From an uncultured Acidobacteriia bacterium (GTDB lineage: Bacteria; Acidobacteriota; Terriglobia; Bryobacterales; Bryobacteraceae): a stretch of 52,137 bases of DNA. Positions 1 to 52,137 of the stretch are shown here, one piece after another. The translations under genes and the position numbers were made by a program. Positions within the stretch are counted from its first letter, which is position 1. Each line of letters begins with the position of its first letter. Under the pieces are notes generated by a model that saw only the letters and a program-made list of their open reading frames with translations, had not been told where the DNA came from and searched no databases. The DNA is taken from positions 1 through 52,137 of the forward strand of contig CAIVPR010000176.1 of NCBI GenBank assembly GCA_903907865.1. The letters are read 5' to 3'.

Positions 1-195
1 GGGCTCGGACTGCTTTCCCCGTCCGTCGTCCATCATGGCCTTGCGGAGGAAACCGTCGAAAAGCGCGCCGACGTGCTGGCTGCCGCTTACCTCGCCCATC
101 CCGAACGCTTCGTCCGCCCTCCGCCCCAACCCCCCCCCCTTCCCCGGGGGGCCTGGATCAATAGACCAAAGACCCCGGACAACAATACTCAGTAA
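1..195 (+). pseudogene. IS3-family transposase, C-terminal fragment
   Basis: Frame 1 is open from the window edge to the TAA at 193-195. It encodes the usual tail of IS3-family OrfB transposases: a VHHG motif, then AHPERFVR, then a Pro-rich stretch ending in AWIN. This part follows the DDE integrase core and has no activity alone. The 5' part lies outside the window, so I cannot tell whether the element is complete there. About 20-45 bases further on (around 210-236) is a TGTCTCAAAGTGCTTGACA-like sequence that resembles the terminal region of such elements. A decayed nuclease gene follows directly, as expected at an old insertion site. Confidence 0.75.
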
Positions 196-271
196 ATTCG
201 GCTTCGGGGTGTCTCAAAGTGCTTGACATGTTCCGCAGCGCGCGGACTATGGTGCTGAGATTGTCGCGACA

Positions 272-814
272 GTGTCACGACAATTGACACTGAGCCACTT
301 TATCGCGTTGATTCCATTGGACAAACCGTTCCAGCGCGAGTTCTATTCCGAGATGTGCCGCATCGAAGGCTGGTTACATCCCGGACTTCCTCGGGCTCCA
401 GGACACCTAGTCGAGGCCCGCCAGCAGCGGATGCAGATTGATGACCGCGACTACTATCTCGACCTCCTCTTCTACCACCGAAAGCTCCACCCCTTGGTCG
501 CCATAGACCTAAAGCTCGGATAGTTCGACGCCGCCGACAAGGGCCAAATGGAACTCTACCTCGGCTGGCTCAAAAAGTATCGCAAGGAACCCGACGAGGC
601 CGACCCGCTCGGCATGATCTTGTGCGCCGGTAAGAGTGAGGAACATATCGCCTTGCTGGAACTGGAGAAAAGCGGCATCCACGTCGCCAGCTACTGGACA
701 GACCTGCCGCCGAAGGAGCAACTGGAACGGAAACTCCACGATGCTGTCCGCTTGGCGCGAGCCCGCCTCGACGCCGACGCCGCGCGCTCCCGATCATCCT
801 CACCTTCATCGTAA
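272..814 (+). pseudogene. Decayed PDDEXK nuclease (DUF1016/YhcG family)
   Basis: Three separated pieces of one family are visible. Residues 6-31 of the first open stretch (LSHFIALIP through CRIEGW) match the DUF1016 N-terminal domain. A short piece in the +1 frame near 370-405 (YIPDFLGLQDT) matches the middle of the family. From about 418 the C-terminal nuclease domain runs ARQQRMQ, DDRDYYLDLLFYH, AIDLKLG, LILCAGKSEEH and ends near 800. The pieces are joined by deletions that remove most of the roughly 350-residue protein. A TAG at 521-523 replaces the expected Glu in the G-E-F of this family, and the same frame stays open from there to 814. The gene is certainly non-functional. It sits between an IS3 tail and a convergent quinoprotein gene. 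Confidence 0.85.
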
Positions 815-848
815 TGGGTAGCATCGCCAACCCTCCAACTCGGGGCCG

Positions 849-2955
849 CTAGCGCTCCAGCGCGAAGGCTACATAGGCACCGTTGATCGGACCGGAAGCC
901 GCAGGATGTACCGGTGTCGACTGGGTGTGGGTAGTCGGCTGGGCGGCCGCGCAGAACACTACGAACTCGCGCCCGCCCACTTCGTAGACAGCCGGAATCC
1001 CTTCCAGCGCTGTCTGCACGACCGCTTCCCAGACGACCTTGCCGGTATCCACGTCCAACGCCCGCACCTTGCGGTCGCGCGTACCGGTGAATATCAGCCC
1101 GCCTGCCGTCACCACCGGCCCGACCTTCGGGAAATGCGCCCCCCGTGTCCGGGAAGCCCTTGGCGGCCAGTTCCGGGACTTCGCCCAGAGGAATCTTCCA
1201 CTTCACCGTGCCCGTATTCAGGTCGTAGGCTGTCATGGTGGTCCATGGCGGCGCGATGGCCGACAGGCCGCTGCTGGTGATCATGAACCCGAAGGCGCTT
1301 TTGTAGCGGGTCTCGGTGGTTGGGGCCGGTGCCCGAAGTGGGTTGAAAAGGTAGGAGACCAGCGGACGTAGGTCGGCGTCGGGAACCCCCGCAACCGGTG
1401 GCATGTTCCCCCGTCCATCCTTCACGACTGCCTCGATCTGGGTGCGGGTGAGGCGCTTGTCGACGTCCTTCAGGCTCGGTCCGGGGCCCGAATCGTGGCA
1501 CTTCGCGCAGTTCTGCTTGTAGATGTACTGGCCGAGTTCCTCGGGAGGTCCGGCCGACGCAGCTTCGCGCGTGCCGTCCGGCTCCAGTTTGAGCAACGCC
1601 GGGAAATCTTTGGCGACCACGTACAGCGCTCCAGTTTCGGGATTCGCCGCCGCGCTGCCCCAGTTCGACCCGCCGTTGTTGCCCGGCATCTGGATGGTTG
1701 GGCGCAGACCGGGCGGCGTGAACAGCCCCTCGTTGCGGGCACTCTGGATGGTGTCGCGCCACCGCGCGCGCTCGGCGGGGTCGTCTATGAACGGATTCAG
1801 GTCGTTCTCGTCGAACTTCTGGCGGGCGAAAGGCGGCGGCATGGTCGGGAACGGCTGCGTCGGCGAGACATGCTCGCCCGGCATGTCGGATTTCGGTACG
1901 GCACGTTCCTCAATGGGCCACAGAGGCTCCCCGGTCACGCGGTTGAAAACCCAGACGAAACCCTGCTTTCCCGCTTGGGCCACCACATCGACCATCTTGC
2001 CGTTGTGCCGGACCGTCAGGAGCTTCGGAGCCGTCGTGTTGTCATAATCCCAGATATCGTGGTGGACCATCTGGAAGTGCCAGATGCGCTTGCCGGTGCG
2101 GGCGTCGAGGGCGAGCAGGCAGTCGCCGAACAGGTTCGCGCCGGTACGGTTGGCCCCGTAGAAATTGTACTTGGGACTGCCGGTGGGCACGTAGACGATG
2201 CCGCGCGGCACGTCGACCGATAGTTCCCCCCAGGCGTTCGCCCCGCCGACGGTCTTCCATGCGTCCTTCGGCCAAGTATCGTACCCATATTCACCCGGTC
2301 GTGGAACGGTGTGGAAGGTCCAGGCCAACTTTCCGGTGCGGACCTTGTAGGCGCGGATGTCGCCGGGGGCGGAGTCGTATTCCTGGTTGGTGGCCGAGCC
2401 GAGGATGATCAGGTCCTCGAAAACCTTGCCAGGCGTGGTGGGCTGGACCAGCGACAGCGCCGCGGGATTGCGGTCGAGACCCTCCCTCAGGTCGGTCTTG
2501 CCGTTGGTGCCGAATGAGGAAATCGTATTGCCGGTCGCGGCGTCGAGCGCGGTCAGGAAATTGTTGAAGCAATAGAGGAGGCGGCGGTCCTTGCCGTCCT
2601 TCGATTTCCAGTAGTTGATGCCCCGGAAGGTGATCACCGAGGTGCCGGGTTCCGCCGGATGGGACCACACCTGTTTCCCGGTGGCGGGGTCTAGGGCGAC
2701 GATGGAACTACCCTTGGCCATCACGTACATGAGGCCGTCGGCGATGAGAGGGTTGAAGGAGTATTTCGCGCCGTCGCCGGTGGGGAAGGTCCACGCGACC
2801 TTCAATTTCCCCACGTTGGAGCGGTTTATCTGGGTGAGCGACGAGAATTGGGCCGAATCGGGCGCACCGCCGTAGTCGGACCATTTTGAGTGGTCCACCT
2901 GCGCCGACAGGGATAGCCCGGCGACGAAACAAAGCCATATCGGCACGGAACGCAT
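849..2955 (-). CDS. PQQ-dependent quinoprotein dehydrogenase with cytochrome c domain (frameshifted)
   Basis: A secreted beta-propeller quinoprotein of the PQQ alcohol/glucose dehydrogenase superfamily, which oxidises sugars or alcohols in the periplasm and passes electrons to a haem. It has an N-terminal signal peptide (about residues 1-18), repeated propeller-blade motifs such as ALDPATGKQVW, and a CAKCH haem-binding site near residue 485, so a cytochrome c domain is set within the propeller. The last part (FPKVGPVVTAGGLIFTGT to FALER, ending at the TAG at 849-851) lies in another frame. One extra C in the C6 run at 1139-1144 explains the shift exactly; without it the protein has about 701 residues. 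Read without correction, the frame runs on to 691 with a meaningless tail. The break may be a real mutation or a sequencing error. The substrate is unknown. Confidence 0.85.
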
Positions 2956-2981
2956 TTGGTACCGTTATACCGCACCGGAGG

Positions 2982-3179
2982 CTAGAGGCTCTCAGTCCGC
3001 GCTGACTTGTTGTGGGCTTCTTTCGCCAGTCGGTAGGCGTGGTCTGAGAGTTCCATCGCGCGGTCCGCATGATAGCCCGCGTCGGTGAGATCGCCTTTTT
3101 CGTTGTGCTCCGCCGCAGTGCGATGGGCATGTGCCGCGAGTCCGTGCTGTTCCGCCGCTTCCCTGTGTTCCTGATGCAT
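2982..3179 (-). CDS. Small His/Ala-rich soluble protein
   Basis: A 65-residue protein starting MHQEHREAAEQHG. It is rich in His, Ala and Glu, with a helix-like spacing (AAHAHRTAAEHN, AGYHADRAMELSDHAYRLA). It resembles the small His/Ala/Glu-rich helical proteins of unknown role found in many soil and environmental bacteria. A longer reading upstream to 3335 exists, but its extra N-terminus is Cys/Arg-rich and unlike the family, so the ATG at 3179 is preferred. No signal peptide or membrane segment is visible. The gene lies between the quinoprotein and an O-methyltransferase, all on the minus strand. Confidence 0.6.
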   Translation of the reverse strand: MHQEHREAAEQHGLAAHAHRTAAEHNEKGDLTDAGYHADRAMELSDHAYRLAKEAHNKSARTESL

Positions 3180-3340
3180 AGTTGGTATCCCGCTGCTTGG
3201 CGGTGCACGAAGGGGACCAAGGCACTGCAGCCCGAAGGCACAACGCTTGCAGTCATGATTGCGGGAGGCTGCCCGACGGCAGACGGTCAACCGACCATCG
3301 ACCGCCAGGCGGTGTCTGCCTGTGCCTTTCGACACGCCGG

Positions 3341-4003
3341 CTAGCGTTTCAGGGCGAGGGTGATGCCGTCGGAGAAGGGCAGAAGCAACTGGTCCACGCG
3401 TTCGTCCTGGTGGATGAAACGGTTCATGGCGTGGATGGCGACCACGCCCTCATCCGTCGCGCCGGAGTCCATCACGTTGCCCTTCATGAACATGTTGTCG
3501 AGCAGGATCAGGCCACCTTTGCGGACCAGGCGCAGGCACTGCTCGTAGTAGCCCGCGTAGGCGGGCTTGTCGGCGTCGACGAAGGCGAAGTCGAAGGTGC
3601 CCTCGGCCCCTTCGGCGATCAGCCGGTCGAGGGACTCGGACGCGGGCGCGATACGCAGGTCGATCCGGTGCGAGACACCCGCTTCGGCCCAGTAGCGGCG
3701 CGCGACTTGGGTGTACTCGTCGCTGATGTCGCAGGCCACGATGGTGCCGTCCGCGGGCATCGCCAAGGCGACCGCCAACGAGCTGTAGCCGGTAAAGACA
3801 CCGACTTCGAGCGCCCGGCGCGTGCCCGTCATGCGGACTAGAAGCTGCATCAACTGGCCTTCCTCCTCGGGAATCTGCATGTTGCCATTGGGGAGCTTGG
3901 CGGTTTCGGCGCGGAGCCGGGTCAGGATTTCGGGTTCGCGGAGGCTGTTGTCGAGGACGTAGTCGATGACGCCGGGGGTGAAAAGGTCGTTGAATCGCGA
4001 CAT
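3341..4003 (-). CDS. SAM-dependent O-methyltransferase (Methyltransf_3 type)
   Basis: A 220-residue class I methyltransferase of the caffeoyl-CoA/catechol O-methyltransferase type, a typical length for bacterial members. The SAM-binding motif I is EVGVFTGYSSLAVALAMP (about residues 67-84), followed by the acidic loop VACDIS. FDFAFVDADKPAY (about 140) carries the conserved metal-ligand Asp residues, and GGLILLDNMFMKG follows. These enzymes methylate hydroxyl groups of phenolic or other small substrates; the substrate here is not indicated. GGAAGAG precedes the ATG at a good ribosome-binding distance. It stands alone, divergent from the TIGR03435 gene 54 bases away. Confidence 0.9.
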   Translation of the reverse strand: MSRFNDLFTPGVIDYVLDNSLREPEILTRLRAETAKLPNGNMQIPEEEGQLMQLLVRMTGTRRALEVGVFTGYSSLAVALAMPADGTIVACDISDEYTQVARRYWAEAGVSHRIDLRIAPASESLDRLIAEGAEGTFDFAFVDADKPAYAGYYEQCLRLVRKGGLILLDNMFMKGNVMDSGATDEGVVAIHAMNRFIHQDERVDQLLLPFSDGITLALKR

Positions 4004-4057
4004 GGCTCTTCCATCATGGCATTTCCACGTGCTACTATTTCGTTAGTAGACGAGCCC

Positions 4058-4861
4058 ATGCCATCCACATTCCCCCGTCGGCTACTTGCGACGGCTCTCA
4101 TCGCGGCCTTGCCCTTCGTGGTTGCCGCCCAGACAATGCAGTTCGACGCGGCCGCGATCCACCCGTCGAAACCGGCCCAGATGAACTCCTCCATCCGCCC
4201 GAGCCCGACCGGCGGCCTGCTTGCGGAAAACGCTACGGTCGAGAGGTTGATTCTCTATGCCCACGGCGTGCGCGACTACCAGTTGACCGGCTTGCCGGGC
4301 TGGGCCAAGACCGAAGGGTTCGACATCACGGCCAGCTTGGATACGCCGGAGCAGCCACCCTCCAAGGGAATGACCCGGGCCGATTTGGAATTGATGTTTG
4401 CGAACCACCAGAAGCGTGTCGCAAGTCTGCTCAAGGACCGGTTCGGCCTCGTTGTGCGGGAAGAATCCAAGGACTTGCCCGTGTACCTGCTCAAGGTGTC
4501 GCCGAAGGGTATCAAGATGAAGGATGCATCGGGGACGCCGAAATCGCCGATGATGCGTGGTCCGCGTCCAAGGGAATTGCACGCCACATCGTTTCCGATG
4601 GACATGTTTGCTCAATCACTCCCCCGCTATGTCGACAGGCCCGTCCTGAATGAGACAGGTCTAACAGGAAGCTACGATTTCGACCTTACTTGGACGCCGG
4701 ACCGGGGTCCGGGCCAGGCTGAACCGGCCCCCGATACGGTCTCGGCTGCCGGTTCCATCTTCACCGCGATTCAGGAACAACTGGGCCTGAAGCTGGAAGC
4801 GAAGAAGGCTCCAGTCAAGATGCTGGTAGTGGAGAAGGTGGAACGACCGTCGGAGAACTAG
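4058..4861 (+). CDS. TIGR03435 family protein
   Basis: A secreted protein of the TIGR03435 family, which is strongly expanded in soil Acidobacteriota and has no known function. The chosen ATG gives MPSTFPRRLLATALIAALPFVVAAQ, a good signal peptide; an upstream ATG at 4016 would place 14 odd residues before it. Family hallmarks are FDAAAIHPSKP after the signal, LIxYAxGVRDYQLTGLPGWAK, the MLxxRFGLVVREESKDLPVYLLKV segment, and near the C-terminus ETGLTGSYDFDLTWTP followed by AIQEQLGLKLEAKKAPVKMLVVEKVERPSEN. The stop overlaps the stop of the convergent VOC gene within the four bases CTAG at 4858-4861. Confidence 0.93.
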   Translation: MPSTFPRRLLATALIAALPFVVAAQTMQFDAAAIHPSKPAQMNSSIRPSPTGGLLAENATVERLILYAHGVRDYQLTGLPGWAKTEGFDITASLDTPEQPPSKGMTRADLELMFANHQKRVASLLKDRFGLVVREESKDLPVYLLKVSPKGIKMKDASGTPKSPMMRGPRPRELHATSFPMDMFAQSLPRYVDRPVLNETGLTGSYDFDLTWTPDRGPGQAEPAPDTVSAAGSIFTAIQEQLGLKLEAKKAPVKMLVVEKVERPSEN

Positions 4862-5238
4862 GGGGCGACAGACGAAATCCGAAAGACGTTGCCTTCGGGA
4901 TCCATGAAGTCGCATTCGGTTGCTGGGCCCTGCCACGGTCGCTGGATCAGCGTGCCCCCCAAAGCCTCCAAACGACTCTTTTCCCCTTGGAGATTGTCGA
5001 CCGCGAAGATCAGTTTCACCGGGTCGTTTTCGCGAGCCTTGGGCGGGGAGGAGATTTCGATTTGGGCTGCATATTCCTCCGGTATGGCGTGGAGGGCGAA
5101 CCGCACGCCACCCAAGTCAAATAGGGCCCACGTGTCAGTCCATTCCGTGTTGACTGGGGGCGTGCGCAACATTTTCTGGTAGAACTTCCTCATTGCGGGA
5201 AAGTCCTTCACGTAGAGCATGACGCTGTCAAGCCGCAT
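4858..5238 (-). CDS. VOC family (glyoxalase/bleomycin-resistance fold) protein
   Basis: A 126-residue one-unit VOC protein with paired beta-alpha-beta-beta-beta modules. It begins MRLDSVMLYVKDFPAMRKFYQKML, the typical first module, and ends CDFMDPEGNVFRISS, where the DPEGN turn and following Glu/Phe position are typical. The family includes glyoxalases, dioxygenases and resistance proteins, and the exact reaction cannot be read from the sequence. A TATCCT box (5245-5250 on the complement) lies six bases before the ATG with no Shine-Dalgarno, suggesting a leaderless transcript. It is followed only by the convergent TIGR03435 gene. Confidence 0.88.
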   Translation of the reverse strand: MRLDSVMLYVKDFPAMRKFYQKMLRTPPVNTEWTDTWALFDLGGVRFALHAIPEEYAAQIEISSPPKARENDPVKLIFAVDNLQGEKSRLEALGGTLIQRPWQGPATECDFMDPEGNVFRISSVAP

Positions 5239-5242
5239 GGTT

Positions 5243-5752
5243 TCAGGATACAGCCGGTCTTTTGGGCATGGTCAGCGTCTTCCACTCCGCACCCTTGTGG
5301 TGTTTGGCCATCCACACAATTTGACCCACGTGATACGCGCAGTGGGCGACGCTGCGTCCGATCGCCTGCAGAACCGTGTGGTCTTCGCGCCTGATGGTGA
5401 CAATGCGACCGAGGTCGGCGTCAGTCAAAGTGGCCATGGTGTCAAAGGTTGCCTGCCAACCCGACTCCCACAGCACCAGCAAGTCCGCGCGCGAGTTGAA
5501 ACTTGGCTCGAACTCCGCGTCGCGGTTGCGCCAAGGCTTTTCGCCGTCGCTGGTCAGGAAATCAGTCCAGCGCGACTTCAAGTTGCCACCAATGTGGGCA
5601 ATCACGACAGCAATGGAGTTCGATTCGTCGTCGGCCTTGGCGAAGAGGGCCACGTCGTCGATCTGGGCAATCGCGGCTTCAGCCATCTTCTTGTATTTGT
5701 GGAACTGGAGCGTCGCGTCGACGACGGGGGATGCGGTGAGTTCGAGGGCCAT
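5243..5752 (-). CDS. DinB-like protein (DUF1572 family)
   Basis: A protein of about 169 residues starting MALELTASPVVDATLQFHKYKKMAEAAIAQID. It resembles the DUF1572 branch of the DinB/YfiT four-helix bundle. Visible features are IAVVIAHIGGNLKSRWTDFLTSDGEKPWRNRD and SVAHCAYHVGQIVWMAKHH, where HIGGN and HxxYHVGQ carry the His residues that usually bind a metal. Family members include thiol transferases and stress-induced proteins; the reaction is unknown. The ATG at 5752 lies two bases after the TGA of the upstream Dabb gene, so the two are probably co-translated. A longer start at 5815 would overlap that gene and adds nothing family-like. Confidence 0.85.
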   Translation of the reverse strand: MALELTASPVVDATLQFHKYKKMAEAAIAQIDDVALFAKADDESNSIAVVIAHIGGNLKSRWTDFLTSDGEKPWRNRDAEFEPSFNSRADLLVLWESGWQATFDTMATLTDADLGRIVTIRREDHTVLQAIGRSVAHCAYHVGQIVWMAKHHKGAEWKTLTMPKRPAVS

Positions 5753-5754
5753 TT

Positions 5755-6114
5755 TCAGTTCGTGATGTCCTGCGTGTGGCTTTCCTCGCGGATCGGCAGG
5801 TAGACCTTTTCCCATGCCTTGTGGGCATCGCTGGTGGTGTAGGCGTCGAAGGCGGCCTTGCTTTCGAACTCCATGGCGAAGGTAAGGTCGTAGTCGGCTG
5901 GCTGCACCTTGACCTTCTTAATCCAGATGTTGCGGATGCCCTTGATCTCGGTCGACATCTTGCGCACTCCATCGATGGCGGCTTGTTGTTGCTGGGCGGT
6001 TGAATCGGCGCGCCACTTGACAGTCACCACATGGAGGAACGTCGCAGGTTCGGCGGCGGGCAAAGTTGTGGCGAGGCAGAACGCCAAGGCCAAGATGAGT
6101 CGGAGTGTCTTCAC
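5755..6114 (-). CDS. Exported Dabb (stress-responsive alpha/beta barrel) protein
   Basis: A protein of about 119 residues with a signal peptide (VKTLRLILALAFCLATTLPAA) followed by a Dabb dimeric ferredoxin-like domain: FLHVVTVKWRADST, then IKGIRNIWIKKV, then the YDLTFAMEFESKAAFDAYTTSDAHKAW signature. The biochemical role of exported Dabb proteins is unknown. An ATG exists at 6123, but it overlaps a TAGAAT box (6122-6127 on the complement). The in-frame GTG at 6114 lies seven bases after that box, as in other leaderless genes here, and gives a cleaner signal peptide. The DinB-like gene follows after two bases. Confidence 0.85.
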   Translation of the reverse strand: MKTLRLILALAFCLATTLPAAEPATFLHVVTVKWRADSTAQQQQAAIDGVRKMSTEIKGIRNIWIKKVKVQPADYDLTFAMEFESKAAFDAYTTSDAHKAWEKVYLPIREESHTQDITN

Positions 6115-6189
6115 GACACCCATTCTAGCCCGGTGGCTGATGCGACCTGAAAGGTCTCATTAGCCAAGAATGGACGTCCTACCACGGAG

Positions 6190-7161
6190 CTACGGAATGA
6201 GTGCCTCAACTGCGACCGACTTGGCGCTTTCGTTGCCGGCGGTATCCAGAGCGCTGACCCGGTAGGAGTATTTCCGACCGTTCACCACAGCCGCATCGCT
6301 GTACGACGGTGCCGCGATGCCCTCGGCAATCATCTTGCCGTCCCGGTACACCCGGTAGGATGCGAAATCGCGTTCGCCGTTGCGGTCCCAGACCAGCTCG
6401 ACCGATTTGGTGCCTATGATCACCGACAAACCCGACGGCGCCACCGGCGGAAAGCGGTCAGTCGGCTTGAATTTGAGGAACTCCGAAACTTCGCTCTCCG
6501 CGTAGCGCTCCCCGGCCTTTTCGACCGATTGTACAAAGTACTCGTATTCCTTGCCGTAGACGACGTCGGGATCCGCGTAGGAGGCTCTAGGGCTGGAACC
6601 GGCGAACGTCCAATCCACCACCCCGACCTCGCGCCGGAAGACGCGGAACTCGGGTGCGGTCGCGTGCCAGTCCAGCAGCACCGAGTCCGGCCCGTCCTTG
6701 GCTGTGAGGCCAAGAGGCGTCGGCAGGGGTTGGACGATGGCGAGGGATTCCAAATTCGACCAGCCGAGGCTTACACCCTTGGGACCGAGGACGCGGACAC
6801 CCACTATCACCGATTTTCCGATGATTGGCTCGACAGGAAACTCGACGCTGGCCACGTTCTTGGCGACTTTGATTGAATCCGCGGGAACCCGGATGGCGCT
6901 ACCAGCCCAAACATCCTGGTTCCACCCACCCTGTGGCGGCGGGCCGACGCGGATATCCAACTCCGGCGCCTCCTTCAACACAATTCCCTCGGTGGTCGTC
7001 GAGGGCACCGTGAACCGCATATAGAGTTTCGTGCCCCGCTGGATCACTGCCAGATCGCTCACCGGCACAGGCCGACGCAGGGCTGGCGGATACGGCTCGC
7101 CGGGGTAGCCGCAGCCTCCCAGAACCATGGCGACGAGGGGCAGGAGCAACCGGATGCGCAT
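6190..7161 (-). CDS. Fibronectin type III domain lipoprotein
   Basis: A 323-residue predicted lipoprotein. The N-terminus MRIRLLLPLVAMVLGGCGYPGEPYPP has a lipobox (VLGGC) with Cys at residue 17. At least two fibronectin type III domains follow (about 135-230 and 232-323), recognisable from repeated PxGLxxxxGxxSVxLxWD and SYRVYRDGKMIAEG motifs. The last ends KYSYRVSALDTAGNESAKS. Such proteins sit at the cell envelope and bind partners or surfaces. It starts directly after the hslU stop (7162), so it is probably the third gene of the hslV-hslU transcript, though a functional link to the protease is not evident. Confidence 0.85.
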   Translation of the reverse strand: MRIRLLLPLVAMVLGGCGYPGEPYPPALRRPVPVSDLAVIQRGTKLYMRFTVPSTTTEGIVLKEAPELDIRVGPPPQGGWNQDVWAGSAIRVPADSIKVAKNVASVEFPVEPIIGKSVIVGVRVLGPKGVSLGWSNLESLAIVQPLPTPLGLTAKDGPDSVLLDWHATAPEFRVFRREVGVVDWTFAGSSPRASYADPDVVYGKEYEYFVQSVEKAGERYAESEVSEFLKFKPTDRFPPVAPSGLSVIIGTKSVELVWDRNGERDFASYRVYRDGKMIAEGIAAPSYSDAAVVNGRKYSYRVSALDTAGNESAKSVAVEALIP

Positions 7162-8520
7162 TTAGAGGATGTAGCGGCTCAGGTCCTGGTCTTTCACGAT
7201 GTCGGCCAACTGCTTGCGCACGTAGGCCGCGTCCACCTTGACGGTCTTCTTGACCATGTCGGGCCCCTCGAACGAGATTTCCTCGAGCAGCTTTTCCATG
7301 ATCGTGTGCAGGCGACGGGCCCCGATATTTTCGGCCGATTCGTTCACTTGCGCGGCGAAGCGGGCCACTTCGCGCAGGGCGTCGGGAGTCAGGGTCAGCT
7401 TCAGACCCTCGGTTTCCATGAGCGCGATGTATTGCTTGGCCAGCGCGTTCTTCGGCTCTTGGAGGATGCGGACGAAATCGTCCTCGGTGAGCGATTTCAG
7501 TTCCACGCGGATGGGGAAGCGCCCCTGCAGTTCTGGAATCAGGTCGCTGGGCTTGGAAACGTGGAAGGCCCCGGCGGCGATGAACAGAATGTGGTCGGTT
7601 TTGACGAAGCCGTAGCGGGTGTTGACAGTGGTGCCCTCGACGATGGGGAGGATGTCGCGCTGCACACCCTCGCGGCTAACGTCGGGCCCGTGGCCACCCT
7701 CGCGGCCGGCAATCTTGTCGATCTCGTCGAGGAAGATGATGCCGCCGGTTTCCACTCGGTCGAGCGCGATACGCGTTACCTGGTCCATGTCGACCAGCCG
7801 TTGCTCTTCTTCCGACACGAGGTAGTCCAGCGCGTCGGCCACCCGCATGCTGCGCTTCTTGGAACGCTGGCCGAACAGGGTGGGCAGCATTTCCTTGAAG
7901 TTGTTGCCCAGTTCCTCGATGTTGCCACCGGCGGCAAACTCGATCATGGGACCGCGATCCTTGACCTCGAGTTCCACCATGCGCTCGTCGAGCTTGCCAG
8001 CTTTCAGGCGCTCGCGCAGTTTCTCGCGGGACTTGGCGTTCTCTTCGGCGTTCTCGGGGGCGGGGGGGAGCAGCAGATCGAGGAGGCGTTCCTCGGCGGC
8101 GGCTTCGGCACGGTCGCCGACCTCGTCCAGCTTCTCTTCGCGCACCATGTCGATGGCGATGTCGACCAGATCCCGGATCATGGATTCGACGTCCCGGCCC
8201 ACATAGCCCACTTCAGTGAACTTGCTGGCTTCCACCTTCATGAACGGGGAATTTGCGAGTTTTGCCAAACGCCGCGCCAACTCCGTCTTGCCGACACCCG
8301 TGGGGCCGATCATGAGGATGTTTTTCGGCATCACGTCGTCCGCCATCTCGGGCGGCAACTTCTGGCGCCGGAGGCGGTTGCGCAGGGCGATGGCCACGGC
8401 GCGCTTGGCATCGGGCTGGCCGATCACGTACTTGTCGAGTTCGCGGACGATCTCGCGGGGGGTAAGTTCGTCGAGTACCGGGCGTTCGTCGAGCGATTGG
8501 GCGGGGAGGTAGATCACCAT
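7162..8520 (-). CDS. hslU: ATP-dependent protease ATPase subunit HslU
   Basis: A 452-residue AAA+ unfoldase that feeds substrates into the HslV peptidase in the cytoplasm. Visible motifs are [17 protein letters not shown] at the N-terminus, Walker [10 protein letters not shown] (about 72-80), the GYVG pore loop (about 103), the variable I-domain (roughly 120-240), Walker [11 protein letters not shown], and the sensor/arginine-finger region [12 protein letters not shown]. The C-terminus is YIL, like the family tail that inserts into HslV. The ATG lies one base after the hslV stop (TGA-C-ATG), so the two are translationally coupled. Confidence 0.98.
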
Positions 8521-8521
8521 G

Positions 8522-9061
8522 TCAGGCCAACTCCTCGAACGTCACGTTTTCGTTGGTGTAGATGCAAGTCTTGCCCGCGATCCGCATGGCCTCCTCGGCG
8601 ATCTGCCGGGCGGAAAGCTTGGTGTGGTGCATGAGGGCGGTGCCGGCGGCGATGGCGTAGGATGCGCCGGAGCCGATGGCGGCAATGTTCTCGTCGGGCT
8701 CGATCACGTCTCCGTTGCCGCTGACGATGTAGGTGTTCTTGTTGTCGGCCACCAGCAGAAGGGCTTCGAGGTGCCGCAGGATCTTGTCGGTGCGCCACTC
8801 CTTGGCCAATTCGACCACGGCGCGGGGCAGGTTGCCGTTGAACTGCTCCAGCTTGGCCTCGAAACGCAGGGTCAGGGACAGGGCGTCCGCGGTGGAACCG
8901 GCAAATCCGGCCAGGATCTTGTCGTTGTACAAGCGCCGCAGCTTCCTCGCCGTCGATTTCAGGACTTCGGATCCAAGCGTAACCTGGCCGTCCCCGGCCA
9001 TCACCACCTTTCCATCCCGGCGTACGCAGAACACCGTGGTGGAACGAATTCGCTGCTTCAT
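8522..9061 (-). CDS. hslV: ATP-dependent protease proteolytic subunit HslV
   Basis: A 179-residue threonine peptidase of the proteasome-beta type that forms the core of HslUV. From the ATG at 9061 it reads [30 protein letters not shown]. By alignment with E. coli HslV the catalytic Thr is residue 8, so seven residues must be removed before activity. [28 protein letters not shown] and IYTNEN are family-typical. An upstream ATG at 9139 would add an unrelated Arg/Cys-rich stretch and is rejected. hslU follows after one base. The gene is divergent from the acidic protein at 9189. Confidence 0.97.
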
Positions 9062-9188
9062 CTTGTCTAATTTCCAGTGTATCGCAAGCTGCGGACAAGC
9101 CCTCCGACAACGCAACGCCACGGACCGTGTACACTGCAATCGAAGGAACCAAAAACACCGAAAACCCGCTTTCAGAGGCTAGAGGAAT

Positions 9189-9401
9189 ATGGCATACCTG
9201 AAGAATTTCGATGAGGCTTGGGAGCTGAGCCCGCCAAAGAAGAACCCCGACGACATTGGATTCGACGAGTTGGAAGACGACGTCTACGAAGACGACGATG
9301 ACGACGACGAGGATGATGACGACCTCGAAGACGACGACGAATTCGAAGACGACGACGATCTCGACGAAGAAGACGAAGACGAGGACGACGACGAGGAGTA
9401 G
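9189..9401 (+). CDS. Extremely acidic 70-residue protein
   Basis: A small protein starting MAYLKNFDEAWELSPPKK. I count 44 of 70 residues as Asp or Glu; the last 40 are nearly pure acid, interrupted only by a few Leu, Phe, Val and Tyr. The first 20 residues have normal composition and could be the functional part. AGAGG precedes the ATG at a ribosome-binding distance, which supports a real gene. The DNA is a run of GAC/GAA codons, so length may vary by slippage. It is divergent from hslV (127 bases) and convergent with the second quinoprotein gene. I do not recognise the family; possible roles are binding metals, basic proteins or nucleic-acid-binding surfaces. Confidence 0.7.
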   Translation: MAYLKNFDEAWELSPPKKNPDDIGFDELEDDVYEDDDDDDEDDDDLEDDDEFEDDDDLDEEDEDEDDDEE

Positions 9402-9447
9402 CCGGGCCGCCGCGCACGGCTATTCCCCGATCGAAGGCCGGGCCGTA

Positions 9448-11313
9448 CTATTGCGGGAGGGCGAAGGCGACCAACTTGTCGCCCGCCGGAGATCCCCAGT
9501 ACGGCCCGCCTCCACCCATAATCACGACGTACTGGCGACCGTCCTTGCCGAGGTACGTAATCGGTGTGGCCTGTCCGACCGCATCCAGCGGCGCGGACCA
9601 CAACTCCTTGCCGGTTCTTGAGTCGAAGGCCCGGACCTTGGCGTCATTTGCGGCACCGATGAACACGAGGCCTGAGGCCGTCGTGATGCTTCCCCCCAAA
9701 TTCAGGGCTCCCGTATTGTGAACGCCTCTGGCCTCCAGCTCGGGGACCGTGCCGAGCGGGGAGCGCCATGCGATGTCGCCTGTCGCCATGTTCACGGCGA
9801 CCAGTTCCCCAAAGGGCGGATCCTGGCATGGGATGTGGTTCGACGGATCCCAGAATCGGGCATAGGGGCCTCCGAAGGCTGCCGCCCGGACATACGTGGC
9901 CTCGCCGGTCTGGGTATCCACCTTCTTTTCCATGTGGCCCCACTGCGCCAGGTTGTTGATGTTGGTGAAGGCGTAGCCGAGCTTGGGGTCGTAGGAGATG
10001 CCGCTCCAGTTCCCGCCGCCCAAAGTGCTCGGGTAGACGAGGATGTTCGGCTCGTCGGCACCGCCCACCGTATAGGGAGCGAACGGGCCCTTGGTGAACA
10101 GCTTCTGGTCTTCCCAGAGTGCTTGGCAGAACTTGGCATGTTCCGGGGTGGCCTTGTAGAGCTGGTCCTTGGTGATTTCCATCCGCGACAGGGGCGCGGG
10201 CTTGACGGGGAAGGGCTGGGTCGGCGAAGTCTGCTCGCCGGGTACGGTGCTTTGGGGCACGGGGCGCTCTTCGATCCCCCAGATCGGCTCGCCGGTCTTC
10301 CGGTCAAAGACGAACAGCATGCCCATCTTGGTGATTTGGGCGACGGCGGGAACCTTGCGCCCGTTTTTCGTGGCCTCGAGGAGGGCGGGCGGGGCGGCGA
10401 GGTCGTAATCCCACAGGTCGTGGTGGACTAGCTGGCGGAACCACCTCACCTTGCCTGTGGCGGCATCGAGCGCGACCAGCGAATTGCCGTAGAGGCCGTT
10501 GCCGTGGCGGTCGGCACCGTAGAAGTCGGAAGTGGGGCAGCCGAGCGGCACGTAGACCATGCCGAGTTCGGCGTCGATGGTCATGAAGCCCCAGTTGTTG
10601 ACGCCGGAGCGGTTCTTCCAGCCGTCCTTGGGCCAGGTTTCGTTGCCGGGCTCGCCGGGACGCGGGACGGTGTGGAAGGTCCAGACGAGCTTGCCTGTAC
10701 GCGCGTCCCAGCCGCGGATGTCGCCGTAGGCCCCGGTGCTGGGCGAGCCCTCCTGGTTGTTGGCCCCGGTGATGATGATGTCGTGGAAGACGGCGGGTGG
10801 CGACATCATGGTGAAGCGCGAACTGGCCAGCTGCGAGACGGGGAGTCCTTCGACGACGCCCTTTTTCATGTCAACGCGGCCCTCGTTGCCGAAGCCGGGT
10901 GCGGGCTTGCCGGTGGTGGCGTCGAGCGCGAGGAGGTCGCTGCCGGAGCCGACGAAGATGCGCGGGTGCATGTCGGTGGTGCCGGGCCAGTAGGCGACGC
11001 CGCGGCGGGTGACGGTGGGGGTGTCGAAGCGCCAAAGCAGCTTGCCGGATTCGGGCTCGAGGGCGGCCACGGATTCGGGCGTGGTGACGTACATGACGCC
11101 GCCGACGACAACGGGGGTGACTTGGGAGCCGGTCTTGCCACCGGCGAAGGTCCAGACGCGCTGGAGCTTGGCGACATTGGCGGGGGTGAGTTGGGTGAGC
11201 GGGGAGTGGCGCTGGCCGCCGGGATCGTGGCCGTAGACGGGCCAGTCGGTTTGGGCGGGGAGGGTGGCGGCGAAGAGGAGGACGAGGGCGGGGATTCGGC
11301 TGGCGCGAGGCAT
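9448..11313 (-). CDS. PQQ-dependent quinoprotein dehydrogenase-like protein
   Basis: A secreted beta-propeller quinoprotein of about 621 residues, paralogous to the one at 849-2955. It has a signal peptide (MPRASRIPALVLLFAATLPAQ) and then DWPVYGHDPGGQRHSPLTQ, with blade motifs such as LEPESGKLLWRFD, LDATTGKPAPGFG, DAATGKVRWF and DSRTGKELWSAPLD, ending YVVIMGGGGPYWGSPAGDKLVAFALPQ. Shared blocks with the paralogue include TVPRPGEPGNETWPKDGWK and VPGEQTSPTQPFP. No CxxCH haem site is present, so electrons must go to a separate acceptor. The reading frame extends upstream to 11556, but that N-terminus is not export-like; the ATG at 11313 is chosen. Confidence 0.92.
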   Translation of the reverse strand: MPRASRIPALVLLFAATLPAQTDWPVYGHDPGGQRHSPLTQLTPANVAKLQRVWTFAGGKTGSQVTPVVVGGVMYVTTPESVAALEPESGKLLWRFDTPTVTRRGVAYWPGTTDMHPRIFVGSGSDLLALDATTGKPAPGFGNEGRVDMKKGVVEGLPVSQLASSRFTMMSPPAVFHDIIITGANNQEGSPSTGAYGDIRGWDARTGKLVWTFHTVPRPGEPGNETWPKDGWKNRSGVNNWGFMTIDAELGMVYVPLGCPTSDFYGADRHGNGLYGNSLVALDAATGKVRWFRQLVHHDLWDYDLAAPPALLEATKNGRKVPAVAQITKMGMLFVFDRKTGEPIWGIEERPVPQSTVPGEQTSPTQPFPVKPAPLSRMEITKDQLYKATPEHAKFCQALWEDQKLFTKGPFAPYTVGGADEPNILVYPSTLGGGNWSGISYDPKLGYAFTNINNLAQWGHMEKKVDTQTGEATYVRAAAFGGPYARFWDPSNHIPCQDPPFGELVAVNMATGDIAWRSPLGTVPELEARGVHNTGALNLGGSITTASGLVFIGAANDAKVRAFDSRTGKELWSAPLDAVGQATPITYLGKDGRQYVVIMGGGGPYWGSPAGDKLVAFALPQ

Positions 11314-11328
11314 CACGCCCATTGAATC

Positions 11329-11905
11329 ATGCAGCTTGGCGGCGTGCGTCAGCGAGAGGCACACCTTGAGATCTTCGTCAAACGCTACCCGACGCTTTAC
11401 CACGTGAGCCACGCAGAGAACGCGGCGGGTATCCGGCGTCACGGGCTGCTGAGCACGGCGGCACTGTTGGAAATGTTCGAGATTCAGGGCGAGCGGCGGG
11501 AGTCGCTGCTTGGACGACGCAGGAGTCAGGCCGCGGAGTTGTTTCATGACCGGCATGGCCGCGCCATCCTGAGGGATCAGGGTCCGTTAAACGACGAAAG
11601 ACTTGCCGGGGTACTCATCGGTGGATGGATTCCGAGCGATTGGTACCGTCTACTGCAGACCGTGTGGGAGATTGACACGGCGAGGCTCTTGGCCCGTTAC
11701 GAATCGAAAGCTTTATCTTAGCCAAATCAATAGCGGGGCAGTGCTCTTCGACCCACCAAAGCGGGGCCCGCAAACGTTCCAGCCGTTTGCAGAGTATCCG
11801 ATTGGAGCCCGACGCGGAGTAAAGGAATTGGCAATACCCTACGCCGTCCCAGATATCCTCGAGCTGCTCAGTCCCCAACCGGCCAGCGCTGGGCTCCGTG
11901 GATGA
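11329..11905 (+). pseudogene. Decayed DUF7002 family gene
   Basis: The first part, starting about residue 19 (RYPTLYHVSHAENAAGIRRHGLLSTAALLEMFEI), then HGRAILRDQGPLND and WIPSDWYRLLQ, resembles the DUF7002 family. The central FFW-containing segment expected after WYRLL is missing, and the text resumes at TVWEIDTARLLARYESK. A frameshift near 11710 follows: the matching end, LYLSQINSGAVLFDPPKRG through VPDILELL, continues in another frame to 11905. One deletion and one frameshift mark this as a remnant. The function of DUF7002 is unknown to me. Its 3' end overlaps the convergent ParE gene. Confidence 0.7.
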
Positions 11906-12155
11906 CATTGGCGATTTCAACCGCCTCCCGACGTACGACGCGATAGACCAAGATAAAAGGCAAAGGAGTCAGAGGTAGTTCCCTCGTTCCGTTCACCCGC
12001 CCAACCCTTCCACGATTTGGCGATGATGTCAGGGCCTCCGCGCGTTCGTAGATAGTTCGAACAACTCTCCGGGCTGCCTCGACACTGTCCAAGGCGATAA
12101 ACGAGTAGATGCGGTCCAAGTCGTCGGCAGCTTCGAGGGACCAGCGGACGAGCAT
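11868..12155 (-). CDS. ParE/RelE-type toxin
   Basis: A 95-residue type II toxin of the RelE/ParE superfamily: VRWSLEAADDLDRIYSFIALDSVEAARRVVRTIYERAEAL, then PNRGRVGRVNGTRELPL, then PFILVYRVVRREAVEIANVIHGAQRWP. The IxxVIHGxQRWP end is typical. ParE toxins inhibit DNA gyrase and RelE toxins cut mRNA at the ribosome; the ending and the RHH-like partner point to the ParE side. The ATG directly follows the antitoxin stop (TAG-ATG, no spacer), so expression is coupled to the antitoxin gene. The pair lies downstream of argR. Confidence 0.92.
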   Translation of the reverse strand: MLVRWSLEAADDLDRIYSFIALDSVEAARRVVRTIYERAEALTSSPNRGRVGRVNGTRELPLTPLPFILVYRVVRREAVEIANVIHGAQRWPVGD

Positions 12156-12386
12156 CTATCGCCCTGATTGAAAGAGCCGTTCGAGGCGCTCGCCCATCTC
12201 GGCATGCGTGATCGACTCACCACGGTCGAGTTGGTCGATCCCGCAGCGCACCCGCCGACGGAACCACTCGTCGTGGTCCAAATAGCTTTCGACAAGTTGC
12301 CTCACATAGTCCTCTTTGCGACCGTGATTCTCACTCGCCGCACGGCCCAGCCTAGCCTCGACATCTTGTCCGAACTGAACTTCCAT
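12156..12386 (-). CDS. RHH-type antitoxin partner of ParE
   Basis: A 76-residue protein. MEVQFGQDVEARLGRAASENHGRKEDYVRQLVESYLDHDEWF fits a ribbon-helix-helix DNA-binding antitoxin: one strand, then two helices. The C-terminal part (VRCGIDQLDRGESITHAEMGERLERLFQ) would wrap the toxin. It should repress its own promoter and neutralise the adjacent toxin. GGAGG precedes the ATG at a normal distance. The gene is 30 bases downstream of argR on the same strand but probably forms its own unit. Confidence 0.88.
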   Translation of the reverse strand: MEVQFGQDVEARLGRAASENHGRKEDYVRQLVESYLDHDEWFRRRVRCGIDQLDRGESITHAEMGERLERLFQSGR

Positions 12387-12416
12387 CCGATGCCTCCACG
12401 TCCAGAGTACCGCACC

Positions 12417-12848
12417 CTACCCCTCCAGCATGGCCACAAACTGCTCCCGCAGCGACTCCGCCGTAGCCGTATCCGGGCAAATCACCAGGATCGTATCGTC
12501 CCCGGCAATCGTACCCACGACCTCCGGCCGGTCCTCCCCGTCCAGCGCGACCGCCACCGAACTGGCATGCCCCGGAGCCGTCTTCAGCACCAACTGGTTC
12601 TGCGCCTGCCGCACATCCCGAAGGAATTCCGACGCCAACGACGCGAATTGCCCGTTGTATGGCTCCCGTGTCAACTCCCGGTAGCCGTCGGTCGTCTTGA
12701 CCAGCCCAAGCTCCCGTATGTCGCGCGAGAGTGTCACCTGGGTCGCCTCGACGCCGTTGTCCCGCAGCGCGCGGGCCAGTTCATCCTGCGTGGCAATGAC
12801 GCGGCTACGGATCACCTTAAGGATCTGGCCGTGCCGAAAGCTCTTCAT
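12417..12848 (-). CDS. argR: Arginine repressor ArgR
   Basis: A 143-residue ArgR. The N-terminal winged helix-turn-helix (about 1-70) includes ELARALRDNGVEATQVTLSRDIRELGLVKT, with the SRDIRELGLVK recognition motif. The C-terminal hexamerisation and arginine-binding domain contains VLKTAPGHASSVAVALDGEDRPEVVGTIAGDDTILVIC, where the paired acidic residues of GDDT bind arginine. It should repress arginine synthesis genes when arginine is abundant. It is the last gene of argF-argH-argR, seven bases after argH, so it is likely controlled by its own binding sites upstream of argF. Confidence 0.97.
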   Translation of the reverse strand: MKSFRHGQILKVIRSRVIATQDELARALRDNGVEATQVTLSRDIRELGLVKTTDGYRELTREPYNGQFASLASEFLRDVRQAQNQLVLKTAPGHASSVAVALDGEDRPEVVGTIAGDDTILVICPDTATAESLREQFVAMLEG

Positions 12849-12855
12849 GTAAGCC

Positions 12856-14241
12856 TCAAGCCGTCATCGCGGCCAAACGTTCGCGCGCCGTCCGCAGAGC
12901 CGCAGCCACCGTGGCCGGACCGGTGCCGCCCTTGATCTCGCGCGTCTTCATGCCCTCACGCGGATCCAGCAACCGGGCAATATCCGCGGTAAACTCCGGC
13001 GCGAACGCCGCCAGCGACTCCGCGTTCCAATCCGCTGGCTTCTTCCCGTTGCGCACGCTCTCCAGCACCAATCGCCCCACAATCTGGTGCGCCGAATGGA
13101 AGGGTGTGCCGTTGCGCGCCAGCGCCTCCGCCAGGTCCGTCGCCACTACCCAGCTGGCTTCCGCCGCGTCGAACGGCACCTTCTCGCGCAGCACCACCGA
13201 CTCCGCCACCGCCGCCGCCATCTCCAAACAGCCGTTGACCTGGTCCGCCGCGTCGAACAGCGGCCCCTTGTCCTCCTGCATGTCCCGGTTGTACGTCATC
13301 GGGAGGCCCTTCATCGTCACCAGCAGCGAGTTCAACGACCCCACCACGCGCCCCGACTTCCCCCGGATCAACTCCAGCGAATCCGGATTCTTCTTCTGCG
13401 GCATCAGGCTCGACCCGCTCGTAACCCCGTCGCCCAGCTCGATCCAGCCGAATTCCTCCGACGAGTACAGGATCCAGTCCTCGGACAGTCGGCTCAGGTG
13501 GATCATGGCGACCGAGGCCGCGTAGACATAGTCGAGCGCGAAATCGCGGTCGGCCGAGACGTCCATGCTGTTCAGCGTGATCGAGTCGAAGCCGAGGTCG
13601 CGGGCGATCGCCTCGCGGTCGTGCGGGAAACCGCTGCCTGCAAGCGCGCCGGAACCCAGCGGCATCACGTTCGTACGCCGACGGGCCTCGCCAAAACGCT
13701 CGTAGTCACGGGCGAACATCTCGAACAGCGCCAGAATGTAGTGGGGCCAGAGCACCGGCTGCGCGCGGCGGAGGTGGGTGTAGCCCGGAATGACCGCGTT
13801 CGGGTACTTGTCGGCCAAGTCCAGCAGCGCCGACATCAAGCCAGCCAGCAACGCGCGCGATTTGTCGCACTCCCCGCGCAGCCACAACCGGGTATCCAGC
13901 GAAACCTGCTCGTTGCGGCTGCGACCCGTGTGGATCTTGCCGGCCAGCGCGCCGACCCGGCTGCCGAGCTTGCCGATCACGAAGCTGTGGACGTCTTCGT
14001 CCGTAGCCCCGTCGAAGAACAGCGGGTCGATTTCCGCATCGCGCAGGATCGAGTCGAAGGCCGCGACAATCTCGGCGCACTCTTCCGTCGTCAAAACCCC
14101 GGCGCGCGCCAACGACCGCGCAAACGCCTGCGACCCCTGCACATCCGCCCCGATCAGCCGCTTGTCAAACGCGAGCGAATTCGAGAAGCGCTCGAAGATT
14201 TCCGAAGGTCCGGTCTCGAACCTGCCACCCCAAAGTTTCAT
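12856..14241 (-). CDS. argH: Argininosuccinate lyase
   Basis: A 461-residue enzyme that splits argininosuccinate into arginine and fumarate, the last step of arginine synthesis. It begins MKLWGGRFETGPSEIFERFSNSL, which is typical, and has VHSFVIGKLGSRVGALAGKIHTGRSRNEQVSLDTRLW (active-site His and Arg) and the fumarase/aspartase superfamily signature GSSLMPQKKNPDSLELIRGK (about residues 280-299) with the mobile catalytic Ser loop. Length is usual for the family. It follows argF after eight bases and precedes argR by seven. argG is not in this window. Confidence 0.98.
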   Translation of the reverse strand: MKLWGGRFETGPSEIFERFSNSLAFDKRLIGADVQGSQAFARSLARAGVLTTEECAEIVAAFDSILRDAEIDPLFFDGATDEDVHSFVIGKLGSRVGALAGKIHTGRSRNEQVSLDTRLWLRGECDKSRALLAGLMSALLDLADKYPNAVIPGYTHLRRAQPVLWPHYILALFEMFARDYERFGEARRRTNVMPLGSGALAGSGFPHDREAIARDLGFDSITLNSMDVSADRDFALDYVYAASVAMIHLSRLSEDWILYSSEEFGWIELGDGVTSGSSLMPQKKNPDSLELIRGKSGRVVGSLNSLLVTMKGLPMTYNRDMQEDKGPLFDAADQVNGCLEMAAAVAESVVLREKVPFDAAEASWVVATDLAEALARNGTPFHSAHQIVGRLVLESVRNGKKPADWNAESLAAFAPEFTADIARLLDPREGMKTREIKGGTGPATVAAALRTARERLAAMTA

Positions 14242-14249
14242 ATTTTTCC

Positions 14250-15194
14250 TTAGCGGCCCAACAGCATCATCAGGAGCGCCTTTTGCGCGTGCAAGCGGTT
14301 CTCCGCTTGGTCGAAGACGACCGAGCGCGCGGATTCCACCACGCTGTCGGTCACTTCCTCGCCGCGTTTGGCGGGCAGGCAGTGCATGAAGATGGCCTCG
14401 GGGCCGGCGTGCGACATTAAATCGTCGTCGACCTGGTAGTCGGCGAAGGCCTCGCGGCGTTCGGCGGCCTCGGCCTCCTCGCCCATGCTGGCCCAGACGT
14501 CCGTATACACGGCGTGGGCCCCGGCGACCGCGGCTTCCGGGCTGTTGGTCAAAGTGATGCGCGAATCATTCCGAGCCGCGATTTCGCGGGCTTCGGCGAT
14601 CACGCTAGCCGCCGCGTCGTATTTCGGCGGATTGGCCAATGCAAAGTCCATGCCGAGCCGCGCCGCAGTCAGCATCAGCGAATGTGCCACATTGTTGCCG
14701 TCGCCCACGAACGCCAACTTCAACCCGCGCACCGACCCGAAGTGCTCGCGCAGCGTCTGCATGTCGGCCAGAATCTGGCACGGATGCCACATGTCGCTGA
14801 GCGCGTTGATGACCGGCACGCTCGACCAGCGCGCCAAGTCGTCCACCGTCTTCTGCGCGAAGGTGCGGACCACGATGCCGTCCACCCACCGCGCCACGTT
14901 GCGCGCCACGTCCTTCAACGGTTCACGTTGGCCGATGGGACCGTCGTTGAGGATCGCGTGGCCGCCCAACTGCTGGATCGCCAGCTCGAACGTCATGCGC
15001 GTACGCAGCGAGGGCTTTTCAAACAATAGGACCGTGGACCGGCCCGCCAGGGCATTCCGGTAAGGTTCGGGGGAGCGTTTGACATCGGACGCGAGGTCGA
15101 GCAGCGCGAGCAATTCGTCCTGGGTGATGTCGAGATCCTTGGTGAAGTCGGGGCTGGCGATCTTCGTGATGGACGGCTGGGTTGACGGGGTCAT
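14250..15194 (-). CDS. argF: Ornithine carbamoyltransferase
   Basis: A 314-residue transcarbamylase that makes citrulline from ornithine and carbamoyl phosphate. Visible are the carbamoyl-phosphate loop KPSLRTRMTFE (about 59-69), the LxDMWHPCQ motif (about 136), FVGDGNNVAHSL, and the ornithine/catalytic loop MHCLPAKRGEEVTD with the family Cys. SLRTR and DMWHPCQ favour ornithine carbamoyltransferase over aspartate transcarbamylase. It is the first gene of argF-argH-argR. Two candidate ARG boxes lie at its start, one overlapping the ATG; no clear Shine-Dalgarno is seen. Confidence 0.96.
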   Translation of the reverse strand: MTPSTQPSITKIASPDFTKDLDITQDELLALLDLASDVKRSPEPYRNALAGRSTVLLFEKPSLRTRMTFELAIQQLGGHAILNDGPIGQREPLKDVARNVARWVDGIVVRTFAQKTVDDLARWSSVPVINALSDMWHPCQILADMQTLREHFGSVRGLKLAFVGDGNNVAHSLMLTAARLGMDFALANPPKYDAAASVIAEAREIAARNDSRITLTNSPEAAVAGAHAVYTDVWASMGEEAEAAERREAFADYQVDDDLMSHAGPEAIFMHCLPAKRGEEVTDSVVESARSVVFDQAENRLHAQKALLMMLLGR

Positions 15195-15230
15195 GAATTT
15201 TTATTCAGTCCAATGAATATTTAACCATCC
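15192..15230 (-). promoter_or_regulatory. Tandem ARG boxes (ArgR operators) at argF
   Basis: TGAATTTTTATTCA at 15194-15207 matches the core of the E. coli ARG box perfectly on both half sites. A second, weaker site at 15214-15227 has a perfect left half (TGAAT) and a poor right half. The cores start 20 bases apart, close to the paired spacing of known ArgR operators (18-bp boxes 2-3 bases apart). The first box overlaps the argF start codon, so bound ArgR should block transcription start or initiation. argR is in the same operon. Confidence 0.8.
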
Positions 15231-15287
15231 GGATGGGCTGAGCGTCAAGGTCGCGGCCACTGCTCCAACATGTAATACTGGAGCCTC

Positions 15288-16514
15288 ATGACGCGGGCAT
15301 CCTACAAAGGCCGGTACGGCGTTGCCGGGTTGCTCGTCGTCCTCTTCGTCCTCACCTACCTCGACCGCGTCTGCATTTCGGTCGCCGGCCCCCTGATGCA
15401 GCGCGACCTCCGCATCGACCCCGTCGGCTGGGGCTGGGTCACAGGAATCTTCACCGCCGCATATGGAATCTTCGAGATTCCCAGCGGCATCCTCGGTGAC
15501 AAGCTGGGGCCGAGGCGCGTCCTAACCCGCATCGTCCTGTGGTGGTCGGCCTTCACCGCGCTAACCGGTGCCGCGACCGGCTACGTGCCCTTGATGGTCA
15601 CGCGCTTCCTCTTCGGAGCCGGGGAAGCGGGGGCCTTCCCCAACGCGTCCATCGCGGTGTCGCGATGGTTCCGGCCTTCGCAACGGGCGACCATGAGCGG
15701 CGTGACCCTGATGGCGGGCCAATTGGGAGGCGCACTCGCGCCGTTGCTGGTGATGCCCATCCAAAGCCGCTACGGCTGGCGCGCGTCGTTCTTCGTCTTC
15801 GGCGCGATGGGTGTGGTTTGGGCGGCAGTCTGGTATGCGTGGTTCCGCGACTGGCCCGCCGACAAGCCGGCTCACGACCCGCACTCCGACCACCGAAACT
15901 TCCCGTGGGCCGCAGCGTTCCGTTCGCGGACTGTCCTTGCAGTCCTCGGAACCGCGTTTTGCTACGTGTACGTGTACAACTTCTTCCAGACTTGGTTCCA
16001 TACCTTCCTCGTGAAAGGTCGTGACTTCCATGCCGACGGCCTGTTGCTGTCGGCCCTGCCCTATCTGGTGGCCGCCACCGCAAACGTGGGCGGCGGACTG
16101 GCCAGCGACGCCTTGGTCCGCAGGCTGGGATTGCGCAGGGGACGCGGGGCGCTTGGAGCAGCAGCCTTGACGTTCGCCGGAATCATGTCGATTGCGGCCA
16201 TGCTGACGCAAGGGCAGGTGCTGACTGTTGTGCTCCTGTCCTTGGTGTACGGTGCGATCACCTTCCAGCAGTCGGCCGTCTTCGGAGTGTGCCTCGACAT
16301 CGGCAAACAGTACGCGGGCTCCATGGTGGGATTGATGAATACCGCGGCCCAAGTGGGCGGGCTGGTGGGAGCCGTCGCGTATGGCTACATCGTCGAGCGG
16401 TTCCACAGCTACGACGCGCCGTTCATCCCCATGGCCGCGTTGCTGTTCTTGGGGGCGCTACTATGGCTGAGAATCGACGCTTCCGAGGAGCTGGGGCGTT
16501 CCGGCGTGGGCTAG
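15288..16514 (+). CDS. MFS transporter, anion:cation symporter type
   Basis: A 408-residue major facilitator with about 12 membrane segments. The N-terminus VLFVLTYLDRVCISVAGPLMQRDL and the loop GILGDKLGPRRVLTRIVLWWSAFTALTG match the anion:cation symporter group, which imports sugar acids, phosphate or other organic anions. The second-half loop VGGGLASDALVRRLGLRRGRG and SVFGVCLDIGK-like NTAAQVGGLVGA fit too. The substrate cannot be named. TAATAC precedes the ATG by nine bases with a weak GGAG between. It is divergent from argF but shares no obvious function with it. Confidence 0.9.
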   Translation: MTRASYKGRYGVAGLLVVLFVLTYLDRVCISVAGPLMQRDLRIDPVGWGWVTGIFTAAYGIFEIPSGILGDKLGPRRVLTRIVLWWSAFTALTGAATGYVPLMVTRFLFGAGEAGAFPNASIAVSRWFRPSQRATMSGVTLMAGQLGGALAPLLVMPIQSRYGWRASFFVFGAMGVVWAAVWYAWFRDWPADKPAHDPHSDHRNFPWAAAFRSRTVLAVLGTAFCYVYVYNFFQTWFHTFLVKGRDFHADGLLLSALPYLVAATANVGGGLASDALVRRLGLRRGRGALGAAALTFAGIMSIAAMLTQGQVLTVVLLSLVYGAITFQQSAVFGVCLDIGKQYAGSMVGLMNTAAQVGGLVGAVAYGYIVERFHSYDAPFIPMAALLFLGALLWLRIDASEELGRSGVG

Positions 16515-16631
16515 GTCTGCGATCAACCCGAACCACGGCCTCCCTGCCGTTCCTTGTCGCAGGAATCGCAATGGTTTCAGAACCTCGGCCATGCGGCCTT
16601 CGCCGTGTTGGCTAGACTGGGATGAGTCAGC

Positions 16632-17252
16632 ATGAACCAACTCATCGACGGCTACCACCGTTTCCGGTCCAACAGTTGGCCTGCTCAACGAAAGGCGTTC
16701 GAGGAATTGGCCAAGCGCGGCCAGTCTCCGAACCACATGGTCCTCGCGTGCATCGACAGCCGCGTCGATCCCGCCATGATTTTCGATACGGGGCCGGGTG
16801 AACTGCTGACCGTGCGCAACGTTGCGAATTTGGTCCCGCCCTATGAACCGGACGCTGCTTACCACGGCACCAGTTCAGCGGTAGAGTTCGGCGTCCAAGT
16901 CCTTCAGGTGCGGCATCTGATCGTGTTGGGCCACGGACTGTGCGGCGGCATCAAGGCCCTGCTCGACGGCACGACCGGAGCCCCCCTTGAGTTCACCGAA
17001 CGGTGGATGTCGATAGCCGAGCCGGCCCGAAAGCGGGCCCTGGAGCAGCCGGATCCCGAAAAGCGCGAGCGCTGCTGCGAACACGATGTCGTCAAGGTCT
17101 CGCTCGCGAACCTCCGGACGTTCCCATGGGTGGCGGAGCGCGTCGCCGTCGGCACGCTGGAACTCCACGGCGCATGGTTCGACGTCCGCACCGGCCTTCT
17201 GATGATGCTCGACCCCGACGGCACGTTCGTCCCGGTCATCCAGCCTTTCTAG
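16632..17252 (+). CDS. Beta-carbonic anhydrase
   Basis: A 206-residue zinc enzyme that interconverts CO2 and bicarbonate in the cytoplasm. ACIDSRVDPAMIFDTGPGELLTVRNVANLVPPY (about 39-71) contains the first Cys ligand and the Asp/Arg dyad; LGHGLCGGIKALLDG (about 98-112) carries His and the second Cys ligand. GTLELHGAWFDVRTGLL near the C-terminus is typical. Length is usual. A TAGACT box lies 13 bases before the ATG. It stands alone between the transporter and the Oar-like receptor. Confidence 0.96.
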   Translation: MNQLIDGYHRFRSNSWPAQRKAFEELAKRGQSPNHMVLACIDSRVDPAMIFDTGPGELLTVRNVANLVPPYEPDAAYHGTSSAVEFGVQVLQVRHLIVLGHGLCGGIKALLDGTTGAPLEFTERWMSIAEPARKRALEQPDPEKRERCCEHDVVKVSLANLRTFPWVAERVAVGTLELHGAWFDVRTGLLMMLDPDGTFVPVIQPF

Positions 17253-17298
17253 GGCTAGGTCGACACCTCGCCCCAAGCCCTATCCGCGGGCAGGCTCC

Positions 17299-17327
17299 TT
17301 GACACTGGCCTGGCTGCATGATAGATC
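17299..17327 (+). promoter_or_regulatory. Possible promoter of the Oar-like receptor gene
   Basis: TTGACA at 17299-17304 is a perfect -35 hexamer. A 17-base spacer leads to TAGATC (17322-17327), a weak -10. The start codon is at 17373, leaving a leader of about 40 bases that contains the inverted segments GGGCAA and TTGCCC. The -35 and spacing are convincing, the -10 is not. Confidence 0.35.
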
Positions 17328-17372
17328 TAATGGGCAACCCGTAAGGGAAATTGCCCGTCAGGGGACACGTCC

Positions 17373-20300
17373 ATGAAGACCATCACACGTTTTGCCGCCG
17401 TAGCCCTCGCAGTGGCCGCGAGCCTTTTCGCCCAGGATCTCCGCACCGCCACGCTGCTCGGCACGGTTACCGACGCCAGCGGTGCCACCGTCGCCGACGC
17501 CTCGGTGACAGTCACAAACATTGACACCAACACGGTGTCGAAGAGCAAGACGAATACCGACGGCGCGTACTACGTGCCATTTCTGATCGCGGGCCGGTAC
17601 AAGGTCGACGTGGAAGTGCCGGGTTTCAAGAAGTTCGAGCGCGGAGGCCTTGTGCTCAACGCCGGCGAAACGCCGCGCATTGATGTCCAACTCGTGATCG
17701 GTGCCGTCACCGAGGAGATCAAAGTGATGGCCGAGGCGTCGCTTCTTGCCACGGACAACGCCGTGATTGGCGGCATCACCAACGCCAAGGACATCCACGA
17801 CACCCCCATCCCGCAGTCCAAGCCGCAGCACTTCATGTACTACCAGATGGGCGCGCAGGCCAACAACGACGGCACGTACCACGTTCTCGGCCAACCCGAA
17901 CAGCAGCTTTCCTACTCCATCGACGGTGTCACTGCCAAGCAAGCCTTCGGCAAGGCGCTGGGCGACACCAACACACTGGTCACGCCTCCCGTGGACTCCC
18001 TGCAGGAGGCGCAGGTCTTCACCACCGGCATCCCGGCCGAAATCGGACACGCGGCCGGCGGCGCATACAACCTGACCACCAAGAGCGGCACCAACGAACT
18101 GCATTTCTCCGCCGAAGAGCGCTACATCAACAAGGCTTGGCTGCACCGCCAGGTGTTCAACCAGTTCTCCACCACCACGCCGTTCGAATACCACAACTTC
18201 AACTCCACCCTAAGCGGCCCCATCGTCCTGCCCAAGGTCTACAACGGCAAGAACAAGACCTTCTTTTTCCTCGGCTACCGGCTCGACTACGACCACGAGA
18301 CCAACTACGCCACTGTCTCCGTGCCCACCCAGGACGAGCTCAACGGCGACTTCAGCTTTGGCGGCGTCGGACTCGGCATCTATGACCCCAAGTCGATCAC
18401 CACCTGCGCGGCCGGCACCGCCAACTGCAACAGCGGCTACACGGCGACCAAGTTCACGGGCAACATCATCCCCGCCAGCCGCATCGACCCGGTGACCAAG
18501 AAGTTCTTCTCGCTCAACCCCTACAACCTGCCGAACCTGCCCAGCACCTTCACCACCACGGGCCCGGTGAACAACTTCTATTCCGGCAACCACTACATTT
18601 CAGACCGCCAGGCGTACCTCAGCAAAATCGACCAGCAGCTTGGTGACACGCAGAAGGTCTTCGTCCGCTACATCTGGAACAAGTACCGCGTCATCGGCAG
18701 CCGCAACAACGTGCTGTTCAACTGGAGCGCCATCGACAATACCTCGTTGGGCTTCGGCCTTCCGGAACCGATCGACGAGCGCAACATCGCCCTCAGCCAC
18801 ATCTACACCATCAGCCCCACGCTGATCAACGAGGTGCGCCTCGGGTACCAGCGGCGCAACGACATCATCACCCCGGTGACCTTGGGACAGGGTTGGGCGG
18901 CGACGCTCGGCATCCCCGGTGTCGGTCCGCAAACCTTCCCGGGCCTCGTCAGCGGCGGCGGCAGCAGCTTCACGTGGACGGCGAATCCAGGCGGGGCGTC
19001 GCGGACCCTCAACGAGGGCATCACCATGGCCGACAACATGACCAAGGTCTGGGGCCTCCACACCCTCAAATGGGGTTACCAGGGAATCCTGCAGCGCGAA
19101 AACGACATCGCGGCCTCGCAGCCGTCCGGCGTGTTCAATTTCTCCCAAGGCAACAGCGGCCTGCCGTTCGGCCCCAACACGGGCAACTCGTTCGCGTCGC
19201 TCGAACTGGGCGCGGTCTCTTCAGCGAGCTTCACCACGCTGTTGCAGAACTACCTGCCGCGCTGGTGGATGCACCAGTTCTACGTCCAGGACGACTGGCG
19301 CATCCGCCGCGACCTCACGATTTCAATCGGCGTCCGGTTCAGCCACGAGGCGCCTGCCAGCACCCAGTATGGAAACAAATCGCAGTTCAGCCCCACCACG
19401 ACCGACCCGCTCACCGGCCTGATGGGTGCCATCGTCCACCCCAAGGGCGCGCTCTACGGTGCCGGAAACCACTTCACGCCGCGGCTTGGATTCGCATGGA
19501 ACTTCCGGCCCAAGTTTGTGGCCCGCGGATCGTTCGGCATGTTCACGCAGGACATCGTGCAGCAGGTGGGGCAAGACGAATACACGGCGCAGTCGGTGGT
19601 GCAGCAGGTGTCCGGCAATCCAAATCCCGCGTTCTATCTATCGCAGGGTCCGGGGGCATTCGCGTACAACATCAACTCCTCCGCGGGAACCGCGCAGTTC
19701 GTCGGTAGCAACTACAGCTCGCGAAATATCACCTTCATCGACCCGGCGTTGCGGAATCCCTACTCGCTGACGTGGTCCGGCAGCCTGCAGTACGAATTCA
19801 AGCCCAACTATCTGGCGGAAGTGGTGTACCAGGGTGCGGCCGGGGTCGGACTGATCAACACGGGCGGAATTAACATCAACGTGCTCCCCGCGTCTATCTA
19901 CAATTCGACCGACAGCACGGTTCTGAATAATGCCTTCTCGAACACGCAGTCGTTCGTGAAGTACCCGCAATTCGGTGCCATCAACGAGTTCAGCAACTTC
20001 GGCCACAGCACGTTCAACTCGATGATTGCGCGGATTCAGCACCGCTTCAGCGACGGCTTCTCGGCGAACTCGATGTTCACCTATAGCAAGGCGATTGCGG
20101 GCGGCGCGGCGTCGGGCTGGGAATACTATGGCTGGCGGCAGACCAAGGCCGTCGCCGGATTCGACCAGAAGTTCCAGTTCGTGAACCAATACAACTACGA
20201 CCTGCCGTTCGGCAAGGGCCGCCGCTTTTTGGACAAGGGCGGTATTGTGGACCAGGTTTTCGGCGGCTGGACAGTCCTGACGATCCAGAGCGTTCGGAGC

Positions 20301-20774
20301 GGCCTGCCGGTAACCTTCGGCTTCTCGGGCAGCTCGAACAAATACCTGCCGGGACAAGGCAGCGCGCCGAGCATCAATCCAGGCGTGGCGATCAACGTCC
20401 CGAATTATGCCATCGGCCCGAATATGTGGCCGCAGCAATCCCAGAATCCGTTCTATAACATCAACGCCTTCTACGCCCCGGCCTCGTTCACGCAGGGCAA
20501 CGCCGGCGCGGGAATCGCAAGGACGGGCTGGCTGTGGTGGCCGCAGTACTCCATCACCAAGACTTGGAGCTACAAGGAGAAGTACAAGTTGACCGCCCGG
20601 ATGGACGCCAACAACCTCTTCCCGGAGACCCGTTGGCTGAACACGGCGAACAACACCGTGAATTTCTCCAGCCCCACGCTCTTCGGCAAGTTCCCGGCGA
20701 CGACAGGGTATTCGTTCAGCAACTTCTACGGACAAAACGGGACTTTCCAGGGGTCGCTGCGGATCTCGTTCTAA
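17373..20774 (+). CDS. Oar-like TonB-dependent receptor with carboxypeptidase-regulatory domain
   Basis: A 1133-residue outer-membrane protein of the large acidobacterial Oar-like group. It has a signal peptide (MKTITRFAAVALAVAASLFAQ), then a carboxypeptidase-regulatory-like beta-sandwich (about 24-110: LLGTVTDASGATVADASVTVTN through GRYKVDVEVPGFKKFE), a plug domain with YSIDGVTA and AEIGHAAGGAYNLTTKSGTNELHFSAEERY, and a long beta-barrel with many aromatic strands. It ends LRISF, a normal barrel terminus. These receptors are thought to take up large nutrients such as oligosaccharides or peptides, or to act at the cell surface. No partner SusD-like gene lies beside it. Confidence 0.95.
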   Translation: MKTITRFAAVALAVAASLFAQDLRTATLLGTVTDASGATVADASVTVTNIDTNTVSKSKTNTDGAYYVPFLIAGRYKVDVEVPGFKKFERGGLVLNAGETPRIDVQLVIGAVTEEIKVMAEASLLATDNAVIGGITNAKDIHDTPIPQSKPQHFMYYQMGAQANNDGTYHVLGQPEQQLSYSIDGVTAKQAFGKALGDTNTLVTPPVDSLQEAQVFTTGIPAEIGHAAGGAYNLTTKSGTNELHFSAEERYINKAWLHRQVFNQFSTTTPFEYHNFNSTLSGPIVLPKVYNGKNKTFFFLGYRLDYDHETNYATVSVPTQDELNGDFSFGGVGLGIYDPKSITTCAAGTANCNSGYTATKFTGNIIPASRIDPVTKKFFSLNPYNLPNLPSTFTTTGPVNNFYSGNHYISDRQAYLSKIDQQLGDTQKVFVRYIWNKYRVIGSRNNVLFNWSAIDNTSLGFGLPEPIDERNIALSHIYTISPTLINEVRLGYQRRNDIITPVTLGQGWAATLGIPGVGPQTFPGLVSGGGSSFTWTANPGGASRTLNEGITMADNMTKVWGLHTLKWGYQGILQRENDIAASQPSGVFNFSQGNSGLPFGPNTGNSFASLELGAVSSASFTTLLQNYLPRWWMHQFYVQDDWRIRRDLTISIGVRFSHEAPASTQYGNKSQFSPTTTDPLTGLMGAIVHPKGALYGAGNHFTPRLGFAWNFRPKFVARGSFGMFTQDIVQQVGQDEYTAQSVVQQVSGNPNPAFYLSQGPGAFAYNINSSAGTAQFVGSNYSSRNITFIDPALRNPYSLTWSGSLQYEFKPNYLAEVVYQGAAGVGLINTGGININVLPASIYNSTDSTVLNNAFSNTQSFVKYPQFGAINEFSNFGHSTFNSMIARIQHRFSDGFSANSMFTYSKAIAGGAASGWEYYGWRQTKAVAGFDQKFQFVNQYNYDLPFGKGRRFLDKGGIVDQVFGGWTVLTIQSVRSGLPVTFGFSGSSNKYLPGQGSAPSINPGVAINVPNYAIGPNMWPQQSQNPFYNINAFYAPASFTQGNAGAGIARTGWLWWPQYSITKTWSYKEKYKLTARMDANNLFPETRWLNTANNTVNFSSPTLFGKFPATTGYSFSNFYGQNGTFQGSLRISF

Positions 20775-20776
20775 GC

Positions 20777-20802
20777 GGCTAGACTGCAGGGCTAGACTGC
20801 AG
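20777..20802 (+). repeat. Tandem 13-bp repeat carrying a TAGACT box
   Basis: The unit GGCTAGACTGCAG occurs twice without spacing, just after the receptor stop and before the next gene. Each unit contains TAGACT, a plausible -10 hexamer that also occurs before the carbonic anhydrase gene (GGCTAGACTG at 16610-16619) and the glycosyltransferase gene (complement of 40027-40032). The repeat may have duplicated a promoter box. Confidence 0.7.
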
Positions 20803-20819
20803 GGCTATTCTGATAGGAT

Positions 20820-21131
20820 ATGACCCGTATCCTCCAACAACTCGGCCTGTCCATCGTCATGGCGGCCACGCTCCTGGCCCACGGGGGCGGAGAACATCTG
20901 ACAGGAACCGTGAAATCGATCGCGGCGGACAAGCTCGTCTTGGAGACGACGAAGCGCGAAACGCTGACGATCGTCCTGACCGCCAAGACCCAGGTCGTCA
21001 AGAGCAAGGCCAAGGGCGACCTGAAGGATCTGAAGGCCGGTGACCGCGCGGTGGTCCACGCCGCCAAGAACAAGGCTGGCCAGTGGGAAGCCGAGGAAGT
21101 CGATTTCGGACCCGCTCCGGCGGCCAAATAA
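20820..21131 (+). CDS. Exported small protein, DUF5666-like
   Basis: A 103-residue protein with a signal peptide ending about residue 20 (LGLSIVMAATLLA), then HGGGEHLTGTVKSIAADKLVLETTKRETLTIVLTAKTQVVKSKAKGDLKDLKAGDRAVVHA. This is one small beta-barrel (OB-like) unit like those in DUF5666 proteins, with the TxVxxxKGxxxDLKxGDRVxV pattern. The function is unknown; such domains often accompany metal or envelope stress genes. A TATTCT box lies eight bases before the ATG with no Shine-Dalgarno, suggesting a leaderless transcript. Confidence 0.75.
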   Translation: MTRILQQLGLSIVMAATLLAHGGGEHLTGTVKSIAADKLVLETTKRETLTIVLTAKTQVVKSKAKGDLKDLKAGDRAVVHAAKNKAGQWEAEEVDFGPAPAAK

Positions 21132-21171
21132 AGTATTGTGGGGCGGCACCCCGGTGGGAGAGAATGGCACT

Positions 21172-22521
21172 GTGGGCCAACCGTACTCCCTGCAGGAACT
21201 CGCGCTGAAGAACTTCCGGTGCTTTCCGGAGCTGCGTGTTCAATTTCATGAGCGGTTGACGGTGTTGGTGGCCAGAAATGGTGGCGGCAAGACTGCGCTG
21301 CTTGACGGGATCGCGGTGGGACTCCGGCCGTTCGTGGACAAGCTGGGGGGACGCAGCATGTCCGCCGGATTCACCATTCGCGACACGCGGAGGCGTCAGA
21401 CCCGCGACGGCCGGATGGAAATGGTGCAGCCCGTTCGGCTCGAACTTCGGGGGACGTTCGGCGGAGTGGATCTGCATTGGGCGCGGCAGGGCAGTGGTCG
21501 AACCACCATGGCTGAGGCAAAGCCGCTTCAGAACTGTGCGGCGCAATTGTTGGGCCAAATCCGTGACTGGGATGAATTAAGGAGTCCGGTAGATCCGGTC
21601 CAGCCTCTTATCTGCTATTACGGCACGGGTCGGCTATGGGATAGCAACAATCGACTCAGTGCCAAGCTGAAGGTGCGCGGCCCCGCGCCGAACGGGCGGA
21701 GTACAGGCTATGTGGACTGCCTGTCCTCCTCCTCCCACTACAAGTTCTTCCTGAATTGGTTCCGCAGGTTTTCCTATGCGTCCAAACAGTTCCGGGACGA
21801 TACCGGGAGTCTACCCCCCAACTCGGCGCTTCAAGCAATTGGAAAGGCAGTCGACATAGCTCTGCGGTCGAGCGGCTGGCACTCGCTTGAGTGGGATTTC
21901 GCGGAGGATGAGGCGCGCGTGAGCCATCCGGCTCATGGACGTTTGCCGGTCGATATGCTGAGCGACGGGGTGCGGAGCATGATTGGGCTGGTTGCGGACC
22001 TTGCCCACAGGGCCGTTCGGCTCAATCCCCAATATACATTCCTGGCCGCCATGGAGACACCCGGGATCGTCCTCATTGACGAGGTGGACCTGCACCTGCA
22101 CCCGGAATGGCAGCAGAGAATACTCTCGTCGTTGCTCGATGCTTTCCCGAAAGTCCAATTCATTGTCACAACCCACAGCCCGCAAGTCCTGACAACCACC
22201 CGGAAGGAAAACATTCGGGTGCTGGCTGCGGACGCAAACGGGGAGTGGTCGGCTCGCCAGCCCGAGAACAGCCCGCTGGCGCATGATTCCAGCGACGCTC
22301 TCGCCTTGGTCATGGATGTTGCGCCCCGCCCCGAGTTGGGGGTAACAAAGGACATCCACGCATACGAATTGATGGCCCGCGAAGGTGGGATGGATTCGGA
22401 AGCAGCCCTCAAGATCCGGGGACGACTGGACGCGGAAGGCTTCGAGTTCGGCGGAGCGGATCAGGCTCTCTTCGAGTTCTTGGCCCGAAAGGCGCACGTC
22501 AAACGAGCGGAGTTGGTGTGA
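21172..22521 (+). CDS. AAA/ABC-type ATPase, PtuA-like (Septu defence)
   Basis: An ATPase of about 449 residues related to COG3950/AAA_15-type ATPases. From the GTG at 21172 it begins VGQPYSLQELALKNFRCFPELRVQF, with Walker A ARNGGGKT (about 34-41), an ABC-like signature MLSDGVRSMIGLVADLAHR (about 260), Walker B VLIDEVDLHLHPEWQQRIL (about 305), and a His switch in FIVTTHSPQVL. It is paired with an HNH nuclease by a GTGA overlap, the arrangement of Septu (PtuAB) antiphage systems, where PtuA forms the ATP-sensing scaffold. Longer upstream starts would run into the preceding gene. No reverse transcriptase is present, so it is not a retron. The Septu label is inference from family and order. Confidence 0.75.
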   Translation: MGQPYSLQELALKNFRCFPELRVQFHERLTVLVARNGGGKTALLDGIAVGLRPFVDKLGGRSMSAGFTIRDTRRRQTRDGRMEMVQPVRLELRGTFGGVDLHWARQGSGRTTMAEAKPLQNCAAQLLGQIRDWDELRSPVDPVQPLICYYGTGRLWDSNNRLSAKLKVRGPAPNGRSTGYVDCLSSSSHYKFFLNWFRRFSYASKQFRDDTGSLPPNSALQAIGKAVDIALRSSGWHSLEWDFAEDEARVSHPAHGRLPVDMLSDGVRSMIGLVADLAHRAVRLNPQYTFLAAMETPGIVLIDEVDLHLHPEWQQRILSSLLDAFPKVQFIVTTHSPQVLTTTRKENIRVLAADANGEWSARQPENSPLAHDSSDALALVMDVAPRPELGVTKDIHAYELMAREGGMDSEAALKIRGRLDAEGFEFGGADQALFEFLARKAHVKRAELV

Positions 22522-23102
22522 TTGAACTGGACCACGCGCTGAGTGAACCTCCCGAGCTTGCACGTTTCCGGCGACGGTATCCAGATGCGTCGTGGGGCGA
22601 GCCAGAATTCGGGGCAATTAAGCCAGTAGTGCAACGGCAACTGCATTTCGAACAAGCTGGCTTGTGCGTGTATTGCGAAGGTTCGCTCGCGGTCGACGAG
22701 GGGCACCTGGAGCACATCCAGCCCCGATCGGCGGTCCCGGATCGGACATTCGAGTACACCAACTTGGCGCATAGCTGCAATGGCTCGACCCCTCCGCAGC
22801 ATTGTGGTCATTGGAAGGCGGACCGACCGCTGCCGGTGGAGCCCCGCATTGAATGCAACCAGTTCTTTTCGTTCATTGGCAGCGACGGGAATGTCGTACC
22901 CGCGATGGGTCTGTCTCCCGAAGACCGGGAGCGGGCGCGAGGGACAATCGACGTTCTCGGCCTGAATGTCCCTCGACTGGCGCACGCGCGGAGGCGGTAC
23001 TACGAAGCCGCGCGGTACTTGGCCGATTCGGATCGGGACGACTTTCTCCAATCCCAGCCTTTCCGCTGGACTCTGCGTCGCGCATTCCCCAAGTCGTCAT
23101 AG
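22518..23102 (+). CDS. HNH endonuclease, TIGR02646/PtuB-like
   Basis: A 194-residue HNH nuclease. The His-Me core is C50-x2-C53 (CVYCEG), HLEHIQPRS with H63 and H66, then N82 (TNLAHSCNGS) with C87 and a second CGHWK knuckle at C96. This resembles TIGR02646 proteins, which serve as PtuB nucleases in Septu and in retron-Septu systems. It starts with GTG overlapping the ATPase stop by four bases, so it is translationally coupled. On infection it would degrade nucleic acid; the trigger and target cannot be read here. The C-terminal 90 residues are helical and less conserved. Confidence 0.8.
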   Translation: MIELDHALSEPPELARFRRRYPDASWGEPEFGAIKPVVQRQLHFEQAGLCVYCEGSLAVDEGHLEHIQPRSAVPDRTFEYTNLAHSCNGSTPPQHCGHWKADRPLPVEPRIECNQFFSFIGSDGNVVPAMGLSPEDRERARGTIDVLGLNVPRLAHARRRYYEAARYLADSDRDDFLQSQPFRWTLRRAFPKSS

Positions 23103-23127
23103 ACTGGGAGATTGAGAAGGTAGTCCA

Positions 23128-23493
23128 ATGAAGAAGAACTGGCTGATTCCCGTCGCCATCGCCGCCGCCTACGCCATCGGTCGAGCCCAAGGTCCGGCAG
23201 GCGTGGCACCCTCCGTAGCCCCGGATGTGAAGCTCGAAAACAACCGCGTCCGGGTTACGGAACTCGACTATCATCCCGCCGTGCCTCGCGAGAAGTCCAT
23301 CCGCAAGGCCGACCAGGTCATCGTCTTCCTCGACGACTCCCGGTACGAACGCATCGACCCCGACACGGGCGCCAAGGAGATCCGCACACGCAAATCCGGC
23401 GACGTGATTTGGCATTTCAAGGGCGAAGTGGCACCGGTCCTCACCAATCAGGATAAGAAAACCTACCGCACGCTGGTCATCGAACTCAAATGA
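23128..23493 (+). CDS. Exported cupin-like protein
   Basis: A 121-residue protein with an N-terminal membrane or signal segment (MKKNWLIPVAIAAAYAIGRA), then a single small beta-barrel-like domain: VKLENNRVRVTELDYHPAVPREKS, QVIVFLDDSRYERID, KSGDVIWHFKGEVAPVLTN and YRTLVIELK. The pattern of an ENxxVRVxE strand and a later GDVxWH strand is that of small cupins, though the metal-binding His set is incomplete. The function is unknown. It overlaps the hydrolase start by four bases (ATGA), so the two are co-translated. Confidence 0.65.
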   Translation: MKKNWLIPVAIAAAYAIGRAQGPAGVAPSVAPDVKLENNRVRVTELDYHPAVPREKSIRKADQVIVFLDDSRYERIDPDTGAKEIRTRKSGDVIWHFKGEVAPVLTNQDKKTYRTLVIELK

Positions 23494-24779
23494 AGCGGCT
23501 CCTGCTACTTGCGGCGCTGGTGGCCCCGGCCTCCGCCCAAACCTTCTACAGTGTCCCCGGCCCGGACGCGCCGGAACTGGCCCGGCGCGGTTCCTTCGGG
23601 GTCGGCGTGCGCACGATGGACCTAGTCCACAAGGGGCAGGTCGACATCCTGAAGTTCGACAAGGACACAGGCAAGGCCCCGCTCTACGACCGTCCGCTCA
23701 AGGTGGAACTCTGGTACCCGGCCCTTATCCCGGCGGGCGTCGAGGAGAAGACCACTTACACCAGCCGCAATCCCGGCAACACCAACCCGCCGGGCAGCTT
23801 TGAAACGATCGGGAAGGCGCTCCGCGACGCCGTCCCGCTGCCCGACCGCAAGTTCCCGTTGGTCGTCGTCTCGCACGGCTATCCCGGCACGCGCACATTT
23901 TTGACGTACCTCACCGAAAACCTGGCGTCGAAGGGGTATGTGGTGGCGGCCATCGACCATACCGATTCCGTCCTCGGCGAGATCCGCCCGTTCCAGAGCA
24001 CGTTGCTGAACCGCTCGGCCGACCAACTATTCGTGGTCGAATCGCTTTCCACCCTGCCCGACGTCGATGCCTCCAACACGGCCATCGTCGGCTATTCGAT
24101 GGGCGGCTACGGGGCGCTCACCAGCGCCGGTGCCGGAATCAGTTCCAAAAGCGCACTAGCGACGTTCGTCCCCGGCGGTTATCTCGCCGACTGGTTCGCC
24201 GACAGCCCCAAGTTCCAGGGTCTGAACCGGTCGACGATCAAGGGCATCGTCGCCATCGCGCCGTGGGGCGAGCAGCCGCCGAACAACGCCTGGGACGCGG
24301 CAGGCTTGGCGGGAATCCGCATCCCCTCGCTCTTCATCGCAGGCGACCAGGACGACGTTGCCGACTACGCCAACGGCAATCGGCCCGCCTTCGAAAAGGC
24401 CATAAACTCCGACCGCTGCATGCTGGTTTACGAGAACGCCAGCCACAACACCGGCGGCAATCCACTTCCGATGCCGACCACCGATCCGCGCTTCCTCTCC
24501 TTCTTCCAAGAATCGGTATGGCGCAAGGACCGGATCAACGCCATCAACCAGCACTTCATCACCGCCTTCCTCGACTGGACGCTCAAGGGCGAGACTGCGA
24601 AGCGGGAATACCTGCACTTGGCCATCCCCCGATCCAGCGACGGCAAGTGGGTCATGTCGCCGGGCTCGCAAGATGCCGGACAGTTCAGCACCGGCAAAGA
24701 CGCGCAGGGGAATCTGTTTTGGAAAGGGTTCCAGCGGCGGTCCGCGTTGGGGCTGGAGATGCGCTGCTTGGAGAAATGA
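23490..24779 (+). CDS. Secreted alpha/beta hydrolase (dienelactone hydrolase/PAF-acetylhydrolase type)
   Basis: A 429-residue secreted hydrolase with signal peptide MKRLLLLAALVAPASAQ. The fold is marked by VELWYPA, FPLVVVSHGYPGTRTFLTYLTENLASKGYVVAAIDHTDS (oxyanion-hole strand and loop) and the nucleophile elbow GYSMGGYG. SLFIAGDQDDVADYA gives the probable acidic residue, and the segment around YENASHNTGG the His. Such enzymes cleave esters or platelet-activating-factor-like lipids. Its last 44 coding bases are one copy of a perfect direct repeat, and the stop TGA is partly supplied by the inserted element that follows. Before the insertion the gene would have ended TAG, one base before the S41-like gene. 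Confidence 0.88.
   Translation: MKRLLLLAALVAPASAQTFYSVPGPDAPELARRGSFGVGVRTMDLVHKGQVDILKFDKDTGKAPLYDRPLKVELWYPALIPAGVEEKTTYTSRNPGNTNPPGSFETIGKALRDAVPLPDRKFPLVVVSHGYPGTRTFLTYLTENLASKGYVVAAIDHTDSVLGEIRPFQSTLLNRSADQLFVVESLSTLPDVDASNTAIVGYSMGGYGALTSAGAGISSKSALATFVPGGYLADWFADSPKFQGLNRSTIKGIVAIAPWGEQPPNNAWDAAGLAGIRIPSLFIAGDQDDVADYANGNRPAFEKAINSDRCMLVYENASHNTGGNPLPMPTTDPRFLSFFQESVWRKDRINAINQHFITAFLDWTLKGETAKREYLHLAIPRSSDGKWVMSPGSQDAGQFSTGKDAQGNLFWKGFQRRSALGLEMRCLEK
24734..24777 (+). repeat. 44-bp direct repeat, left copy
   Basis: Identical over 44 bases to 25569-25612. This copy is the 3' end of the hydrolase gene and ends on the first base of its stop codon. The copies bracket an 835-bp insertion. 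Upstream of both copies AGGGT is also shared in diverged context, so the original duplication may have been slightly longer. Confidence 0.95.
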
Positions 24780-24786
24780 TGTAGAG

Positions 24787-24797
24787 CCTGTCGTGAC
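24787..24797 (+). repeat. Left inverted end of inserted element
   Basis: CCTGTCGTGAC, matching the reverse complement of 25554-25564 at 10 of 11 positions. It lies nine bases inside the left 44-bp repeat. Confidence 0.5.
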
Positions 24798-24852
24798 TTG
24801 AGCCGGCGCGCGTTCGGATTTCGGCCATAACTACTGTGATATTCTCCTCTCT

Positions 24853-25557
24853 ATGATGCAAACTGCCAGTCCGCAAAGGTTGCCGATCATTCACGGCCCT
24901 ACTAGGGTCGTAGTGCAGCCCGTCAGGCTGCACCGCGAAGACTATGCACACGTCATCGATATCTTCGCTCACAGTAGGTGCACTCACTTGAGAATTGAGG
25001 CCATCGATGATCCGGCGGCACCAGCGAAGCTGGTGACGCCCCCGGAGGGAATCAGTCAGTTGGCGGAGGTTATTCAATCGCTACGAGTGATGGCTGACGG
25101 TCCAACGGTCTCGATTCAGTTGAGCGATAAGAGCGCCATGATTGAGGTTAACCATGATGATGGCTCGGATGGATTCTACGAGATTGGGCTTGCAACGAGC
25201 TTGGCCAAGATTCTCGACCGGCATCCTGCCCACCGAATCGCGCGCGCGTGGTTCGGTACGAGCACCGCGGCCGCCTTTGTAGGTGCAATAGCGTGCTGGG
25301 AAATCAGAGAACATGGCATTATTGACGGTGATAATTATCAGTTTTTTCGGATTATCGCAATGTGTTCAGCACTTTTTTATTTGTGCTATTTTACATTCGT
25401 CCAATGGTATTGGCGGCCGTTCAAGATGTACAATAGGTCTCGAGATGCGTCTCGGCCATCTCGAAGCGACTGGGTGAAGATCATTGTTGGAGCAATCGCG
25501 GCGGGCATCTGCAAGGTTCTCTTCGACGCCCTCACAAGACACGCCACCGGCAGGTGA
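24853..25557 (+). CDS. Orphan membrane protein in inserted element
   Basis: A 234-residue protein I do not recognise. Residues 1-130 look soluble, with alternating strands (VVVQPVRLHREDYAHVIDIF, HLRIEAID, VSIQLSDKSAMIEVNHDD) and an amphipathic helix near 112-122. Three hydrophobic segments follow at about 133-149, 164-186 and 208-226, with a basic loop between the last two (KMYNRSRDASRPSRSDW). There is no signal peptide. The overall plan, a soluble sensor-like domain before a short membrane block, is seen in some defence effectors, but nothing here proves that. TATTCT lies seven bases before the ATG, so it probably carries its own leaderless promoter. The TGA lies in the right inverted end. 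Confidence 0.75.
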   Translation: MMQTASPQRLPIIHGPTRVVVQPVRLHREDYAHVIDIFAHSRCTHLRIEAIDDPAAPAKLVTPPEGISQLAEVIQSLRVMADGPTVSIQLSDKSAMIEVNHDDGSDGFYEIGLATSLAKILDRHPAHRIARAWFGTSTAAAFVGAIACWEIREHGIIDGDNYQFFRIIAMCSALFYLCYFTFVQWYWRPFKMYNRSRDASRPSRSDWVKIIVGAIAAGICKVLFDALTRHATGR

Positions 25558-25564
25558 CGACAGG
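25554..25564 (+). repeat. Right inverted end of inserted element
   Basis: GTGACGACAGG, the partner of 24787-24797 with one mismatch. It includes the stop codon of the orphan membrane-protein gene and ends four bases before the right 44-bp repeat. Confidence 0.5.
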
Positions 25565-25568
25565 GTCT

Positions 25569-25612
25569 GCGGCGGTCCGCGTTGGGGCTGGAGATGCGCT
25601 GCTTGGAGAAAT
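25569..25612 (+). repeat. 44-bp direct repeat, right copy
   Basis: Identical to 24734-24777. In the frame of the hydrolase it still reads to LEK and then TAG, followed by one base and the ATG of the S41-like gene, so this copy keeps the original gene junction. It is no longer attached to an open hydrolase frame. Confidence 0.95.
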
Positions 25613-25615
25613 AGG

Positions 25616-26860
25616 ATGTGCCGTATGGGTCGCGCACTCTTAGTCCTGTTCTGCACGTCGGTCGTTTGCCCGGCCCTCACACCGGACCAGTGGCGTCAGG
25701 ATCTGCAGGCGCTGGCAACCCGTTTACCCGCGTTGGATCAATATTTTTTCGTCCATGCTTCCCGTTCCGACTTCGATGCGGCCGTGGCGGTCTTGGACGC
25801 GGACCTTTCCAATCTTTCCGACGGACAGATTGTCAGCCGCATGGCCCAACTGGTGGCGATGGGCGGGGATGGCCATACAAACCTGTCGCTCCTGCAGTCG
25901 GCAGCGAAATTCCATGTTTTCCCTTTGGCGCTCTCGTGGTTCCAAGAGGGCATCTACGTCACCGGAGCCGCGTCGTCACCGGCAGCCTTGCCCGCTCTGG
26001 GGAAGCGTTTGATTCGCATCAACGACACGGCTGTCGATGACGCAGTGGCGCTGGTGTCGACCGCGATCTCGCATGACACCGACCAGTGGGTCAAATTCCA
26101 AGCCCCCGCCTACTTGGCCATTCCCGAGCTTCTGGCAACAGTCGGCATCATCCCTGACCCTTCCCAAGCCCGATACACTTTCGACAACGGGGATGGCACC
26201 GAGCTCCCGGTCGACTTGGCGGCCTTTCCGACGGGTAGTTCGGTGGCATACAAGGCCCCGCGCTCAGCGTTCCCCAACCAACCGCTCTACCAGCGAAACT
26301 CCCTGTTCTACTACTGGGCCCGGTATTTGGACGACTCCTCCACACTCTACATCAAATACAACAGCTGCGCGCAGGACCCGTCGTTCCCGTTCGCCGTCTT
26401 CGTCGCGCAGGTACTGGCCGTGGTCGATAACAAGCCGGTCTCACGGATCATTTATGACTTACGGAACAACGAGGGCGGCGACACGTCCGTCATCCAGCCG
26501 CTGCTGGCCGGACTCCAGGATCGGCAACGGCGCGGTATCCTCCCTGCCGGGCTTTCGACGGTGACGATCATTGGACGGGAGACATTTTCGTCCGGTGTCC
26601 TCAACGCCTATGACATGTGGGTCAAGGGGGCCACGCTGGTGGGGGAGGCTGCGGGCTGGAATCCCAATGGTTTCGGACAGGTGGGGTCGTTGTATCTGCC
26701 CAACTCCGGCTTGAGGGTCTCGTATTCCACGAGGAAATTCACGCTGGGTGGAGTAGGCTCGCTCTTGGTGCCCGATGTGGCAGTTGACTGGAGGTGGGCC
26801 GACTACGTGCAGGAAGGCGACGCATTCCTGGCTGCGGCGCTGACAGTGCAGCCGCGATAG
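25616..26860 (+). CDS. Secreted S41-like peptidase
   Basis: A protein of about 414 residues with a signal peptide (MCRMGRALLVLFCTSVVCPA). The C-terminal half resembles the S41 (tail-specific protease) fold: VSRIIYDLRNNEGGDTSVIQPLLAGL matches the family strand with D-x-R-x-N-x-G-G. GRETFSSGVLNAYDMWVKGATLVGEAAG is the region that holds the catalytic Ser in the family. No PDZ domain is evident; the N-terminal half has a helical part (DALATRLPALDQYFF-like) and YLAIPELL. The substrate is unknown. The in-frame ATG at 25484 lies inside the inserted element and is rejected. It was probably co-transcribed with the hydrolase before the insertion. Confidence 0.8.
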   Translation: MCRMGRALLVLFCTSVVCPALTPDQWRQDLQALATRLPALDQYFFVHASRSDFDAAVAVLDADLSNLSDGQIVSRMAQLVAMGGDGHTNLSLLQSAAKFHVFPLALSWFQEGIYVTGAASSPAALPALGKRLIRINDTAVDDAVALVSTAISHDTDQWVKFQAPAYLAIPELLATVGIIPDPSQARYTFDNGDGTELPVDLAAFPTGSSVAYKAPRSAFPNQPLYQRNSLFYYWARYLDDSSTLYIKYNSCAQDPSFPFAVFVAQVLAVVDNKPVSRIIYDLRNNEGGDTSVIQPLLAGLQDRQRRGILPAGLSTVTIIGRETFSSGVLNAYDMWVKGATLVGEAAGWNPNGFGQVGSLYLPNSGLRVSYSTRKFTLGGVGSLLVPDVAVDWRWADYVQEGDAFLAAALTVQPR

Positions 26861-26869
26861 AATCCGGTC

Positions 26870-27235
26870 ATGAACAGAGTAATCCATTTTGAAATTCCGG
26901 CGAACGATCCAGAGGCTCTGGCCTCGTTCTACAACAAAGTTTTCGGCTGGCAGACGGAGAAGGCCCCCGGTCCGATGGAGTATTGGCTGATGAAGACCGG
27001 GGAAGGCGAGCCCGGAATTGACGGCGGGTTCCTCCGGCGGCACCATCCGAGTCAGCCAGCCTGCAATACGATCTCGGTGGCATCGGTGGACGCGGCGTTG
27101 GAGGCCGTATTGGCGAACGGCGGCAAGATCGCTTTACCGAGGATGGCGGTTCCGGGATATGGCTGGCTCGCCTACTTCATGGATCCCGAGGGCACGGTGA
27201 CAGGCGTTCTGGAGGCGGACCCGGCGGCGGCCTGA
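26870..27235 (+). CDS. VOC family protein
   Basis: A 121-residue VOC protein: MNRVIHFEIPANDPEALASFYNKVFGWQTEKAPGPMEYWLMKTG, then GIDGGFLRRHH, VASVDAALEAVLANGGKIALPRMAVPGYGWLAYFMDPEGTVTGVLE. The order FEIPANDPExxxxFYxxVFGW and YFxDPEGTxxGV is typical of the glyoxalase-like group often called lactoylglutathione lyase-related. The reaction is unknown. TAGAAT at 26858-26863 lies six bases before the ATG, overlapping the stop of the previous gene, so a leaderless transcript is likely. Confidence 0.9.
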   Translation: MNRVIHFEIPANDPEALASFYNKVFGWQTEKAPGPMEYWLMKTGEGEPGIDGGFLRRHHPSQPACNTISVASVDAALEAVLANGGKIALPRMAVPGYGWLAYFMDPEGTVTGVLEADPAAA

Positions 27236-27345
27236 AGCGAGGTCGAGGTCGGCTCGGCGGGGTTCCACTTGTCTTTTTGTAAGTTTTCAGCGGCTCCTTA
27301 GGCCGGAACTGTTACACTTCTCCAATACTGACTCTCGCTAACCTC

Positions 27346-29511
27346 ATGCGCCGACTCCTTACCACCACTGTTGCAGCCGGTCTTGCGCTGTGCACGGGCG
27401 TTCTTGTTACCAACGCCGCCCCGCAGTCCAAGTCCAAGGCCGCCAAGGCGAAACCCGCCACGCCAGCAACTCCTTCCTTCGGCAATTCCGACGCCATCAC
27501 CGAGAAGGAACTCCAAGTCTACGACTACTTTCTGGCCTCGGACCAGCTCGAAGGCCGCAACCTGCCGTCGCGCGGTTTTGACACGGCGGCACTGTATGTC
27601 GCCAGTCATCTGGCGGAGTGGGGGATCAAGCCCGGCGGCAGCACTTCGGGCACAAATGGCCCGCTGCAACCATATTTCCAACCATTCGAGTTGGTAACGA
27701 AGGCTGTCGTTCCGGCAGATTCCAAGGCGTCGGTCACGGGTCCGGCACCGGCTGGCGGACGCGGTGGACGCGGCGGGGGAGGAGCCCCGCCTGAAGCGGC
27801 ACCGGCTCCGGCTCCAGCTGCTGCGGATGCTGGCGGTCAAGGTCGCGGTGGACGCGGCGGTCGCGGTGGTGGTGCCGGCGGTGTTCGCACCACGGAATTC
27901 GAATACGGCAAGGATTGGTCGGTGGTCGCGGGCGGCAGGGGTGGCCCGCCGCTCGAAGCGTTCGAGCTTTCGGGAAACCTAGTCTTCGTCGGCAACGGCT
28001 ATGTGGTTAACAAGACCAAGACGGACCCGTTTGCGGGTCTCGATGTGAAGGGGAAGATCGTCGTGGTTGCCGGGCTGCCGGCCGAGATAGCGGCGCAGCA
28101 GGAGCAGTTGGCGGCTGGTCGGGGCGGTAGGGGTGGCGGAGCGCCAACCGACGCGCCCGCCGCAGGAGACAATCCCGCCGCGGCCGCCGGTGCTGGTGGC
28201 GGTGGTGGCGGACAAGCACCGCCCAATCCCCTGGGCGAAACCTGTGTCGACTTCCTCACGCCGGAAGCGGCTGCAGCCAAGAACGGCGCGGTCGCGGTGG
28301 TCACCATTGCCAGCTTCCAGCAGTTGACCGCCATGGCCAATCCCAACGCGGCGGGCGGCTTCGGCGGCTTTGGGGGAGGCGGTGGTGGCGGTGGCGGACG
28401 CGGTGGGGCGAATGGACCGACCTATACCGCGCCAAAACTGCAGGTCAAGCCTGCGTGCCCGGTGGTTCCGTCGGTTACCGCCGGACTGGGCTTGGCCACG
28501 GCCATCTTCGCCGGAGAGAAGAAAACTGCCGCGCAGATCTTCTACGCCGCGGGCAGCGGGGCTAAGCAGGATTCCTTCGCCCTCGGCGCAAACACCAAGA
28601 TCAGCCTGAAGGTGTCCGTTAAGAGCGAGGCCGGGCATGCCGAGAACGTGGTGGGCATCATTGAAGGCTCGGATCCGGTCAAGAAGGACGAATTCGTCGT
28701 CATGAGTGCCCACTTGGACCACATCGGTCTGGCTGCCGCCGCCCCCGGCGCGCACAACGTGAACAACGGTGCCGACGACGATGGTTCCGGCTCCACGGCG
28801 CTCCTTGGCATCGCGCGCGCCTACGCCGAAGGTGCCGCCAAGGGCATCCGTCCGGCGCGCAGCATCATCTTCTTGTGGAACGCGGGCGAGGAGAAGGGTC
28901 TCTGGGGTTCGCAGTACTTCAACGAGTACCCCTTCGTGGATATCACCAAGGTTGTGGCGAATCTCAACATTGACATGATCGGTCGCACCAAGGGCCCCGG
29001 CTTTACCGACCCCGATCCCACGCACGTGCTCTGCGAGCCCGGTGAAGTGATGCTGGTGGGTCCGCAGATCAGCAGCGACGACATGGAGAAGACCATCGAA
29101 ACGGTCAACGACAACTACCAGAAGCTGAAGCTGAACCATTTCTACGACGCCGTCGCGCCGGACAAGACGCACGACAACCTGGGCCCGCAACCGCGCGGCC
29201 AGCGGATCTTCTACCGCAGCGACCACTACAACTTCGCCAAAATGGGGATCCCGATCGTCTTCGTGACCACCGGCCTACATCCCGACTACCACCGTGCCAC
29301 CGACACGCCCGACAAGATCGACTACCACGAGATCCTAGTGGTGTCGAAGACCGTCGCCGCCGTGGGCTGGGTGCTGGCAAACCAGGCGGAACGGCCGCGG
29401 ATCAACGAAAAGCTGCCCGAGCAGTTGCAGAAGGACATGAAGACGGCCAAGGAGCAGGGCTGGGGTAAATTGACTCCGGTGATGGCTCCGGTGCCGGGGG
29501 AACCGTTCTAG
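27346..29511 (+). CDS. Secreted M28 metallopeptidase with Gly/Arg-rich inserts
   Basis: A 721-residue exported peptidase, signal peptide about residues 1-25. The zinc aminopeptidase domain shows the family ligands in order: SAHLDH, GADDDGSGS, AGEEKGLWGS (catalytic Glu and ligand Glu), NIDMIGR, and a late YRSDHYNF His. Upstream is a PA-like domain split by three low-complexity stretches rich in Gly, Arg and Ala (about 140-185, 250-290 and 335-358), with RGGRGG units. M28 enzymes cleave N-terminal residues or dipeptides outside the cell. The inserts are probably surface loops. A terminator follows the gene. Confidence 0.93.
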   Translation: MRRLLTTTVAAGLALCTGVLVTNAAPQSKSKAAKAKPATPATPSFGNSDAITEKELQVYDYFLASDQLEGRNLPSRGFDTAALYVASHLAEWGIKPGGSTSGTNGPLQPYFQPFELVTKAVVPADSKASVTGPAPAGGRGGRGGGGAPPEAAPAPAPAAADAGGQGRGGRGGRGGGAGGVRTTEFEYGKDWSVVAGGRGGPPLEAFELSGNLVFVGNGYVVNKTKTDPFAGLDVKGKIVVVAGLPAEIAAQQEQLAAGRGGRGGGAPTDAPAAGDNPAAAAGAGGGGGGQAPPNPLGETCVDFLTPEAAAAKNGAVAVVTIASFQQLTAMANPNAAGGFGGFGGGGGGGGGRGGANGPTYTAPKLQVKPACPVVPSVTAGLGLATAIFAGEKKTAAQIFYAAGSGAKQDSFALGANTKISLKVSVKSEAGHAENVVGIIEGSDPVKKDEFVVMSAHLDHIGLAAAAPGAHNVNNGADDDGSGSTALLGIARAYAEGAAKGIRPARSIIFLWNAGEEKGLWGSQYFNEYPFVDITKVVANLNIDMIGRTKGPGFTDPDPTHVLCEPGEVMLVGPQISSDDMEKTIETVNDNYQKLKLNHFYDAVAPDKTHDNLGPQPRGQRIFYRSDHYNFAKMGIPIVFVTTGLHPDYHRATDTPDKIDYHEILVVSKTVAAVGWVLANQAERPRINEKLPEQLQKDMKTAKEQGWGKLTPVMAPVPGEPF

Positions 29512-29536
29512 GCAGGGAGACGGGCTCAAATAAACA

Positions 29537-29578
29537 CTCCCTTGCGGTCGTGGCTCGGTACCGCAAGGGAGCGTTTTT
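29537..29578. terminator. Bidirectional terminator carrying a repeated hairpin sequence
   Basis: A 12-bp perfect stem, CTCCCTTGCGGT at 29537-29548 with ACCGCAAGGGAG at 29560-29571, an 11-base loop, then T5 on the plus strand. It lies between the convergent peptidase and queD genes; a looser T-rich stretch follows on the minus strand, so it may serve both. Its left arm and loop resemble 52088-52115 near the window end. Confidence 0.85.
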
Positions 29579-29595
29579 CCCACCCAAACCGAAAA

Positions 29596-29967
29596 CTACG
29601 GCTTGTATGTGGCCGACTGGATGTCGGTCTCCCAAACCTTGACCTCGGCCACCTCGACCCGGTCCACCAGGGTGAGCGCCTGCGCCAGTTCGCCGTAGAA
29701 GTACCACGCCATGTTCTCGGCTGTGGGATTCAATTCCGTGAACGGCTCCACGTCGTTGATGAACACGTGGTCCAGCTTGTCGGAGATGGCGCGGAGGATG
29801 CGCTTCAACTCCGTGAAATCCACCAACATGCCCACGGGATCGAGCTTCTCGCCCCGCAGCGTGACCTGGACTCGGTAATTGTGGCCGTGCACGTTCTCGC
29901 ACTTGCCACGGTAATTGCGGAGCGCGTGCCCCGCCGCGAACGTGTGTTCCACTGAAACTTCAAACAT
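29596..29967 (-). CDS. queD: 6-carboxytetrahydropterin synthase (QueD)
   Basis: A 123-residue PTPS-family enzyme that converts dihydroneopterin triphosphate to 6-carboxy-tetrahydropterin in queuosine/7-deazapurine synthesis. Zinc-binding His residues are seen in FAAGHALRNY (H14) and in the KCENVHGHNY motif (H27 and H29), which also holds the catalytic Cys at residue 23. VDFTELKRILRAISDKLDHVFIND and PTAENMAWYFYGEL are family blocks. The C-ENVHGHNY form favours QueD over eukaryote-type pyruvoyl synthases. The other queuosine genes are not in the window. Confidence 0.93.
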   Translation of the reverse strand: MFEVSVEHTFAAGHALRNYRGKCENVHGHNYRVQVTLRGEKLDPVGMLVDFTELKRILRAISDKLDHVFINDVEPFTELNPTAENMAWYFYGELAQALTLVDRVEVAEVKVWETDIQSATYKP

Positions 29968-30042
29968 CTATTTCCAAACCTCTGCTACCAACCTTCAGGA
30001 TAACGGATGCCAACGCGGGGACGCCGATGCGGTTCCCAAAAG

Positions 30043-30071
30043 AAAAAGGCCGGACCCGGTAGGGTCCGGCC
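30043..30071 (-). terminator. Rho-independent terminator after the DUF1501 gene
   Basis: A perfect 10-bp stem, GGCCGGACCC at 30048-30057 and GGGTCCGGCC at 30062-30071, with a four-base loop. On the minus strand it is followed by T5 (complement of 30043-30047). It lies 25 bases past the stop of the minus-strand DUF1501 gene. Confidence 0.9.
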
Positions 30072-30096
30072 ATATCAGCCCAAGCTGCCGTCTTTG

Positions 30097-31467
30097 CTAA
30101 CCCAGGAAGCCCAACGTCTGGCCGCCGAAGTTCGCGGTCAAATTCGGGAACAGGGTCCCCAACTGTGCGCTCGGCACGCCGAACCACTTGGCCAAAGTCG
30201 CCGCATACTGGTCCACCGACGTCGTCGGGATCAGCGTGCCGCGCTGGTTGGCGTCCACCAGGCTGCCCAACTGGAGGGTCGGGAATTGCCCGTAGAACTT
30301 GCCGCCCTGCACCGCGCCGCCCACGATGAAGTGGTGGCTGCCCCACGCGTGGTCGGTGCCGGTGTTGCCGTTCGGGTTTAAGGTGCGCCCGAATTCGGAA
30401 GCCGTGAACAGCGTCACCTGCTGGCCCACGCCGAGTTCACTCTGCATGCACTGCTGGAACGCCCCGACCGCCTGGCTGAGCTGGAGCAGGAGTGCGTCCT
30501 GCGTGGCCAACTGCACGCCGTGGGTGTCGAAGCCGCCGAGTTGGCAGAAGAAGATCTGCCGCGTCAGACCCAGTGTGGGCTGCGCCTTGATCATCTTGGC
30601 CACCGTCGCCAGCTGCGGTGACAGCTGGTTGGGGGCATCGGGCGTGCCTGAAGGGAATACAGTCGACAGGGAGATGCTCGACAGCGCGTTGGAGAGCAGG
30701 TTGGCGTAGTTCACGCCGCGCTGCATGTTGCCGTTGGCTGCCTGGACCATCTGCATGCCGTTGTTGAACGTCAGCACCTGCTGCAGTCCGTTGCCCGCGC
30801 TCTGCGAAACACCGAGGATCGGCGTGCCGCCAGGGGGCACCGAGGCCGGGAACGTCGACTGTCCGGTGCAGAACAAGCTGGCACCGCTGGTCGACGTGGC
30901 GGCCGGGAACGCCGCGCCGGTGTTCAGGGACGTCATGAAGTCCGCCAACCCGCCGCCCCAGCCGAAGCTGCCGAGGCCGGTCGGATTCGACGTCTGCCAC
31001 TGCCCCTGTTGGTCCGAGTGCGAGAACAGGGCGCTGGGCAGCGCGGCGCTGTTGCCCGGCGAGTTGTAGCTGTTGCGGTCGGTCGGCTTGACCAACATGC
31101 CCACGTTGGCGAGCACTGCGGCGCTGCCAGAGTTGTAGAGGGCCTGGATTTCCGGCATCTGGGTGTGCAACCCATAGACGTCGGAACCGTTGTTGATGGT
31201 TTTCAAGCCCGCCGACGGCAGGGCAAGGAAGCTGCGCCCTTTCGCGTAGGTGGCGTAGTCGGCCCCTTGAATTCCGGTATGGATCGGAATGACGGTGTTG
31301 TGCCCGTCATTGCCACCGGCCATGAACACGCAAACCAACGCCTTGTAGTTGCCGTTCGCGGCGAGGGCATTCATTTCGCCGAACTTCCCGAGCGCCCCGA
31401 GGGCGCCTGCTGCGGACACGGACCGGACCACGTCGCGCATGAAACCACGTCTGGATCGAATCAACAT
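30097..31467 (-). CDS. DUF1501 domain protein
   Basis: A 456-residue exported protein with a Tat-like signal (RSRRGFMRDVVRSVSAAGALGALGKF). Family features are KALVCVFMAGGNDGHNTVIP near residue 45, GVQLATQ after FFCQLGGFDTHG, and LFTASEFGRTLNPNGNTGTDHAWGSHHFIVGGAVQGG near the C-terminus, an alkaline-phosphatase-like/sulfatase-related arrangement. DUF1501 proteins are exported and almost always encoded beside a DUF1800 protein, as here; the joint function is unknown. The DUF1800 gene is 48 bases upstream on the same strand. Confidence 0.95.
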   Translation of the reverse strand: MLIRSRRGFMRDVVRSVSAAGALGALGKFGEMNALAANGNYKALVCVFMAGGNDGHNTVIPIHTGIQGADYATYAKGRSFLALPSAGLKTINNGSDVYGLHTQMPEIQALYNSGSAAVLANVGMLVKPTDRNSYNSPGNSAALPSALFSHSDQQGQWQTSNPTGLGSFGWGGGLADFMTSLNTGAAFPAATSTSGASLFCTGQSTFPASVPPGGTPILGVSQSAGNGLQQVLTFNNGMQMVQAANGNMQRGVNYANLLSNALSSISLSTVFPSGTPDAPNQLSPQLATVAKMIKAQPTLGLTRQIFFCQLGGFDTHGVQLATQDALLLQLSQAVGAFQQCMQSELGVGQQVTLFTASEFGRTLNPNGNTGTDHAWGSHHFIVGGAVQGGKFYGQFPTLQLGSLVDANQRGTLIPTTSVDQYAATLAKWFGVPSAQLGTLFPNLTANFGGQTLGFLG

Positions 31468-31515
31468 TGTCTTGTCTCTTTCTCTGTGTTCTTGGGTTCT
31501 TTGTTGCGGGTTCGA

Positions 31516-34320
31516 TTAGTGCCACACGCTGTAGTAGCCGGAGCTGATGATCGTATAGATCGCCGTCTGCACCCGGGAGTAGTTGCCGTTGGTGTCCGCC
31601 GTCGCGGCCGCCACCACCAGAGACTTCAGGGCCGGCGGCATCGTGCCGTGGGTGAAGGTCAGGTCGAGGGCGTCCACCAGGGTCGCCGGGGTCTGGGCCA
31701 AGGCGAGGAACGGGGTCTCATCCAAGTAGGTCGCATCGGTCGAAGGTCCGTAGTAGATTACCGAGCTTTGGTACCCGGCAATCATGTTCCATAGCATGTT
31801 CGCCCGGTAAACCGCGTTGTTCGGGGTGTCGATCTGGAATTCCGGTCCGTAGAGCGGTGTTCCAGGCGCATGGAAGAACGGCGAGAAGTAGTTGAACACG
31901 CTGGGCGAGTTGTACAGATCCTCATTCAGGTTGTAGAGGTCGAACCCGAAGTAGTTGGTATCCGCCATGCTGCCACCCATCGCCCGGTAGATGGCCGGAA
32001 TCAGGAGCAGAGGCTCGGTCAGGTGTCCATCGGCAACTTGGTCGTTGCCGCCGTTGTCGTTGGCGCGGGCCTCGGGATCAAGCAGGATCGCGGTGATCAC
32101 CGCCTGCATGTCGCCGCGGACGCCCTGGCCATTGTTGGCGAACACCGCAGCGACGCGCTGGATGTAAGCGGGGCTCGGGTTGCTCTTCACCAAGTGCTGG
32201 ATCAGATTGCGTCCAACGAACGGTCCCACGTTCGGGTGGTTGAAGATGTTGTCGAGGGCGGCGTCCACGTCGGCCTGCGGGGAGAGGCCGGCTTGGATCT
32301 GGACACCGTTCAGCAGCGTCTTGCCACCGGCATCGTGCATCGGGGCCCACGGTTGCATTGGCGCTGTGGCGTTGTAGAACTGACCCCAGTACTGCGCTGG
32401 AGCGAAGGTCCAACCCGTGAACACGCGGGCAAACTCTGTAACCGTGAACTGCGAGTACGTCGGAATCGGGTTCCCGATGGCGTCCGTAATCACGGTGCCG
32501 TCCTGGTTCAACGCCTTGGTGCCGATGCTGAAGAGCTGCAGGATTTCGCGGGCGTAGTTCTCATTGGCCACGCTGCCACTGTTCGGGTTGGCCTTGGCGT
32601 TGTTGCCCATGTCGAGGTAGTAACCCATGGCACCGCTCAAGGTCACATCCGACAGGATCTGGCGGTAGTTCTTGAACGCGTCGTTCAGCAACATCGTCTG
32701 GTAGGGAATCACGTTGCCGTTAAAGATCAACTTGCTGATCGAGGTTACGAACAGCTGGCTGTAGGCGAAGCCAACGCGCTGGCGGAGTTGGTCGGCGTTC
32801 ATCGTCGCATTGGTGAGGAACGCGGTCAGGATTCCACCTTGGCTCGAACCCGCCAAGCGGCTGTAATCGGAAACCTGCGGCATGGTGAACTGTTCGTTCA
32901 GCCAGCCTTGGAAGCCGACCTGCTGGACGTGCGCCGCATCCTTGGGAGACGGTCCGAAGGCCCCCTGCTCGAGGAACCGGCGGGCTGCCGCCGCGGAAAC
33001 CTGCGCGTTGGATACGCCGACCGTGATCGGATACGGGGCCGACGACACGGCACCGTTGCTCACAACCAAGTTCACGTTGCCGGACACGCTGGCGAAACCG
33101 GAAACGTTGATACCGTTCGCCGACGAGCCCGTGAGGTTGGCGGTGGCGTTGCCCAGCAGGATCGTCGACTTGCCGGTGAACCCGGTGCCGCTGATCGTCA
33201 TGGTGAAGGCGCCGAGCGGGATGGAGTTGGTGGGCGTGCCGTTGACCGTGATACCCGTGATCACCGGTGTCGGGAGGATCAGGGTGACGCTGGCGGCTGC
33301 GGTGCCGTTCGGACCAATGGCCTTCACGGTATCGACCAACGTTGCCGGCGTGTTCACGGGAGCGGTGTAGAGTCCGTTTGCGGTCACGCTGCCGTACGTT
33401 GCGCTCCACATGGTGGCACCGGCGGAGGTGAACTGCTGTGTCGCACCTAGATTCAGGGAGACGGCGGTCGGCGCGATGGTCTGCGGGGTTGTGCTGACGA
33501 GGCTGATGCTCGCCGTGGCGGTGCCGCCGGGACCGGTCGCGGTCACGGTTGCTATGCCGGATGCCGGCATGGTCGCCGGGGCCGTATAGAGGCCGGCCGG
33601 GGTGACGGTGCCGACGCTGGCGGTAAAGCCGGTCGCATTGGCCGAGGTGAACTGTTGGGTGGTGCCGAGCGTGACGCTAACGGAAGCAGGAGCTATGGTC
33701 TGCGGCGGCGGCGGACCTGCCGCGACGAACGGAATGCTCACGATCGGCCCCCAAAGGCTGCCGGCATTCATCGCCATGAACGGCACCTTCGTGGCAGTCC
33801 CCTGCCATCCGGAGACTTTCAGGGTCGTGCTGTTCACGAAGGTGGTGGGTAGATTGGCACCGCCCGCTTGGACGGTTGCCCCGCTCTTGAAGCCCACTCC
33901 CGTGACGATGACGTTATAGCTGCCCGTGGGCACAGGCATCGGGCTGACGGACGTGATGGTCGGCCCTGCGGGCGCGACGTTTACGTACGTGACGGCCATC
34001 GTCTTCTTGTCGTTGGCGAGCGCGATCACCGTAATCCCGTTCGCGGGGATCGTGGCCGGGGCCGTGTAGAGGCCGGTTTGTGTGATGGTGCCGTAGGTCG
34101 AGTTGCCGCCGGTGATTCCGACAACCTGCCATGTGACCGTGGTGTTGGCGAGGCCGGTCACGGTGGCTGTATATTGGAGCTGCTGGTTTACACCGATGGT
34201 GGTGTACCCCGGGCTTAAGGAGATGGACTGCGCCATCGCCGATTGGACGAACATCGCCGGGACGCACAACGCGGCGCACAACAGCGCTGCTTGTTTGATA
34301 CTGGACTGCTGGGTTCTCAT
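31516..34320 (-). CDS. DUF1800 domain protein with Ig-like repeats
   Basis: A 934-residue secreted protein. After a signal peptide (about 1-30) come several Ig-like beta-sandwich units: two close repeats share PQTIAPxxVSxxLGxTQQFTSAxAT and GLYTAPxxxPA (about 205-340), next to IPT/TIG-like units (TSVSPMPVPTGSYNVIVTGVGFKSGATVQ and ITGITVNGTPTNSIPLGAFTMTISGTGF). The C-terminal DUF1800 part starts near 440 (AAAARRFLEQGAFGPSPKDAAHVQQVG), with MNENYAREILQLFSIG-like NENYAREILQLFSIGTKALNQDG and FTGWTF. It probably acts outside the cell together with the downstream DUF1501 protein. GGAGG lies about 12 bases before the ATG. Confidence 0.93.
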   Translation of the reverse strand: MRTQQSSIKQAALLCAALCVPAMFVQSAMAQSISLSPGYTTIGVNQQLQYTATVTGLANTTVTWQVVGITGGNSTYGTITQTGLYTAPATIPANGITVIALANDKKTMAVTYVNVAPAGPTITSVSPMPVPTGSYNVIVTGVGFKSGATVQAGGANLPTTFVNSTTLKVSGWQGTATKVPFMAMNAGSLWGPIVSIPFVAAGPPPPQTIAPASVSVTLGTTQQFTSANATGFTASVGTVTPAGLYTAPATMPASGIATVTATGPGGTATASISLVSTTPQTIAPTAVSLNLGATQQFTSAGATMWSATYGSVTANGLYTAPVNTPATLVDTVKAIGPNGTAAASVTLILPTPVITGITVNGTPTNSIPLGAFTMTISGTGFTGKSTILLGNATANLTGSSANGINVSGFASVSGNVNLVVSNGAVSSAPYPITVGVSNAQVSAAAARRFLEQGAFGPSPKDAAHVQQVGFQGWLNEQFTMPQVSDYSRLAGSSQGGILTAFLTNATMNADQLRQRVGFAYSQLFVTSISKLIFNGNVIPYQTMLLNDAFKNYRQILSDVTLSGAMGYYLDMGNNAKANPNSGSVANENYAREILQLFSIGTKALNQDGTVITDAIGNPIPTYSQFTVTEFARVFTGWTFAPAQYWGQFYNATAPMQPWAPMHDAGGKTLLNGVQIQAGLSPQADVDAALDNIFNHPNVGPFVGRNLIQHLVKSNPSPAYIQRVAAVFANNGQGVRGDMQAVITAILLDPEARANDNGGNDQVADGHLTEPLLLIPAIYRAMGGSMADTNYFGFDLYNLNEDLYNSPSVFNYFSPFFHAPGTPLYGPEFQIDTPNNAVYRANMLWNMIAGYQSSVIYYGPSTDATYLDETPFLALAQTPATLVDALDLTFTHGTMPPALKSLVVAAATADTNGNYSRVQTAIYTIISSGYYSVWH

Positions 34321-34569
34321 TTGGATATTGGCCTCCGACTGCCTTTGTTCCTTGCGTTTGTACTACCGTGTTTGATCCGATGGCTTCCGTTGCATGCCCG
34401 AACTTGAGTCCAGGCAGGAAGTCACGTTAACCAGAGAACGAAAACCTCCGCGCGAATCGCTCACAAAAAACGCACGCAAGTAAAAGAATACATTGCTTGA
34501 AGCGTGTCATCGGGGTGTAACGAAGTGCTCCCGCGCGGCACTATATAAGCCACGGCATACACTGGTGCA

Positions 34570-36183
34570 GTGACCCGACGCCAGTTTCTAGCCACTGCCT
34601 CCGCCACCGCCGCGGCGTCCGGCTCCCTTGCCACAGCCGCCCCGAAGGCCCCGAACATCGTCATCATCCTCGCCGACGACATGGGCTTTTCCGATGCCCG
34701 CTGCTACGGCGGCGACGTCGATACGCCCAACCTGGACCGCCTCGCAGCCAACGGCCTCCGCTTCACCCAGGCCTACTCCACCGCCCGTTGCGGCCCCTCG
34801 CGCAACTGCCTGCTCACCGGCCAATACGCCCAGCAGAACGCCGCCGACATCATGACGCCGGGGAACATTCCGGCCTTCACCCGTTTCCTGCCGGAATACT
34901 TAAAGCCTCAGGGCTACCGCACCTACCACTCGGGCAAGTGGCACATGCGCTTCCAGCCGCTCGCCGGGATCGGCTTCGACCGTTCGTACACGATGCTCGA
35001 CGAGGACCGCTACTTCACCCAGAAGCGGCACCAGCTCGACGGCATCGAACTGCCCCCGCCGCCTCCGAACTACTACTCGACTACCGCCATCGCCGACTAT
35101 TCCGTCCAATTCCTCAAGGACCACCAACGCGAGCATGCGGGTAAGCCGTTCCTGCTCTACATGACCCCGCACGCCCCGCACTTCCCGCTTCAGGCGAAGG
35201 CCGAGGACATCGCCCTATACAAGGACCGCTTCTCCGAGGGCTGGGACGTGGCGCGGGACAAGAAATGGCAGCGGATGACCAAGATGGGCCTGATCAACTG
35301 CCCGCTTGCCCCGCTGGAGCCCAACATGTGGACCAAGTGGAACACGCCGGATGCCGAATTGACCGCCAAGATCGGTCCCGGCGAGGTCATGCGGGCCGTG
35401 CCGTGGTCGAGCCTGACGCCGGAACAAAAGGACTTCCAGCGCACCAAGATGGCGATCCACGCCGCCATGGTCACGCGCTTCGACATGGAAATCGGCAAGC
35501 TGCTGAAGCAAATCGACGACATGGGCGCCACCCGCGACACCTGCGTGATCTTCCTTTCCGACAACGGTGCGTCGTCCGAGCAGCTGATCCGCGGCGACGG
35601 CCACGACAAGACGGCACCTTCGGGTTCGGCGCAGAGTTTCCTCGGCTTGGGTCCAGGTTGGGCGAGCAACTCCAATGCCCCGTTCCGCCTGCACAAATCG
35701 TGGGTGAACGAGGGCGGCGTGGCGTCGCCGATGATCGTGCACTGGCCCGCCGGAATCGCCAAGAAGAACGAGCTGCGGCACGATCCCTGCCACTTTATCG
35801 ACATCCTGCCTACGGTGGTTGATCTGGCTGGCGGCAGTCTGGAGCAGGCGAAGGAGGCCCCGCCGTTGCCCGGCCGCTCGATGCGTCCCGCGTTCGGCAA
35901 GGACGGCGCGGCACCCAAGCCCTACATCTACTTCAACCACAACGACAACCACGCCTTGCGGGTCGGAGATTGGAAGCTGATCTCGACCGGAGTCGGCGGA
36001 CCTTGGGAGTTGTACAACCTGAAGACCGACCGCGCGGAGCAGAAGGATTTGGCGTCGGCCCAGCCGGACCGTGTCAAGGCGATGGCCGCGCAGTGGAAGG
36101 CGCTTGACGACGATTTCGTGCAGAAGCGCGAGGCGGCGGCTCCGAGCAAGCGCCCCCGGCTGGCTGCGGCACCGCGCGCGTAG
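34570..36183 (+). CDS. Sulfatase (formylglycine-dependent, Tat-exported)
   Basis: A 537-residue sulfatase. The N-terminus MTRRQFLATASATAAASGSLATAA is a Tat-type signal. NIVIILADDMGFSD holds the metal-binding Asp pair, and ARCGPSRNCLLTGQY carries the C-x-P-S-R motif whose Cys becomes formylglycine. YHSGKWHM and FLSDNGASSEQ complete the metal and substrate site, and GDWKLISTGVGGPWELYNLKTDRAEQKDLA is the usual C-terminal block. The substrate may be a sulfated polysaccharide. The GTG start lies six bases after TACACT (34558-34563). It is divergent from the DUF1800 gene across 249 bases with no other gene. Confidence 0.94.
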   Translation: MTRRQFLATASATAAASGSLATAAPKAPNIVIILADDMGFSDARCYGGDVDTPNLDRLAANGLRFTQAYSTARCGPSRNCLLTGQYAQQNAADIMTPGNIPAFTRFLPEYLKPQGYRTYHSGKWHMRFQPLAGIGFDRSYTMLDEDRYFTQKRHQLDGIELPPPPPNYYSTTAIADYSVQFLKDHQREHAGKPFLLYMTPHAPHFPLQAKAEDIALYKDRFSEGWDVARDKKWQRMTKMGLINCPLAPLEPNMWTKWNTPDAELTAKIGPGEVMRAVPWSSLTPEQKDFQRTKMAIHAAMVTRFDMEIGKLLKQIDDMGATRDTCVIFLSDNGASSEQLIRGDGHDKTAPSGSAQSFLGLGPGWASNSNAPFRLHKSWVNEGGVASPMIVHWPAGIAKKNELRHDPCHFIDILPTVVDLAGGSLEQAKEAPPLPGRSMRPAFGKDGAAPKPYIYFNHNDNHALRVGDWKLISTGVGGPWELYNLKTDRAEQKDLASAQPDRVKAMAAQWKALDDDFVQKREAAAPSKRPRLAAAPRA

Positions 36184-36406
36184 TTGTTCGGACTCAAGTG
36201 TAGGCAGCAGACGTCCGACGTGGAGGGCGAGGTCAACGGCCTGATGACTGCGACCGCAAGTTCATCAAGGCGCGGTCACAAGTTTTTTCACGCCTTTTTC
36301 TGCCTGTTTTCAACCACTTGCAAAACCGGTGGTTCGGAATCGCCCTTCCGTTTACTAGGATCGTTGCCGTGAGCGCCGACGCGCTCGCGAATCGCAGGAG
36401 CAACGA

Positions 36407-36823
36407 ATGACAACCACGATCCAACTCGAAGCCCTCTTCGTCCGCGAAATCGACCGCTGCTACGGTCGGATTCAGGAGTGTGGAGCCCGCGAGGCCGCGC
36501 TCGGCCCCGACTACGACCCCAAGGTCCGCGCTGCCATCGACCGGGACCGCGACCGCGCCTTCATCGGCCTCCGCCGCGCCATGAAGGCCCTGAAGGAACT
36601 GCGGTCCGACATGCAGCGCGAGCCCGAGGTCGAGACTCCGGTGCAATCCGACTCGGACCATCCGGCGAAGCCCGCGGAAGTGATCGAAATGCCCCGATCC
36701 CAAGTCGCCCGCAATGCGCTCTGCCCCTGCAATTCCGGCGACAAGTACAAGCGCTGCTGCGGTCGACAGGCACCGCCGATGACGGGGGATTTCCGCAGGA
36801 TGTCGCAACCGCGCGCGGCGTGA
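36407..36823 (+). CDS. SEC-C motif protein
   Basis: A 138-residue protein whose C-terminus carries a SEC-C zinc motif: NALCPCNSGDKYKRCCGRQAPP (about 103-125), with the C-x-C-x8-C-C ligand pattern. The N-terminal 75 residues are strongly charged and likely coiled (EIDRCYGRIQE, RDRDRAFIGLRRAMKALKELRSDM). SEC-C motifs bind zinc and contact SecB or nucleic acid; here it is not on SecA. AGGAGC precedes the ATG. The 223 bases before it hold no gene that I can support. Confidence 0.85.
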   Translation: MTTTIQLEALFVREIDRCYGRIQECGAREAALGPDYDPKVRAAIDRDRDRAFIGLRRAMKALKELRSDMQREPEVETPVQSDSDHPAKPAEVIEMPRSQVARNALCPCNSGDKYKRCCGRQAPPMTGDFRRMSQPRAA

Positions 36824-36936
36824 CCTTCGCATCGACCCGAGATTGCACGGGCATTCAATGAATGGTAGGTTGACCTACCTGCACTTGGTTTATCATGGGG
36901 GTACCGGCATTTCGTTGCGGGCCCCAGAGGCACTCC

Positions 36937-37170
36937 ATGACCAACCAGCAGCTCTACCTGATCATCGGCGCACCCATGCTCTTCAACGCCGTCCTCATCG
37001 GCCTACTGGTCGGCTACATCAACGCCAAATTCGACGGCGTCACGCAGCGCTTCAACGCAATCGACCAGCGTTTCAACGACATGCGCGACCTCTGGCGTGC
37101 CGAACTCCGCCGCGTCGAGGAAGTCCTCGACGCCCGTCTCAAACATCTCGAAGAGTACGCCAAGCACTGA
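36937..37170 (+). CDS. Small membrane-anchored coiled-coil protein
   Basis: A 77-residue protein, MTNQQLYLIIGAPMLFNAVLIGLLVGYINAKF, with one membrane segment at about 5-27, then a heptad-like coil (VTQRFNAIDQRFNDMRDLWRAELRRVEEVLDARLKHLEEYAK). GAGG precedes the ATG; the in-frame ATG at 36895 adds a Cys/Arg-rich stretch before the membrane segment and is less likely. I do not recognise a family. Its size and plan resemble many small envelope proteins with a cytoplasmic or periplasmic coil. Confidence 0.6.
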   Translation: MTNQQLYLIIGAPMLFNAVLIGLLVGYINAKFDGVTQRFNAIDQRFNDMRDLWRAELRRVEEVLDARLKHLEEYAKH

Positions 37171-37284
37171 CGGCTGCTTGGTCCCGCCGCAATCCGGTTA
37201 CACCTTGTCCTCGGTTCTCCCGCAAGTGCCCAGGGCATCTAAAAAGAAGCCATTCACCCTTGACCTGTGAGGTAAAATGAGGCC

Positions 37285-38313
37285 ATGTCAAGATTTACGT
37301 CGCTGATTGTTTGCGCACTCTCAGGACTTTACGTCTTGTGCACTTCGGAGCGTGCATTCGGACAGGCAGCGCGATCTGTCGCGGGTCCTGAAGCGCAGGC
37401 GGCGGCAACGCGCCTTTGGAACAGCCTTCTTACGAGGTGCGAAGGCCCCACCTACCAAAACTCCTATTTTTACGACGGACGTAACGATCAAAGCGAGATT
37501 TGGGGCGACCTGGCTGAATTCCGGGATGTGCATTTCTATGTATTTCCCATTGAGGTTTCACATGCAGACCAGCTCAACGGGATCCAATGGCACGCTGCGG
37601 CCGTTATGATTGCAGACGTATATCGAAGTGCAGCGCGGGCCAACGGACTGTGGAAGCCCTTCAAGAGTGGAGAGCCTCTGGGCGATGTCAAATTTGATCG
37701 CAAGTACCTGTCGAACGGCGAGCCGCTGATCACGAGCAAGGCTGGGACCATCGCGTTCATCGGGTCTCCCGACGCGCTTCATCCACAACCGAAGGGGTGG
37801 CTCGTCGTGGGCATGCAGCAACGTAGCGGGGAGCTTTTCTATAAATGGGCGTGGTCAGAAGAGAGGTCTTCTGAGGAGACTACCCGTCTGAAACCGTCGT
37901 GCGCGCTCTTTCCGGGAACGCGAGAATTCGATGCGGCTCAGTTGCAGAAGCGGCAGGTAGCTCCGCCGTTCCCTTCTCGCCCTTCGCCCACGCCCTCTGC
38001 GGCTCCACGCTCCTCAGAATTGCAAACCGTCCGCGTCGAAGCTGCCATTCAAGCCACAATGCTGACCAAGAAAACTGCCCCCGTTTATCCCAATTTGGCG
38101 GCGGCCGCTCGCGTGCAGGGAGTTGTGAGGTTCGAGGCGACGATCAATACTGAAGGCAAGGTTCAGAATGTCCATTTGATCGCTGGCCCCCCACTATTGG
38201 TTCAGGCTGCGGCGGAAGCCGTTCGCCAATGGGAATACAGGCCCACCATTCTCAATGGAATCCCTGTGAGTGTCAGTACCACGATTGATGTTGAATTCAC
38301 GTTGCAACGTTGA
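37285..38313 (+). CDS. Exported protein with C-terminal TonB domain
   Basis: A 342-residue protein with a signal peptide (about 1-27). The last 90 residues form a TonB C-terminal domain: AAARVQGVVRFEATINTEGKVQNVHLIAGPPLLVQAAAEAVRQWEYRPTILNGIPVSVSTTIDVEF. The middle is Pro/Ser-rich (PPFPSRPSPTPSAAPRSS, about 229-246). The N-terminal 200 residues do not match any family I know. There is no N-terminal TonB-type anchor followed by a long Pro/Lys spacer, so it is a TonB-family protein rather than a classical TonB. TAAAAT lies six bases before the ATG. Confidence 0.85.
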   Translation: MSRFTSLIVCALSGLYVLCTSERAFGQAARSVAGPEAQAAATRLWNSLLTRCEGPTYQNSYFYDGRNDQSEIWGDLAEFRDVHFYVFPIEVSHADQLNGIQWHAAAVMIADVYRSAARANGLWKPFKSGEPLGDVKFDRKYLSNGEPLITSKAGTIAFIGSPDALHPQPKGWLVVGMQQRSGELFYKWAWSEERSSEETTRLKPSCALFPGTREFDAAQLQKRQVAPPFPSRPSPTPSAAPRSSELQTVRVEAAIQATMLTKKTAPVYPNLAAAARVQGVVRFEATINTEGKVQNVHLIAGPPLLVQAAAEAVRQWEYRPTILNGIPVSVSTTIDVEFTLQR

Positions 38314-38478
38314 ATCTGGACTCACGCACCCGGTCTGGTGTCACTCCCCATGCTCAAGGAAGGCGGCGACAGATTGCGGAGCCCCGCCCTGGTTGATCCA
38401 TCTGCCGTGCGCTCTGGACAAAGCTCGCCCCGGCGCACACCCACCTTGGTTGGAGCCGATCACAACCAGCCACTCTCC

Positions 38479-39036
38479 TCACAACCAAAACGCCCGAACC
38501 GCCAACCACCCCGCCCCCGCAACCCACCCAATCAACGCCTGATACTCCCGGTTCTTCACATACAGCCCGAACGAGAATTCATCCGGCCCCAACCCGGACT
38601 TCGGCCATCCCGGCACCAGCAACGGCACCCGTGCCGCGAAATCCGCATAGCCCGGCAAGATCTTCGTCAGGTGCTGTTCCTCCAACTCGATCGCGGGCAG
38701 GTACACCAGCGCGAACAGGCTACCGAACAGCACGGCGAGGCCGATCGACCGTCCCGCCGCCGCGAACCCCAGCGCCGCCAGCAGCGTCCCCAGATACAGC
38801 GGATTGCGCGTAAACGCGTACGGCCCGGAGACCGCTAGGCGCTGGTTCTTGGCCAAATGTCCGGCCGCCCACGCCCTGAGCGCCAAGCCCAGCAGGGAAA
38901 TGGCCAATCCGACCACCAGTGACTCCGGCGTCGGATGCGAAAACACGGCGAAAGCCGCCAACATGACGAATCCGGCGGGCACGCGCAGGCGCGCGACACG
39001 GTCGGCATAGGCTTTCGGAAAACGGTGGCGTCTCAT
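38479..39036 (-). CDS. Isoprenylcysteine carboxylmethyltransferase-like membrane protein
   Basis: A 185-residue integral membrane protein with about four hydrophobic segments. The conserved C-terminal SAM-binding region reads VSGPYAFTRNPLYLGTLLAALGFA (about 89-112) and then IELEEQHLTKILPGYADFAARVPLLVPG, the signature of the ICMT/phospholipid methyltransferase family. It methylates a lipid, isoprenyl group or small compound; the substrate is unknown. It is encoded beside a glycosyltransferase 9 gene on the same strand, about 40 bases downstream of it. Confidence 0.9.
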   Translation of the reverse strand: MRRHRFPKAYADRVARLRVPAGFVMLAAFAVFSHPTPESLVVGLAISLLGLALRAWAAGHLAKNQRLAVSGPYAFTRNPLYLGTLLAALGFAAAGRSIGLAVLFGSLFALVYLPAIELEEQHLTKILPGYADFAARVPLLVPGWPKSGLGPDEFSFGLYVKNREYQALIGWVAGAGWLAVRAFWL

Positions 39037-39075
39037 TATTTAGCAGGTGTGGAACCGATAGAAGGTGTAGAACGA

Positions 39076-40020
39076 CTACGCGGGGCAGGGGACTCGCGTT
39101 TCCAGCGCCGCCAGGACCTGCTCGGGACTGATGGCGCGCATCGACGGGTCGATGGTGGTGCCGCGCCGGTGCGTCGTGGGGGCTCCCGGTGTGCGGAAGA
39201 TCTGGAAATCGCCGCCATAGGGACCGTTGCGCACGGGATCTGTGGGACCGAAGATGCCGACGCCCGCCTTGTTCAGGGCCGCGGCGAGGTGCAACGGACC
39301 GCTATCGACCCCCACGACCAACGTTGCGCGCCGCGTGGCGTCAATCAGGCCCGCGATGCCGCTTTCATGCATCCAAGTCCCCGGAACAACCGGCACGGTC
39401 CCCGGCGCGCCGTTCAAGACCAGAGGCATGCCGAACCGGTCCATCACCATGCGGGCCAGCGCGGCATAATTCTCGATGGGCCACTGTTTCGAAGTCCACC
39501 CTGCCAACGGGCTGGCCAACACGAACGGCACGTCGGGAAGCCGACCTTCGGGCTTGCCCTGCGGGATCGGGAATGCGCGCACCAAATTCGATGCCCCGGC
39601 ACCGGCTGCAAGGTCCAGCGCCTGGTCTACGACGTGGATGGCGGAACTGGGGACTCGGGTCGAATAGAAGAAGCCCGCGGCACGCTCCCGAACCACGCCC
39701 GAGGCGAAGCCCGCGATGCGCTCCGGGCGCGCCAGCGATGCGACAACGGCCGATTTGACGAGACCCTGGAAGTCCACCGCGAGGTCGTATTTCTGGGTCA
39801 ACAGTTCTCCGCGCGTGCGGGACCAGGTGCCGGGCTCCTTGCGACGGAAGAAAACCAACTCGTCGACGAAAGGGTTGCCGCGCAGCAGGGGCTCCCACTG
39901 CGGTTCCACCACCCACGTGATTTTCGCGCCGGGGAAACTATGCTTGAGCGACGTGGCTCCAGGCAGGCAATGGATGATGTCGCCCATCGCGCCGAGCCGC
40001 ACGATCAGAATGCTTTTCAA
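39076..40020 (-). CDS. Glycosyltransferase family 9 (heptosyltransferase-like)
   Basis: A 314-residue GT9/GT-B enzyme. It starts (TTG) KSILIVRLGAMGDIIHCLPGATSLKHSFPGAKITWVVEPQWEPLL, the typical first half, and has VGVDSGPLHLAAALNKAGVGIFGPTDPVRNGPYG, the nucleotide-sugar-binding second half with the GPTDP loop. Such enzymes add heptose or another sugar to lipopolysaccharide core at the inner membrane. WaaC-like features are present but the donor sugar cannot be read. TAGACT lies six bases before the TTG. No other LPS core genes are nearby. Confidence 0.9.
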   Translation of the reverse strand: MKSILIVRLGAMGDIIHCLPGATSLKHSFPGAKITWVVEPQWEPLLRGNPFVDELVFFRRKEPGTWSRTRGELLTQKYDLAVDFQGLVKSAVVASLARPERIAGFASGVVRERAAGFFYSTRVPSSAIHVVDQALDLAAGAGASNLVRAFPIPQGKPEGRLPDVPFVLASPLAGWTSKQWPIENYAALARMVMDRFGMPLVLNGAPGTVPVVPGTWMHESGIAGLIDATRRATLVVGVDSGPLHLAAALNKAGVGIFGPTDPVRNGPYGGDFQIFRTPGAPTTHRRGTTIDPSMRAISPEQVLAALETRVPCPA

Positions 40021-40054
40021 CCCCGTAGTCTACCACCGGGAGCATGAATGCGGC

Positions 40055-40513
40055 CTAGCGCTCGATTGTGAAGAGTCTTTGGTCGTAAGGGTGTCGCTCG
40101 GACTTGATAACGGCGATGGTATGCCAATCGGGGTGTTTGGGGTTCAAGAGGTAGTTCCACGATTCAGGGGCAACGGCGGAAGGAACGCCCAGCAATGCTG
40201 CCGCGTTGGAGCCGAGCCAAGGATCTCCGATCGCGCGAGTGACGTCGAGTCGGCTCTTCCAGTCGGTCGGCAACGTGGACGGATCCAAGTGATAAATGTT
40301 GAGAGTATCGGGAACTCTCACCGTCAGAAGCTGGTACGTCGCGGGGACAAAGGGCCGTTTCAGGTGGATGAAGCTCTCGAGCAAAGCGACAGCGGGGTGC
40401 TCGGCCAAGTAGACAACCCTCTTGCCCGGCTCGCCTGTATGCCAGCGGGCGGTGTGTTCTCCCCCCAAACCCACGAGGTCATCATGGTTGCTGATGCGCC
40501 AGAGGGTGGGCAT
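40055..40513 (-). CDS. RES-domain toxin
   Basis: A 152-residue RES protein: MPTLWRISNHDDLVGLGGEHTARWHTGEPGKRVVYLAEHPAVALLESFIHLKRP, then YQLLTVRVPD, then WKSRLDVTRAIGDPWL, GVPSAVAPESWNYLLNPKHPDW and QRLFTIER. The W-R, H-T-x-G-x-P, YLAEHPAVALLE and SAVAPESWNYLLNP blocks are the family core; RES toxins deplete NAD+. The ATG lies three bases after the stop of the upstream antitoxin gene, the usual RES-Xre order. It is convergent with nothing and followed by a non-coding stretch of about 30 bases. Confidence 0.93.
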   Translation of the reverse strand: MPTLWRISNHDDLVGLGGEHTARWHTGEPGKRVVYLAEHPAVALLESFIHLKRPFVPATYQLLTVRVPDTLNIYHLDPSTLPTDWKSRLDVTRAIGDPWLGSNAAALLGVPSAVAPESWNYLLNPKHPDWHTIAVIKSERHPYDQRLFTIER

Positions 40514-40516
40514 GAA

Positions 40517-40894
40517 CTATTCGGGCATGCCTTCGTCGATCCGCCAGAGCAGGTCTTCCACCAGCGTGGCTCCATCTTTGAGAAGCAACGTCTCCAATGG
40601 AGTGCGGTTGTCGAACAGATCCGACGGCGTGCGCAGCCACAGGGCCGCCTTGGCCTCATCCGCAAAGACTCGGTTGGCCAGTTCGGTGATCGCATCCCGC
40701 TCAGCGCCGGAGACCCGCGCCCTACTCAGCCAATCGACAAACCCGCTCCGTAGTAGCGGCGAAGAGGCATCCAAGACAAACTCAAAGCGCTCCGCAGCCT
40801 TTCCCGAGTGCCGAATCGAGACTTGGACGGCAACGTCGTCCGCATCCGGCAAAAGGGTGGGATAGGCAGCGGGGATGTCTGGAGTCTCGACCAT
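40517..40894 (-). CDS. Xre/MbcA/ParS-type antitoxin (partner of RES toxin)
   Basis: A 125-residue protein. The C-terminal half, VSGAERDAITELANRVFADEAKAALWLRTPSDLFDNRTPLETLLLKDGATLVEDLLWRIDEGMPE, is the toxin-binding domain shared by Xre and MbcA antitoxins (A-x-WLRTP, RTPLExLxxxxGxxxVExLLxxIxxG). The N-terminal 60 residues (VQVSIRHSGKAAERFEFVLDASSPLL) do not show an obvious helix-turn-helix, unlike most Xre antitoxins. It should block the NADase toxin encoded three bases downstream. Whether it autoregulates is unclear. Confidence 0.82.
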   Translation of the reverse strand: MVETPDIPAAYPTLLPDADDVAVQVSIRHSGKAAERFEFVLDASSPLLRSGFVDWLSRARVSGAERDAITELANRVFADEAKAALWLRTPSDLFDNRTPLETLLLKDGATLVEDLLWRIDEGMPE

Positions 40895-40958
40895 GCGCTA
40901 GTCCAATAATGCCACAATTCAGGCCGCACGCAACTGGCCAGGTTCCCGACAGAAGAGC

Positions 40959-41774
40959 CTACAACGCCGAAGGCACCGGCATCGCATGCCGCGACCTACC
41001 CGCCGAAATCTCCCCGAACACCCCCAGCAACTCCGCATGCACCAGCCCGTTGTCCGCCAGCAAATGCGGCGACTTCAGGAAATGCTTCCGTCCCGCCATG
41101 TCCGAGCAAACGCCGCCCGCTTCCTCAATCAGCACAATCCCCGCCGCCATGTCCCAAGGACTCAGCCCAAACTCCCAGAACCCGTCCAGCCGACCCGCCG
41201 CCACGTACGCCAGATCGATCCCCGCCGACCCGCCGCGCCGCACGCCATGCGCCGACATCGCCAGATCATGGAAATAATGGATATTCGGATTCGTCTTCCG
41301 GTTGTGGTTGGGGAAGCCGGTGCAGAGCAGACTGTCGGCAATCCGGCTCGCCGCCGAGACCTTTAGCCTGTGCCCGTTGAGGAACGCCCCGGACCCCTTC
41401 TCCGCCGCGAACAACTCGCCGCGGAACGGGTCGAAGACCACGCCCGCGATCAGCTCGCCGGACTTCTCCAGCGCCATCGTCACGTTCCATGCCGGATAGC
41501 CGTGCGCGAAGTTCGTCGTGCCGTCCAGCGGGTCCACATACCAGCGGTACTCGGTGCCCGTCTCCTGGCCGCCGCCCTCTTCCGCCACGATGGAATGGGT
41601 TGGAAAATGTTCGCGCAGCCGCTCGACCACCAACTTTTCCGACGCCCGGTCGGCCTCGGTGACCAAATCGTAGTCGCCCTTCATCTCGAAGCGCACACGC
41701 CGCTCGAAGAAATACCGCAGCAGCGACCCCGCCGCGAGGGCGATCTCCGTCGCCGTCTCGACAAATGCCGCCAT
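40959..41774 (-). CDS. Inositol monophosphatase family protein
   Basis: A 271-residue phosphatase of the inositol monophosphatase fold. DLVTEADRASEKLVVERL (about 36-53), EEGGGQETG, DPLDGTTNFAHGYP (about 82-95), and AGIDLAYVAAGRLDGFWEFGLSPWDMAAG are the Mg-binding and substrate motifs. Bacterial members remove phosphate from inositol phosphates or related sugar phosphates, or from PAP. It starts after the Hfq gene (TAG-G-ATG), so the two are translationally coupled. Confidence 0.94.
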   Translation of the reverse strand: MAAFVETATEIALAAGSLLRYFFERRVRFEMKGDYDLVTEADRASEKLVVERLREHFPTHSIVAEEGGGQETGTEYRWYVDPLDGTTNFAHGYPAWNVTMALEKSGELIAGVVFDPFRGELFAAEKGSGAFLNGHRLKVSAASRIADSLLCTGFPNHNRKTNPNIHYFHDLAMSAHGVRRGGSAGIDLAYVAAGRLDGFWEFGLSPWDMAAGIVLIEEAGGVCSDMAGRKHFLKSPHLLADNGLVHAELLGVFGEISAGRSRHAMPVPSAL

Positions 41775-41775
41775 C

Positions 41776-42030
41776 CTACGCGACCTCGTACAAGTACTTG
41801 ATGTCGTGCTTGAAAATGAACAGGTTGGGCTCCGAGTCGCGGGTGACGCGGATGAAGCGCTGGTCGTAGTACTCGATGATGCCCTGGACCAGCTGGTTGT
41901 CGCTCAGCTTCACGCACACGCGGATCTTCCGCTCAATCAGATGCTTGAGGTATTTGATCTCCTCCAGCGTCTGCTCCGGCGGCCGGGCGGCCTTCTTCGC
42001 GACTGGCTTTCTTTTTTCGTCCTGCAACAT
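41776..42030 (-). CDS. hfq: Hfq RNA chaperone
   Basis: An 84-residue Sm-like protein: KYLKHLIERKIRVCVKLSDNQLVQGIIEYYDQRFIRVTRDSEPNLFIFKHDIKYLYEVA. The Sm1 part (V-x-LxDNQxVxGxIxxYD) and the KHDIKYL Sm2 motif match Hfq, here with a short C-terminus and a 25-residue basic N-terminal extension (RKPVAKKAARPPE). Hfq forms hexamers that bring small RNAs to mRNAs. A GAGGG sequence precedes the ATG. It leads a transcript with the inositol monophosphatase and is preceded by the VWA gene. Confidence 0.85.
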   Translation of the reverse strand: MLQDEKRKPVAKKAARPPEQTLEEIKYLKHLIERKIRVCVKLSDNQLVQGIIEYYDQRFIRVTRDSEPNLFIFKHDIKYLYEVA

Positions 42031-42039
42031 GCACCCTCG

Positions 42040-43047
42040 TTACGGCTTTTGTTTCGTGGTCTTGGGCGGCACAGGCTTGCGCGGCCGGAGTGTCTCGTCC
42101 CCGCCAATGCTCGGCCCGGTTCCACCGACTCCCGACGCCGTGGAAGTCTCGGGAATCGCCTCTCCATAGTATCCATCGCGCGCCACCACGCGCAGCGACG
42201 GGTCGTTCAGGGTGATCTTCAAGGCATGGTAGCGGTTCTTCGTCAGCGGTACATCCTTCGGGTAAAACCCGAGGTAGTACTGCGTCCGCAGGTCCCGCAG
42301 GATCTGGTCGAAGGCCGCATCCAACTGCGCCCCCAAGCTGGGTTGGAAGACCCGGCCGCCGGTTCTCAGGGACATCGTCGTGAGCGCGTTCTCCCCGCCG
42401 GTGTTGCGCCCCGCGTCCGCCTCGATCGGCACCACCAGAATGGGATAGATGACGGCGTCGGCCAGTTGGGCGGCCTCGACGGCGCGCTGGAAGTCGGAGC
42501 GGCTGGTCGTGTCGCCGCCGTCGGTCACCACCACGAGGACCTTCCTGCCACGTCGGTCCTCGATATCGCGCGCGGCGAGCAGTATGGCGTCGTAGAGCGC
42601 CGTGCCCGCGTCGCCGCGGAGGGCGCGCAGGTTGCGCTCCACGTTCACCACATTGCGGGTGAAGTTGTTCTGGCGCACCACCTGCCAGTTGAAGCTGTAG
42701 AGCGCCGCCGCGTCCTCTGGATTGCCCTCGCGGAAGAGTGCCTTCAGGAACTTGGTGACCGAATCGGTCTCGTACTTCAGGTCCTTGGCCGTGGAGCCGC
42801 TGTTGTCGATCAGGACCGCCACCGACAAGGGCTGCTCGGTCTGGCGCTCGAAGACTGCGACCTGCTGAACCGCGCCGTTGTCCCGAACCTCGAAATCACC
42901 CCGCTCCAGCGACCCGACCAGCGCCCCCTTGGGATCCTTGACGGTCGCCAAAATCCGCACCAGCTTCACGTCGACCTTGATCGTGGTGACCGTGTCCTGC
43001 CCGAAGGCAAGAGCGGCGCTAACTAGGAGAGACCCTAGGTGCCGCAT
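42040..43047 (-). CDS. Exported VWA protein, acidobacterial TIGR03436 type
   Basis: A protein of about 335 residues with a signal peptide (MRHLGSLLVSAALAFGQ), then VTTIKVDVKLVRILATVKDPKGALVGSLERGDFEVRDNGAVQQVAVFE, and a von Willebrand A domain: VAVLIDNSGSTAKD (MIDAS DxSGS), LYSFNWQ, and LYDAILLAARDIEDRRGRKVLVVVTDGGDT. LRTQYYLGFYPKD and HALKITLNDPSLRVVARDGYYG end it. The N-terminal KVDVKLVxVxxTVxDPxGxxVxxLxxxDFxVxDNGxxQ block is specific to this family. Function is unknown, probably envelope adhesion or assembly. It overlaps the moaX stop by 29 bases. Confidence 0.9.
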   Translation of the reverse strand: MRHLGSLLVSAALAFGQDTVTTIKVDVKLVRILATVKDPKGALVGSLERGDFEVRDNGAVQQVAVFERQTEQPLSVAVLIDNSGSTAKDLKYETDSVTKFLKALFREGNPEDAAALYSFNWQVVRQNNFTRNVVNVERNLRALRGDAGTALYDAILLAARDIEDRRGRKVLVVVTDGGDTTSRSDFQRAVEAAQLADAVIYPILVVPIEADAGRNTGGENALTTMSLRTGGRVFQPSLGAQLDAAFDQILRDLRTQYYLGFYPKDVPLTKNRYHALKITLNDPSLRVVARDGYYGEAIPETSTASGVGGTGPSIGGDETLRPRKPVPPKTTKQKP

Positions 43048-43738
43048 CGTCCCATTCGCCGTCCACCCAAACCTCACCATCCTCGAAGAACTCCTTCTTC
43101 CAGACGGGCACCAGGCGCTTCAATTGGTTGATGCCTTCCAGCGCCGCATCGAACGCCGCGCGCCTGTGCGGACTCGCCACGATCACCACCACGCTGGCCT
43201 CGCCGATTTCCAGCGTACCCAGCCTGTGGATCATCGCGACGCGCCCCACTTGGAACCGTCCGGCGATCTCGCGTCCAATCTCCGCCATTTTGCGGATGGC
43301 CATCGCTTCGTAGCATTCGTATTCGAGCCTGAGAGTTGCCCGCCCCCGCGTATTGTTACGGACCACGCCGTGGAAGGTTACAATTGCGCCGTCGGAACCT
43401 GTCAGAACACGGTTTTCCGCCGCCCGGACGTCGATCACGTCGCGCGTGAGCTCGAAAAAATGCCCCTCGGGGTCCACGATCTGGCTGGTCGGAGCGCCGC
43501 CGCTCACGGGCGGCAGCAGTGCCACCTCGTCGCCGTCGGCGAGCGCCGTTTCGGGGGCCACAAACTCATGATTGCGGGCCAGCACGACGCTCTTGGCCAT
43601 GCCTGCCAGTCGTGGGAACGCCGTGGCATAGTGGTTGAAGACGTCGCGGGCCACCGCGCCGTCGCCGAGCTCCAGTTTGTCGTCGGTCCGGCCGCAGACA
43701 TCCTTGAGCAGCCCGAAGAAGAGTACCTTGATTTGCAT
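43019..43738 (-). CDS. Fused MoaD-MoaE molybdopterin synthase
   Basis: A 239-residue fusion. Residues 1-81 are a MoaD-like ubiquitin-fold carrier ending LLPPVSGG; residues 82-239 are MoaE, with VTFHGVVRNNTRGR (about 121-134) and NQLKRLVPVWKKEFFEDGEVWV (about 204-225), which hold the catalytic Arg and Lys. Molybdopterin synthase needs a free MoaD Gly-Gly terminus to form the thiocarboxylate, so the fusion must be cut after Gly81, as reported for MoaX of Mycobacterium. No other molybdenum cofactor gene is in the window. The VWA gene overlaps its 3' end. Confidence 0.93.
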   Translation of the reverse strand: MQIKVLFFGLLKDVCGRTDDKLELGDGAVARDVFNHYATAFPRLAGMAKSVVLARNHEFVAPETALADGDEVALLPPVSGGAPTSQIVDPEGHFFELTRDVIDVRAAENRVLTGSDGAIVTFHGVVRNNTRGRATLRLEYECYEAMAIRKMAEIGREIAGRFQVGRVAMIHRLGTLEIGEASVVVIVASPHRRAAFDAALEGINQLKRLVPVWKKEFFEDGEVWVDGEWDDAAPRVSPS

Positions 43739-43747
43739 CGGTGCGGC

Positions 43748-44209
43748 CTACTCGAATTGAATTTGCGCGATGATCAGCGTCGGCATCGCCTGGTTCCACT
43801 CTTCCGGAATGGTGTCGAACGGCAATCGGAAGGACATGGTGGTGTGGGGCTTGAGCGACCCGCCCGGAGCCGTTCCCCCCACCACGAACGACCGTTCTCG
43901 CGCCACCAGCTGCCCGGAATAGTCGGTGAAGACGCAGGTCACCTCGGCGACCTTGACCGTACGGTCGCCGTTGTTGGTGATCTCGCCCAGGATTTCCACC
44001 ACGCGCGCGTTCACGTAGCTCTCGGCGGCCTGCATGTGCACGTTGGAAAGCGCCAGGCTGCCCAGATATTGGCGACCCTCGGCGGAAAGCTGGGGCGGCG
44101 GGGGTGGAGCGGGCTTGGGCCCGAAAGTCAGCCAGCCGAACAATCCGAAAATGAGGACTGCGGCCAAGCCCATCACGATGGTGGCCGGAGAGATCTTCAC
44201 GTCTTTCAT
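43748..44209 (-). CDS. Membrane-anchored protein of unknown function
   Basis: A 153-residue protein with one N-terminal membrane segment (ATIVMGLAAVLIFGLFGWLTF, about 9-29), a Pro-rich linker (PKPAPPPPPQ), and a single beta-sandwich-like domain: SNVHMQAAESYVNARVVEILGEITNNGDRTVKVAEVTCVFTDYSGQLVARERSF, then LKPHTTMSFRLPFDTIPEEWNQAMPTLIIAQIQ. The GEITNNGDRTVKxxxVxxxFxDxxG pattern resembles FxLYD-type extracellular domains. The function is unknown. It lies between PmbA and the fused MoaD-MoaE on the same strand. Confidence 0.7.
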   Translation of the reverse strand: MKDVKISPATIVMGLAAVLIFGLFGWLTFGPKPAPPPPPQLSAEGRQYLGSLALSNVHMQAAESYVNARVVEILGEITNNGDRTVKVAEVTCVFTDYSGQLVARERSFVVGGTAPGGSLKPHTTMSFRLPFDTIPEEWNQAMPTLIIAQIQFE

Positions 44210-44226
44210 CTAAAGCCCCGAAACTG

Positions 44227-45576
44227 TCATTTGCCCGACACGGTCATTTCTGGAACAAGGATGGTCGGCGACCACATGGATCCCCGGATTTCCGGGTCGT
44301 TGCCGATCTCCGCACCTGCCAGTATCTCCTGGAGCGTCCCGGCGATGGTGACTTCGGACACCGCGAACGCCAACTCGCCGTCGCGGATCCAAATCCCGAC
44401 CGCCCCGCGGGAATAATCCCCCGTTACAGTGTTGACACCGTTGCCGATCAGTTCGGTCACAAAAAATCCATTGCGGATGCCGCTGATCATTTCCGCGCCG
44501 GAACGGGCTCCCGGCTCGATGAAGAAATTGCCGATGCCGACGCCGGCATTCCCGGTCAGTCCGCGCGACGCGTTGCCGGTGGTGCGCATTCCCAGCTTGC
44601 GGGCGGCGTAACTGTTCAGCAGGTAGTTCTTCAGGATGCCGCGCTCGATCACCACTGTGCGGCGGGTGCGCACACCTTCGTCGTCGAACGGCTGCGAGCC
44701 GAACATTCCAGGTATCGTCGCGTCGTCGATGATGGTGATGCCCTCGGAAGCGACCTTCTCGCCGAGCTTTCCTGCAAGGAACGACGATTCCCGGTAGATG
44801 GACCTGCCGTCGACCGCCTCGAAGACGTGCCCGAGCAGCGTCCGGGCCGCCCGCTGTTCGAACACCACGGGGACCTTCTGGGTCTCCACCTTGACCGCGC
44901 CGAGCCGCCGCAGCGTGCGCTCCGCCGCGCGCTGTCCCACGTATTCGGGCGAATCCAGTCCGGCGTAGTCGCGGGAGAGCGTGTACCAGTAGTCGCGCTC
45001 CATGCCGCCGTCCCACTTGGCCACCGGGACTACCGAGATCGAGCAGGAGCTAGCTCGCCAGCCGCCGCAGAAGCCATGCGAGTTGGCAAACGCGCGTAAG
45101 CCCAGATTCGACTCGAAGGAGCCGCCTTCGGAGTTCGAGATCCTTGGGTCGACGGCTAGAGCTGCCGCCTCCGCGCGCCGTGCCGAATCGATCTTTACTT
45201 CCGAATCCAGTTGCGCCACGCCGTCGGAATACAGGCCGAGGTCGGCGGTGGAGGTCGCCATCTCCCCTTCGTCCGGCATACCGGCGTGCGGGTCCTCGGT
45301 GGTGAACGACGCCAGATCCACAGCCGACCGTACCATCCGGTCGATTCCGTCGCGCGTCAGGTCTGAAGTGTAGGACGCGCCCATCTTCCGACCGGTGATC
45401 ACGCGCAGCCCGACCCCGGTGCTTCCAGCCTGCTGGAGCTTCTCCAGTTCGCCCATTCGCACCTTGGCGGAAAAGTCGGTGCTATCCGAAACGGTGCACT
45501 CCGCGCCTTCCGCCCCTGCCTCAGTGGCGCGACGGACGACGGTTTGGGCCAACTCCTTCAAATCGTCGAGCGTCAA
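44227..45576 (-). CDS. pmbA: PmbA/TldE, non-catalytic partner of TldD
   Basis: A protein of about 449 residues. The PmbA/TldE/TldD fold is visible in VGLRVITGRKMGASYTSDLTRDGIDRMVRSAVDLASFT, VVFEQRAARTLLGHVFEAVDGRSIYRESSFLAGKLGEKVASEGITIIDDATIPG and MRTTGNASRG. It lacks HExxxH, as expected for TldE, which joins TldD in a heterodimeric protease. The TTG start overlaps the tldD stop (TTGA) and gives a normal N-terminus (LTLDDLKELAQTVVRRATEAGAEGAE); the longer reading to 45693 is Arg-rich and wrong. Confidence 0.93.
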   Translation of the reverse strand: MTLDDLKELAQTVVRRATEAGAEGAECTVSDSTDFSAKVRMGELEKLQQAGSTGVGLRVITGRKMGASYTSDLTRDGIDRMVRSAVDLASFTTEDPHAGMPDEGEMATSTADLGLYSDGVAQLDSEVKIDSARRAEAAALAVDPRISNSEGGSFESNLGLRAFANSHGFCGGWRASSCSISVVPVAKWDGGMERDYWYTLSRDYAGLDSPEYVGQRAAERTLRRLGAVKVETQKVPVVFEQRAARTLLGHVFEAVDGRSIYRESSFLAGKLGEKVASEGITIIDDATIPGMFGSQPFDDEGVRTRRTVVIERGILKNYLLNSYAARKLGMRTTGNASRGLTGNAGVGIGNFFIEPGARSGAEMISGIRNGFFVTELIGNGVNTVTGDYSRGAVGIWIRDGELAFAVSEVTIAGTLQEILAGAEIGNDPEIRGSMWSPTILVPEMTVSGK

Positions 45577-47066
45577 GCGGTGCCTCCGACGGTCATGCCG
45601 TCGATCCGCACCGTCGGCATGCCCACGCCCACCGGCACGCTCTGGCCTTCCTTGCCGCAGACGCCGATGCCTTCGTCCAGCTCCAAGTCGCACCCGACCA
45701 TCGAGATGCGTCCCAACGATTCCGGGCCGTTGCCGATCAGAGTCGCGTTCTTCACCGGGCGCGTCAGTTTGCCGTCCTCGATCAGGTAGCTCTCCGACGC
45801 CGAGAAGACGAAGTTGCCGCTGGTGATGTCCACCTGCCCGCCCGCGAAATTGGCGCAGTAGAGGCCGCGTTTGACGGAGCGGATGACGTCCTGCGGATCA
45901 CTCTCCCCGGCGAGCATGAAAGTGTTCGTCATGCGGGGCATGGGGACGCATTCGTAGCTCTCGCGACGCCCGCTGCCGGTGGGCGCGACGCCCAGGATGC
46001 GGCTGGAAAGCCGGTCCTGTAGATAGCCCCTCAGGATGCCCTTTTCGATCAGCACGTTGCGCTGGGTCGGATTGCCCTCGTCGTCCACGTTGAGCGAGCC
46101 GCGACGTCCCCCGATGGTTCCGTCGTCGATAACGGTACACAGCTCGCTGGCGACCTTCTGCCCGATCCTGCCGCTGAACGCGGAAACGCCTTTGCGGTTG
46201 AAATCCGCCTCGAGGCCATGGCCGACCGCTTCATGCAGCAGCACTCCGGGCCATCCGGGCCCGAGCACGACCGTTTGTTCGCCCGCAGGGGCCTCCACGG
46301 CGGTCAATTGCGCGACCGCTTGCCGGGCGGCATCCTCGGCGAAGAATTCGGGGGTGCGTTCGTCGTGGAACCAGGAGATCTCACGGCGTCCGCCGCCGCC
46401 CGCATGTCCCTGCTGCGGCGAGCCGGCGGCATCCCGTGCCAGCGCGTAGACACTGAGCCGAGCCAGCGGCTGGCGGTCGAAGGAGAGTACGCCGTCGCTG
46501 GTGGCGACCAATACTTCCCGGATGTTGTCGGCCCAGGTCACCTGGACCTGGAAGATTTTGGAGTCGTAGGCACGGGCTGCCCGGTCGGCGCGCCAAGCCA
46601 GTTCCACGCGCTCATGGAAGGCGGTTTCGGCGGGCGCGGTGACTATCGGGTACAGGTTGCGTTTGGGCCCGTCTTCCAAGGTTGCCGACTCTACTTTGGA
46701 AGGTCCCGACGCGATCATTGCCGCGACGCGGGCGGCGGCGCGGATCTTTTCGGGGCTCAGGTCGCCCGAGTGCGCGTAGCCAGTGCGCTCGCCGGCGATC
46801 ACGCGGATTCCGACGCCGAGCGATACCCCTTGCGTGGCGCTCTTGATGATGGATTCGTCGATGCTGATTGACGTCGAAGCGACGTACTCAAAGTAGAGGT
46901 CGGCGTAGTCGCCGCCCCTTGAAAGGGCTTCGGAGAGGTAGTTTTCCAGTTCCCGCTTGCCGATGCCGAACTTGGATGCGAAAAAGGAAGTGGCCCAAGC
47001 CGCGGTGGAACCGCCAGAAGCTGCGGAGCTGGCGGTCGCAGCGCCGGAATCGGAAAAACTCGTCAC
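45573..47066 (-). CDS. tldD: TldD metalloprotease
   Basis: A 497-residue TldD. The zinc motif HEAVGHGLEAD (H-E-x-x-x-H, about residue 277) is intact, with VVLGPGWPGVLLHEAVG before it and SGRIGQKVASELCTVIDDGTIGGRRGSLNVDDEGNPTQRNVLIEKGILRGYLQD after it. The N-terminus starts with GTG and a Ser/Ala-rich stretch. TldD with PmbA degrades unfolded peptides and matures some ribosomal peptides (microcin B17, CcdA). No precursor peptide is visible nearby. It overlaps pmbA by four bases and is divergent from the SDR gene. Confidence 0.95.
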   Translation of the reverse strand: MTSFSDSGAATASSAASGGSTAAWATSFFASKFGIGKRELENYLSEALSRGGDYADLYFEYVASTSISIDESIIKSATQGVSLGVGIRVIAGERTGYAHSGDLSPEKIRAAARVAAMIASGPSKVESATLEDGPKRNLYPIVTAPAETAFHERVELAWRADRAARAYDSKIFQVQVTWADNIREVLVATSDGVLSFDRQPLARLSVYALARDAAGSPQQGHAGGGGRREISWFHDERTPEFFAEDAARQAVAQLTAVEAPAGEQTVVLGPGWPGVLLHEAVGHGLEADFNRKGVSAFSGRIGQKVASELCTVIDDGTIGGRRGSLNVDDEGNPTQRNVLIEKGILRGYLQDRLSSRILGVAPTGSGRRESYECVPMPRMTNTFMLAGESDPQDVIRSVKRGLYCANFAGGQVDITSGNFVFSASESYLIEDGKLTRPVKNATLIGNGPESLGRISMVGCDLELDEGIGVCGKEGQSVPVGVGMPTVRIDGMTVGGTA

Positions 47067-47073
47067 TGCCTTC

Positions 47074-47086
47074 CACTGTAACAGTG
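47074..47086. promoter_or_regulatory. Palindromic site between tldD and the SDR gene
   Basis: CACTGT-A-ACAGTG, two perfect six-base arms around one central base, in the 33-base gap between the tldD and SDR start codons. It could be an operator for a dimeric regulator. GGAAGG, the likely tldD ribosome-binding site, lies between it and the tldD start. Confidence 0.45.
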
Positions 47087-47099
47087 CGACAATGTCGGT

Positions 47100-47860
47100 T
47101 TGACACCCTTCTCACTCAACGGAAAGACGGCGCTGGTCTCGGGCGCCAGTCGTGGAATTGGCCTGGCGATCGCGCGGGCGATGCGGGATGCCGGCGCGGA
47201 AGTGATCCTCGCCGCGCGGTCCAAGGACAAGCTCGAAGCTCTGGCCGCCGAGATCGGCGCGAGGGCGCTGGAACTCGACGTGGAAAGCTCCGAGTCCATC
47301 CAGCGCGCGGCCGCCGAGGCGGGCGAAGTGGACATCCTCGTCAACGTCGCGGGTACCAACATCCGCAAGAAGTTCGAGGACTACACCCGGGAGCAGTACG
47401 ACAAGATCCTGCAAACGAATGTCCATGGCTTGGTCGAACTGACGCAGGCCGTCGGCAAGGGCATGATCGCGCGCGGCCGCGGCGGCAAGATCATCAATAT
47501 CGGCAGCCTGACCACGCTGCACGGCTTGCCGTGGGTTTCGGTCTACGCCTTGAGCAAGGGCGCGGTCGGCAACTCACCAAGGCGCTGGCTGCCGAATGGG
47601 CGCGACACAACATCCAAGTGAACTGCATTGCCCCCGGCTTCATCTTGACCGATCTCAATCGCGCCATGTGGCAGGCCGAGAACATGGCGGAATGGCGCAA
47701 AGCGATCCAAGCGAACGACCGCATGGGCACCCCCGAGGACATTGCTCCCTTGGCGGTATTTCTCGCCGCACCCGGCTCCGACTACGTCACCGGGCAGGTG
47801 ATTTCGGTGGACGGCGGTGCCTCCACGACGATGAAGTGGCCGTTTGCGCCACCCGAATAG
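47100..47860 (+). CDS. Short-chain dehydrogenase/reductase (frameshifted)
   Basis: A classical SDR of about 253 residues once corrected. TALVSGASRGIGLAIARAM (nucleotide-binding TGxxxGIG form), ILVNVAGTN (NAG-like), GGKIINIGSLTT and YALSKGA (catalytic Tyr and Lys with Ser before) lie in the first frame. After SKGAVG the continuation QLTKALAAEWARHNIQVNCIAPGFILTDLN, YVTGQVISVDGGAS is in another frame. Restoring one missing C near 47571 joins them exactly. It may be a mutation or a sequencing error. Such SDRs often act on sugar acids (gluconate 5-dehydrogenase type). The start is TTG. Confidence 0.85.
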
Positions 47861-47861
47861 G

Positions 47862-48746
47862 CTAGTTGCCGACTTGGAAGGCGGTAGTTGCGGTGACACT
47901 CTTGTCGCCGATTCCGTCCCTCGCCGTAATCGAAACGTGGTATTCCCCTGGCCGGGTGTTCCCTTGCAGCGTCAGGCTGAACACCCCCGGCACCCACGGC
48001 TGGGCATAATATGCCTGGCTCTTCTCGGATGCCGCGTCGGGCTGCGAAAACACCTGCTTGCCTTGTGAATCCGTTACCGCCACGTCATAGGTGACGTCGA
48101 TCGAGTTCTGCTCGCCGCGCTTGTAGCCGGTGACGTCGAACTTGACCCAGACGGCATCCCCAGGCCGGTAGGCGGCGACCCGCAAGGGTATTTCCTCGTC
48201 CGGATTGCGGTAGAAGTTCAGGTTCCGCACCACGATGGAATCCGAGGGTGGCACGTTGCGGCCTTCCACTTGGAATGTTGCCTCGGACGTCCCCTTCTGT
48301 TTGGTCTGGTCGTCCGTCGCTTCGAAGTGGATCCGGTAGGTTCCCGGCGGGGCGATCGGCGGTATCTGGAATTGGAAATGCAGCTTCGGCTTCCAGTTCT
48401 TGTCCTCGTCCCGCAGCGTGGTGGCGACGGCCACCTCGTCCACGGACATGATCGCGACGTTCCTCGAATCGAAAACCTGGAGGTGCCCGGTCAATTGGAC
48501 CCGGCCCGAATCGGACGTCTTGTAGCCGGCCGCACCGAATCGGAAGAAGACCGACTCCCCCGGAACCACACGTTGGTTGCCTACGGGCGGGCCATCCTCG
48601 AACTGTGAGATGACGGGATCGATCAGGTTGAGTTGGCCTGCGGTCGCAGCACCGCCCTTCGGCGTCTGTCCATGGCAGAGCACGGGTAGCAGGCCGACCA
48701 GCGCCATTGCTGCGGCCGAGACGGCTCTAGGGCTTGCTTGTGTCAT
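47862..48746 (-). CDS. Exported beta-sandwich protein of unknown function
   Basis: A protein of about 294 residues with a signal peptide (about 1-25, ending CHGQ) and at least two beta-sandwich units. Repeated features are PGESVFFRFGAAGYKTSDSGRVQLTGHLQVFDSRN and RPGDAVWVKFDVTGYKRGEQNSIDVTYDVAVTDSQG, then a final TRPGEYHVSITARDGIGDKSVTATTAFQV. The two halves resemble each other, so it may be an internal duplication. I do not know the family. It overlaps the 3' end of the upstream lipoprotein gene by 20 bases, so both are translated from one transcript. Confidence 0.75.
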   Translation of the reverse strand: MTQASPRAVSAAAMALVGLLPVLCHGQTPKGGAATAGQLNLIDPVISQFEDGPPVGNQRVVPGESVFFRFGAAGYKTSDSGRVQLTGHLQVFDSRNVAIMSVDEVAVATTLRDEDKNWKPKLHFQFQIPPIAPPGTYRIHFEATDDQTKQKGTSEATFQVEGRNVPPSDSIVVRNLNFYRNPDEEIPLRVAAYRPGDAVWVKFDVTGYKRGEQNSIDVTYDVAVTDSQGKQVFSQPDAASEKSQAYYAQPWVPGVFSLTLQGNTRPGEYHVSITARDGIGDKSVTATTAFQVGN

Positions 48747-49248
48747 CGGGTGATGCCACAGGCGCATTCATCATCTGCTCGTGCATGAAGTTGAGCGGGA
48801 GATCGACAAAAACATCGTCCTTGTCCGTGTCGTCTGTCAACCGCAGCTTGTAGTGGACGGCTGGCGCATCGAAGAGCACCGCGCCCTGCTCGGTCTGCGC
48901 CGGGTCCACGCTCCGCGAGATCCCCAACCAGCGCGGGACGCCGGTGCCGTCCGCCAATTCGTTGTAGACCTTGCCGGAGTCATCTATCAAGGTCATCGAG
49001 CCGATGGGTAGGGGACGGTTGGCGGAGTTGGAAACCGAGATCTGCACGATGAAGAAGCGATTTTGGGGCAACCGCGGATTCGGCTCCTCGCCCAGACGCG
49101 GCGCGATTTGCGTGTCCACAATACTGTAAGTCAGTTTGTCTACAATTGCCTTTTCGCCCGGCTGGTAGGTGCGTGACTGGTGCGACGGGGTGTTGGAACA
49201 GCCTGCTAGCAGCAACAGGGAGGCGATGGCAAGAAGCGGATAGCGCAT
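48727..49248 (-). CDS. DUF4352-like lipoprotein
   Basis: A 173-residue lipoprotein: MRYPLLAIASLLLLAGCSNTPSH, lipobox LAGC with Cys at residue 17. Then GEKAIVDKLTYSIVDTQIAPRLG and RFFIVQISVSNSANRPLPIGSMTLIDDSGKVYNE, the pattern of DUF4352 immunoglobulin-like domains, followed by VDPAQTEQGAVLFDAPAVHYKLRLTD. Such proteins are attached to the outer or cytoplasmic membrane; the role is unknown. The next gene overlaps its end by 20 bases. Confidence 0.8.
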   Translation of the reverse strand: MRYPLLAIASLLLLAGCSNTPSHQSRTYQPGEKAIVDKLTYSIVDTQIAPRLGEEPNPRLPQNRFFIVQISVSNSANRPLPIGSMTLIDDSGKVYNELADGTGVPRWLGISRSVDPAQTEQGAVLFDAPAVHYKLRLTDDTDKDDVFVDLPLNFMHEQMMNAPVASPDDTSKP

Positions 49249-49290
49249 AGGTGACGTCCGTATTTTCTCACAGCCGCAACAGTGCCGGAA

Positions 49291-49839
49291 CTATTTGAGC
49301 CGTATCGCTTGGGTGAGCTTGAATTCGATGCGGGACTGCCGGGTGAAGTGCACGGACTTGACGTGGGCATCCTTGGAGGCGTCCTCTTGAAAGTCCGCAT
49401 GCCCCAGCTCAAAAGTGCCTGGCAGGGGGACAATCGACTTGCCCGCGATGGTCACTTGGTAGAGCGATAGCGCCAACACCGAGACTTGTCCCTCGCGTCC
49501 CGATGTGCGGACGAGTATGATGGCAGGGCTGCCCCGCGGGATCGCGATTTTTCCGTCGGTACCCTTGACGTCATCGTCGACGACCGAATACCCGAACGTT
49601 CCCGGCGGAGTTGTGTCGGAATCCAAGACCTCGTAGACTGACACCGGCACTATCGTTCCGATGGGGAGGCCTGAAGCCTCGACCGGCTTTACCTCGATTG
49701 GGTCGCGTGCTGAGTCGGAAAGCTTGGCAACCGCCCGAACTCCCGCTTCCGCGCCCGCCGGGGCTGAATTGCCCTTGGAGCCACGCCCGCAGGCAAACAG
49801 CGAGAGGCAAATAACCGCCAGTATGAGTCTTGAGCGCAA
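49291..49839 (-). CDS. Lipoprotein of unknown function
   Basis: A protein of about 182 residues. The TTG at 49839 gives LRSRLILAVICLSLFACGRGS, a clear lipoprotein signal with the lipobox FAC and Cys at residue 17; it lies seven bases after TAAACT. An ATG at 49860 would put seven residues before it. The mature part includes LPIGTIVPVSVYEVLDSD, FGYSVVDDDVKGTDGKIAIPRGSPAIILV and ALSLYQVTIAGKSIVPLPGTFELG, resembling the bacterial conjugation-type or envelope beta-domain with a PxGTxxxxxxxxxxxSDxxPG pattern, but with no clear family. It forms part of the envelope-gene series downstream of the sigma factor. Confidence 0.65.
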   Translation of the reverse strand: MRSRLILAVICLSLFACGRGSKGNSAPAGAEAGVRAVAKLSDSARDPIEVKPVEASGLPIGTIVPVSVYEVLDSDTTPPGTFGYSVVDDDVKGTDGKIAIPRGSPAIILVRTSGREGQVSVLALSLYQVTIAGKSIVPLPGTFELGHADFQEDASKDAHVKSVHFTRQSRIEFKLTQAIRLK

Positions 49840-49886
49840 CACACCTAGTTTAACCCACATGCTTGAGCTCTGCCACAAAACGAGTA

Positions 49887-50240
49887 CTACTCCCCCGCCG
49901 CCGGCCGAAGTTTGCGATGTTCCTTGAGAAGCGCCTCAAACTTGCGGCGTTGGTCCGGGTTGAGGATCTGAAGGATGCGGGTGTTCCCGTCGGACAACAA
50001 GTTTTCGTAGTACCTGCCGAAGTCGTCCAGGATCGATCCCAACTGCCTACTTTGTTCCGGTGAGAGGCCGAGCTCCTCGTCCCACTCGCGGACCGACAAG
50101 TTGAGCGTTGTGGCGGCGCGGGTATGGAGCATGGTCGGATGGTGCCAGTAGGTCATGACCGAGGCACCAAGGGCGCACCCGCATAGGAACACCAGTGCCA
50201 AGGACAAAACCGCTCTTGTCTCGGAGGGCCGGAGCATCAT
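49887..50240 (-). CDS. Membrane-anchored Spy/CpxP-like protein
   Basis: A 117-residue protein with an N-terminal anchor (AVLSLALVFLCGCALGASVM, about 10-29), then a helical hairpin: LSVREWDEELGLSPEQSRQLGSILDDFGRYYENLLSDGNTRILQILNPDQRRKFEALLKEHRK. LxLSPEQxxQLxxIL and LxPDQRxKFExLLKE are the LTXXQ-like features of Spy/CpxP and zinc-resistance proteins. These bind unfolded proteins or metal in the periplasm under envelope stress, which suits its place after an ECF sigma/anti-sigma pair. Confidence 0.75.
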   Translation of the reverse strand: MMLRPSETRAVLSLALVFLCGCALGASVMTYWHHPTMLHTRAATTLNLSVREWDEELGLSPEQSRQLGSILDDFGRYYENLLSDGNTRILQILNPDQRRKFEALLKEHRKLRPAAGE

Positions 50241-50254
50241 TTCAATTCCAACCG

Positions 50255-50761
50255 CTACTCCCCGTAGCTGACGAGCGTCGACAGGAGCCGGTCGCGGCTG
50301 GAGGCGTTGTCGACGGGTGCGGGACTCGCCGGCAAAGGCTCTTGCACGCTGGTATTCGCGCTCGGCGGCGCATTGAACTCGGCCATGAGTGCAACCGCGT
50401 CGGTATGGTCCGCAGACGCCTCGCGGGTGACCATGAAGGCGCCAAGGCCAGCCAGCAGAAGCACGGACGCCATCGCCACGCGATGGAAGAATGCCGGGGA
50501 TGGCGAAAACAGATTCCAGAATCGGACCCGGCGGCTTTCGGCGATTTCCGATGCGACCCGAAGGTAGAAGCCGGGTGGCGGCTCCGGGGCCAAATCGGGG
50601 ACGGCTGCCAAGTCTCCGAGCAGCACGGAAACCTGCTGGAAGGCGTCCACCTCATTCCGGCAATCCTGGCAGACTGCGAGGTGTTCTTGGAAGCCGGCGG
50701 GCGGGTTGCCCTCCAAGAATTGCTCCAAGCCCTCCGCGACGATGTTGTGTACGTTACTCAT
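50255..50761 (-). CDS. Anti-sigma factor with zinc-binding motif
   Basis: A protein of about 168 residues with an N-terminal zinc anti-sigma motif (FQEHLAVCQDCRNEVDAF, H-x3-C-x2-C about 32-39), a membrane segment (RVAMASVLLLAGLGAFMV) near 100-117, and a periplasmic C-terminus rich in Ser and Pro. This is the usual plan of an anti-sigma factor that holds an ECF sigma at the membrane. It lies 30 bases downstream of the sigma factor gene, on the same strand. The in-frame ATG at 50782 is seven codons upstream; 50761 gives the normal domain start. Confidence 0.88.
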   Translation of the reverse strand: MSNVHNIVAEGLEQFLEGNPPAGFQEHLAVCQDCRNEVDAFQQVSVLLGDLAAVPDLAPEPPPGFYLRVASEIAESRRVRFWNLFSPSPAFFHRVAMASVLLLAGLGAFMVTREASADHTDAVALMAEFNAPPSANTSVQEPLPASPAPVDNASSRDRLLSTLVSYGE

Positions 50762-50791
50762 GAGTGCACCCTCTGTGGGCAACCTGGCCGC

Positions 50792-51463
50792 TCAGGCGCT
50801 AGCCTTTGCATCGATCGTGGGAAAGCGGTCCAGCCGTTGGGACGCGCGAACCAGTTTCTGGCGTGCACGGAAGAGCTTCACCTTGATCGTATTCTCGTTC
50901 ATGTGCAGCATGGAGGCTAGTTCTTCCACCGAGTAGCCCTCCACTTCCTTGAGCATCAGCAATTGCTTCTCCTCGTCGGAAACCTTGTCCATCAACTTGA
51001 CGATGTAGTCCCGCCGGGCGAGCGTCGTGTCGGTGCGCGTGGAGCGCTCCGACATTGGTTCGATGTTCTCGACACGGCGCGATTCGTCCTCGCTCATGTC
51101 GCTCTCGTAGACCAGCTTGCGGACCTTTTTCCTCCGCAGGTAGTCGAAGCACTCGTTCACTGTGATCTTGTAGATCCAGGTGATAAGGGAACTGCGGAAG
51201 TCGAAGCTGCGGAGCGAGAAGAAAACCTTCGCGAAGACCTGCTGCGCGATGTCCTCGACGTCGTTGCGGTGGCGCACGATGCCATGGATGATGGAGAACA
51301 CCTTGCTCTGGTGCCGTTCGACAATTTCCTGGAAAGCGGTTTGGTCGCCGTCCTGCGCCCGCCGGACCAGTGCGCCCTCGGGTGTACCCTCGTATTCCAC
51401 CTTGCTTTTCAGTATCGACTTCCCGCCGAAGAACGGCAACGAGAGGGTGCTTGTCAATTCCAT
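50792..51463 (-). CDS. ECF RNA polymerase sigma factor
   Basis: A protein of about 223 residues. Region 2 is LVRRAQDGDQTAFQEIVERHQSKVFSIIHGIVRHRNDVEDIAQQVFAKVFFSLRSFDFRSSLITWIYKITVNECFDYLRRKK; region 4 is DKVSDEEKQLLMLKEVEGYSVEELASMLHMNENTIKVKLFRARQKL, with the helix-turn-helix. There is a linker of about 40 residues rich in charged residues between them. It directs transcription of a stress regulon, probably kept off by the anti-sigma factor encoded downstream. It is divergent from erpA across about 200 bases. The start at 51463 fits the region-2 spacing. Confidence 0.95.
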   Translation of the reverse strand: MELTSTLSLPFFGGKSILKSKVEYEGTPEGALVRRAQDGDQTAFQEIVERHQSKVFSIIHGIVRHRNDVEDIAQQVFAKVFFSLRSFDFRSSLITWIYKITVNECFDYLRRKKVRKLVYESDMSEDESRRVENIEPMSERSTRTDTTLARRDYIVKLMDKVSDEEKQLLMLKEVEGYSVEELASMLHMNENTIKVKLFRARQKLVRASQRLDRFPTIDAKASA

Positions 51464-51619
51464 ACTGCTATCGACTACGCTGGGCACGGCCCTCCCGTTT
51501 CAAGATTTGCGCAGCGTTACGTCGAGCCACCATGCACCTGGGGGGCCAAAGCCGCCGACCGCCGCATGTTGCCGGATCCACAAGGGTCTGGAATCCCGCA
51601 ACCGGGTTCCGGCATCCCT

Positions 51620-51649
51620 TATACTGATACAGAAGTGTCACAGAGGAGG
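51620..51649 (+). promoter_or_regulatory. erpA promoter -10 and ribosome-binding site
   Basis: TATACT at 51620-51625 is a good -10; no clear -35 is seen upstream. GAGGAGG at 51643-51649 lies 11 bases before the ATG. Unlike many genes in this window, erpA has a normal leader with a strong Shine-Dalgarno. Confidence 0.6.
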
Positions 51650-51660
51650 ACGAAATTCAC

Positions 51661-51984
51661 ATGGTGAACTTGACTGAAACAGCGGTATCGAAAGTGAAGG
51701 AGATTTTGGATTCCCAAGAGCCCAAGCCCGGCGGCCTGAGAATCTCGGTTGTTGGCGGCGGATGTTCGGGGTTCAGCTACTCCATGGCCTTTGAGAACGC
51801 GCCCAACATGCTGGACAAGACGTTTAGCTACCAGGGGCTCAAGGTGTTTGTCGACCAAGCCAGCCTGCTGTATTTGGACGGTGCCGAGGTCGACTACGTG
51901 GAGTCCCTCGAAGGGTCGGGGTTCAAGTTCAACAATCCGCAAGTGAAGTCCACCTGCGGCTGTGGCAGTTCCTTCAGCGCGTAA
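51661..51984 (+). CDS. erpA: A-type iron-sulfur carrier, ErpA/IscA-like
   Basis: A 107-residue A-type carrier that accepts Fe-S clusters and hands them to target enzymes in the cytoplasm. It has the three ligand Cys: C35 in VGGGCSGFSY, and C99 and C101 in the terminal STCGCGSSF. The pattern ALxKVKEIL at the N-terminus, LRISVVGGGCSGFSYSMAFE and VDQASLLYLDGAEVDYVESLEGSGFKFNNPQ is typical of ErpA/IscA. The separate ErpA and IscA labels cannot be resolved by sequence alone. A strong ribosome-binding site precedes the ATG and a terminator follows. Confidence 0.93.
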   Translation: MVNLTETAVSKVKEILDSQEPKPGGLRISVVGGGCSGFSYSMAFENAPNMLDKTFSYQGLKVFVDQASLLYLDGAEVDYVESLEGSGFKFNNPQVKSTCGCGSSFSA

Positions 51985-52013
51985 CGCGCGCAGAGGCCTT
52001 GGCAAGAAAACAA

Positions 52014-52051
52014 ACCGGGTGCAGCCCTTTGTGGGGCTGCACCCGGTTTTC
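52014..52051 (+). terminator. Rho-independent terminator after erpA
   Basis: A perfect 14-bp stem, ACCGGGTGCAGCCC at 52014-52027 and GGGCTGCACCCGGT at 52034-52047, with a six-base loop, followed by T4 and more T shortly after. It lies 29 bases past the erpA stop. Confidence 0.93.
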
Positions 52052-52087
52052 GTTTTGGGCAGAAACTGCGTATGGCCGAAAAGAACG

Positions 52088-52137
52088 CTCCCTCGCGGTC
52101 GCGGCTCGGTTACCGGCTGATTCCGCCGAGCCGCGAC
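52088..52137. repeat. Repeated hairpin sequence, second copy (cut by window end)
   Basis: CTCCCTCGCGGTCGCGG and following bases closely match 29537-29563 (about 25 of 28 positions with one gap). Here a 12-bp perfect stem is formed by GTCGCGGCTCGG at 52098-52109 and CCGAGCCGCGAC at 52126-52137, the last bases of the window. It may be a REP-like intergenic repeat of this genome. Confidence 0.6.

What the first reader, a model, noticed from the sequence alone, without database searches (positions are those of the whole stretch)
24734..25612. 835-bp insertion between 44-bp perfect direct repeats at the stop codon of a hydrolase gene, with no recombinase
Seen: 24734-24777 and 25569-25612 are identical. 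Deleting 24778-25612 gives a hydrolase stop directly before the S41-like start (TAG-G-ATG), and the element supplies the last two bases of the present TGA stop. Inverted ends CCTGTCGT[G/C]AC lie inside the repeats. Known: integrases often target gene 3' ends and regenerate them by duplicating the core site. Inference: this is a mini-element that uses a helper recombinase, or the scar of one.
Basis: partly seen in the sequence, partly recalled or inferred. Interest (0 to 1): 0.75.

Follow-up and report, generated by a model that had tools for sequence, protein, structure and literature searches.

The report
Transposon-like gene insertion, long target duplication
A 786-base piece of foreign-looking DNA carrying one unknown gene sits at the end of a bacterial enzyme gene, bounded by matching inverted ends and by an unusually long (about 50-base) copy of the spot where it landed, which suggests a small transposon-like insertion that has no enzyme of its own to move it.

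Summary
In detail: 24734-24777 and 25569-25612 are identical over 44 of 44 bases. The tools sharpen it. With one 2-base gap (AG) the copies are 49 and 51 bp. They then end flush, on both sides, against inverted repeats matching at 15 of 18 bases (AGASCCTGTCGTSACYTG) at 24783 and 25568; none of 20,000 shuffles gives ends as good. The 786-bp interior has 53.7% GC, lower than all 996 other slices of that size tested in the window. It holds one sizeable 234-aa gene without a believable relative in the collections searched. In nine relatives the hydrolase end is not duplicated, and 20 reading frames downstream include no integrase; the duplicated piece is the hydrolase 3' end. In this genome the ends recur nowhere else within one mismatch. 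No exact empty site was found. Best reading: a non-autonomous, transposon-like cassette inserted with a ~50-bp target duplication by an enzyme acting in trans. Closest precedents: IS1634/IS1549 (direct repeats of 8-514 bp), "insertion with long target duplication" in Helicobacter, and mobile insertion cassettes. The integrase reading is weaker. The helper is unknown and the evidence rests on one copy.

The parts
23490..24779 (+). host gene: PET-hydrolase-like alpha/beta hydrolase (429 aa), whose last codons lie in repeat copy 1; present stop TGA at 24777-24779
   Evidence: Pfam PF12740 E 2.4e-16; orthologue 84% identical in G015 ends in a matching stretch
24734..24782 (.). direct repeat copy 1 (44 identical bases 24734-24777, then GATGT; 49 bp with a 2-base gap against copy 2)
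24783..24800 (+). left terminal inverted repeat AGAGCCTGTCGTGACTTG
   Evidence: 15 of 18 match to the right end; 0 of 20,000 shuffles
24783..25568 (.). inserted element, 786 bp, 53.7% GC (flanks 61-64%)
   Evidence: lower GC than all 996 other 786-bp slices tested in the window
24853..25557 (+). passenger ORF, 234 aa: unknown N-terminal part, then two hydrophobic stretches (about 164-185 and 205-229)
   Evidence: GC3 0.60 against 0.68-0.85 in 7 neighbouring genes; no family and no believable relative
25551..25568 (-). right terminal inverted repeat AGACCCTGTCGTCACCTG
25569..25619 (.). direct repeat copy 2 (44 identical bases 25569-25612, then AGGATGT; 51 bp)
25616..26860 (+). downstream gene, S41-peptidase-like (414 aa), whose start codon lies inside copy 2
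   Evidence: PF03572 E 0.0027, below the gathering score; homologues 64-66% identical in G015 and G018, elsewhere in their genomes

Best explanation
This is a non-autonomous, transposon-like cassette: 786 bp bounded by 18-bp imperfect terminal inverted repeats and carrying one passenger gene for a predicted membrane protein. It inserted at the boundary between the hydrolase stop codon and the next start codon, duplicating about 51 bp of target. Copy 1 later lost AG, which turned the TAG stop into TGA (or copy 2 gained it). Shown: the repeats, the flush inverted ends, the odd composition, the absence of a recognisable recombinase gene in the insert, and that the duplicated piece belongs to the hydrolase. 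Inferred: that a transposase acting in trans recognised the inverted ends; that the long duplication arose in that event (cuts far apart, or replication repair); and that the gene is expressed. No helper was identified.
For: Perfect 44-bp direct repeat, the only one of its kind in the window, the stretch being single in the genome. Repeats extend to 49/51 bp and meet inverted ends of 15/18 on both sides; 0 of 20,000 shuffles. Among 451 direct-repeat pairs in 1.2 Mb of this genome, the only repeat of 30 or more bases with such ends. The insert has the lowest GC of the slices tested in the window, and its gene has a lower GC3 than 7 neighbours. In nine relatives the hydrolase end is not duplicated. 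IS1634 and IS1549, which are insertion sequences with inverted ends, make direct repeats of 8-514 bp (PMC2266710, passages read).
Against: Single copy: in this genome the ends recur nowhere else with 0-1 mismatch; with 2 mismatches there are 35 further hits, and the total of 37 is below the 57 of the reversed-pattern control. Among 61 relatives the exact pattern has 10 matches (2 of them the element itself) against 9 in the control. No convergent close pair was seen among the matches listed for 200 genomes of the order, but that list was cut by the tool. Of 15 exact matches in the public genome collection none has a correctly oriented partner end within 3 mismatches in the DNA held. Of 30 IS1634-family loci from this clade, 19 gave readable inverted repeats; none is CCTGTCGT-like and none has a long direct repeat. 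No exact empty site. A ~50-bp duplication is far above the 4-13 bp listed for the IS4-related groups (table).
Confidence: 0.55

Rival explanations
1. Insertion with long target duplication of the Helicobacter kind: a linear or circular DNA carrying the gene was joined at a break with re-synthesis of about 50 bp of target, with no transposase; the inverted ends are incidental or part of the incoming DNA.
For: This pattern, a gene flanked by long direct repeats of target, is described for restriction-modification genes in Helicobacter (PMC1643837 and PMC3031569, passages read). A defence pair (Septu-like) is inserted in the same gene cluster. No transposase with matching ends was found.
Against: Inverted ends of 15/18 exactly at the repeat boundary are not expected by chance (0 of 20,000).
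Confidence: 0.22
2. Site-specific integration: an integrase acting in trans recombined a circular element carrying a copy of the hydrolase 3' end (attP) with the chromosomal 3' end (attB), leaving attL and attR; the inverted repeats are arm-type binding sites.
For: Position at a gene 3' end that is restored; identical 44-bp segments; the 2-base difference could be an attP/attB difference.
Against: No integrase gene inside; no duplication at this gene end in 9 relatives and no integrase among 20 downstream frames; arm sites have no reason to be flush with both ends of the identity; the hydrolase gene is not widely conserved (14 of 61 genomes, its own included).
Confidence: 0.13
3. Campbell-type integration by ordinary homologous recombination of a circle that happened to carry 44-51 bp of the hydrolase end, or a tandem duplication with later divergence.
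For: Direct repeats result from a single crossover.
Against: A donor with the same gene order would be expected to share more than 51 bp; the inverted ends are unexplained; apart from the 44-bp repeat, only short matches (up to 17 nt) link the interior to its surroundings.
Confidence: 0.07

Closest known systems
IS1634 / IS1549 insertion sequences (IS1634 family)
   Same: Inverted ends plus long, variable direct repeats of target (8-514 bp reported; PMC2266710, passages)
   Different: Those carry their own transposase, and the family's ends begin with C (table), which these do not. Of 30 IS1634-family loci loaded from this clade, 19 gave readable inverted repeats, all unlike these ends, with no shared stretch over 12 bases within 700 bp of the ends.
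Insertion with long target duplication (Nobusato et al. 2000; seen only as cited in PMC1643837 and PMC3031569)
   Same: A gene flanked by long direct repeats of the target
   Different: Described for restriction-modification genes; the passages read do not mention inverted ends at the junctions. Here the passenger is an unknown predicted membrane protein and inverted ends are present.
Mobile insertion cassettes (MIC231 type)
   Same: Need for a transposase in trans (PMC6542083, passage); IS ends around an unrelated passenger gene with no transposase (recalled)
   Different: MIC231 has IS231 ends (recalled), a subgroup with 10-12 bp duplications. The ends here match no IS found, and the duplication is about 50 bp.
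att-flanked elements without integrase (CIME-like; recalled)
   Same: Direct repeats at a gene 3' end, no recombinase inside
   Different: No sign of recurrent use of the site, and inverted ends flush with the repeats

Membership tests
Transposon-type insertion (non-autonomous / mobile insertion cassette) | terminal inverted repeats flush with the target duplication | tested here: met
   15/18, flush at 24783 and 25568 if the 2-base gap is accepted; 0 of 20,000 shuffles, and 0 of 4,000 with offsets up to 6
Transposon-type insertion (non-autonomous / mobile insertion cassette) | ends shared with an autonomous element that supplies the transposase | tested here: not met
   no other copy with 0-1 mismatch in own genome; no pair among the listed matches of 200 genomes, list cut; no correctly oriented partner for 15 public matches. 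A draft assembly can miss multi-copy elements.
IS1634 family | IS1634-type ends or transposase | tested here: not met
   no transposase inside; ends unlike those read in 19 of 30 IS1634-family loci
IS1634 family | long, variable direct repeats at insertion sites | tested here: inconclusive
   49/51 bp here, one site only, so variability cannot be judged
Insertion with long target duplication | long direct repeat of target flanking an inserted gene, empty site in a relative | tested here: inconclusive
   repeat present; hydrolase end not duplicated in 9 relatives; exact empty site absent because the S41-like neighbour differs
Integrase-type att-flanked element | recurrent attachment site or integrase at this gene end | tested here: not met
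   in 9 of the 13 other genomes with a hydrolase match, no duplicate of the gene end and no integrase family among 20 downstream frames; the other 4 were not examined or end within the gene
Integrase-type att-flanked element | excision to a circle | not testable with these tools
   needs PCR or reads

The most novel reading that the evidence does not exclude
A distinct class of transposon-like cassettes exists: bounded by inverted ends, carrying a single (perhaps defence-related) gene and no transposase, and inserted by a mechanism that duplicates about 50 bp of target at gene boundaries without breaking either gene. It would link the unexplained 'insertion with long target duplication' of defence genes to inverted-end transposition.
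Probability: 0.12. Interest if true: 0.7.

Novelty: new variant of a known kind. Interest (0 to 1): 0.38.

Why it matters
Long target duplications in bacteria lacked a mechanistic model when the IS4-family review was written (2008; PMC2266710, on IS1634 and IS1549); I did not establish whether one has been proposed since. This locus has both a long duplication and clear inverted ends around a minimal 786-bp insert without its own enzyme. It is therefore a compact test case for whether inverted-end recognition and long target duplication go together, and a caution that such duplications can be mistaken for integrase attachment sites.

Tried and rejected
Helper search: inverted ends in own genome; in 61 relatives, exact (10 matches, 2 of them the element's own, against 9 for the reversed control); in 200 genomes of the order with 1 mismatch (the tool cut the list, so not all matches were seen; one outward-facing pair in G048:C19, 853 bp apart, was taken as chance); in the public genome collection (15 exact matches; none has a correctly oriented partner within 3 mismatches; L124 has a 3-mismatch reverse match, but upstream of its exact match); in viral contigs (1 match, no oppositely oriented partner). 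A convergent two-mismatch pair in own contig C99, 779 bp apart, looked promising but lies within ordinary genes (LOG-type, named from recall), and its 120-bp flanks share at most 7 bases: chance.

IS1634 as the helper: 65 matches in 41 genomes, 1 of them in this genome; 30 loci loaded. A first script read one strand only, so loci with the gene on the other strand were missed or misread; it was replaced, in which 19 of the 30 loci gave inverted repeats, none CCTGTCGT-like, no shared stretch over 12 bases within 700 bp of the ends, and at most a 5-base flush repeat. Not every repeat read there need be the true IS end. The core motif CCTGTCGT occurs once in these 30 loci and never as a pair.

Passenger gene: no Pfam or NCBIfam hit at E <= 1; PADLOC only a weak Hydrolase-TM match over the hydrophobic part (E 0.01); PHROGs was not searched. 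No match in plasmids, only E 0.6-0.8 matches in 4 phage records, none confirmed in viral contigs or in the public genome collection by peptide patterns (reaches close relatives only), none but its own in 396 genomes of the phylum and, among 61 relatives, its own plus one E 0.008 stretch of 42 residues with a stop, not believed. Structure prediction without an alignment failed (pLDDT 43), so no fold search was made.

Empty site: the fetched relatives do not keep hydrolase and S41-like gene side by side.

Papers: passages of PMC2266710, PMC1643837, PMC3031569, PMC4978471 and PMC6542083 were read; in PMC2654758, PMC11708052 and PMC2869330 the terms occurred only in the reference list. Nobusato et al. 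2000 itself was not seen; PMC2853133 is not held. In the listings I recognised no paper on bacterial elements with inverted ends and a ~50-bp duplication other than the IS1634 case; only titles and abstract openings were seen there, so this is a weak negative.

Full report
Observation. The sequence at 24734-24777 is repeated without a change at 25569-25612, 835 bp apart. It is the only direct repeat of at least 24 bases (exact seed 16, within 6 kb) that the repeat finder gives in the 52-kb window, and the stretch as a whole has no second match in the 7.5-Mb genome at E <= 0.001.

Refined anatomy. Beyond the 44 identical bases, copy 1 reads GATGT and copy 2 reads AGGATGT. Allowing one 2-base gap, the copies are 49 and 51 bp; a 5-base match at a gap of 0-3 occurs in about 1% of random pairs of places. 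The left copy then ends at 24782. The interior begins at 24783 with AGAGCCTGTCGTGACTTG and ends at 25568 with the reverse complement of AGACCCTGTCGTCACCTG: 15 of 18 positions agree, flush with the repeats on both sides. Of 20,000 dinucleotide shuffles of the interior none reached this score at the same ends; of 4,000 in which offsets of up to 6 bases were allowed, none did either. As an empirical control, exact direct repeats of 14 or more bases, 250-8000 bp apart, were listed in the window and 59 stretches of the same genome (1.2 Mb with 1-kb overlaps, 451 pairs, 11 of 30 or more bases). No other repeat of 30 or more bases had inverted ends scoring above 5, against 10.5 here; a single 14-base pair had a 9-base inverted match 7-8 bases inside. 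In a first set (window, 19 stretches of this genome, 12 of relatives; 364 pairs, many from a CRISPR-like array) the element was the only one scoring 8.5 or more.

What is inside. The interior is 786 bp at 53.7% GC; all 996 other 786-bp slices of the window that were tested are richer in GC. Its main reading frame, 24853-25557 (234 aa), has GC3 0.60 against 0.68-0.85 in seven neighbouring genes. Its second half contains hydrophobic stretches near residues 164-185 and 205-229. It matches no Pfam or NCBIfam model at E <= 1 and one PADLOC model weakly (Hydrolase-TM, E 0.01, over the hydrophobic part). No believable relative was found in 61 related genomes (its own, and one dubious 42-residue match), 396 genomes of the phylum (its own only), the public genome collection by peptide patterns, plasmids, phages (E 0.6 or worse) or viral contigs. 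Folding without an alignment failed (pLDDT 43). No transposase, integrase or other recombinase is recognised in the insert. No sigma-70-type promoter was found in 24650-25700 by a simple scan.

Which piece was duplicated. The hydrolase (PET-hydrolase-like) has matches in 14 of 61 genomes searched, its own included. In the nearest relative with a complete gene (G015, 84% identity) the gene ends ...RRAALGLQMRCLAN-stop, matching ...RRSALGLEMRCLEK-stop of repeat copy 1. The duplicated piece is therefore the hydrolase 3' end, and copy 2, upstream of the S41-like gene, is the extra one. In nine of the 13 other genomes with a match, the downstream side was examined (of the other four, G018's contig ends within the gene, and G005, G022 and G053 were not fetched further). 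None of the nine has a 14-base duplicate of the last 90 bases of the gene in the downstream DNA held (up to 4 kb). Pfam scans of 20 downstream frames, 2-3 from each of the nine, give metabolic and other families, no integrase and no transposase. The S41-like gene is not next to the hydrolase in any fetched relative; in G015 and G018 its homologues lie elsewhere, beside matches to the window's TonB-receptor-like gene at 17373-20774 (that label is mine). The exact empty site is therefore not available, and insertion is inferred, not shown.

Mechanism. A long direct repeat ending flush at inverted ends on both sides is what a transposase acting on the inverted ends, with a very long target duplication, would leave. 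The insert has no recognisable enzyme, so the enzyme would have to act in trans, as for mobile insertion cassettes (PMC6542083, passages). Long duplications are documented for IS1634 and IS1549, with 8-514 bp and, in 2008, no proposed model (PMC2266710, passages). They are also documented for 'insertion with long target duplication' of restriction-modification genes in Helicobacter (Nobusato et al. 2000, seen only as cited in PMC1643837 and PMC3031569). The present element is not shown to belong to either. Of 30 loaded IS1634-family loci of the clade, 19 gave readable inverted repeats; none resembles these ends and none has a long direct repeat. No family with these ends was found.

The integrase reading explains the gene-end position and the identity. 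It does not explain the flush inverted ends, and it finds no support in nine relatives. A break-repair type insertion without transposase stays possible and would also leave the inverted ends unexplained.

Verdict. A real insertion-like structure, best read as a single-copy, non-autonomous transposon-like cassette with a ~50-bp target duplication, helper unknown. It is unusual within known kinds rather than a new kind. The main limits are one copy, no empty site and no helper.

Noticed in passing
21040-23102: A Septu-like defence pair (PtuA-type ATPase, PtuB-type HNH nuclease) sits between a small gene (20820-21131) and another small gene (23128-23493) that are adjacent in G015 and G018: a second accessory insertion in the same gene cluster; no direct or inverted repeat was seen at its two ends.
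   Followed up: partly
20777-20802: Two head-to-tail copies of GGCTAGACTGCAG between the TonB-receptor-like gene and the small gene.
   Followed up: no
L100 about 158-1104 (G016:C179): CRISPR-like array: about 29-base repeats at spacings that are multiples of 61 bases, on a relative's contig that also carries the hydrolase gene.
   Followed up: no
L166 36-2036 and L183 11925-14344 (own genome, contigs C126 and C117): Long direct repeats with constant spacing (1833 and 2110 bp; exact runs of up to 98 bases), probably tandem paralogous genes.
   Followed up: no
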